Source: a virus. Taken from it: a stretch of 29,909 nucleotides of DNA. This document shows, one piece after another, positions 1 through 29,909 of the stretch. Position numbers and translations under genes: made by a program. Positions within the stretch are counted from its first letter, which is position 1, and every line of letters begins with the position of its first letter. The notes under the pieces are model-generated. The model had not been told where the DNA came from, made no database searches, and saw only the letters and a list, made by a program, of their open reading frames with translations. Where the stretch lies: positions 1-29,909 of IMG/VR virus record IMGVR_UViG_3300027849_000042; one strand, given 5' to 3'.

Positions 1-237
1 ATCAACTGGTCTAAGGACAATACCCGAGTAGAAGCTACTACCCTAGGGTCTAAAGCCTATGTGTATCTACATGACCACCATATCGCCACGTATCATTATG
101 ATGATAACACAGTGATACCTAACCTAGAGACCTTAGCAGCGTACCCAACGCGCACCACAAAGAGCCGCTTACGTGCCCTCGGTGTCGATGTGTACACACG
201 TAAAGGCGTCACCTATGTCAATGGTGTAGAAGTATAA
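1..237 (+). CDS. Hypothetical protein, 5' end missing
   Basis: An open frame runs in from the left edge and ends at TAA 235-237, giving the last 78 residues of a protein whose start lies outside the window. The visible part is polar and rich in Tyr, His and Asp, with no membrane segment or recognisable motif; it ends in ...TYVNGVEV. It sits just upstream of the first promoter cassette (252-321), so it probably ends the preceding early transcription unit. I do not recognise the family. The coding call rests on the open frame and codon use like that of the neighbours. Confidence 0.7.
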   Translation: MNWSKDNTRVEATTLGSKAYVYLHDHHIATYHYDDNTVIPNLETLAAYPTRTTKSRLRALGVDVYTRKGVTYVNGVEV

Positions 238-251
238 ATTAATTACATCTA

Positions 252-321
252 AGGGTTGACACCTAGGTTAACCCTGTTATTATAGACACATACCCAAGGC
301 GCACACGGCACCTAGGACACT
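252..321 (+). promoter_or_regulatory. Sigma-70 promoter plus conserved leader, cassette copy 1
   Basis: TTGACA at 256-261, a 16-base spacer and TATTAT at 278-283 form a good host sigma-70 promoter. It is followed by a transcribed leader block (about 287-321) that recurs almost unchanged at 1484-1518 and 2845-2879. The block contains CATACCCAAGGCGCA and CACCTAGGACACT. The -35 box is overlapped by an inverted repeat, GGGTT/AACCC (254-258 and 270-274). It drives the genes starting at 338. Confidence 0.85.
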
Positions 322-337
322 GAAGAGAGAGAATGTT

Positions 338-727
338 ATGCCAAAGTTAATCATGAGTACCGACCGCCCAAACAAGACGCAGATGGAGTTATACACCACG
401 CGCAAAGGTTTTGAGCATTACTTACAGCACATGGGCGCAACTTTTGAAGTCTGTGAGGGTGTTTGGGAGGGTGAACGCGAACAGTCCTACATGATCACCC
501 TAGCGCCTCATGTTAGTTTTAACGCCCTTAAAGCCTTAGCGTTTGAGCACTACAAACAGGATGCAGTTTTAAGAGTGTCAACGTATGGCGGTGCATCTTT
601 GCATCACAATGACGGAACTATTGACGGTGTGGGCATCTTTACCCATGTTGACACTAAGCCTGTCAATGATTGTTACACGCAGTCGTTTAAGACTGGTAAC
701 ATCTACGAAACTATTTCATTAGGTTAA
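338..727 (+). CDS. Hypothetical early protein, 129 aa
   Basis: First gene after promoter cassette 1. It is preceded by a purine-rich GAGAGAGA stretch that can act as ribosome binding site for ATG 338. The 129-residue product is soluble, with a mixed polar composition, two cysteines (near 39 and 112) and no membrane segment. I see no motif that places it in a known family. Four bases separate it from the next gene, so the two are probably co-translated. Its promoter and position suggest an early, host-adapting role, which is inference only. Confidence 0.75.
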   Translation: MPKLIMSTDRPNKTQMELYTTRKGFEHYLQHMGATFEVCEGVWEGEREQSYMITLAPHVSFNALKALAFEHYKQDAVLRVSTYGGASLHHNDGTIDGVGIFTHVDTKPVNDCYTQSFKTGNIYETISLG

Positions 728-731
728 TATT

Positions 732-1079
732 ATGCATAAATATATGATTGATAACGAACTGACTACCGCCGAGCATGAACTGCTACGCAAGCACCCTAAA
801 GAGATACACGAGGCAGTCTATATGGTTAGGTTATATAAGGATGAAGGTTATTATATGTTCTATATATACCCCACATACATTAAGCTGATAGGGAAAAACA
901 ATGGTGTTAAGCTATATCACCTACACTATGGCGTAACGCTGGGCTTAGATATGCAAAGAGCTATGTACCAAGCCACGGGCTATTGGTTACTACAAAAGGA
1001 GATAAAACAACGCTTCTACGATGGTCACCCAACTCAACAAGCTAGCTTTGACGCAATCAATAAGAGGCTAGCGGCATGA
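732..1079 (+). CDS. Hypothetical early protein, 115 aa
   Basis: Second gene of the cassette 1 unit, starting 4 bases after the previous stop. The product is rich in Tyr and His, with a hydrophobic aromatic stretch around residues 40-56 (YYMFYIYPTYIKLI) that looks more like buried beta structure than a membrane helix. The C-terminal half looks helical. No family recognised. Its stop overlaps the start of the next small gene (ATGA at 1076-1079), the tight packing seen throughout this region. Confidence 0.75.
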   Translation: MHKYMIDNELTTAEHELLRKHPKEIHEAVYMVRLYKDEGYYMFYIYPTYIKLIGKNNGVKLYHLHYGVTLGLDMQRAMYQATGYWLLQKEIKQRFYDGHPTQQASFDAINKRLAA

Positions 1080-1255
1080 TAATGCAAGACTTTAAGACTA
1101 GCCCATTCAAGCGCACCGCAGCAGTCAAGGCTAAGGCGCTAAAGGCCAAGCGCAATGCTATGCTAACAAGTGTAGCCGTAAATGCCATAGGCGCTGCCAT
1201 AGGCGCGTGGAGTGTATATATTATGGTTGTTGTTATGTTTGAAGGGGGTATATAG
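1076..1255 (+). CDS. Small single-pass membrane protein, 59 aa
   Basis: This short gene starts at ATG 1076 inside the ATGA overlap with the previous stop and ends at TAG 1253-1255. The first 30 residues are basic (many Lys and Arg, for example KAKALKAKR). Residues about 31-55 form one hydrophobic segment (LTSVAVNAIGAAIGAWSVYIMV), so an N-in single-pass inner membrane protein is likely. Overlaps at both ends (ATGA before, TAGTG after) support translation. It could be a small lysis, exclusion or host-inhibition protein, but nothing identifies which. Confidence 0.6.
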   Translation: MIMQDFKTSPFKRTAAVKAKALKAKRNAMLTSVAVNAIGAAIGAWSVYIMVVVMFEGGI

Positions 1256-1449
1256 TGTTAGCCTCTCTATTTGCTTGGCTTGTAGCGGTGACTATATTCA
1301 CCATTCTACATGTTATTTGTTGGGTGTACCTTCCTCAAGACTTATTATGGGAGCCTTTGTTAAGCCCTGATGTTGATCGTGTTGCTTCTTGGTTTATTGC
1401 AGTAGCTTATATTACTTATCAAAGTATTTATTCAAATGAAACAAATTAA
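1255..1449 (+). CDS. Small two-helix membrane protein, 64 aa, GTG start
   Basis: Starts at GTG 1255, which shares its first base with the stop of the previous gene (TAGTG), so reinitiation is likely. A GGGGG stretch 6-10 bases upstream can serve as ribosome binding site. It has two hydrophobic segments, about residues 3-25 and 43-58, joined by a short acidic Pro-containing loop. That topology fits a small class II holin-like or other membrane protein, but there is no specific motif. It is the last gene before promoter cassette 2, which begins directly after its stop. Confidence 0.6.
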   Translation: MLASLFAWLVAVTIFTILHVICWVYLPQDLLWEPLLSPDVDRVASWFIAVAYITYQSIYSNETN

Positions 1450-1518
1450 AGGTTGACACCTCGGTACAACCTGTTACTATAGACACATACCCAAGGCGCA
1501 CAAGGCACCTAGGACACT
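1450..1518 (+). promoter_or_regulatory. Sigma-70 promoter plus conserved leader, cassette copy 2
   Basis: TTGACA at 1453-1458, a 16-base spacer and TACTAT at 1475-1480, followed by the same leader block as copies 1 and 3 up to GACACT at 1518. An inverted repeat AGGTTG/CAACCT (1450-1455 and 1467-1472) overlaps the -35 region. In copy 1 the arms are GGGTT/AACCC, so both arms changed together between copies, which suggests a functional operator or RNA element. It drives the chain of small genes from 1530. Confidence 0.85.
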
Positions 1519-1529
1519 GGAGAATTACT

Positions 1530-1760
1530 ATGCTAGACCAAGAACTAACTAAACTGGGAACATTAGAGAAAGCAGTGGTAGATGATAGAACTGTTTATGT
1601 TGAGGCTGATGCTGCTTATAATGATGTTTATGCTGCTTATGCTGCTACTGAGATCACTGCTGCTTATGTTACTGCTTATGCCCATGCTGCTTATGATGCT
1701 TATTATGCTTGGTCTAAAGCAAAGCAAGCCTTATCTAAATACCTAAAGGAGCAATACTAA
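1530..1760 (+). CDS. Ala/Tyr-rich low-complexity protein, paralogue of the 4396 gene
   Basis: A 76-residue acidic protein with a central tract of Ala, Tyr and Asp in short repeats (AAYDAYYA and similar), predicted mostly helical. It shares its ends with the protein encoded at 4396-4638: LEKAVVD near the N terminus and a K-A-[KR]-x-x-L-x-[KE]-YLKEQ pattern at the C terminus. The repeat tract uses almost only GCT for Ala and TAT for Tyr, unlike its neighbours. The codons for YLKEQ contain AAAGGAGCAA, a Shine-Dalgarno sequence placed for the next gene at 1760 (TAATG overlap). Similar Ala-rich small proteins occur in other phages without known function. Function unknown. Confidence 0.75.
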   Translation: MLDQELTKLGTLEKAVVDDRTVYVEADAAYNDVYAAYAATEITAAYVTAYAHAAYDAYYAWSKAKQALSKYLKEQY

Positions 1761-1951
1761 TGACTAGCCATGAACTAATTGAGATACATTTAAACAATAG
1801 CGACCTAAACCTAGGCAACCTAGCTGGTATTGCTAAGGTGTCAATTAATGAAGCTAGGTCTATTATTGAGAGTCATTATTATACCGATGATGCTGGATTG
1901 CTAGAATACCCCTACTACCAACTAGAGAAAAAATGCTGGGAGGCAAAATGA
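1760..1951 (+). CDS. Hypothetical small protein, 63 aa
   Basis: Starts at ATG 1760 overlapping the previous stop (TAATG), with the ribosome binding site AAGGAG inside the upstream gene. The product is soluble and acidic. Residues about 8-35 (NNSDLNLGNLAGIAKVSINE and on) have the rhythm of a helix-turn-helix: two helices around a Gly turn, then Val-Ser-x-x-Glu-Ala. That suggests a small DNA-binding or adaptor protein, but I would not call the fold from this alone. The C-terminal half is Tyr-rich. It overlaps the next gene by ATGA at 1948-1951. Confidence 0.65.
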   Translation: MTSHELIEIHLNNSDLNLGNLAGIAKVSINEARSIIESHYYTDDAGLLEYPYYQLEKKCWEAK

Positions 1952-2109
1952 AAACTGAATACGTATTAATTCAAGACGACAATACAAGCGACCCAAAACG
2001 GTACGCCTTTGATGAAAAAAATGTAGCACTTGAAACAATGGACTGGTTACAGCGCCAAGGAAAACACATTTCACTATATGTCTATACAACTGAAGAGGTG
2101 GCAAAATGA
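1948..2109 (+). CDS. Hypothetical small protein, 53 aa
   Basis: A short gene between two better-sized ones: ATG 1948 lies in an ATGA overlap with the previous stop, and its own stop TGA 2107-2109 overlaps ATG 2106 of the next gene. GGGAGGC at 1938-1944 is a strong ribosome binding site 3-9 bases upstream. The product is soluble (MKTEYVLIQDDN start, acidic, ends TTEEVAK). No family recognised. Overlaps at both ends and the ribosome binding site make it very likely real. Confidence 0.7.
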   Translation: MKTEYVLIQDDNTSDPKRYAFDEKNVALETMDWLQRQGKHISLYVYTTEEVAK

Positions 2110-2423
2110 AAACTTTAACTGCACAGGATAAGAACCTTTTTAATAGCTTGTTAGAATTGAGCTATAGCAACCACCATATCACATTGGCTAATATGCGCCC
2201 TAGCGTCCCTGAGGGCACCTTGAACCTAACTAAGTCTCTAAGTAACCTAGAGGCCCACGGATTGCTTATGATAGGCTTAGAGGATACCACAGGAGGTGAT
2301 AAGATCACATACACGCCATTAGTCAACGGGATAGCCTACGGGCACCCCTGCGATGAGTTTAAATTTGACGACTGGGTAGCCTTCGGTTTGCCAGTGGGCA
2401 GCGAGGAGGTAAACAATGTTTAA
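2106..2423 (+). CDS. Hypothetical protein, possible winged-helix fold, 105 aa
   Basis: Starts in an ATGA overlap with a GAGGTGGC ribosome binding site upstream. Residues about 5-60 alternate as helix, helix, helix and then a beta-hairpin-like part (SLSNLEAHGLLMIGLEDTT...KITYTPL). That resembles the pattern of a winged helix-turn-helix domain in which a leucine-rich helix precedes the wing (NLEAHGLL as in MarR-like proteins). A transcription-regulatory role is possible but unproven. The C-terminal part (about 75-105) is acidic and aromatic. It sits mid-chain in the cassette 2 unit. Confidence 0.7.
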   Translation: MKTLTAQDKNLFNSLLELSYSNHHITLANMRPSVPEGTLNLTKSLSNLEAHGLLMIGLEDTTGGDKITYTPLVNGIAYGHPCDEFKFDDWVAFGLPVGSEEVNNV

Positions 2424-2511
2424 GCTAGATGATTTACTTTTATACGCCACAGGGGTTGTATTGTGGTCAACATTGATATACTATGTACTTATTGAACCTT
2501 ATACTTATTAA
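2416..2511 (+). CDS. Membrane peptide, 31 aa
   Basis: ATG 2416 lies 8 bases before the end of the previous gene and follows GAGGAGGT at 2403-2410, a near-perfect Shine-Dalgarno at ideal distance. The 31-residue product has a short charged start (MFKLDD) and one hydrophobic helix of about 20 residues (LLLYATGVVLWSTLIYYVLI). Such phage membrane peptides are common, but this one has no known family. The strong ribosome binding site is the main evidence. Confidence 0.55.
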   Translation: MFKLDDLLLYATGVVLWSTLIYYVLIEPYTY

Positions 2512-2524
2512 ATGGAGCTTTTAA

Positions 2525-2587
2525 ATGATAGAACTATTCACAATTATCATTATAGTAAATTTCGTAATAACAGTAATTAATTCATAA
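2525..2587 (+). CDS. Possible membrane mini-peptide, 20 aa
   Basis: ATG 2525 follows GGAG at 2514-2517. The 20-residue product is almost entirely hydrophobic (MIELFTIIIIVNF...), enough for one membrane helix. It sits between the 31-residue membrane peptide and the zinc-ribbon gene. A competing frame from ATG 2512 gives a polar 22-residue peptide with no ribosome binding site at proper distance. At this length chance cannot be excluded. Confidence 0.3.
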   Translation: MIELFTIIIIVNFVITVINS

Positions 2588-2605
2588 CTAAAGAGAGTAA
2601 ATAAC

Positions 2606-2800
2606 ATGCGATGTAAATCATGTAATGTAATATTATCGGAAAGTGAGTCACGTAGAACAGAGCTAACAGGAGAGTTTATAGACTTGTGCGGCCAATGTTA
2701 TGCGGTATCCGCCAGAGCAATACAAAATTATCATATTGACTCAAGTGACTACGATGTAGAATTTAACGATGGGGAAAAATCACCTTCATATCTACAATAA
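2606..2800 (+). CDS. Small zinc-ribbon protein, 64 aa
   Basis: Two Cys-x2-Cys pairs (C3/C6 and C28/C31) separated by 21 residues form a typical zinc ribbon or treble-clef knuckle. The spacer carries TGEFIDLC, a pattern seen in small phage zinc proteins. The C-terminal half is acidic and Tyr-rich. ATG 2606 follows AGAGAG at a fair distance. Such proteins usually bind nucleic acid or a host protein, possibly RNA polymerase, but the partner here is unknown. Last gene of the cassette 2 unit. Confidence 0.75.
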   Translation: MRCKSCNVILSESESRRTELTGEFIDLCGQCYAVSARAIQNYHIDSSDYDVEFNDGEKSPSYLQ

Positions 2801-2810
2801 GTTAAAATAA

Positions 2811-2879
2811 AGGTTGACACTTAAGTCATATGTGGTAATATATATACATACCCAAGGCGCATACGGCACCTAGGACACT
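2811..2879 (+). promoter_or_regulatory. Sigma-70 promoter plus conserved leader, cassette copy 3
   Basis: TTGACA at 2814-2819, a 16-base spacer and TAATAT at 2836-2841, then the leader block ending GACACT at 2879. The leader is nearly identical to copies 1 and 2, while the spacer region has diverged and lost the AACC half of the inverted repeat. So the conserved part is the transcribed leader rather than the whole promoter. It drives a single gene (2899-3147). Confidence 0.8.
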
Positions 2880-2898
2880 AAAGACAGGAGTTAGGCAC

Positions 2899-3147
2899 AT
2901 GGCACAAGCAACATACGAGCAGGAAATAGCAATAGGCTTCATGGGCGAGCAGTTGTTAAGCTTTGAAGTAGAATATAGGCTTGACTCAACTAATGGTGAT
3001 GTCATTATTGAAGACTTTTATGCCGAGGCTGTACTGTTTGACGCTAATGGTTGGCGCTCAGTTGAGAAGGTACCAACATGGATGTATGAGTTGCTCAAGG
3101 CAGAGGTGGAAGACTATAAATACGATATGATACAACAAACAGCTTGA
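2899..3147 (+). CDS. Hypothetical acidic protein, 82 aa
   Basis: The only gene between promoter cassette 3 and the next promoter. Ribosome binding site AGGAG at 2886-2890, then ATG 2899. The product is strongly acidic with alternating beta-like stretches (EIAIGFMGEQLLSFEVEY, then DVIIEDFYAEAVLF), no cysteines and no membrane segment. The acidity would fit a DNA-mimic or host-inhibitor protein, but nothing specific supports that. Its stop codon TGA (3145-3147) lies inside the -35 box of the following promoter. Confidence 0.75.
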   Translation: MAQATYEQEIAIGFMGEQLLSFEVEYRLDSTNGDVIIEDFYAEAVLFDANGWRSVEKVPTWMYELLKAEVEDYKYDMIQQTA

Positions 3148-3172
3148 CAGGTTCCCTAGGTAATGTTAAAAT
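3144..3172 (+). promoter_or_regulatory. Consensus sigma-70 promoter for the replication module
   Basis: TTGACA at 3144-3149, a 17-base spacer and TAAAAT at 3167-3172: a perfect -35 box, a one-mismatch -10 box and ideal spacing. It is the strongest promoter in the window by eye and precedes SSB and the whole replication block. Its -10 lies in the loop of an inverted repeat (3150-3186), so access may be controlled by a repressor or a cruciform. It lacks the leader found in the three cassettes. Confidence 0.85.
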
Positions 3173-3186
3173 ATACCTAAGGAACC
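3150..3186. repeat. 13-bp inverted repeat flanking the -10 box
   Basis: Left arm 3150-3162 and right arm 3174-3186 pair at 12 of 13 positions (GGTTCCCTAGGTA against GGTTCCTTAGGTA read on the other strand). The 11-base centre holds the TAAAAT -10 box. No T-tract follows, so an ordinary terminator is unlikely. An operator for a dimeric DNA-binding protein, or an RNA hairpin at the end of upstream transcripts, fits better. Confidence 0.8.
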
Positions 3187-3322
3187 AAAAGAATCATTTT
3201 GTTTAATACATTATGAATAACATTAAAGTATCTAACTAAGGTGTTTTAAGTACACTTAAGTAAGAAGTAGTAAATAGACCTATTTGGGTCATAATAGATA
3301 ATCTAAAGTAAGGAAGTATAAT
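3187..3322 (+). other. AT-rich untranslated leader before SSB
   Basis: This 136-base stretch carries no convincing reading frame. It contains the near-palindrome TTAAGTACACTTAA (3246-3259) and a CATAAT hexamer (3290-3295) that lacks a matching -35 box. The purine-rich AAGGAAG just before 3323 is the ribosome binding site of SSB. The unusual length for so compact a genome suggests a regulatory leader. Confidence 0.5.
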
Positions 3323-3688
3323 ATGTCAGTAATTACAGGTACAGTAGCATTCGTTAATTTGTCAGAGCATGAAGTATACCTCGGCACCTCGACGGGGAAG
3401 TATTCGGTAGTCTTAACATTAGACGATGAAAACACAGCCAAAATGGAAGGTCAGGGTGTCAAGTTACGCACCTATGAAGGTAGCAAGCAACGTAAGTTTG
3501 CATCTAAGTTTGATGTACCAATTTATGAGCTTAACGGGGATGAATTTATGGGTAACGTCACACGCGGCTCAACGGTACGGGTGCAATATTCACTTGGTCA
3601 GGAGCATCCAGTACATGGCATCACGCCATACCTTGATAAGGTGCGCGTTGTTGAACTAGCAGCCTCCGCCACCGACGGTGACTTCTAG
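3323..3688 (+). CDS. Single-stranded DNA-binding protein, gp2.5-like
   Basis: Likely the replication SSB. The 121-residue product has an N-terminal beta-rich part in the style of an OB fold (GTVAFVNL, YSVVLTLDDE, GSTVRVQYSL, YLDKVRVVEL) and a short acidic C-terminal tail ending DGDF. A C-terminal acidic tail with a final Phe is how T7 gp2.5 contacts its polymerase and helicase. It is shorter than T7 gp2.5 (232 residues). It is the first gene after the strong promoter at 3144 and is followed by two hairpins rather than directly by the next gene, which may set its dose apart. The family is inferred from tail, size and position. Confidence 0.7.
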   Translation: MSVITGTVAFVNLSEHEVYLGTSTGKYSVVLTLDDENTAKMEGQGVKLRTYEGSKQRKFASKFDVPIYELNGDEFMGNVTRGSTVRVQYSLGQEHPVHGITPYLDKVRVVELAASATDGDF

Positions 3689-3700
3689 CACCTAAGCCAC

Positions 3701-3722
3701 AGGAGGCTGTATAAGGCCTCCT
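3701..3722 (+). terminator. Hairpin after SSB, possible weak terminator
   Basis: AGGAGGC (3701-3707) and GCCTCCT (3716-3722) form a 7-bp GC-rich stem with an 8-base loop just after the SSB stop. No run of T follows, so an intrinsic terminator is doubtful. It may instead stabilise the end of the SSB message or be a pause or processing site. Confidence 0.5.
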
Positions 3723-3731
3723 AAAGTTACC

Positions 3732-3762
3732 CCTAGTGTTGCTATTCCCCAGCGGCACTAGG
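3732..3762 (+). other. 12-bp RNA hairpin upstream of the surface-protein gene
   Basis: CCTAGTGTTGCT (3732-3743) pairs with AGCGGCACTAGG (3751-3762) along all 12 positions, two of them G-T wobbles, leaving the 7-base loop ATTCCCC. The wobbles mean the stem is stronger as + strand RNA than on the other strand. It ends 30 bases before the ATG of the next gene and has no T-tract, so it is better read as an mRNA structure than a terminator. Confidence 0.6.
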
Positions 3763-3792
3763 TACCTTAGAACGCAGTATAGGAACTTACAA

Positions 3793-4380
3793 ATGAATAA
3801 ATTTACTAAAGTATTTGCAGTTACAGCACTAGCAACATTAATAGCGAATCCAGTTTATGCAGACTTAGCCTCCGATGTGGCAGCCGTAACAAGCTACGCA
3901 CAAGCAAACCGCTCAGGTCTAGCAGGGAACTACGAGGCCATTAGCGTGAACTCTGCGTCAATAGCGGCATTAGCTGCCAGACCTTTACCAACTCAAGGCG
4001 AGCAGGGCGCTCAAGGTGCTGCAGGTGCTCAAGGTGCTCAAGGTGCTGCAGGTGCTCAAGGTGCTCAAGGTGCTGCAGGTGCTCAAGGCGAGCAGGGCGC
4101 TCAAGGTGCTGCAGGTTCTCAAGGTGCTGCAGGGTTAAACGCAATTAGTCAGACTGTACGTATAAACACCGAAGCCGCTAAAGGCGCAGCAACCACAAAC
4201 GCACTAGCAGCTACGCCTAATAATGGGATAGGTATCGGGGTGGGTTACTCAAATGGCAGCGAGGCTATTGCAATAGGCTTCAAATGGAAGCTAGTAAATA
4301 ATGGCATGTTTAGTGCGTCACTATCTACTAGTTCAAGCGGCTCAAGAACTGCTGGCGCTGGCTTTGGTTTTAAATTTTAA
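3793..4380 (+). CDS. Minimal trimeric autotransporter-like surface protein
   Basis: A 195-residue protein with the full layout of a small trimeric autotransporter adhesin. Residues 1-23 are a Sec signal peptide (basic MNKFTK start, hydrophobic core, cleavage after PVYA). Residues 24-68 form a short helical head. Residues 69-114 are an uninterrupted Gly-X-Y collagen-like stalk (about 15 triplets). Residues 115-140 are a helical linker. Residues about 141-195 match the YadA-type C-terminal anchor (GIGIGVGY, EAIAIGFKWKL, aromatic final residue F). It would trimerise into an outer-membrane beta-barrel and display the stalk outside the infected cell. An in-frame GTG at 3736 lies inside a hairpin and would bury the signal peptide, so ATG 3793 is preferred. 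Its role in infection is unknown; changing the cell surface (superinfection exclusion, aggregation) is inference. Confidence 0.8.
   Translation: MNKFTKVFAVTALATLIANPVYADLASDVAAVTSYAQANRSGLAGNYEAISVNSASIAALAARPLPTQGEQGAQGAAGAQGAQGAAGAQGAQGAAGAQGEQGAQGAAGSQGAAGLNAISQTVRINTEAAKGAATTNALAATPNNGIGIGVGYSNGSEAIAIGFKWKLVNNGMFSASLSTSSSGSRTAGAGFGFKF
4009..4125 (+). repeat. 27-bp tandem repeat encoding the collagen-like stalk
   Basis: Three adjoining 27-base units (4009-4035, 4036-4062, 4063-4089) are identical except for the last base of the third. A fourth copy at 4099-4125 differs at one base. Each encodes three Gly-X-Y triplets (AQGAAGAQG). A multiple of 9 bases keeps both the frame and the collagen phase when copies are gained or lost, so stalk length can vary between relatives. 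Confidence 0.85.
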
Positions 4381-4382
4381 AT

Positions 4383-4633
4383 AAGGAGCAAGACAATGAA
4401 TAAGAAAGAACAATTAGAGAAAGCGGTAGTAGATACTAAGGCTGCTTGTGATGCTGCTGATGCAGCTCTAGATGATGCTTTTGCTTCTGCTGTTGCTGAT
4501 GCTACTGATGCTGTTGTTGACCCTGCTTGGGAGGCTGTTTTTGCTGTTGTTGATGCTGCTTGGGATGCGGCTTTTGATGCTTGGGATAAAGCAAGGGATG
4601 AACTAGCAGAATACCTAAAGGAGCAAGACAATG
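4383..4633 (+). repeat. 16-bp direct repeats bracketing the Ala-rich gene
   Basis: AAGGAGCAAGACAATG occurs at 4383-4398 and again at 4618-4633, 235 bases apart. Each copy contains a Shine-Dalgarno sequence and an ATG start. The related Ala-rich gene at 1530 ends in the same AAGGAGCAA, followed there by a different start region. Recombination between the two copies would remove the gene cleanly and leave primase-helicase with an intact start. Confidence 0.85.
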
Positions 4634-4638
4634 GCTAA
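4396..4638 (+). CDS. Ala/Asp-rich low-complexity protein, paralogue of the 1530 gene
   Basis: An 80-residue acidic, mostly Ala, Asp and Val protein with Trp-Asp repeats (AAWDAAFDAWDKARDELAEYLKEQ region). It shares LEKAVVD and the C-terminal YLKEQ pattern with the protein at 1530-1760. Probably helical and soluble, of unknown function. Alanine is encoded mainly by GCT. The gene is bracketed by an identical 16-base sequence (AAGGAGCAAGACAATG) at 4383-4398 and 4618-4633. The first copy is its own ribosome binding site and start, and the second, formed by its YLKEQ codons, is the ribosome binding site and start of primase-helicase. This looks like insertion of a gene cassette that preserved downstream translation. 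Confidence 0.75.
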   Translation: MNKKEQLEKAVVDTKAACDAADAALDDAFASAVADATDAVVDPAWEAVFAVVDAAWDAAFDAWDKARDELAEYLKEQDNG

Positions 4639-6262
4639 AGCATTCACAGAGAGCCACTTTGTAAAGCACGAACCATGTCCTGCGTGTGGCTCCAGTGATG
4701 CACTGAGCCGCTACAGTGACAACCACGCGGTATGCTTTAGTTGTGACCACTACATACATGGCGATGGTAACCCAAGCCACGCAAGCAAACCAAAGACAAG
4801 GCCATTAGAAATGACAGGAACAATATCAGCAATTCAAGATAGGCGTATAAGCCTTGACACAGCAAAGCGTTATGGCGTTACAGTTGAGCATGATACAAGC
4901 GGTAACATAAGCAAACATCATTACCCTTATCATGACCAAGAGGGTACAAAAGTAGTTGGTACAAAAGTTAGAACAGTAGCCAGCAAGGATTTTTATGCCA
5001 CTGGTGATATGCAAGAGGCTGGCTTATTTGGTCAACAAACCTTTGCAGCTGGTGGTAAGTATATTACAATAACAGAAGGCGAAATAGACGCTATGGCGGC
5101 CTTTGAAATGAATGGTGGCTTTCCTGCAGTCAGTATAAGAGGAGGTGCCAAGAGCGCAGTTAAGGACATTAAGGCCAGTCTAGAATATCTAGAAACATTC
5201 GACAGCGTAGTAATATGTTTTGATAACGATGAACACGGCATCAAGGCAGCCCAAGACGTTATGCCCCTCTTTAGCCCTCGCAAAGCTAAGGTATGCACGT
5301 TACCGCTTAAAGACGCTGGTGAGATGCTCAAGGCAAACAAGGTACGCGACTTTACTAAATGCTTTTGGGACGCTAAGGTCTTCAAACCTGAGGGCGTAGT
5401 TAGCCTAGGTGACACCGAAGTTTGGGATAAGTTTCTTAAGCGCGGTACTGAGGAGGTAACACCACTACCTGCATCCTTTGGTTCACTCAATGCTATGATG
5501 AATGGTGGCATTGCGGCTGGTGAGGTAACTGTAATTGGCGCCTTGACAAGCATAGGAAAGTCTACTATGGTATACAACCTAGTGCACGGCATGTATCAGG
5601 AGTCAGCCAAGAAGATAGGCTGTGTATTCCTAGAGGCTGATGTAGGTGAGACTGTAGAGAAGCTATTGTCAGTCTATATGGGCGTCAACATTGCTGATGT
5701 GCCTACAGAGTCACGAGACTATAACCTTTACCATGAGAAGTACGACGAATTGGCAAAGAGTGATAAGTTGCACATCTTAGATCACCAAGGTGCCTTAGGT
5801 GCTGATGAATTGTTTGCTAAGATGCAATACTTGGTTAAAGGCTTAGACTGTGATATTATTATCCTAGACCCATTACAAGCCGCTGTTACCAGTAACGACA
5901 ACGGCATCATAGATGAGTTTATGGACAAGTGTTTGAAGTTGGCTAAGAATACTGGTGTTTCTATTATCATTGTCAGCCACATGCGTAAACCTAATGCTAA
6001 AGACCCACATGACATAGGTGAGTATGATCTTAAAGGTAGCGGAAGTATTAACCAGATAGCTTTTAATACTATCCTATTGTCTAGGGATAAGATGACCGAA
6101 GACGCATACGCACGTAACTGTACACAGGTACAGCTTGTGAAGTGTAGGCGAACAGGCAGGACAGGTGTTGCAGGTTGGCTATTTTATGAGAATGATACTA
6201 GCCGCTTGGTAGCAACTCAGGCACCTGAGTTTAAAAAAGCAAACAACCATCAAGATTTCTAG
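4631..6262 (+). CDS. Primase-helicase, T7 gp4-like
   Basis: Bifunctional replication enzyme that makes RNA primers and unwinds the fork. Domains in order: a zinc-binding motif with C16/C19 and C35/C38; a TOPRIM primase core with the acidic residue in TEGEIDA (E150) and DND at 198-200; a RecA-like helicase domain with Walker A (ALTSIGKST, K310), Walker B (IIILDP, D413), the SH pair at 449-450 of motif H3, and GSGSINQ at 469-475. The length of 543 residues is close to T7 gp4 (566). The C terminus ends QDF; T7 gp4 also uses a C-terminal tail to contact polymerase. Start ATG 4631 overlaps the previous gene by 8 bases, and its ribosome binding site lies in that gene. Confidence 0.95.
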   Translation: MAKAFTESHFVKHEPCPACGSSDALSRYSDNHAVCFSCDHYIHGDGNPSHASKPKTRPLEMTGTISAIQDRRISLDTAKRYGVTVEHDTSGNISKHHYPYHDQEGTKVVGTKVRTVASKDFYATGDMQEAGLFGQQTFAAGGKYITITEGEIDAMAAFEMNGGFPAVSIRGGAKSAVKDIKASLEYLETFDSVVICFDNDEHGIKAAQDVMPLFSPRKAKVCTLPLKDAGEMLKANKVRDFTKCFWDAKVFKPEGVVSLGDTEVWDKFLKRGTEEVTPLPASFGSLNAMMNGGIAAGEVTVIGALTSIGKSTMVYNLVHGMYQESAKKIGCVFLEADVGETVEKLLSVYMGVNIADVPTESRDYNLYHEKYDELAKSDKLHILDHQGALGADELFAKMQYLVKGLDCDIIILDPLQAAVTSNDNGIIDEFMDKCLKLAKNTGVSIIIVSHMRKPNAKDPHDIGEYDLKGSGSINQIAFNTILLSRDKMTEDAYARNCTQVQLVKCRRTGRTGVAGWLFYENDTSRLVATQAPEFKKANNHQDF

Positions 6263-6271
6263 GAGAAGTTT

Positions 6272-6508
6272 ATGTATTTATTAATTGTAATTCAGTTACT
6301 AACTAATGGCGGTGCAACACAGCCCGAGGTTTTCAGTCAGTATAACAATCAAGCAGTGTGTGAAGAGTTCTTAGCAAAATTTGCAAAGCAGGATGAGCGT
6401 ACTGAGCTAGGAGCTACTCCTTTAGGCCTTGTGACTGCTATACGTTATACAGATACGGGTGTAATTTGGGCTACTTGTGCAAAAGATAGTCGAGGCGATA
6501 AGGTATAA
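6272..6508 (+). CDS. Hypothetical small protein with hydrophobic N terminus, 78 aa
   Basis: Sits between primase-helicase and polymerase, with ribosome binding site AGGAGAAG before ATG 6272. The first 10 residues are hydrophobic (MYLLIVIQLL), too short for a clear membrane anchor and without a good signal-peptidase site. Two cysteines (30 and 69) could form a disulfide if the protein reaches the periplasm. Small phage proteins with this layout exist without assigned function. No further prediction is justified. Confidence 0.65.
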   Translation: MYLLIVIQLLTNGGATQPEVFSQYNNQAVCEEFLAKFAKQDERTELGATPLGLVTAIRYTDTGVIWATCAKDSRGDKV

Positions 6509-6510
6509 AC

Positions 6511-8235
6511 ATGACTAGGTTAATATTCGACATTGAAACAGACGGCCTCGCGCCAACACAAGTATGGGTCATTGTCACCAAGGATATTGACTCTGGTGCT
6601 GTAACCACATACGTTAAGGGCCAATGGGACGCCTTTAACAAAGCAATCAACGAAGCAGGGGAGGTAATAGGACATAATATTATTGGCTACGATATACCAG
6701 CGTGTGAGCGTCTATTAGGTACTGACTTTAGCGGTCTAAAGATCACAGACACATTGGTTATGTCTAGACTAGCAAACCCACAAAGGGACGGACATTCACT
6801 AGCATATTGGGGAGAACAACTTGGCTATCCTAAAGGAACTTATGAGGATTGGACGCAGTATACACCTGAAATGGTGGAGTATTGTAAGCAAGACGTTAGC
6901 GTTAATGAACACGTATACAAAGCACTCGTATCCGAGCTTGATAGTTTTGGAAACGAAAGCAGCATACTTGAGCATGGCGTACAAAATATTATACAAAAAC
7001 AAATACGGAACGGCTGGCTTTTAGACCAACCTAAGGCTAGGGACTTAGTGGCAAAGCTTAAAGAAGAGTCTTACAACCTAGAGGAGGAGGTGCAGAGAGT
7101 CTTTAAGCCGCTACCTACATTCATTAAGGAGGTCACACCTAAGATCAAGAAGGACGGAAGCACAAGTATAGTAGGCCTTAAGTTCTTAGGTGACCATTGG
7201 ACTACTGTAGGTGGCCCATTCAGTCGTATTGACTGGCCTGTCTTTAACTTAGGTTCACGACAGCAGATAGGTAGGTATCTGAAACACTTTGGCTGGCGTC
7301 CACAGACGTTTACAGAGACAGGACACGCGATAGTATCAGAAGAGATACTTAAGGCCGTGAAGGGCATCCCTGAGGCCTCCTTGATAGCTTCTTATCTATT
7401 GGTAGGCAAGCGTATTGCTCAAGTGTCTAGTTGGCTTGAAGCTGTAGACCCTAAGACGGGAAGAGTCCACGGTTACGTTAATACTAATGGCGCAGTCACT
7501 GGGAGGATGACGCACAGTAAGCCTAACTTAGCTCAAGTGCCCTCAAGGAATAGCCTGTATGGGCCTGAGTGTAGAGCATGTTGGATTGTACCCAAGGGCT
7601 ACAAGCTCGTAGGTATAGACGCTAGTGGTCTTGAGTTACGTATGTTAGCTCATTACATGAATGACACTGAGTATACTAATACTATACTTACAGGTGACAT
7701 CCATACTGCTAACCAAATGGCGGCAGGCCTTGAGACACGTAACCAAGCTAAGACGTTTATCTATGCCTACTTATATGGCGCAGGTGACGAGAAGATAGGT
7801 TCAATTGCAGGCGGTGGACGTGCTAAAGGCAAGAAGCTTAAAGAAGCTTTCCTTAAGGCTACTCCAGCACTTGCAGAGCTTAAGGAGAACGTTGCACAGT
7901 CAGCAGCTAAGGGCTACATAACAGGCTTAGATGGACGTAAGGTGTTCATCAGGTCAGAACATGCGGCACTTAACTCGCTACTACAGTCAGCAGGTGCTTT
8001 AGTTATGAAGCAGGCTTTGGTTATCTTAGATGACTATGCGACACGATGGGGCTTAGACTACAAGTTCATTGGCAACATACACGATGAATTTCAGGTAGAA
8101 GTAAAGGAAAGTCAGGCTGCAAGGTTTGGCTCATTGGCGGCAAGCTGTATAGAAGCCGCAGGTAACCATTTTAAACTTAGGTGCCCTTTGGCAGGTGAGT
8201 TTAATATAGGCAACAATTGGGCAGAAACCCACTAG
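6511..8235 (+). CDS. DNA polymerase, family A, with 3'-5' exonuclease
   Basis: Replicative polymerase of the T7 gp5 type. Exonuclease motifs: FDIET (D7, E9), HNIIGYD (N56 to D61) and Y124-x3-D128. Polymerase motif A is DASGLELR (D370, E375). Motif B is RNQAKTFIYAYLYG (R410, K414, Y418). Motif C is HDE (524-526). At 574 residues it is shorter than T7 gp5 (704), which implies trimmed fingers and thumb regions or loss of the thioredoxin-binding insert. Tyr at 418 matches T7 Y526 and E. coli PolI F762, a position that sets sugar selectivity. It starts two bases after the previous stop. The host clamp or processivity factor, if any, is not visible. Confidence 0.95.
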   Translation: MTRLIFDIETDGLAPTQVWVIVTKDIDSGAVTTYVKGQWDAFNKAINEAGEVIGHNIIGYDIPACERLLGTDFSGLKITDTLVMSRLANPQRDGHSLAYWGEQLGYPKGTYEDWTQYTPEMVEYCKQDVSVNEHVYKALVSELDSFGNESSILEHGVQNIIQKQIRNGWLLDQPKARDLVAKLKEESYNLEEEVQRVFKPLPTFIKEVTPKIKKDGSTSIVGLKFLGDHWTTVGGPFSRIDWPVFNLGSRQQIGRYLKHFGWRPQTFTETGHAIVSEEILKAVKGIPEASLIASYLLVGKRIAQVSSWLEAVDPKTGRVHGYVNTNGAVTGRMTHSKPNLAQVPSRNSLYGPECRACWIVPKGYKLVGIDASGLELRMLAHYMNDTEYTNTILTGDIHTANQMAAGLETRNQAKTFIYAYLYGAGDEKIGSIAGGGRAKGKKLKEAFLKATPALAELKENVAQSAAKGYITGLDGRKVFIRSEHAALNSLLQSAGALVMKQALVILDDYATRWGLDYKFIGNIHDEFQVEVKESQAARFGSLAASCIEAAGNHFKLRCPLAGEFNIGNNWAETH

Positions 8236-8243
8236 GAGAAGTT

Positions 8244-8723
8244 ATGAAGACTATCGTAAAACAAGCGCAGTACATGAAACAATGGTACATGGATAACAAA
8301 GAACGTAAAGAGGGGCAGTACAAAGTAAACAATAAGAACCGTATGTACGTAGATGGTAAGTATGTACCACAGTCTCATCCATTGTGGAAAGCAGGTACCT
8401 ATACTTCATTTAACGATGCAGCGTTTAGTTCCTTTACTAACTACAACAGAACCACTAAAGGTGATGTTTACTTAATTACTAATGCGGCTTGGCCTGAGTG
8501 GGTTAAGGTAGGTAAAGCAGGGGATGCGGCAGACCGCTTGAAGGGCTACCAAACAAGTGACCCCTTTAGAGCTTACGAGCTACACCATAGTGTCGTAACT
8601 GAGAACCGACACACAGCGGAACTTAAGGCACATAAGGCACTTGAGGCCTTGAGTAAAGATAGAAAGAATGAGTGGTTTAAGGTTGACCTAACGATAGCAG
8701 TGAACTGCATTGAGGCGCTATGA
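8244..8723 (+). CDS. GIY-YIG-like nuclease, T5 orf172/MUG113 type
   Basis: A 159-residue protein whose C-terminal half carries a GIY-YIG-like core: VYLI (75-78), VKVG (87-90), the conserved Arg in ADRLKGYQTS (R98), an H-x-x-E/K helix (HTAELKAHKALE) and NEWF (142-145), the usual end of the T5 orf172 domain. The basic, Tyr-rich N-terminal part (residues 1-50) may bind DNA. ATG 8244 follows AGGAGAAG and is preferred to an upstream start at 8217 inside the polymerase gene. It lies between polymerase and exonuclease, so it may act in recombination or repair, or as a free-standing homing-type nuclease. Its stop overlaps the exonuclease start (ATGA). Confidence 0.8.
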   Translation: MKTIVKQAQYMKQWYMDNKERKEGQYKVNNKNRMYVDGKYVPQSHPLWKAGTYTSFNDAAFSSFTNYNRTTKGDVYLITNAAWPEWVKVGKAGDAADRLKGYQTSDPFRAYELHHSVVTENRHTAELKAHKALEALSKDRKNEWFKVDLTIAVNCIEAL

Positions 8724-9472
8724 GTAAACAAAAGAAAGGGATGCCCTTCCAGAAGTGCTTTGTAGATGCTGATAGTATTATCTATCGTATTGCAGTTACC
8801 TCTAGTAGTGTAGCGCAAGGCAAGAAGTATTACGATAAGGCTATTGAGGACATACAGTGGGACACATGTAGTGACAAGGTATTCGTAGCTGTCAAAGGTG
8901 TTGGTAACTTTAGGTATGATGTAGCTGAGGACTACAAAGGTCAGCGTGTCAGTGAGGCGGCTAAGGCTAAAGCAGACCCTGCTGTAGGTAAGAGGCGTAA
9001 CGCTTTAACCAAGTATGCTTGGAAGCTAGGTCATCACAAGTCTGATAACTGTGAGGCTGATGATGTTGTTTCAATATGGGCGCAAGAGGCTATGGAGGCT
9101 GGTGAGCATTATGTTATAGCTCATATTGATAAAGACATTGACATGGTTGAGGGTTGGCACTATAATTTTACTAAGAAGAAATTGTATTACATTGATGAGC
9201 ATGAAGGCTACTATAAGATGTGCTTGCAAATGCTTACTGGTGACGCCACAGACCATATCAAAGGCATCAAAGGTATTGGGCCTAAGAAAGCTGAGAAGCT
9301 TCTAGCCGATGTGCCTACGGGCCGCCTATTGGAAGTCGTGAGGGACGCTTGGCGAGAGAAGCACCCTGAGGATTGGCATGATAGGCTTGAGGTGTGTTGG
9401 AACCTGTTGTACATGAGGCGTACATGGGACGGCTTTAGACGCTTAACTATAGAGGATACTTTGGATGCTTAA
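8720..9472 (+). CDS. 5'-3' exonuclease, FEN/T7 gp6-like
   Basis: Structure-specific 5' nuclease that removes RNA primers and degrades DNA from 5' ends. The metal-binding acidic clusters are all present: FVDADS (D16, D18), EADD (112-115), IDKDID (D137, D139) and TGDATD (D175, D178). A helix-hairpin-helix DNA-binding motif follows (IKGIKGIGPKKAEKLL, about 180-195). The length of 250 residues is slightly below T7 gp6 (300). It overlaps the GIY-YIG gene upstream and endonuclease I downstream, which suggests coupled translation of the three nucleases. Confidence 0.93.
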   Translation: MSKQKKGMPFQKCFVDADSIIYRIAVTSSSVAQGKKYYDKAIEDIQWDTCSDKVFVAVKGVGNFRYDVAEDYKGQRVSEAAKAKADPAVGKRRNALTKYAWKLGHHKSDNCEADDVVSIWAQEAMEAGEHYVIAHIDKDIDMVEGWHYNFTKKKLYYIDEHEGYYKMCLQMLTGDATDHIKGIKGIGPKKAEKLLADVPTGRLLEVVRDAWREKHPEDWHDRLEVCWNLLYMRRTWDGFRRLTIEDTLDA

Positions 9473-9848
9473 AGAGAAGAAATTTAGGTCAGGCCTAGAG
9501 AGTGCCTTTGATGCTGCGGTACCTGAGGAAGACTTTCTATATGAACCCTATAGGATACCTTACATCATAAAGAAGAAGTATGTGCCTGACTTCATTGACA
9601 AGCGCACTGGAGCAATGATAGAGTGCAAGGGCTTCTTTAGAGTTGGTGACACACAGAAGTATAAGGCTATAAGGGATGAAATTGACAGGCCTTTGATCTT
9701 TGTATTTACTGACTCACGTAAGCGCCTCAGGAAAGGTGCTAAGATGAACCTAGGGCAGTGGTGTGAGAAGGAAGGTTTAGCACACTTTACTATGAAAACA
9801 ATCGATGAACTACTGGAGCATTTAAAATGTCTACCTACGAAGAACTAA
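9465..9848 (+). CDS. Endonuclease I, Holliday junction resolvase, T7 gp3-like
   Basis: Dimeric branched-DNA endonuclease with a PD-(D/E)xK fold. The N terminus FRSGLE (E12) matches the T7 gp3 segment holding catalytic E20. VPDF (D42) matches D55, and ECK (E53, K55) matches E65/K67. All four catalytic positions are kept. In T7 this enzyme resolves recombination junctions and helps break down host DNA. The length of 127 residues is close to T7 gp3 (149). It overlaps the exonuclease end by 8 bases and the next small gene by 22 bases. Confidence 0.93.
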   Translation: MLKEKKFRSGLESAFDAAVPEEDFLYEPYRIPYIIKKKYVPDFIDKRTGAMIECKGFFRVGDTQKYKAIRDEIDRPLIFVFTDSRKRLRKGAKMNLGQWCEKEGLAHFTMKTIDELLEHLKCLPTKN

Positions 9849-9988
9849 AGGAACAGATACTTAAAAACTACGATGTTGACATGCTATGTGAAATCCTAGG
9901 CATTGATGCAGAGTCGTTAGTTGACCGTTATGAAGACCAAATTATTAAGAACATGTCATTATTTGAAGGCGCCCTAGGTGACCTATAG
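9827..9988 (+). CDS. Small conserved-looking phage protein, 53 aa
   Basis: A short acidic gene that starts inside the end of endonuclease I (ATG 9827) and ends at TAG 9986-9988. The product begins MSTYEELKEQILKNYDVD and continues ILGID-x-E-x-LVDRYEDQI, a two-helix pattern I recall from small proteins in many phages, with no known function. A GGAG 8-11 bases upstream of the ATG serves as ribosome binding site. It fills an otherwise empty stretch between endonuclease I and the DUF3310 gene. Confidence 0.7.
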   Translation: MSTYEELKEQILKNYDVDMLCEILGIDAESLVDRYEDQIIKNMSLFEGALGDL

Positions 9989-10001
9989 AGGAGGAGAACT
10001 T

Positions 10002-10271
10002 ATGAAGGCAATTGAAACACAGGTGGGAGGTGACCACTACAAACTAATGAAGATACAGCCACTAGAGTTCATAATGTCTAACAACATGTCTTACTGTGAG
10101 GCTAATGTAGTTAAATATGTAAGTCGTTGGAGGAGTAAAAATGGTGTAGAAGACTTACGTAAAGCAAGGCACTACATTGATCTACTTATAGAGGAGGCTC
10201 TTGATGACGCCTTAGACGTGTTGCAAACGCAGTTCACCTTTGAGCCTATTGATAAGGATGGTAACCAATGA
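10002..10271 (+). CDS. DUF3310 protein, T7 gp1.7-related
   Basis: An 89-residue protein carrying the DUF3310 signature: GGDHY (residues 9-13), I-x-P-x-x-[FY]I, the Cys-Glu-x-Asn-x-VKYVSRWR segment, then KNGVEDLRKARHYIDLLIE. T7 gp1.7, which contains this domain, acts as a nucleotide kinase; whether this shorter form does is unknown. ATG 10002 has the very strong site AGGAGGAGAA and is preferred over GTG 9978. It lies just upstream of lysozyme (ATGA overlap) and near glutaredoxin and RNR, which fits a dNTP-supply role. Confidence 0.85.
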   Translation: MKAIETQVGGDHYKLMKIQPLEFIMSNNMSYCEANVVKYVSRWRSKNGVEDLRKARHYIDLLIEEALDDALDVLQTQFTFEPIDKDGNQ

Positions 10272-10693
10272 GCAAGTTAATTGAAATGCTAATTAACCAC
10301 GAAGGTGTTGAGACTCACGCTTACAAGGACACTGTAGGCAAGCTTACGATAGGAGTCGGAAGGAACATTGACCCTGTAGGCGGCTTAGGTCTTAGCACAA
10401 AAGAGATAATATATTTATTACAGAATGATGTTGACAGGGTGGAGCAAGAGCTTGTAAACTCTATTCCGTGGGTTGAGCACATTGAGTGGGAACGTATGGA
10501 CGCTTTGGTTAACATTTGTTTCAACTTAGGTCTGCCTAGGTTCCTTAAGTTCAAGAAAGCACTAGCAGCCGCTGAAGATCAGAACTGGGAGCTATGTGCC
10601 GATGAGTTTATGGATAGCATGTGGTCAAGTCAGGTAGGCCAAAGGGCCGTGGAGTTAACAACATTACTGAGAACGGGAGAGTATGAGCAATGA
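10268..10693 (+). CDS. T4-type lysozyme (endolysin), GH24
   Basis: Muramidase that cleaves the peptidoglycan glycan chain at lysis. The catalytic triad E-D-T is in place at E12, D21 and T27 (NHEG, YKDTVG, TIGVG). The C-terminal GQRAVELTTLLRTGEY matches the conserved helix of T4 lysozyme. At 141 residues it is a compact single-domain enzyme. It has no signal peptide or N-terminal membrane anchor, so it needs a holin for release. It sits in the replication module, not next to the holin candidates at 21143 and 28710. It overlaps both neighbours by 4 bases. Confidence 0.93.
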   Translation: MSKLIEMLINHEGVETHAYKDTVGKLTIGVGRNIDPVGGLGLSTKEIIYLLQNDVDRVEQELVNSIPWVEHIEWERMDALVNICFNLGLPRFLKFKKALAAAEDQNWELCADEFMDSMWSSQVGQRAVELTTLLRTGEYEQ

Positions 10694-10941
10694 CAGTTAA
10701 GTTGTACACAAGTTCTAATTGCCCTGCATGCGTCACCTTAAAAGGACGCCTAGAGGGCTTAGGTCTCACAAGTTATGAGGAAGCTAATGTAAACGTACCA
10801 GCAAATCGTGAGGCTGTAATTAGTTTAGGCTTCCGAGGTGTACCAGTGTTGACACGTTATGACACAGATGGTAAGATGGTAGGGTCAGTTATGGGAGCCA
10901 ATAGTGGCGACTCAGCATATAAGGAGTTATTTGAAGCATGA
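10690..10941 (+). CDS. Glutaredoxin-like redox protein
   Basis: An 83-residue thioredoxin-fold protein with active site CPAC (C11, C14) after an initial beta strand (VKLYTSSN) and the cis-proline segment RGVPVLTRY. This matches glutaredoxins and NrdH-like redoxins, which pass electrons to ribonucleotide reductase. The RNR gene is two small genes downstream in the same direction, so it is the likely electron donor for the C-terminal Cys pair of that enzyme. It starts in an ATGA overlap with lysozyme and overlaps the next mini-gene the same way. Confidence 0.9.
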   Translation: MTVKLYTSSNCPACVTLKGRLEGLGLTSYEEANVNVPANREAVISLGFRGVPVLTRYDTDGKMVGSVMGANSGDSAYKELFEA

Positions 10942-11039
10942 TGTTTATGGAAGCGTTTTATTGTATTATGGAAGGTTTTGACTGTGACCTAAACACAGCT
11001 ATACAGTATTATCAACGTGGAACCATTTGGGAGGACTAG
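10938..11039 (+). CDS. Mini-protein, 33 aa
   Basis: Begins in an ATGA overlap with the glutaredoxin stop (10938-10941) and ends at TAG 11037-11039. The product is acidic and aromatic with two cysteines (C9, C16) and a short amphipathic middle (DLNTAIQYYQRGTIWED). AAGGAG lies 12-17 bases upstream of the ATG. No family recognised. The coupled start and the lack of any other content here make it plausible. Confidence 0.5.
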   Translation: MMFMEAFYCIMEGFDCDLNTAIQYYQRGTIWED

Positions 11040-11068
11040 ATCACATAAGTAAACGAAGTAACTAAAAT
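11040..11068 (+). promoter_or_regulatory. Candidate sigma-70 promoter before the RNR unit
   Basis: TAAAAT at 11063-11068 is preceded at 17 bases by ATCACA (11040-11045), four of six matches to TTGACA. It lies in a 59-base gap, one of few in this block, just before the 77-residue gene and RNR. It could give extra expression of the reductase. The -35 is weak, so confidence is moderate. Confidence 0.4.
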
Positions 11069-11098
11069 ACACTAACCTGAACCAAAGAGAGAAGAAAA

Positions 11099-11332
11099 AT
11101 GAAAATTAAATTAAATGAAGTACAAGTAGAACAGGTAGGTGTAACGTGTTTAGACCAACTACACGCAGACATTAAGGCAGAGCTAACACAGCACTCCATT
11201 GAGTCTTACCTAGATGCGGAAGACTACGTAGCTATGTTACGCACTGTAGTAAGTATTGAAGTGATAATGAAGGAACTAATGCACCCTGATATTTATTTTA
11301 TTTGGAAGCTTGAGAATGGAGTAAACTTATAA
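11099..11332 (+). CDS. Hypothetical protein upstream of RNR, 77 aa
   Basis: Ribosome binding site AGAGAGAAG, then ATG 11099. The product is acidic and mainly helical (VQVEQVGVTCLDQLHADIKAEL, SYLDAEDYVAMLRTVVSIEVIMKELM), with one cysteine and no membrane segment. Its stop overlaps the RNR start (TAATG at 11330-11334), so the two are translationally coupled. It might partner with or regulate the reductase, but that rests on position only. Confidence 0.7.
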   Translation: MKIKLNEVQVEQVGVTCLDQLHADIKAELTQHSIESYLDAEDYVAMLRTVVSIEVIMKELMHPDIYFIWKLENGVNL

Positions 11333-13230
11333 TGAATTTTCCCACGGACTACCAAGCGTTTATTCATACGTCACGCTACGCTAAGTGGCTAGACAAAGAG
11401 AACCGTAGAGAAAGCTGGAGTGAAACAGTAGACCGCTACATTAGCAACCTAGTGGCACCTAAGATAGACGACACTAAAACAGTTAAGATGATACGTGAAG
11501 CAATCCTTAACCTAGACACTATGCCAAGCATGAGAGCTATGATGTCAGCAGGTAAAGCCTTTGACCGTGATAACGTAGCTGGCTATAATTGTTCATACTT
11601 ACCAGTGGATGACATACGCTCATTTGACGAAGCCATGTTCATCCTATTGTGTGGTACAGGCGTAGGCTTCAGTGTAGAGCGACAGAGTGTGTCTAAGCTG
11701 CCTGAGGTGCCCAACGAGCTTACTGACACTGACGAAGTGATAAAGGTAGCCGATAGTAAGGAGGGATGGGCTAAGGCGCTTAGACGCTTAATTATGACCC
11801 TTTACGCAGGTGACATACCTCAGTGGGACGTATCGGGCGTTAGACCAGCAGGAGCTAAACTTAAGACCTTTGGTGGTCGTGCCTCAGGGCCAGCACCTTT
11901 GATTGACTTGTTTAACTTTGTAATTGAAACCTTTAAGGCAGCTAAGGGCGAGAAGTTAACTAGCCTACAGTGTCATGACATTATGTGTAAGATAGGCGAA
12001 GTAGTAGTTGTAGGGGGCGTAAGGCGTTCAGCAATGATAAGCTTAAGTAACCTAAGTGATGACCGTATGCGCCATGCTAAGTCAGGTGCCTATTGGGAGC
12101 AGAATGCACAGCGTAACCTAGCTAACAACAGTGTCGCCTATACTACGAAGCCTGATGCTACTGCATTCATGCGCGAGTGGCTAAGTCTAGTAGAGAGTGG
12201 CACAGGTGAGCGTGGTATCTTTAACCGCGTAGCTAGTCAGAAGCAAGCAGCTAAGAATGGTCGTAGAGATGCAAGCTATGAGTTTGGGACTAACCCATGT
12301 AGCGAGATCATATTACGACCCTATCAGTTCTGCAACTTAAGTGAAGTAGTGGTACGAGCTACAGACACTTTAGAAGACTTAGAGCGTAAGGTCATTGTGG
12401 CGACTATTATTGGTACACTACAGTCAACCTACACTAAGTTTCCTTACTTACGTAAGGCTTGGAATAATAACACTGAAGAGGAACGTTTGTTAGGTGTGAG
12501 TATGACAGGTATCATGGATAACCCATTGACTACCTCAGCTAACGAAAGTCTACCTGAGATGCTTGAGCATCTACGTAAAGTATCTGTAGAAACTAATGCA
12601 GTGTGGGCTGCTAAGTTAGGTGTAGCTGTGAGTACCGCAATCACAGCAGTCAAGCCTAGTGGCACAGTGTCACAGCTTGTTGATAGTGCTTCAGGTATAC
12701 ACGCTAGGCATAGTGCGTATTATATCCGTACAGTGCGCTCAGATGTTAAAGACCCTTTGACGCAGTTCATGAAGGATAAGGGAGTACCTTGGGAAGCTTG
12801 TGTGCATAAGCCAGATACTACAGTAGTGTTTAGCTTTCCACAGAAGTCACCTGAGAATGCAGTGTTAACTGAGAATACACCAGCACTTGAGCAGCTTGAG
12901 ACTTGGTTAATGTACCAACGTCACTGGTGTGAGCATAAACCTTCGGTCACTATTAATGTGCTTAAGGATGAGTGGATGGAAGTAGGTGCATTTGTATATA
13001 AGAACTTTGATGAGATGAGTGGCGTTAGCTTCTTACCTTACAACGAACATATCTACCAGCAAGCACCTTATCAAGACTGCACTAAGGAAGTTTATGAGGA
13101 CTTCTTAAGTAAGATGCCTGATGCTATTGAGTGGGCAGGTTTAGCTGCTTATGAAATGGAGGACACCACAGTAGGGTCACAGACGTTTGCATGTAGTGGA
13201 GGCTCATGTGAAATAGTTGACTTAGTTTAG
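11332..13230 (+). CDS. nrdJ: Class II (adenosylcobalamin-dependent) ribonucleotide reductase, monomeric type
   Basis: Converts ribonucleotides to deoxyribonucleotides for phage DNA synthesis. At 632 residues it fits the compact monomeric class II type related to the Lactobacillus leichmannii enzyme. Key residues: C87 (YNCSYL) and C334 (FCNLS) as the active-site redox pair; N321, C323 and E325 in NPCSEI, with C323 as the thiyl radical; and the C-terminal pair C621/C626 (CSGGSC) that accepts electrons from glutaredoxin. There is no separate radical-generating subunit gene, as expected when adenosylcobalamin provides the radical. The host must therefore make or import B12. Marine podoviruses often carry this class. 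It is the last gene before the bidirectional terminator. Confidence 0.92.
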   Translation: MNFPTDYQAFIHTSRYAKWLDKENRRESWSETVDRYISNLVAPKIDDTKTVKMIREAILNLDTMPSMRAMMSAGKAFDRDNVAGYNCSYLPVDDIRSFDEAMFILLCGTGVGFSVERQSVSKLPEVPNELTDTDEVIKVADSKEGWAKALRRLIMTLYAGDIPQWDVSGVRPAGAKLKTFGGRASGPAPLIDLFNFVIETFKAAKGEKLTSLQCHDIMCKIGEVVVVGGVRRSAMISLSNLSDDRMRHAKSGAYWEQNAQRNLANNSVAYTTKPDATAFMREWLSLVESGTGERGIFNRVASQKQAAKNGRRDASYEFGTNPCSEIILRPYQFCNLSEVVVRATDTLEDLERKVIVATIIGTLQSTYTKFPYLRKAWNNNTEEERLLGVSMTGIMDNPLTTSANESLPEMLEHLRKVSVETNAVWAAKLGVAVSTAITAVKPSGTVSQLVDSASGIHARHSAYYIRTVRSDVKDPLTQFMKDKGVPWEACVHKPDTTVVFSFPQKSPENAVLTENTPALEQLETWLMYQRHWCEHKPSVTINVLKDEWMEVGAFVYKNFDEMSGVSFLPYNEHIYQQAPYQDCTKEVYEDFLSKMPDAIEWAGLAAYEMEDTTVGSQTFACSGGSCEIVDLV

Positions 13231-13242
13231 ATAGACAGGCAT

Positions 13243-13289
13243 AAAAAAGGACACCTCAGGTCGTAATGACTTGGGTGTCCTTTTTTTTT
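13243..13289. terminator. Bidirectional intrinsic terminator between converging blocks
   Basis: A long hairpin (GGACACC-T-CAGGTC, loop GTAAT, GACTTGG-GTGTCC with one bulge or mismatch) is flanked by six A on the left and nine T on the right. It therefore has a T-tract for transcripts from either strand. It lies between the RNR stop (13230) and the last late gene (stop at 13299) and ends both transcription blocks. Confidence 0.95.
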
Positions 13290-13298
13290 GTCTTGAGT

Positions 13299-14921
13299 TT
13301 AGAAAGCTGAGTTACGTTTAAGCATGCTCATATCCCTCTTTCTCTTTTCCTCCTCTTCTATTTTAGACACTCCACCAGCAAACTGACCACTAAACAAACC
13401 GTTAGACCTAGTAGGCGCAGTAGCGGTACGTGCGTTGCCTTGCATCTCTGAAGTGAATGCACCTGTACGTCTATTTGACGCACCTTGGGCATACTTCTTA
13501 GCGAAAGTTGTCGCAGCAGCAGAACCAGTTACACCTAAAGCTCCCATTGTACCACCTATGGCACTAGCTGTAGTCACAGCAAATATCTGGTTAAGGGCAT
13601 TAGTAGGTGCCATTTTACCAAGGGACGCTAGAAACTGCTGTGAGTGTGTACCACTGTCTGCAATAAACTCCTTAAAGCGGTCTATCTCCACAGCGTCATA
13701 GTGCTTAGAGTCTCGTGGGCTGTTTATAATTTTAACTAAGGCTGCCTTCATTTGGTCAACATTGCTCTGCCCTTTAAAAGACTCATCAAGTTTTATTTTA
13801 GCAACAATACGGTCTATGGTTTCAGCCTTACGGAACTGTCGGTTAGTTGCACGAGCTACAGACATTGCCTCACTGGTGTTGGGGTGTGCCTGTATCAGGT
13901 CATCTATCATGTTAATAGCATCCAGCACTATTGACTGATCATTACCATCCCCTTTAACCTTAGCCGCCTTATACTTCTTCCATAACGACTGTTGCGTCCT
14001 GTCAAGCTCAATAAGCTCCACACCTCGCTTCTTTGCATCTTCAGACAGACCAGCTATTAACTTAAAAGTATCTTTCTGTATTGTGGACTCCGCAGAGTAG
14101 TTCTTACTTTGCTGTACCTTATCCACAAAAGCATACTTGGCTTTATTGACCATAGGGCCATTAAACCTAATGTTACTCTTTTTGACAAGCTCGTAGGCAG
14201 CATTCTTAGCATCCTTTAAGACTTGGGTTGTGCTAACCTCAGGGGCATTGCCACGCTTCTTAGCAAGAGCAGCTACACTTTTAGCGTAGACACTTTTGAA
14301 GACATCTGTAGATACTGCCATTACCTTGCCACCTACAACACCAAACATAGCAGAAGGTACGGCTACACTAGTGGCTGCATCAAGACGGTCAACAACACTT
14401 CCGTTTGTGTCTAAGAAGACATAACCTGTGCCGCCTACAGCGCCTTGTGCTGCCATAGTTCCTATAGTGGCTATAGCGCCCTTACCTAACTTGATAAGGC
14501 CTAAGGCTTTGTTTATGGGACTAAGGAGGGCACCACCTATCTCAGCGCCCATAGCAAGTCCTGCGTTCTCTTCGGCAAACTCATCCATCTTAGCCTGTTC
14601 TTGAGCTAGTTCATCATCAAAGATTTCACCCATTGGGCGCTCATCACCTGTGAGCTTTTGACCTGCTGCGTTGATACCTGCGTTAAAAGGTTTGGCAGCA
14701 CCAAAGGAAAAACCTTTAGTGGCTTCACGTACCACACCACCTACAGTGTCCTTAACGTCCTTAGCTGTGTCTACCATGCCTGCAAATAAAGACTGCTCCT
14801 CTTGCGGTACTTCAGCATCTAGTGCCGTGATCATATCAGCAATTTCATTAGCACTGGCGTTGTCACCAGCGGCTACAGCTTTTTTACCTGCTGCAACCAT
14901 TTGTTCCCTAGTGTAAGCCAT
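13299..14921 (-). CDS. Internal virion (ejection) protein, 540 aa
   Basis: Last gene of the late block. An Ala/Lys/Gly-rich protein with several hydrophobic Gly/Ala stretches that could insert into a membrane: about 130-175 (GLAMGAEIGGALL, then AIATIGTMAAQGAVGG) and about 440-475 (TTASAIGGTMGALGVTGSAAATT). The middle is charged and helical. The N terminus (YTREQMVAAGKKAVAAGDNASANEIA) is a small helical repeat seen in ejection proteins. Size, position after the tail genes and the glycine-zipper stretches suggest a protein ejected from the virion to form a DNA channel, as T7 gp14-gp16 do. No lytic transglycosylase motif is visible. Confidence 0.7.
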   Translation of the reverse strand: MAYTREQMVAAGKKAVAAGDNASANEIADMITALDAEVPQEEQSLFAGMVDTAKDVKDTVGGVVREATKGFSFGAAKPFNAGINAAGQKLTGDERPMGEIFDDELAQEQAKMDEFAEENAGLAMGAEIGGALLSPINKALGLIKLGKGAIATIGTMAAQGAVGGTGYVFLDTNGSVVDRLDAATSVAVPSAMFGVVGGKVMAVSTDVFKSVYAKSVAALAKKRGNAPEVSTTQVLKDAKNAAYELVKKSNIRFNGPMVNKAKYAFVDKVQQSKNYSAESTIQKDTFKLIAGLSEDAKKRGVELIELDRTQQSLWKKYKAAKVKGDGNDQSIVLDAINMIDDLIQAHPNTSEAMSVARATNRQFRKAETIDRIVAKIKLDESFKGQSNVDQMKAALVKIINSPRDSKHYDAVEIDRFKEFIADSGTHSQQFLASLGKMAPTNALNQIFAVTTASAIGGTMGALGVTGSAAATTFAKKYAQGASNRRTGAFTSEMQGNARTATAPTRSNGLFSGQFAGGVSKIEEEEKRKRDMSMLKRNSAF

Positions 14922-14939
14922 AATTATTCTTCCTAAAAT

Positions 14940-16400
14940 TTATTCAAAGTAACTACTAGCCGTAGCACTTAAAGGTGCGCTTGCAGCCGCGTTAGGGCCA
15001 ACTCCAGTCCCAAAGCCTGCTTCGGCTTGTGTGGCTTTACCTTCGGCCTTAGCAGCCGCTTCAGCATCACCCCAGTACACTAGAGGTACACTATCGGGGT
15101 TCTTTCTATTGTGCCTCTCAATATCGGCACGAGAGCCATGTAAGCCGTTTTTAAAGCGTATTTGATAGTCCTTCATGTTCCTAACCCAACTCTCTTTGGA
15201 CTGTCTCAACGATAAGGCACCACGAGCAGCCTTAAGTAAGTCAAGTTCTGCCTTGTTTATGGCTCCTAAAGCACCGCCTGTTTTACTTGCCGCGCGCATG
15301 TCGGCTAAGGTGTCAAAGGCAGCATCAGCTAGGATAGGTTCCATTTGAACTTCAAGGTTAGAACGTTCAGTGCCCTCAAAGGCTCCTGCCGCTTTACCTA
15401 GGTTGTTCCTACCAAAGATAGGTGTGAGTGCACTGTCTAGCTCGGCAATTTCCAAAGCCCTGTCTATGGCAGTATTTATGGTGATACCTTGTTGTAGTGC
15501 TACAGACTGCGCGTTATACTCACGCTCCTCGTCCCCTTCTAACTCAGCTTCGGCTTTTCTCGCGGCTAACCACTGTGGGCCGTTTTCAATGGGTTCATAA
15601 TGACTAGGATTACCCTTATCATCTAGGATAAGTTGCATACCTTCTATCTGTATACTTGCCAGTGGGTCAGAGTCACCTTTAGCTATTTGCTTCATGTCCC
15701 CATTGACACTGGTAAGCCAGAAAGTACCCTCAGGTAAGCTACCGTCATTAGCTGCGTTCCACTCACCTGCTGTTTGTACAGTCTTCTTATTCTTAGCTGC
15801 TTCTCGTTCAGCCTGCTTTATTGCTGCTGTCTCTGTAGCACCTTCCTTACGTAGAACTTCTGCCCTTTCGTCTGCAAGTTGTTTCTCCTTTACCTCGTAC
15901 TTATAGGCAAGAGCTTCCTTCTCATCAATGATCTTCTGTGCTGCTAATTCTTGTACACGGGCAGCCTCTTCTGCGTCTGCTGTAGCTTTGGCGGCTGCTG
16001 CGGCTATGTCTGTCTCTTCCTTCTTAGCTGCCTTAGCTAGGACAAGCATCTTAGCCGAAGCCGCAGGGTATGTCTTAGCTAATATCTTAGCTTGCTCGTA
16101 CATTAGTGCTGACTGCTCTGAGCCTTGTGCTGCTAGGAAGCCTTGTTGCGCTTGAGACTGTGCAGCGTTAGTAGCTTCAAGCTTCTCACGTTCAGCATCC
16201 TGACCACCGCCTAGTGACCCTGCTAGTGCCCTACCTAAGCTAGAGCCTATCAAAGAGGCAGCTTGAGCTTGCATAGGGTCACGAGAGCCTTGCCCTGCCT
16301 GTTGCATTAATTGTTGTTGTAACGTAGCGCCCTGTTGGTTTCTCTTCGCTAGAAGATCATCAATAGATGGGCCTTGTGTAAATAGTCCGTTCTGTGCCAT
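14940..16400 (-). CDS. Internal virion (ejection) protein, coiled coil, 486 aa
   Basis: Second of three large proteins at the end of the late block. It starts with a Gln-rich part (about 20-60), then a long Ala/Glu/Lys heptad-like coiled coil (about 70-205, for example AAAAAKATADAEEAARVQELAAQ), then a globular C-terminal half. It has no membrane segment. The layout suits a virion core or ejection protein that assembles around a channel. It lies 18 bases from the next gene in the same direction. The family is inferred from position and composition; there is no diagnostic motif. Confidence 0.65.
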   Translation of the reverse strand: MAQNGLFTQGPSIDDLLAKRNQQGATLQQQLMQQAGQGSRDPMQAQAASLIGSSLGRALAGSLGGGQDAEREKLEATNAAQSQAQQGFLAAQGSEQSALMYEQAKILAKTYPAASAKMLVLAKAAKKEETDIAAAAAKATADAEEAARVQELAAQKIIDEKEALAYKYEVKEKQLADERAEVLRKEGATETAAIKQAEREAAKNKKTVQTAGEWNAANDGSLPEGTFWLTSVNGDMKQIAKGDSDPLASIQIEGMQLILDDKGNPSHYEPIENGPQWLAARKAEAELEGDEEREYNAQSVALQQGITINTAIDRALEIAELDSALTPIFGRNNLGKAAGAFEGTERSNLEVQMEPILADAAFDTLADMRAASKTGGALGAINKAELDLLKAARGALSLRQSKESWVRNMKDYQIRFKNGLHGSRADIERHNRKNPDSVPLVYWGDAEAAAKAEGKATQAEAGFGTGVGPNAAASAPLSATASSYFE

Positions 16401-16412
16401 GTGTCTATACCT

Positions 16413-17837
16413 CTATGAAAATAAGTTGCTTAACCAAGAGCCGCCAGCGTTAGTACCTAAGAACGATGAACCTAAACCTACGGCACCTGTGAGCCAAGGG
16501 TCAGCCTGATAGTTAGCGCGGTCTGCTTGAGCTTGTGCTGTCAACCTAGAAATGTCATTACGGTCTTGATCAATTGAGTAGCCTTGATCTAGTGCTTGTT
16601 GCTGTTGATTGACACCTATGTTGCCCATACCTGCACCTAACATGCCTTGTCCAGCGCCCATAAGGTTGCCAAACTGCTGCTGTTGTAGGCCTTGGTTAAC
16701 ACCAAACTGTGACATATCTAAACCTGACTGCTGCATCTGGTTACCAAACATGTTCTGACCTACGCCCATGAGGTTACCAAACTGCTGCTGCTGTAGACCT
16801 TGGTTAACACCAAACTGATCACGGTCTAAGCCTGCTTGTTGTAGTTGCTGACCAAAGGCATCATTAGTTGATTGTGCTGATAACTGTGCAAGTGCTTGCG
16901 CCTGTGCTTGGTTCATACCAAAGGCATCTGGTTGTACCATGCCGTTACCTGCACCTGCACCTTCGCCTGCAATACGCAGACCTAAGCGACCACCACCAAA
17001 CATACTTTCGTTGTTCATAGCACGTTGTTGTGCAAACTGTGGTTCTAGTAAGGCTGCACGTTGTGAGTAAAGTTCTTGCGCACGTCCTTCAGGATTGAAG
17101 TTATAATTAAACTGGTCTGGAGCCTGTTGTGCTTGTGCGCCTGCTTGGTCTAAGAAACCTTGTGCCTGTGAAGGGTCAAAGTTATAGTTAAACTCATCAG
17201 GAGCCTGCTGTGCTAGATCACTAGCTTGACCAAAGAGGCCTGTACCTTGGCCTATCAAGTCCGACAGACCTTCAGTACCCTCAAGTGCTTGTGCGCCAGT
17301 TCTAAAGGTTACTGGATTGAATGTACCTGCGTCTGCATTGCCTGTAGGTATAGCGGCTCCTGTGGCTGCCATAGTCGGTGTATCATTTTGCATAGGAGGT
17401 AAGCCAGCGGCCTGTCGTTGCTGTGGGTTCATTGCGTTAGGTAGCTGCCGATCTAGTTGAGGCTTACGAGCTAAGGTAACTAACTCTGATTGTGTCATAT
17501 GTGCTGTCTTAGGGTTCCGAGCTAGTTGCTCATAGATGCCTTTAGCTTCGTCATTCATACCATATTTAACTTGGTTCCAAGCACTACCTAAGGGGTTGAA
17601 GTTAGCGGCAGAACTTAAGAGGCCACCTACAGTTCCTTGATCTGTCCCTAAACCTGTGCCATTTAAAATCTTATTAGCTACGTTACTTTTTAATGTAGGG
17701 TCAGCAGCGCTGTAGTTTGCAGGGTAGTTAGCCCCTGTAGCTGTCTGTGTTGTCTGACCTGCGTAGCGTCCAGCAGGGCCATTAGACCCATTAGCTACCG
17801 CAGGTTCATCTTTTTTAAAAAAGTCAAAAAATCCCAT
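16413..17837 (-). CDS. Gln/Asn-rich virion protein with internal repeats, 474 aa
   Basis: Begins MGFFDFFKKDEP, possibly a membrane-associating amphipathic start. It then becomes Gln/Asn/Gly-rich with two repeat families: QQAPD-[EQ]-FNYNF (two copies near 213-250) and FGVNQGLQQQQFGNLMG (two copies near 348-400, about 36 residues apart). The C terminus has a Gly-rich hydrophobic stretch (TGAVGLGSSFLGTNAGG). This fits the first of three internal virion or ejection proteins in podoviruses. Its start overlaps the stop of the upstream chaperone-like gene by one base. A prion-like composition of this kind may help packing inside the capsid. Confidence 0.65.
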   Translation of the reverse strand: MGFFDFFKKDEPAVANGSNGPAGRYAGQTTQTATGANYPANYSAADPTLKSNVANKILNGTGLGTDQGTVGGLLSSAANFNPLGSAWNQVKYGMNDEAKGIYEQLARNPKTAHMTQSELVTLARKPQLDRQLPNAMNPQQRQAAGLPPMQNDTPTMAATGAAIPTGNADAGTFNPVTFRTGAQALEGTEGLSDLIGQGTGLFGQASDLAQQAPDEFNYNFDPSQAQGFLDQAGAQAQQAPDQFNYNFNPEGRAQELYSQRAALLEPQFAQQRAMNNESMFGGGRLGLRIAGEGAGAGNGMVQPDAFGMNQAQAQALAQLSAQSTNDAFGQQLQQAGLDRDQFGVNQGLQQQQFGNLMGVGQNMFGNQMQQSGLDMSQFGVNQGLQQQQFGNLMGAGQGMLGAGMGNIGVNQQQQALDQGYSIDQDRNDISRLTAQAQADRANYQADPWLTGAVGLGSSFLGTNAGGSWLSNLFS

Positions 17838-18196
17838 TATGCTGTCTCCTTCCTTAAGTAAACTGCTCTAGCTTCTTGACGCTTGATTAGTATGTCTTGT
17901 GGGATAGCTTCCCCTGTCTCAAACTTACGAGATACATACCAATCTGTCTCAGCTAAGTAAGCCATGGAAATATTATTAACAGCCTGTTGATTAACATACG
18001 CTATCTCTTCCTCAGTAGGCGCTACATAAGCAGCTATATCACCTGCTAGTGTCATTGTCTCTAATAAAGCCTCATTATTAATAGTTGTGTCCGAATCATT
18101 AGGGTCTAAGGTGTAAGGTATCCATCCATAGATAGGATGCTCTATCTCACAATCAACTCTACTATTCATATTATATACTGCACTTCTATAATTCAT
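17837..18196 (-). CDS. Tail fibre assembly-like protein, 119 aa
   Basis: The N-terminal part contains VDCEIEHPIYGWIPYTLDPND (about 14-34), a segment common at the start of phage tail-fibre assembly proteins. The C-terminal part contains AETDWYVSRKFETGEAIPQDILIKRQEAR (about 82-110), matching the ATDWY-x-x-R-x-x-ETG-x-x-IP pattern of that group. Such chaperones fold or trimerise the fibre encoded next to them. Here the fibre gene is immediately upstream in transcription (18196-18915, TAATG overlap), which strongly supports a pair. Intracellular, not expected in the virion. Confidence 0.75.
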   Translation of the reverse strand: MNYRSAVYNMNSRVDCEIEHPIYGWIPYTLDPNDSDTTINNEALLETMTLAGDIAAYVAPTEEEIAYVNQQAVNNISMAYLAETDWYVSRKFETGEAIPQDILIKRQEARAVYLRKETA

Positions 18197-18915
18197 TATG
18201 AAATCCTCACAAAGATACTTACCGATTTACCATCACCCGTCCAATTACTAGTCCTACCCATTATTCGCCACGTACCTGAGGGTGAGCCATGGCCATTACC
18301 TTCGGCATCACTATATCTTAAACCTGAACCTGCTATGGTAGTCCCCGCAGTTGGTAGGTTACTGGCATAAGCTGACGAAATCGTTTCACACATTGCATAA
18401 GAACCTACTGTGTTAAGGCTTGTGCTGGGAGTTCCTGCTGGCCCTGTAGCACCAGTACCGCCTGTAGATCCTGTAGATCCTGTAGCTCCAGCAGAACCGT
18501 TAGTTCCATTGGTTCCATTGGTTCCATTGGTTCCAGCAGGGCCTGTAGCACCTGCTGGCCCTGTGTCACCTAAAGTACCTGAATTAACTACAAAGGCTGT
18601 AGTGGCTAACTGTGTAGTGTTAGTACCTACGGACGCTGTAGGTGCTGTAGGTGCCCCTGTGAGGGCCGTACTAGCCTTCTGAGCCTGTACAAAAGCTGTG
18701 GTAGCTAACTGTGTACTACTGGTCGCTGTAGCCGCTGTAGGCGCTGTAGGCGTACCTGTGAGCGCAGTGTTACTTGAGTTAGCTTTAGTAGCTACTGCTG
18801 TGGCTATGTTATTAAATTCATCATCCAACTCAGTACCACTTAAGGTCTTGAGAGGGTTCCCTGTGACTAGGGCATCCTTTGATGCAAAGTTAGTTGCTTT
18901 TGTGTAATTAGACAT
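18196..18915 (-). CDS. Tail fibre with collagen-like stalk, 239 aa
   Basis: Fibre-type protein. The N-terminal segment DALVTGNPLKTLSGTELDDEFNNI (about 14-37) resembles virion-attachment ends of podovirus fibres. Two repeats of TALTG-[TA]-PTAPTA...TQLATTAFV (about 50-76 and 84-109) are standard in phage fibres. A Gly-X-Y collagen-like run follows (about 116-163) with GTN and GAT repeats. The C-terminal 75 residues form a compact domain with one Cys (176), ending in VSIFVRIS, the probable receptor-binding tip. It is short for a main fibre, so it may be a side appendage. Its assembly partner is the next gene. Confidence 0.8.
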   Translation of the reverse strand: MSNYTKATNFASKDALVTGNPLKTLSGTELDDEFNNIATAVATKANSSNTALTGTPTAPTAATATSSTQLATTAFVQAQKASTALTGAPTAPTASVGTNTTQLATTAFVVNSGTLGDTGPAGATGPAGTNGTNGTNGTNGSAGATGSTGSTGGTGATGPAGTPSTSLNTVGSYAMCETISSAYASNLPTAGTTIAGSGLRYSDAEGNGHGSPSGTWRIMGRTSNWTGDGKSVSIFVRIS

Positions 18916-18917
18916 GG

Positions 18918-20474
18918 TTAAAGTACCTTACCTTGTTTAGCGTAAATTGATAACTTCTGTAGGCTCATTGCTGTGCCATTGATTGTAGTTGTAAAACCTA
19001 TTTGGAGGATGTTACCAGCTCCCTGTGCAGGGGCCGATTGTTCATTAATTAAGACTGAACCAGCAAACTCCGCTATACCATACTCGGCTGTACCATACTC
19101 GTAGACTGTACCAGACTCAAGAGTGAATGTCTCAGAGAAGTAGACAGGGCTATACTCGTAGCCTATCTTAAGTGAGAACGTCTGGCCCGAAGCGCCTACT
19201 GTAGTGGCTGTAGCTCTTTTAATTATCTTATTGATGTTAGGCATCTCTAAGTCAAAGTAGTTACTGTAGTAAGCCATTGGGTAGGAAGCAGTACCATCTA
19301 AGTAATTACGATACTGGGCTATACCATTAGGCTGTGCGTAGTACAACTCAGAACCTACTGACAACAATCCATTAGGTGTCAGTGAAGGCCATACTGTAGT
19401 CCTGTAGCTACCATCTTCAAGCATCATCCTAGTGTCGAAACAAAAGGTCTGTGTAGTGGCAGGGAACGTAAGTAAGTAGAAAGCATTAGTAGCTGAGTAG
19501 ACTGACTTAACATTAGCTAAGGTTTCAGCAGTAACAGCCTGTATGATGTCATCACGTACATTCTTAGAGATGTCCCTCATAGGCTGAGATTTCTCTTGTA
19601 CGGTACGGTTCAACGAACGTACACCAGTGTTGCTTAAGAACAAGATGTCCTCTCCAGTGTTCTGTACGGAGTCCCTAGCGATACATCCGACACCTTGGAT
19701 AACTTCTACTAGGGTTAAGCTAGTGGTAGTCATGGATGCTTGGAAGTTATTACCGTCACCATAGATGATAATGTTATTCTTACAGAAGATGATCAAGTAG
19801 CCGTTATGTGCGCCTAAGGCTACTATCTCATCAGCGCCTTGGGTAAGGACACTAGAGATATCTATAGAGCCTGCTGTGCCTGTACCGAAGTTACGACCAT
19901 CTAGTACATCAGAGAACCATACTGTCGTCTTGTTAGTCGGTGTATCTGCGTGCCATACACGACCATAGGCTGATAAGGCTGTGTTGGATAGTTGGTGTGT
20001 CCCTACTGTAGGCGTATGAGCAACAAAGGACTCAAAGGTATCCGCTACACCTAAGTTAGTGTAGATGAGTGGAATATAGCCACGCTGATAAAAGTAAGTA
20101 TGATCATTTAAGACGACTGCTTGCCAGTTACCTACTGCTATTGTGTCTGTAGTCGTAGGGGTCAGTGTAGTTAATGCTGCCTCACCTTTGTAGAACTTAG
20201 TGGCACTCCACGACATCCTAGTGCGGTCACCTGTTATCTCTTGGAAGTCTGATAAGCCAGTTAGGTTAATACCTACGTTATCATCAGCTACTGTGTCCAA
20301 AGTCGTAGATAGCGTAGACCACCCCTTACGGGCACCTAGGCGACCATACTTGTCTATGACACAGTTGTCTGCATGTAGTGCGAAGCCTTCCTGAAGTGTG
20401 ACTCCAGACTCTTGGGTGTTTAAACCGTAGAATGCTGGGGCAGCTATGGAAGACGTTAATAATGGTTTAGCCAT
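18918..20474 (-). CDS. Tail tubular protein B (nozzle), T7 gp12-like
   Basis: A 518-residue protein encoded directly after tail tubular protein A, the order found in T7-like phages. It starts with NTQESGVTLQEGFALHADNCVIDKYGRLGARKGW, the opening pattern of gp12-like nozzle proteins (an N-rich first strand, a recurring DN-x-x-x-D-x-x-GRL-x-x-RKG segment). The rest is beta-rich, as expected for the six-subunit tube that leads DNA from adaptor to cell. It is shorter than T7 gp12 (794 residues), so peripheral insertions are probably missing. RBS GGGAGG precedes the start. Confidence 0.85.
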   Translation of the reverse strand: MAKPLLTSSIAAPAFYGLNTQESGVTLQEGFALHADNCVIDKYGRLGARKGWSTLSTTLDTVADDNVGINLTGLSDFQEITGDRTRMSWSATKFYKGEAALTTLTPTTTDTIAVGNWQAVVLNDHTYFYQRGYIPLIYTNLGVADTFESFVAHTPTVGTHQLSNTALSAYGRVWHADTPTNKTTVWFSDVLDGRNFGTGTAGSIDISSVLTQGADEIVALGAHNGYLIIFCKNNIIIYGDGNNFQASMTTTSLTLVEVIQGVGCIARDSVQNTGEDILFLSNTGVRSLNRTVQEKSQPMRDISKNVRDDIIQAVTAETLANVKSVYSATNAFYLLTFPATTQTFCFDTRMMLEDGSYRTTVWPSLTPNGLLSVGSELYYAQPNGIAQYRNYLDGTASYPMAYYSNYFDLEMPNINKIIKRATATTVGASGQTFSLKIGYEYSPVYFSETFTLESGTVYEYGTAEYGIAEFAGSVLINEQSAPAQGAGNILQIGFTTTINGTAMSLQKLSIYAKQGKVL

Positions 20475-20475
20475 T

Positions 20476-21126
20476 TTATGGTGCCTCCCAAATTAGTTCC
20501 TCTGGATGCTTACTAGCGTCAATGGCAATAGCGTCTGAGAGGTATACTGAAGATAAAGCCTTAGCTGATACAGCAGACATACCACCGTCTTCACCACGCT
20601 CCTCAAGGGCCATGGCGTAGGCTAGAGCTTGCACAGGTAAGAAAGGTACCTTGACTGTATCGTCATCTAACCTAATGTTAGGGGTGCGCTTGATAACGTT
20701 AAAGTGTAAGTCGTAGACACCATCAGGGATAGGGTATAGGTCTATTTGTGTGTCACCTAACTGGCTTATACCGTTAAAAGAATAATACTTAGGTGGGCCT
20801 TCTGCTAGGCTTTTGTTTAGGAATGTATTGTTAAACCAATGTGCAGTCTCATACGTCATAAAGTGGTTGTTGGTATCGTTAATGACATCCAACACGGAAG
20901 ACTGGGTACCAAAGTCAGTTAACGCATAACTGAAGACGCCTGACTGTGTTGTTACTGTCATAGTCTCACGTAAGCTAGACCAATTCCAAGCAGACTCTAT
21001 CATTTCAATAGCATCATGCACAAACACCCCAACTAGCTTAGAGTAACTATTTTCATTAATTGAGTCTACCTCACGCTCCCTAAGGCGTATGAGGATGTTA
21101 TTTACTAATTGCTTATATGTTTTCAT
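20476..21126 (-). CDS. Tail tubular protein A (adaptor), T7 gp11-like
   Basis: A 216-residue protein close to the T7 gp11 length (196). The helical N-terminal part begins MKTYKQLVNNILIRLREREV and continues with VHDAIEMIESAWNWSSLRET. A beta part in the middle carries a Tyr/Pro segment (QIDLYPIPDGVYDLHFNVIKR). The last helix includes PVQALAYAMALEERGEDGG. These features match gp11-like adaptors that join portal to nozzle. It is next to the nozzle gene (one base apart), as in other podoviruses. Confidence 0.87.
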   Translation of the reverse strand: MKTYKQLVNNILIRLREREVDSINENSYSKLVGVFVHDAIEMIESAWNWSSLRETMTVTTQSGVFSYALTDFGTQSSVLDVINDTNNHFMTYETAHWFNNTFLNKSLAEGPPKYYSFNGISQLGDTQIDLYPIPDGVYDLHFNVIKRTPNIRLDDDTVKVPFLPVQALAYAMALEERGEDGGMSAVSAKALSSVYLSDAIAIDASKHPEELIWEAP

Positions 21127-21142
21127 TTGTTTGCCTTATTTA

Positions 21143-21511
21143 TTAAGCTGTACGCTTAGGCTTAGGTCTTAGGATGCTATCGGCTAGGCCACCACCAAAG
21201 TAGAAACCAACTATAGTCAACATTATCCAGTCTATTTGAAACTCTTGTAGTATACCTTTTACTTGTGTTACGTCTTGGCCCATGAAGGTCATGCCTATAA
21301 CGAGTACATAAGTAATAATGTAAGTACCGCCAAACATGAGTGCCATGTAACGCTGTGCTATCTTGAACGGGGCATAAGCCTGCATCAAGTCTATCTTTGC
21401 TTTGTTCTTAGCTTCGACCCTTTCGATGTCTGAGGTGTGGAAGTCATCTATTAACTCCAAACCTTTCTCAATGACATCTCCAGAACCGAAGATTGTACTT
21501 AATACGCCCAT
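21143..21511 (-). CDS. Holin-like membrane protein, 122 aa
   Basis: Two clear membrane helices, about residues 56-78 (ALMFGGTYIITYVLVIGMTF) and 92-112 (IDWIMLTIVGFYFGGGLADSI), follow a charged helical N-terminal part. The tail is short and basic (RPKPKRTA). The second-helix ending GFYFGGG is common in phage holins. A holin would make the inner-membrane holes that release the lysozyme encoded at 10268. It lies between fibre-assembly and tail tube genes, far from the lysozyme. RBS AGGAG precedes ATG 21511. There is a competing candidate at 28710. Confidence 0.65.
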   Translation of the reverse strand: MGVLSTIFGSGDVIEKGLELIDDFHTSDIERVEAKNKAKIDLMQAYAPFKIAQRYMALMFGGTYIITYVLVIGMTFMGQDVTQVKGILQEFQIDWIMLTIVGFYFGGGLADSILRPKPKRTA

Positions 21512-21537
21512 GTGTGGCTCCTATTTATAGTTTTGAG

Positions 21538-21783
21538 TTAAGCAGGTTTAGGAAATTCATCTTTAATAGCCTGAATATCTACTATCCATGCGTCCATGCC
21601 ATTATGAAAAATGTTATCAAGCTGTTCAGGTATTGCAGGATACGCAGCCAAGCGACCATCAAGCCATGCTCTGGCATCTTGCTCTGCTTGTGATGCTGCA
21701 CCCTCCGCTAGACGTTGGTTGTTTTCTGCTTCGGTAAGTTCGAGGGTTACACCGTTTAACATTTTAAATACGTTTGTACTCAT
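21538..21783 (-). CDS. Fibre-associated assembly protein, 81 aa
   Basis: The C-terminal half AYPAIPEQLDNIFHNGMDAWIVDIQAIKDEFPKP (about 47-80) matches a motif common in small proteins beside phage fibre genes ([AR]-YP-x-I-x-[DE]-QLD-x-[IL]-x-H-x-G-x-x-x-W-x-x-x-I-x-x-[VI]-K-x-x-[FY]-PKP). The N-terminal half is a short helix rich in Ala and Glu. It probably acts as a chaperone for the fibre-tip protein encoded just upstream (21826-22392). The exact role of the family is not established. Confidence 0.7.
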   Translation of the reverse strand: MSTNVFKMLNGVTLELTEAENNQRLAEGAASQAEQDARAWLDGRLAAYPAIPEQLDNIFHNGMDAWIVDIQAIKDEFPKPA

Positions 21784-21825
21784 AATTGTTGTTCCTTGTT
21801 TAATTGTAATTTAGTATTGGGTATT

Positions 21826-22392
21826 TTAAGAGTAATTCCTGCCATATACCTGCACTTCAGCATCAATAGTTCCACCACTTATAGTAAGAAGTCTAATAGC
21901 ATTAACGACACATGGTGTCCACTGGCCACCTGTGCCCACAACGTGTCTACCACCAGCAGTTCCGTCCCGATGGTATCCTAGAACTTTGTAATTACTTGTT
22001 GACACATCCATTAACACTTCAGTGTAATTGGCTGCCGCCCCATTACCCCCATAAGCAATACGAGCATACGTATTGTTACTATTCCCATTATTGACCGATA
22101 CTCCAGAACCAATTGACACTATTTGAAGATAGTTACGATAAAGTCCTGAGTCCCATGAAGTACCGTTATTACTACTTACTTGCAATGCTAGGTTTCCTGT
22201 CAAGTCACGTATACTTAACATCACCTCTTTATACCCAGTAATATTAGTAAAGTCTACAATAGCACTAACTCCGTTAGTGTTCGCAGAACTTATGAGAGTC
22301 CAAATACCACCACCTCCAGCATTATCCAATGCCCCTGCTACAACATCACCTGAACTATCTAGGAGTGCTGCTAAATTTCTTGCTATACCCAT
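21826..22392 (-). CDS. Fibre-tip-like protein, 188 aa
   Basis: Begins MGIARNLAALLDSSGDVVAGALDNAGGGG, an attachment-type segment. A glycine linker and Trp 31 follow, then a beta-sandwich-like domain to the end (about 30-188) with SN-x-GTSWDSG and a final strand EVQVYGRNYS. The domain has the same order of features as the last 180 residues of the large fibre upstream: poly-Gly, Trp, a strand ending near Tyr, repeated short strands and a closing [TQ]-[LV]-YG. This suggests a duplicated receptor-binding tip that has diverged in sequence. It has a strong RBS (AGGAG) and is followed by its probable assembly protein. Confidence 0.7.
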   Translation of the reverse strand: MGIARNLAALLDSSGDVVAGALDNAGGGGIWTLISSANTNGVSAIVDFTNITGYKEVMLSIRDLTGNLALQVSSNNGTSWDSGLYRNYLQIVSIGSGVSVNNGNSNNTYARIAYGGNGAAANYTEVLMDVSTSNYKVLGYHRDGTAGGRHVVGTGGQWTPCVVNAIRLLTISGGTIDAEVQVYGRNYS

Positions 22393-22401
22393 GTTGTTCT
22401 C

Positions 22402-25400
22402 CTAAGAAGTTTTGATGCCGTAGAGGGTTACTTTTGAGCCTATACCTAGCGCTAAACCACCATTATAATCTTGAAAGAACTTTATTCTATCAAGGGTTTT
22501 TGAGCCTGAGTTTATTGCAAAGGTGGATGCTCTGTCAGAAAAGCATTGGTTGTTTCCATGCCTAGTGCTATTACCTGTGGAGTAGCCTAGGAACTCCGAA
22601 CTTGTACCAAACCCTGTACACTCAATTGTAGCTACTTGCCTATTTCCTGATACGTAACACACCTTGCCATAGGCAAAAGTTGCGCCACCAAACCCAGTAT
22701 TACCAGCATCAGAGGAAACATAAGCCCTTGTACCTTTATACTCAGTGCTTCCAGTTAAATAACTTGTAGCGTCACCCACCTGATAGTTAAAGGCTTCATA
22801 CGTTGAGTTTGAGCCTGTGTTCAGATCTACCATTGCAACATAAGTGTCGTAGGTGGTACTGAGACCAGTAAACTCAATAGCATAAACACCTGCTGTGGTA
22901 ACAGTCTGTCTTTGTATAACCTTCCAAGTACCACCACCACCACCTCCAGAACCCACTAGCACACCATAAGCCACAACCTGTAACGTATCGCCTGTGGTAG
23001 CGCCAACGGCTAGTGTGATTGTGGTTCCATCGGTGGCTGTGTAATCTGCTGCATCCAATAGGATACCGTTCAGAAATACGTGTATCTTCCCTACCGTATA
23101 GGACAACGTGGCACTATTTGTATCGGCTCCTGTGAATGCTGTTTGACCGCTTGTTGCAGTGTATGTGTAACTTTCTGAGGAGGCACTTGTGGTAGGCTCC
23201 CACTTACTTGCAGCATTATCCCAAGCTAGCACTTGACCGTCTGTAGGTGCTACAGTGCTAGTGTCTACATCTGTTAATCCATTAATGGAAGTTGCGCCAC
23301 TAGGTAGGTTAGTTAAGTTAGCACCACTGATAGCAGGCAATGTAGCTGGGAATATAGCGTCTGTTAATGTACCTGATGATAGGTCACTGGCATCTGTGGA
23401 GTTAGTTACCTTAGCTGTGTTAGCTGAGATAGCTGATGCTTGTGCTGTAGTAATTCCTGTCTTAGCTGTGTTAGCTGAGATAGCTGATGCTTGTGCTGTA
23501 GTAATTCCTGTCTTAGCTGTGTTAGCTGTAATAGCTGATGCTTGTGCTGTAGTTGCCCCAGTAGCAGGTAGACCTGATAATTGAGAACCATCACCTGTAG
23601 GTGTTAGGAAAGCAGAAGCATGATTACCATCTAGCAAGTCAGCATCTAAACCACTACTTGCCCCATCAACAGTCTTAATAGCAACAAGCAACTGGGAAGC
23701 CGTTTGGTCAGCAGTGGCACCTAACTCAATAGCATCCAGCTTAGTGTTATCTGCTGTAGTGAAGTTAACTTGAGTTAACCCACCATCACCCACGCTGTAG
23801 GTTGTATTAGTATCCGTAAACACAGCGCCTACAGGCACTATAGGATGGGCCACGTTAGTCACCTTAGCGTTGTTGAGGACATGCTCATCATACATGGCTT
23901 TGGTCATGACACCAGCATTAGTAATATCAGCAGCGGCTATGGCAGCATTAGTGCCGTCAGAGCTGTTGATTGTTACTGTAGTAGGTGCCGCTGTAGTCGT
24001 TAAGTTAGTAGTAACGTTATGGTCAATGTCAGATACTTTAGCATTATTAAGCACATGGGCATCGTAGATAGCCTCAGACATAATCCCTGCTGTGGTGGAT
24101 GTAGCTGCGTTGATTGTAGCATTAGTACCATCACTAGAGTTAACTACTACGGTTGAAGCATTGTGAGTAGTCGAAAGGTTAGTGGATACGTTATGGTTGA
24201 CATCAGACACCTTAGCGTTGTTAAGCACATGCTCATCAAAGACAGCCTTAGTCATTACACCAGCAACCAAAGTAGTCGCTGGCCCTACAGCTACGTTAGT
24301 ACCATCTGAGCTATTGATTGTTACATCTGTAGTAGTTGCTGTTTTAGTTAGGTCAGTAGTAACGTTAGTTACCTTAGTTGTGTTAGCTGCAACAGAAGAG
24401 TTGTTACTTACCTCAGTGTCAAAGTCCGTTATGTTTGCAGCAACATGATTGTGTGCTAGAGCAGGGACACCTAAGTTAGTACGTGCAGACGAAGCACTAG
24501 GCACATCACTTAAGTTGTTAGTAGCAATCAAGGCTCCTGACAAAGAAGCATAAGCAGCTACCCAAGCAGTGCCGTTGTAAACCTTCATGTCACTAGCAGT
24601 GCTATTGAAGTACAAAGCACCTGTAATCAAGGCAGCACCGTCATTGTCTAAAGTAGGGTCAACAGTTTTGGCACCTAAGTAGCGATCATCAAAGGAGTCA
24701 TAAGCTGCTTCAGCGGCTACCTTCGCTGCTTCTGCTAACACTACGTCTGCTGCTGTATCTATTGTATCTTGATTGGTTAGTACTAAGTCTGCTGCAACGG
24801 CTACACGATCAAGTCCAGTTTGAACTTTGTCAGCCTCTGCTAACACTACGTCAGCATGAGTTAATACTACGTCAGCGTGGGTTGTTACTACATCCGCTGC
24901 TGAGTTTGATGCACTTGTGCTTGCTTGTGATGCTTTAGTTGTGGCTATGCCTGCTTGAGTGGATGCAGTAGAAGCACTACTGGCTGCTGCTGTAGCACTG
25001 TTAGCTGAGCTAGTCTCTGCTGAGCCAATAGATGCAGCGGAGTTAGCTGATGCTGTAGCGGAGTTAGCTGAATTAGTTGCTTGAGTTGTTGCTGTGGAGG
25101 CAGAGGCTGCTGCGTTGTTCTTATAGGTTAGAGCATTGGCTTCAGAGGTTGCAGTTGCAGTTCGGTCTAAGCCTGTTTGAACCTTGTCTGCTTCGGCTAA
25201 TACTACGTCTGCATTAGTTGCAACTCGGTCTAAGCCAGTCTGAACCTTGTCTGCTTCAGCTAATACCACATCAGCATTAGTCGATACCACATCAGCATTG
25301 GTTAATACTACATCTGCCGCTGTGGATGCTGCATCTGCGGAAGTCAATACGCTTGCATCTGCGCCTGCTGCGCCTGTAAGTCCTATTGGGCCTATAGTTC

Positions 25401-25638
25401 CTGTAGCTCCTGTTGGGATACCAAAGGCTAGGACACCTGTACCGCTAGTATAGGAGGCTGTTGCACTAGCTCCTACTGTTAAATTTGTAGCTGTTGCTGT
25501 GACATCTTTAATTTCTGATGCACTAGCTGCTGCTTCTGCTGCTGCATCTGTTGCAATTACTGCTTGTACTGTTACTGCATTTAAGTAGGCATCTGAAGTT
25601 GAGTTACCTGAACCACCAGCGCCACGGTAAATAGCCAT
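22402..25638 (-). CDS. Large repeat-rich tail fibre, 1078 aa
   Basis: The main fibre. The first 25 residues (MAIYRGAGGSGNSTSDAYLN) are an attachment end widely seen in podovirus fibres. A collagen-like piece follows at about 77-93. Heptad-like Ala/Asp/Val repeats (AEADKVQTGLDR in several copies, ADVVLTNADVV) span about 95-320. Three repeats of about 57 residues carry VLNNAKVSD and NSSDGTN (roughly 405-590). Then come NTKLDAIELGATADQT and LDADLLDGNHASAFL, a 17-residue tandem repeat (TGITTAQASAISANTAK), a strand-rich domain with FLNGILLDAADYTATDG, a poly-Gly hinge at about 898, and a C-terminal tip domain. It probably forms trimers. It follows the terminator after the capsid gene, so it should be made at lower level than capsid. 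Confidence 0.9.
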   Translation of the reverse strand: MAIYRGAGGSGNSTSDAYLNAVTVQAVIATDAAAEAAASASEIKDVTATATNLTVGASATASYTSGTGVLAFGIPTGATGTIGPIGLTGAAGADASVLTSADAASTAADVVLTNADVVSTNADVVLAEADKVQTGLDRVATNADVVLAEADKVQTGLDRTATATSEANALTYKNNAAASASTATTQATNSANSATASANSAASIGSAETSSANSATAAASSASTASTQAGIATTKASQASTSASNSAADVVTTHADVVLTHADVVLAEADKVQTGLDRVAVAADLVLTNQDTIDTAADVVLAEAAKVAAEAAYDSFDDRYLGAKTVDPTLDNDGAALITGALYFNSTASDMKVYNGTAWVAAYASLSGALIATNNLSDVPSASSARTNLGVPALAHNHVAANITDFDTEVSNNSSVAANTTKVTNVTTDLTKTATTTDVTINSSDGTNVAVGPATTLVAGVMTKAVFDEHVLNNAKVSDVNHNVSTNLSTTHNASTVVVNSSDGTNATINAATSTTAGIMSEAIYDAHVLNNAKVSDIDHNVTTNLTTTAAPTTVTINSSDGTNAAIAAADITNAGVMTKAMYDEHVLNNAKVTNVAHPIVPVGAVFTDTNTTYSVGDGGLTQVNFTTADNTKLDAIELGATADQTASQLLVAIKTVDGASSGLDADLLDGNHASAFLTPTGDGSQLSGLPATGATTAQASAITANTAKTGITTAQASAISANTAKTGITTAQASAISANTAKVTNSTDASDLSSGTLTDAIFPATLPAISGANLTNLPSGATSINGLTDVDTSTVAPTDGQVLAWDNAASKWEPTTSASSESYTYTATSGQTAFTGADTNSATLSYTVGKIHVFLNGILLDAADYTATDGTTITLAVGATTGDTLQVVAYGVLVGSGGGGGGTWKVIQRQTVTTAGVYAIEFTGLSTTYDTYVAMVDLNTGSNSTYEAFNYQVGDATSYLTGSTEYKGTRAYVSSDAGNTGFGGATFAYGKVCYVSGNRQVATIECTGFGTSSEFLGYSTGNSTRHGNNQCFSDRASTFAINSGSKTLDRIKFFQDYNGGLALGIGSKVTLYGIKTS
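23411..23563 (-). repeat. 51-bp tandem repeat inside the large fibre gene
   Basis: Two identical 51-base units (23411-23461, 23462-23512) and a third, diverged one (23513-23563) encode the 17-residue repeat TGITTAQASAISANTAK. Identity at the DNA level shows a recent duplication or ongoing correction. The unit length keeps frame, so fibre length can change by steps of 17 residues. Confidence 0.85.
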
Positions 25639-25670
25639 AAAGCCACCCCCTTCTTTAGTAAATTAAAGTT

Positions 25671-25717
25671 AAAAAAATAGGAGCCTCTAGTAAGATATGT
25701 TTATACTAGAGGCTCCT
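25671..25717 (-). terminator. Intrinsic terminator after the capsid gene
   Basis: Read on the - strand, AGGAGCCTCTAGTA (25717-25704) and TACTAGAGGCTCCT (25692-25679) form a perfect 14-bp stem with an 11-base loop, followed by AT7 (25678-25671). It lies between the capsid stop (25732) and the large fibre start (25638). The fibre and tail genes downstream have no clear promoter of their own, so it probably works partially and steps expression down after capsid, as T-phi does in T7. Confidence 0.93.
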
Positions 25718-25731
25718 TTAGTTAGCTATGT

Positions 25732-26691
25732 TTAACCGTTAACTGCCATGATGAAACCAGTTTCAGGACGCAACACCTGAGTACCGTACAAACGGTCAGC
25801 AGTGTACAAGGTTCCTAGGAATTCTTGCTTGTACTGTGTTTGCGAGCGGATGCCCTGTTGCTCTGCGAGAACCATAGTGTCTTTATGACCCAATAATGCA
25901 CCACGAATGACACCACCAGCGGTAGCAGAGTTCTCAGCGGCAGTCTCAAGAGTAGGACAGTTACTAGACACATAGATGTCCACACCGTACAACTCACCGA
26001 TCTTACCGTTCATAACACCTTGTCCATTAACGAAGTCAGAGCTTACGTAGCGATCAATACCCATGATAGCATTACGCATAGCAGGTGGGATAACTAAGAA
26101 GCGTCCATCCATAGGGGTGTCAGCGTCATCCATCTTCTGAACCATGTTACGTAGGAAAGCGTCAGTAAACACGTCAGCAGGAACAACGGTGTTATCTGCG
26201 TAAGCAGTAGTTACACCAGCAGCAGTCTGGTAGAAAGAACCAGAACCAGTCCATACAGAGCCGTCACCGTTACCGAAAGACTTACCTAAGGTAAACATAT
26301 CGTCATCTACTTGCTTACCTAGGGCATAGCCAGCATCACCAGTATAGAACTGACGTAGGGAAGCAAGAGCTTGTACGTTAGTAATATCTTCGATCATACG
26401 TGAGTATTCAAAGTGCTTGTTAATAGTCACTAGAACTTCTGACTCAGTAGAATTCTGAATAGTAACTGCTGTGTTCTCTGCCTTAGCAGTAGCAACGCCA
26501 CGAGTAGGTGCAGGGATATGAATTGTATCACCCTTCTTACCTGACATGCTAATTTTCTTAGTTAGTGGAGCTAGTACAAGGTTTTTCTCGTAAGCTGCAA
26601 TTACTTCGTCAGACCAAATTTCTGGAATGAATGTAGCCGCAGAAGTGTTGTCAACCATGCCGCCTACAGCGGGATATACTGAAGTAGTCAT
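25732..26691 (-). CDS. Major capsid protein, 319 aa
   Basis: Recognised by position (directly after scaffold, before a strong terminator), length and sequence pattern. The N terminus (VYPAVGGMVDNTSAATFIPEIWSDEVIAAYEKNLVLAPLTKK) and the GKKGDTIHIPAPTRG segment are typical of HK97-fold capsid proteins of marine podoviruses. The middle has a long helix-like part with RMIEDITNVQALASLRQFY. The C-terminal part includes YGVDIYVSSNCPT and ends YGTQVLRPETGFIMAVNG. RBS AGAGAAA precedes ATG. No frameshifted longer form is suggested, since a terminator follows soon after the stop. Confidence 0.9.
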   Translation of the reverse strand: MTTSVYPAVGGMVDNTSAATFIPEIWSDEVIAAYEKNLVLAPLTKKISMSGKKGDTIHIPAPTRGVATAKAENTAVTIQNSTESEVLVTINKHFEYSRMIEDITNVQALASLRQFYTGDAGYALGKQVDDDMFTLGKSFGNGDGSVWTGSGSFYQTAAGVTTAYADNTVVPADVFTDAFLRNMVQKMDDADTPMDGRFLVIPPAMRNAIMGIDRYVSSDFVNGQGVMNGKIGELYGVDIYVSSNCPTLETAAENSATAGGVIRGALLGHKDTMVLAEQQGIRSQTQYKQEFLGTLYTADRLYGTQVLRPETGFIMAVNG

Positions 26692-26718
26692 TTTAAATTT
26701 CTCTATTTGTAGTAAGGT

Positions 26719-27531
26719 TTATTTAACCCGTTTTTCACGATATGCTTGTGCAATATCATCAGACAACGCTAGGTAGCGTTCGGGGTCTGTTTTCATAAGT
26801 TTAATAATATCAGCGCGTCTATAGATTTTCTTGGAAGTACTAGAGTCTGGATTGCCGCGAGTGTTACCCATAGACCCCTCTTTGACAGCTTTCTGCCTTC
26901 CTTCTTTCTCAGCCTGCAACGTCTGGTTAATAGCGCCACTACGATCTTTCCAAAGGGAGAAGATTTCGTTTGCGGCCTCTACATCATAGTGTTGATCTGC
27001 TTGGACAAACATTCTAGTCCGTATCTGTGAAGCCTGTATCCACTCAGCGAACTTGGGGTCTTTGATGATCTCAGGTATCTCTGGATGACTTTCCTTTAGA
27101 AGGTTCATTGAGGTTTGCTGTTTATAAGCTCTCGTTGACTCCTCCGCTGCTCGTACAGATGGATGGTTGTCGATTGTTCGCTTCATAGCCTTCTCAGGGT
27201 CTGAGTAAAAATCTAATTCTTCATCTGGTGCGTCATTAGCCGTAGGCTTCTGGTCGCTGAGTTGTGTGTTGATATAGCTATCGACTACGCTACGTAAGTC
27301 ACCAACTTCTGTAGACTGACGACCCAATAGCTTCTCAGCCTCTTGGTGCATCTGTACTACTTCTTCTAACGACTTACCGTTGTACTTATCAGGGATTGCA
27401 TTGGGTTCAGGTGCTGCCTCAGGTGTTGCCTCTTGCGAAGGTTCCTGATTTGCTTCTGTGTCCGCTGCCATATCATCTAAGCTATCAAAACGCTCATCTT
27501 TTAATTCCTCTTCGAGGATAACTGCTGCCAT
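26719..27531 (-). CDS. Capsid scaffold protein, T7 gp9-like
   Basis: A 270-residue, very acidic N-terminal and helical protein directly upstream of the capsid gene, where podovirus scaffolds are encoded. The first 45 residues are Glu/Ala/Pro-rich and probably disordered. IPDKYNGKSLEEVVQMHQEAEKLLGRQSTEVGDLR (about 47-81) is a pattern found in scaffold proteins of many podoviruses. The C-terminal end is basic and helical (ADIIKLMKTDPERYLALSDDIAQAYREKRVK), the part expected to bind capsid subunits. It guides procapsid assembly and leaves before DNA filling. RBS GGAG. Confidence 0.87.
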   Translation of the reverse strand: MAAVILEEELKDERFDSLDDMAADTEANQEPSQEATPEAAPEPNAIPDKYNGKSLEEVVQMHQEAEKLLGRQSTEVGDLRSVVDSYINTQLSDQKPTANDAPDEELDFYSDPEKAMKRTIDNHPSVRAAEESTRAYKQQTSMNLLKESHPEIPEIIKDPKFAEWIQASQIRTRMFVQADQHYDVEAANEIFSLWKDRSGAINQTLQAEKEGRQKAVKEGSMGNTRGNPDSSTSKKIYRRADIIKLMKTDPERYLALSDDIAQAYREKRVK

Positions 27532-27586
27532 ATTAAACTCCGTACCTTAGTATTATGGAGAGATTGAAAATGAAAGCTTCCTAGTA

Positions 27587-27817
27587 TTAGGAGTTGGCTT
27601 TCTCTGCTTGTGCTCTGCCCTTCTCATGCTTATTGGCCCATTTGATAGATGCTCCAGCGAAGTCGCCAGAGAAAGGTTCTAAGTAAGAAGAGGGAGAGCA
27701 AAGTTGTCTGGTTGCTTCGGCATTACAGGTTTTACACAGTTGTGTATCTGGTGAGCCTTTAACCAAGTGTTCGTTGGTGTGTCCTAAGACACATTTGTAG
27801 TCATAAAGTTTAAACAT
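27587..27817 (-). CDS. Small zinc-ribbon protein, FmdB-like, 76 aa
   Basis: The N-terminal 40 residues show a zinc-binding pattern with C9, H13, C28 and C31 (YDYKCVLGHTNEH, then QLCKTCNAEATRQLC), like the small FmdB-type zinc ribbons. The C-terminal half is Ser/Lys-rich and flexible. Genes of this kind are often found next to structural genes in phages; their role is unknown. It overlaps the upstream gene by 8 bases and lies upstream of scaffold, in the first part of the unit driven by the late promoter. Confidence 0.75.
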   Translation of the reverse strand: MFKLYDYKCVLGHTNEHLVKGSPDTQLCKTCNAEATRQLCSPSSYLEPFSGDFAGASIKWANKHEKGRAQAEKANS

Positions 27818-28076
27818 CTACGTAGTCGTCCTCAAAGGTTTGTTCTTTAAGAGACTCCTCTTGTCCTATTCGAGTAGTTTCTTCTAGGTTGAGTAGGAAG
27901 CCAATCATGTTGAGTTGGCCCTTACGGAAGTAAAGGTCTTTCTCATCTTTGGCGTTTTCAATAGAGTTAATGTTGGGGAGGTTAAGCTTCATTTCCTCTA
28001 TTAGATTTTGCCACCCTTCTTGTCTGAAGAGGTCGTTCATCTGTCTAAAGTAAAGCTCTAATTCTTGTTCATTCAT
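27810..28076 (-). CDS. Conserved-looking phage protein, 88 aa
   Basis: First gene after the late promoter. The product is acidic and helical (NEQELELYFRQMNDLFRQEGWQNL, RKGQLNMIGFLLNLEETT) with an acidic end (FEDDYVDV). Proteins of this pattern, with RKGQL-x-x-[IL] and a nearby zinc-ribbon gene, occur in podovirus structural modules, but I know of no function. The predicted transcription start at about 28081 leaves only about five untranslated bases before ATG 28076, so the message would be almost leaderless from this promoter. Translation from an upstream transcript would use the GGTAG-like site. An internal Met at 13 has no better ribosome binding site. Confidence 0.75.
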   Translation of the reverse strand: MNEQELELYFRQMNDLFRQEGWQNLIEEMKLNLPNINSIENAKDEKDLYFRKGQLNMIGFLLNLEETTRIGQEESLKEQTFEDDYVDV

Positions 28077-28087
28077 TTATACTACCT

Positions 28088-28116
28088 ATTTTACCATACT
28101 TTTAATAAAAAGTCAA
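28088..28116 (-). promoter_or_regulatory. Late sigma-70 promoter for the capsid unit
   Basis: On the - strand, TTGACT (28116-28111), a 17-base spacer and TAAAAT (28093-28088) give five of six matches in each box. The -35 contains the TGA stop of the upstream 45-residue gene, the same arrangement as the promoter at 3144. It is a host-type promoter, consistent with a phage lacking its own RNA polymerase. Confidence 0.8.
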
Positions 28117-28250
28117 TGTTTTTGTTTACTTTCTTTCTTATTCGTGGTAAGGGCTTGTTTATTCTCTAGCTCAACTACACGCTTAATTAAAGCAGAATAA
28201 CTAGAATTAATTTGATCAACTACTTGTTTAAGTTCTCGTTGTGATACCAT
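28113..28250 (-). CDS. Small coiled-coil protein, 45 aa
   Basis: ATG 28250 with ribosome binding site AAGGA 11-15 bases upstream. The 45-residue product has a heptad pattern over residues 5-32 (LKQVVDQINSSYSALIKRVVELENK) and a basic tail. That fits a short parallel coiled coil. Similar short proteins occur near portal and capsid genes in podoviruses, without known role. Its stop codon is part of the late promoter -35 box. Confidence 0.7.
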   Translation of the reverse strand: MVSQRELKQVVDQINSSYSALIKRVVELENKQALTTNKKESKQKH

Positions 28251-28266
28251 GTTGTTGTTCCTTTAA

Positions 28267-28710
28267 TTAGGGGTTATAAAACATAAAATTACCTAAACTC
28301 TCTTCTAAGAAGGTCTTGGCTACCACCCCATGTGAGCAATAATGTTCGGTGACTACTTCAATAGTTTCGTAACGCACCTTGTCTGTTTTTACTTTCAATA
28401 CAAGGTGTCGCTTACCCGAAGACCTATCCAGATCAAAGTTACTGTAGCCGTCCATGCTTTCCCATTTTAGAGACTTATCTCTGCCTTTGAGAATGCCATA
28501 TACATGCAGCGTAACAAAAGTACAATCACCTTCAACATAATTAGCTGAGATGATCAGGTTATTTTGTTGCGGTGCTATGTTTATGCGAGTCACGGAATGA
28601 TATGGTGGGTCTGGTGTAAGGAATTGAATGCCTAAATATACAATACTAGCCACAACAGCCATTACTGTAGCATCAAGTACATAGCTTTTTAATGTCTTTT
28701 TATTTTCCAT
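28267..28710 (-). CDS. Membrane-anchored protein, 147 aa
   Basis: One N-terminal membrane helix (about residues 11-31, LDATVMAVVASIVYLGIQFL) after a basic start, then a periplasmic-type domain with beta-strand rhythm (NNLIISANY, TFVTLHVYGIL, RHLVLKVKT, RYETIEVVTEHYC) and two cysteines, C63 and C124, that could pair. N-in, C-out topology is likely. It starts in a TAATG overlap with the coiled-coil membrane gene upstream, so the two may act together, possibly at lysis in the manner of a spanin. No spanin signature is seen, so this is a guess. Confidence 0.6.
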   Translation of the reverse strand: MENKKTLKSYVLDATVMAVVASIVYLGIQFLTPDPPYHSVTRINIAPQQNNLIISANYVEGDCTFVTLHVYGILKGRDKSLKWESMDGYSNFDLDRSSGKRHLVLKVKTDKVRYETIEVVTEHYCSHGVVAKTFLEESLGNFMFYNP

Positions 28711-28964
28711 TACTTACCTAAGCCTCCAGCTACTATCCAGCCAATTATTGCAGAGACAAATCCAGCGGTAATGATCTTATATAACCAACCAGATTTCTCT
28801 TTCATCACTTTCACAGACTGCCCTACTTGTGTTGCCTCACCTTTCAGCACCAATAAGTTTTTCTCAACTTCTATTACTTGGGCATTTAAGTCATCAAACT
28901 CTGTGTGAAGCTGCTTTAGTTTTTCTTCTAGCTGATCAACTTGGTAAATCAATTTATCTGTCAT
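28710..28964 (-). CDS. Coiled-coil membrane protein, holin-like (XhlA-type layout)
   Basis: An 84-residue protein with a coiled-coil N-terminal part (about 5-58, VDQLEEKLKQLHTEFDDL and on), one membrane helix (about 62-81, IITAGFVSAIIGWIVAGG) and a short basic end. This layout matches the XhlA family of holin-associated proteins. It could be the holin or a partner of the next membrane protein, with which it overlaps (TAATG). RBS AAGGACACG precedes ATG 28964. The other holin candidate is at 21143. Confidence 0.55.
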   Translation of the reverse strand: MTDKLIYQVDQLEEKLKQLHTEFDDLNAQVIEVEKNLLVLKGEATQVGQSVKVMKEKSGWLYKIITAGFVSAIIGWIVAGGLGK

Positions 28965-28977
28965 AACGTGTCCTTGT

Positions 28978-29451
28978 TTATAAAAGTGCTGGTATTAAGT
29001 TAGTATTGGCTTTAATAGCGGTAATTTGGTCTAGTTTTTCAGATTGTTCAACGGTTAGCAGCCCCTCTTGCTCAGTTGGCACAGGAACAGTTATTACCAC
29101 GGCTCTTGTAGATACCTCTAAGCGTAAGAACGCATCATAACCTTCTGCCTGTATAAACATTGACTGAGAGGCATCACGAGGGAATAGATTACCAGATAAC
29201 ACCAACTCACCATCTTGCGCAGGCATCTTAATAATCCATCCTAAGTCGTTACGCAAAAAGAAGTAAGGGGCGATTTCTTGATTACTACCTACAGAGTCAC
29301 CGCCTGTTGTATCAAACGCTCGAACATACTTAGCGTTATCATCTGTAGTAAGCCACTCTTTCCACTCTGAGTACATATCTTCAGCAGTGAATGCGTTTTG
29401 GTTGTTCAGAAGTATAGTTAAGGCTTCTCCAACAAATGTAAAACTACTCAT
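28978..29451 (-). CDS. Virion appendage protein, 157 aa
   Basis: Contains FTAEDMYSEWKEWL...NAKYVRAFDTTGGDSVG and FFLRNDLGWIIKMPAQDGELVLSGNLFPRD, a pattern I recall from phage baseplate or fibre-base proteins (DIYSEWK-x-W, FFL-x-N-GW-x-I, L-x-GNL). The C-terminal part has beta strands followed by a helix (LLTVEQSEKLDQITAIKANTN), probably for trimer formation. ATG 29451 with GAGG upstream is preferred over TTG 29469, which has no ribosome binding site. It overlaps the upstream gene by 8 bases, which suggests the two form one appendage. Confidence 0.65.
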   Translation of the reverse strand: MSSFTFVGEALTILLNNQNAFTAEDMYSEWKEWLTTDDNAKYVRAFDTTGGDSVGSNQEIAPYFFLRNDLGWIIKMPAQDGELVLSGNLFPRDASQSMFIQAEGYDAFLRLEVSTRAVVITVPVPTEQEGLLTVEQSEKLDQITAIKANTNLIPALL

Positions 29452-29909
29452 TTCTATAGCCTCTATCAAAGCGTTGCTGGATTGGTAGTGTTAACTCGGC
29501 AGTAGTGTCTACTGAGGGTATGCGTATGTACTCTTGGCTCACGTTGTGGATAACAATATCAACGCTATCTACCGAAACAAACCCTACAACATCTTCACCC
29601 GTAGTATCTTCAATGCCAAATATTTCCGTAAAGGTTCCTGACTCGTATACTCGCACTTCGGAGTTAGGCACTACACCCGTTATTGCTAAACGCTTTAGGG
29701 GGTATGTTATAAACCCATCTTCATTTATCAAACCAGAAGTGGTTGCTCCGTTAATCAGGGCAATGCTTGAGGCTTTTAAATTGCCCACAAACCGCTCAGA
29801 AGTGCCTACACCTAGTGTGAAAACGCCACCGCTTGAGGTTAGTGCTTCTGTCTGTGTACCATCCAAAACTAGTGGCCTACTACCAAAGTCTAAATACCCG
29901 TCAACAAAG
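29444..29909 (-). CDS. Virion appendage protein, N-terminal part missing
   Basis: The frame is open from its stop (TAG, 29446-29444) to the right edge of the window, so the start lies outside. A TTG at 29866 is an unlikely start, since coding sequence continues upstream of it (GYLDFGSRPLV). The visible 154 or so residues are beta-rich (VFTLGVGTSERFVGNL, KRLAITGVV, SEVRVYESG, DVVGFVSVDSVDIVIHNVS) with Ser/Thr/Gly turns, as in fibre or baseplate proteins. It is coupled to the appendage gene downstream. No family assigned. Confidence 0.65.
   Translation of the reverse strand, partial: FVDGYLDFGSRPLVLDGTQTEALTSSGGVFTLGVGTSERFVGNLKASSIALINGATTSGLINEDGFITYPLKRLAITGVVPNSEVRVYESGTFTEIFGIEDTTGEDVVGFVSVDSVDIVIHNVSQEYIRIPSVDTTAELTLPIQQRFDRGYRNE

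Follow-up and report, generated by a model that had tools for sequence, protein, structure and literature searches.

A marine phage gene for a predicted collagen-stalked, YadA-type trimeric autotransporter

Introduction

The closest described counterparts of the gene considered here are found in the Kuravirus phiEco32, whose gp119 is annotated as an 'agglutinating adhesin', and in its close relative EcM-vB1, where the product is named a 'YadA-like protein'. Both proteins consist of a signal peptide, a collagen-like stalk (Pfam PF01391), a helix, and a YadA anchor (Pfam PF03895), and both genes lie among small accessory genes of a lytic podovirus. The N4-like Salmonella phages FSL SP-058, SP-076, and vB_SalP_TR2 carry an 'agglutinating adhesin' (phrog_26246); in SP-058 and TR2 it has the same domain order, and its gene adjoins the dUTPase gene and is far from the tail genes. 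The position beside dUTPase, not near the tail genes, was reported for SP-058 and SP-076 in 2013 (PMC3728262), and a 2023 study that detected PF03895 in 19 N4-like genomes classed it as virulence-associated (PMC10654107). The prophage Eib proteins are older than these reports on lytic-phage genes, and EibD has been called phage-encoded (PMC6024878).

Several other phages encode proteins of this kind. LMKPLIBG_00026 of Erwinia phage RF1 combines a YadA anchor with collagen repeats, and its gene is located just downstream of that of DNA polymerase I. The adhesin gp046 of Erwinia phage S6 (about 380 aa) has a YadA anchor and is encoded next to dUTPase, while short anchor proteins are encoded by Yersinia phage phiR1-RT (g139, 122 aa) and Proteus phage P59 (194 aa). 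A search of PubMed Central found no functional experiment on the YadA protein of any lytic phage.

Here we describe a gene with the architecture of phiEco32 gp119 in a 29.9-kb marine phage sequence, IMG/VR record IMGVR_UViG_3300027849_000042. The whole stretch of 29,909 nucleotides that was analysed is referred to below as the window.

Results and Discussion

Domain architecture and collagen-like stalk

The gene is listed with its parts in Table 1. A simple Sec signal-peptide rule, used instead of a trained predictor, selected its product as the only one among the 55 ATG ORFs in the window; the N-terminus reads MNKFTK-VFAVTALATLIA-NPVYA, followed by D after the predicted cleavage. No known head domain was recognised by Pfam in the 45-residue tip. 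The Pfam Collagen profile matched residues 68–114 (E 4e-9, 36.5 bits versus a curated cut-off of 27.2), and the Gly-X-Y run is unbroken over residues 69–116, in line with the 15 or so triplets counted in an earlier, sequence-only reading of this DNA. The same reading had described a 195-residue protein with a Sec signal peptide, a helical linker, a four-strand YadA anchor, and an aromatic C-terminal residue (Phe195), and the present analysis bore out all of these features.

Table 1. Features of the predicted autotransporter gene and its leader; L078 is a related IMG/VR locus described in the text.
Feature	Position	Strand	Remarks
Two strong hairpins, in the leader that separates the ORF from the SSB-like gene	3701..3762	+	fold z -3.4; conserved in L078; no T run
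Probable ribosome binding site, AGGA	3781..3784	+	8 bases 5' of the ATG; from sequence
Whole ORF, predicted collagen-stalked YadA-type trimeric autotransporter	3793..4380, stop codon included	+	195 aa, ATG start
Predicted Sec signal peptide, residues 1-23, probable cleavage VYA/D	3793..3861	+	rule-based
Mature N-terminal tip, residues 24-68	3862..3996	+	no globular head recognised
Collagen-like stalk, 16 Gly-X-Y triplets	3997..4140	+	Pfam PF01391
Helical linker, residues 117-144, would fill the barrel pore	4141..4224	+	helical in the AlphaFold2 model (model residues 2-32)
YadA-type anchor of four beta strands ending in Phe, residues 145-195	4225..4377	+	PF03895; model resembles the anchors of Hia, AtaA, and YadA

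The triplets are mostly GAQ and GAA, and the DNA of the stalk is a 9/18/27-bp tandem repeat. Since proline is absent from the repeats, a stable triple helix is uncertain and would be likely only if the anchor and the flanking helices clamp the chains together. The virion half of the genome contains another collagen-like gene, predicted to encode a tail fibre protein (Pfam PF01391; 18196-18915, - strand) without an anchor, which is a possible source of the collagen-like repeats.

Identification of the anchor

The YadA_anchor profile PF03895, which the sequence-only reading had proposed as a check, aligned to residues 145–195 over positions 10–60 of its 60 positions (E 2.9e-8, 34.1 bits versus a cut-off of 22.7), and a scan of the whole record with this profile returned no other ORF. 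When seven other phage anchors, without that of the window, were used to build an HMM, the window protein scored 23.3 bits, and none of 4000 shufflings of its C-terminus scored above 14.5 bits; therefore, the match is not an artefact of glycine composition.

A monomeric AlphaFold2 model of the anchor, calculated from an alignment with 14 phage homologues taken from IMG/VR, consisted of one long helix and four strands, with a pLDDT of 89.3; a single-sequence model was set aside (pLDDT 38). The top five Foldseek matches of this model in the PDB were all anchors of trimeric autotransporters (Hia, AtaA, and YadA). VIA-align 2 gave the same five entries Z scores of 9.4–11.2 over 73–85 residues, including 11.2 for Hia (2gr7) and 9.4 for YadA (2lme), and the next entry scored 6.7. 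An alignment profile of the anchor likewise found YadA (2lme, E 4e-14) in the PDB, and a phmmer search of the PDB with the window anchor gave no match. In a comparison with predicted structures of viral proteins, phage proteins matched best, several of which are named trimeric autotransporter anchors, and UniProt labels phage entries as trimeric-autotransporter anchor proteins.

Judging by family and predicted fold, the product is very probably an outer-membrane trimeric autotransporter. Its export, trimerisation, insertion by BAM, and location on the outside of the cell would be expected for a member of this family.

Searches for homologues and a donor

Tblastn searches of phages with the full protein or the anchor, and of plasmids with the full protein, found nothing, whereas in the phage collection a self-written family-consensus anchor retrieved 34 annotated records and the SP-058 anchor retrieved 76. 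Therefore, the window anchor appears to be too divergent, and its composition too biased, for direct searches. The anchor-positive phage records included Kuravirus, N4-like Schitoviridae, Ackermannviridae, T4-like and jumbo phages, and Eib prophages; the search with the SP-058 anchor recovered the E. coli prophage proteins EibA, EibC, and EibD (phages P-EibA, C, and D).

Scanning IMG/VR with the window anchor or the consensus anchor also gave no matches, and with the full protein the only matches there were collagen relatives. PF03895 was detected in none of 46 IMG/VR records with such collagen relatives that were scanned, nor in four primase relatives scanned alongside. No bacterial donor was found: in the one scan of genome contigs, the sole match was to collagen, in a Bacillota MAG.

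Genomic context and the variable slot

The genome is divided into two halves of opposite orientation. The + strand half carries genes for an SSB-like protein, a primase-helicase, a family A DNA polymerase, a 5'-3' exonuclease, an endolysin, and a ribonucleotide reductase, while the capsid and tail genes occupy the - strand from 13.3 kb on, with the major capsid protein gene at 25732-26691. The ribonucleotide reductase gene (11332-13230) is related to adenosylcobalamin-dependent enzymes, matching TIGR02505 below its cut-off, and a T5orf172 / MUG113 (GIY-YIG-like) protein is encoded at 8217-8723, between the DNA polymerase and exonuclease genes.

The autotransporter gene is located between the SSB-like gene and the primase-helicase gene, on the replication strand and opposite to the virion genes, which agrees with the earlier placement next to SSB and away from the virion genes. 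The SSB-like assignment of the neighbour (3323-3688) is based on a weak match to PHROG 112 (E 1.5e-4) and on its equivalent in Pelagibacter phage HTVC103P, annotated as an ssDNA-binding protein. By strand and position, the gene is probably expressed together with the replication genes; promoter and terminator scans gave matches at chance level only.

The nearest named relatives of the primase, with about 37% identity, belong to Pelagibacter phages HTVC103P, 104P, and 115P, and in HTVC103P the genes for the ssDNA-binding protein and the primase adjoin, with no anchor gene between them. The primase is common to 80 IMG/VR loci, and PF03895 was found in none of the 50 related records scanned out of these. 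In most relatives with a recognised SSB-like gene, the gap between SSB and primase is only about 84–144 bases, while other relatives hold different inserts. The closest relative, the locus L078, has a primase 98% identical to that of the window, and its slot holds an unrelated gene of 170 aa; the alignment with L078 stops near the start codon of the autotransporter gene and restarts just before the next gene. Since both flanks of the gene align to this one relative, an assembly chimera was ruled out. The absence of PF03895 from the 50 relatives and the unrelated gene in the slot of L078 mark the autotransporter gene as an accessory gene that was swapped in recently, by a cassette exchange.

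In some relatives, the slot holds other genes whose products are directed to the envelope. A lipoprotein-like ORF of 57 aa lies about 1.0 kb before the primase gene in L115, L116, and L118, and a 164-aa cell-wall-hydrolase-like protein is encoded about 0.5 kb before it in L137 and L139. The window also contains genes for two related small Ala/Asp-rich proteins (1530-1760 and 4396-4638), containing LEKAVVD, ending in YLKEQ, and having imperfect short repeats in mid-protein; another version of this protein is present in the slot of L078.

Possible function

In an infected Gram-negative cell, the gene would yield a small trimeric autotransporter, the chains of which would be exported by Sec and inserted by BAM, three chains forming a single 12-stranded barrel. 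The collagen-like stalk and the short tip could then project roughly 14 nm or more beyond the outer membrane. Such a gene would be an accessory gene of a lytic-type phage, expressed from the replication strand, with a product that stays outside the virion; the altered surface of the infected cell could prevent further phages or released progeny from adsorbing. Blocking of further adsorption is a guess, which we tentatively place above adhesion or clumping. In favour of this overall reading count the anchor family and fold, a predicted signal peptide shared by no other ORF of the window, and the location on one strand with the primase, DNA polymerase, and nuclease genes. In unrelated phages, such genes lie apart from those of the virion, beside dUTPase in SP-058, TR2, and S6 and beside DNA polymerase in RF1, and the variable slot sometimes houses other envelope-directed genes. 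Against it count the presence of the gene in only one record of this phage lineage, the proline-free stalk, and the annotation of a homologue in Yersinia phage fHe-Yen8-01 as a particle-associated receptor-binding protein. Moreover, nothing in the window sequence points to a masked receptor, since the protein has no globular head.

Alternatively, the bristle could bind infected cells to one another, to uninfected neighbours, or to particles; progeny would then come upon new hosts, or the cells would remain joined until they lyse. The relatives that carry such an anchor in bacteria and prophages, including the Eib proteins recovered in the same anchor search, are adhesins. On the other hand, the tip comprises just 45 residues without a known head domain, and if cells clumped before lysing, progeny would meet infected hosts as well; we regard this role as rather unlikely, although it is the main rival. 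The missing head domain, together with relatives as short as the phiR1-RT protein of about 120 aa, weakly favours a bristle or a general change of the surface over a specific adhesin. Very short members with hardly any passenger, as well as the hydrolase-like gene occupying the same slot in L137 and L139, would also suit an envelope stressor, many short anchors loading BAM or weakening the outer membrane and thereby aiding lysis or blocking the insertion of host proteins. However, such an effect would not need the stalks that are conserved in several phages, and we consider it decidedly improbable.

PHROGs places relatives under 'tail', and cyanophage 'YadA domain' proteins occur in virions (PMC9146016). 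The YadA-like fold could serve trimerisation of a virion or tail-fibre component, as the particle-associated annotation in fHe-Yen8-01 would also suggest. That association may be genuine, or membrane debris may account for it, and phage preparations can contain contaminating outer-membrane fragments. The signal peptide and the full membrane anchor with its C-terminal Phe, the location in the replication region on the strand opposite to the virion genes, the absence of the gene from relatives, and the presence of the phage's own collagen-like tail fibre without an anchor make a virion role improbable. It is about as improbable that the gene was acquired by chance from a host and has no function for the phage: although a single record of the lineage carries it, the ORF is intact, with its signal peptide and anchor, and such genes recur in unrelated lytic phages. 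The parallel cases, several of them in lytic phages and without virion-gene neighbours, suggest a function within the lytic cycle at the outer membrane.

Comparison with known systems

Sequence, fold, and gene position give good support to the central claim of the sequence-only reading, a trimeric autotransporter that is encoded by the phage outside its set of virion genes, anchored in the outer membrane, and provided with a collagen-like stalk, while the functions that this reading named (receptor masking, progeny capture, and clumping) are guesses. Its further suggestion of an undescribed system does not hold, since the same architecture is annotated in phiEco32, FSL SP-058, TR2, and, with an added N-terminal segment, RF1; such lytic-phage genes already figure in the 2013 and 2023 papers, and UniProt names phage entries accordingly.

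All seven phage proteins analysed with Pfam have the anchor, which in five of them (phiEco32 gp119, EcM-vB1, SP-058, TR2, and RF1) is accompanied by collagen repeats and a signal-like N-terminus. The order of signal peptide, collagen stalk, helix, and anchor was found in the first four. The phiEco32 and EcM-vB1 proteins differ from that of the window in their charged GKD/GEK triplets and enterobacterial hosts, and phiEco32 also in a Cys-containing tip and an anchor about 26% identical to that of the window. The SP-058 and TR2 proteins exceed that of the window in length, at about 325 aa, and have as many as 44 triplets and a small domain at the N-terminus, the RF1 protein (346 aa) has a long additional segment before the collagen repeats, and phiR1-RT g139 lacks a collagen run. 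The Eib proteins share the YadA-type anchor but belong to temperate phages, carry an immunoglobulin-binding passenger, and are expressed by lysogens. Bacterial YadA, Hia, and AtaA have the same anchor fold but are adhesins with large passenger domains.

Phage YadA-anchor genes are currently filed as virulence genes or tail proteins. It is possible, though doubtful, that short collagen-stalked trimeric autotransporters are a recurring device of lytic phages, acquired independently and remodelling the outside of the doomed cell mainly against further adsorption, and that distant marine relatives of HTVC103P share this device. The interest of the window gene lies in the recurrence of its kind across unrelated lytic phages and hence in a functional question that is directly testable, since phiEco32 and its relatives infect E. 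coli. With its signal peptide, collagen-like stalk, helix, and YadA anchor arranged as in phiEco32 gp119, the window adds a new, marine lineage to this known kind of phage gene.
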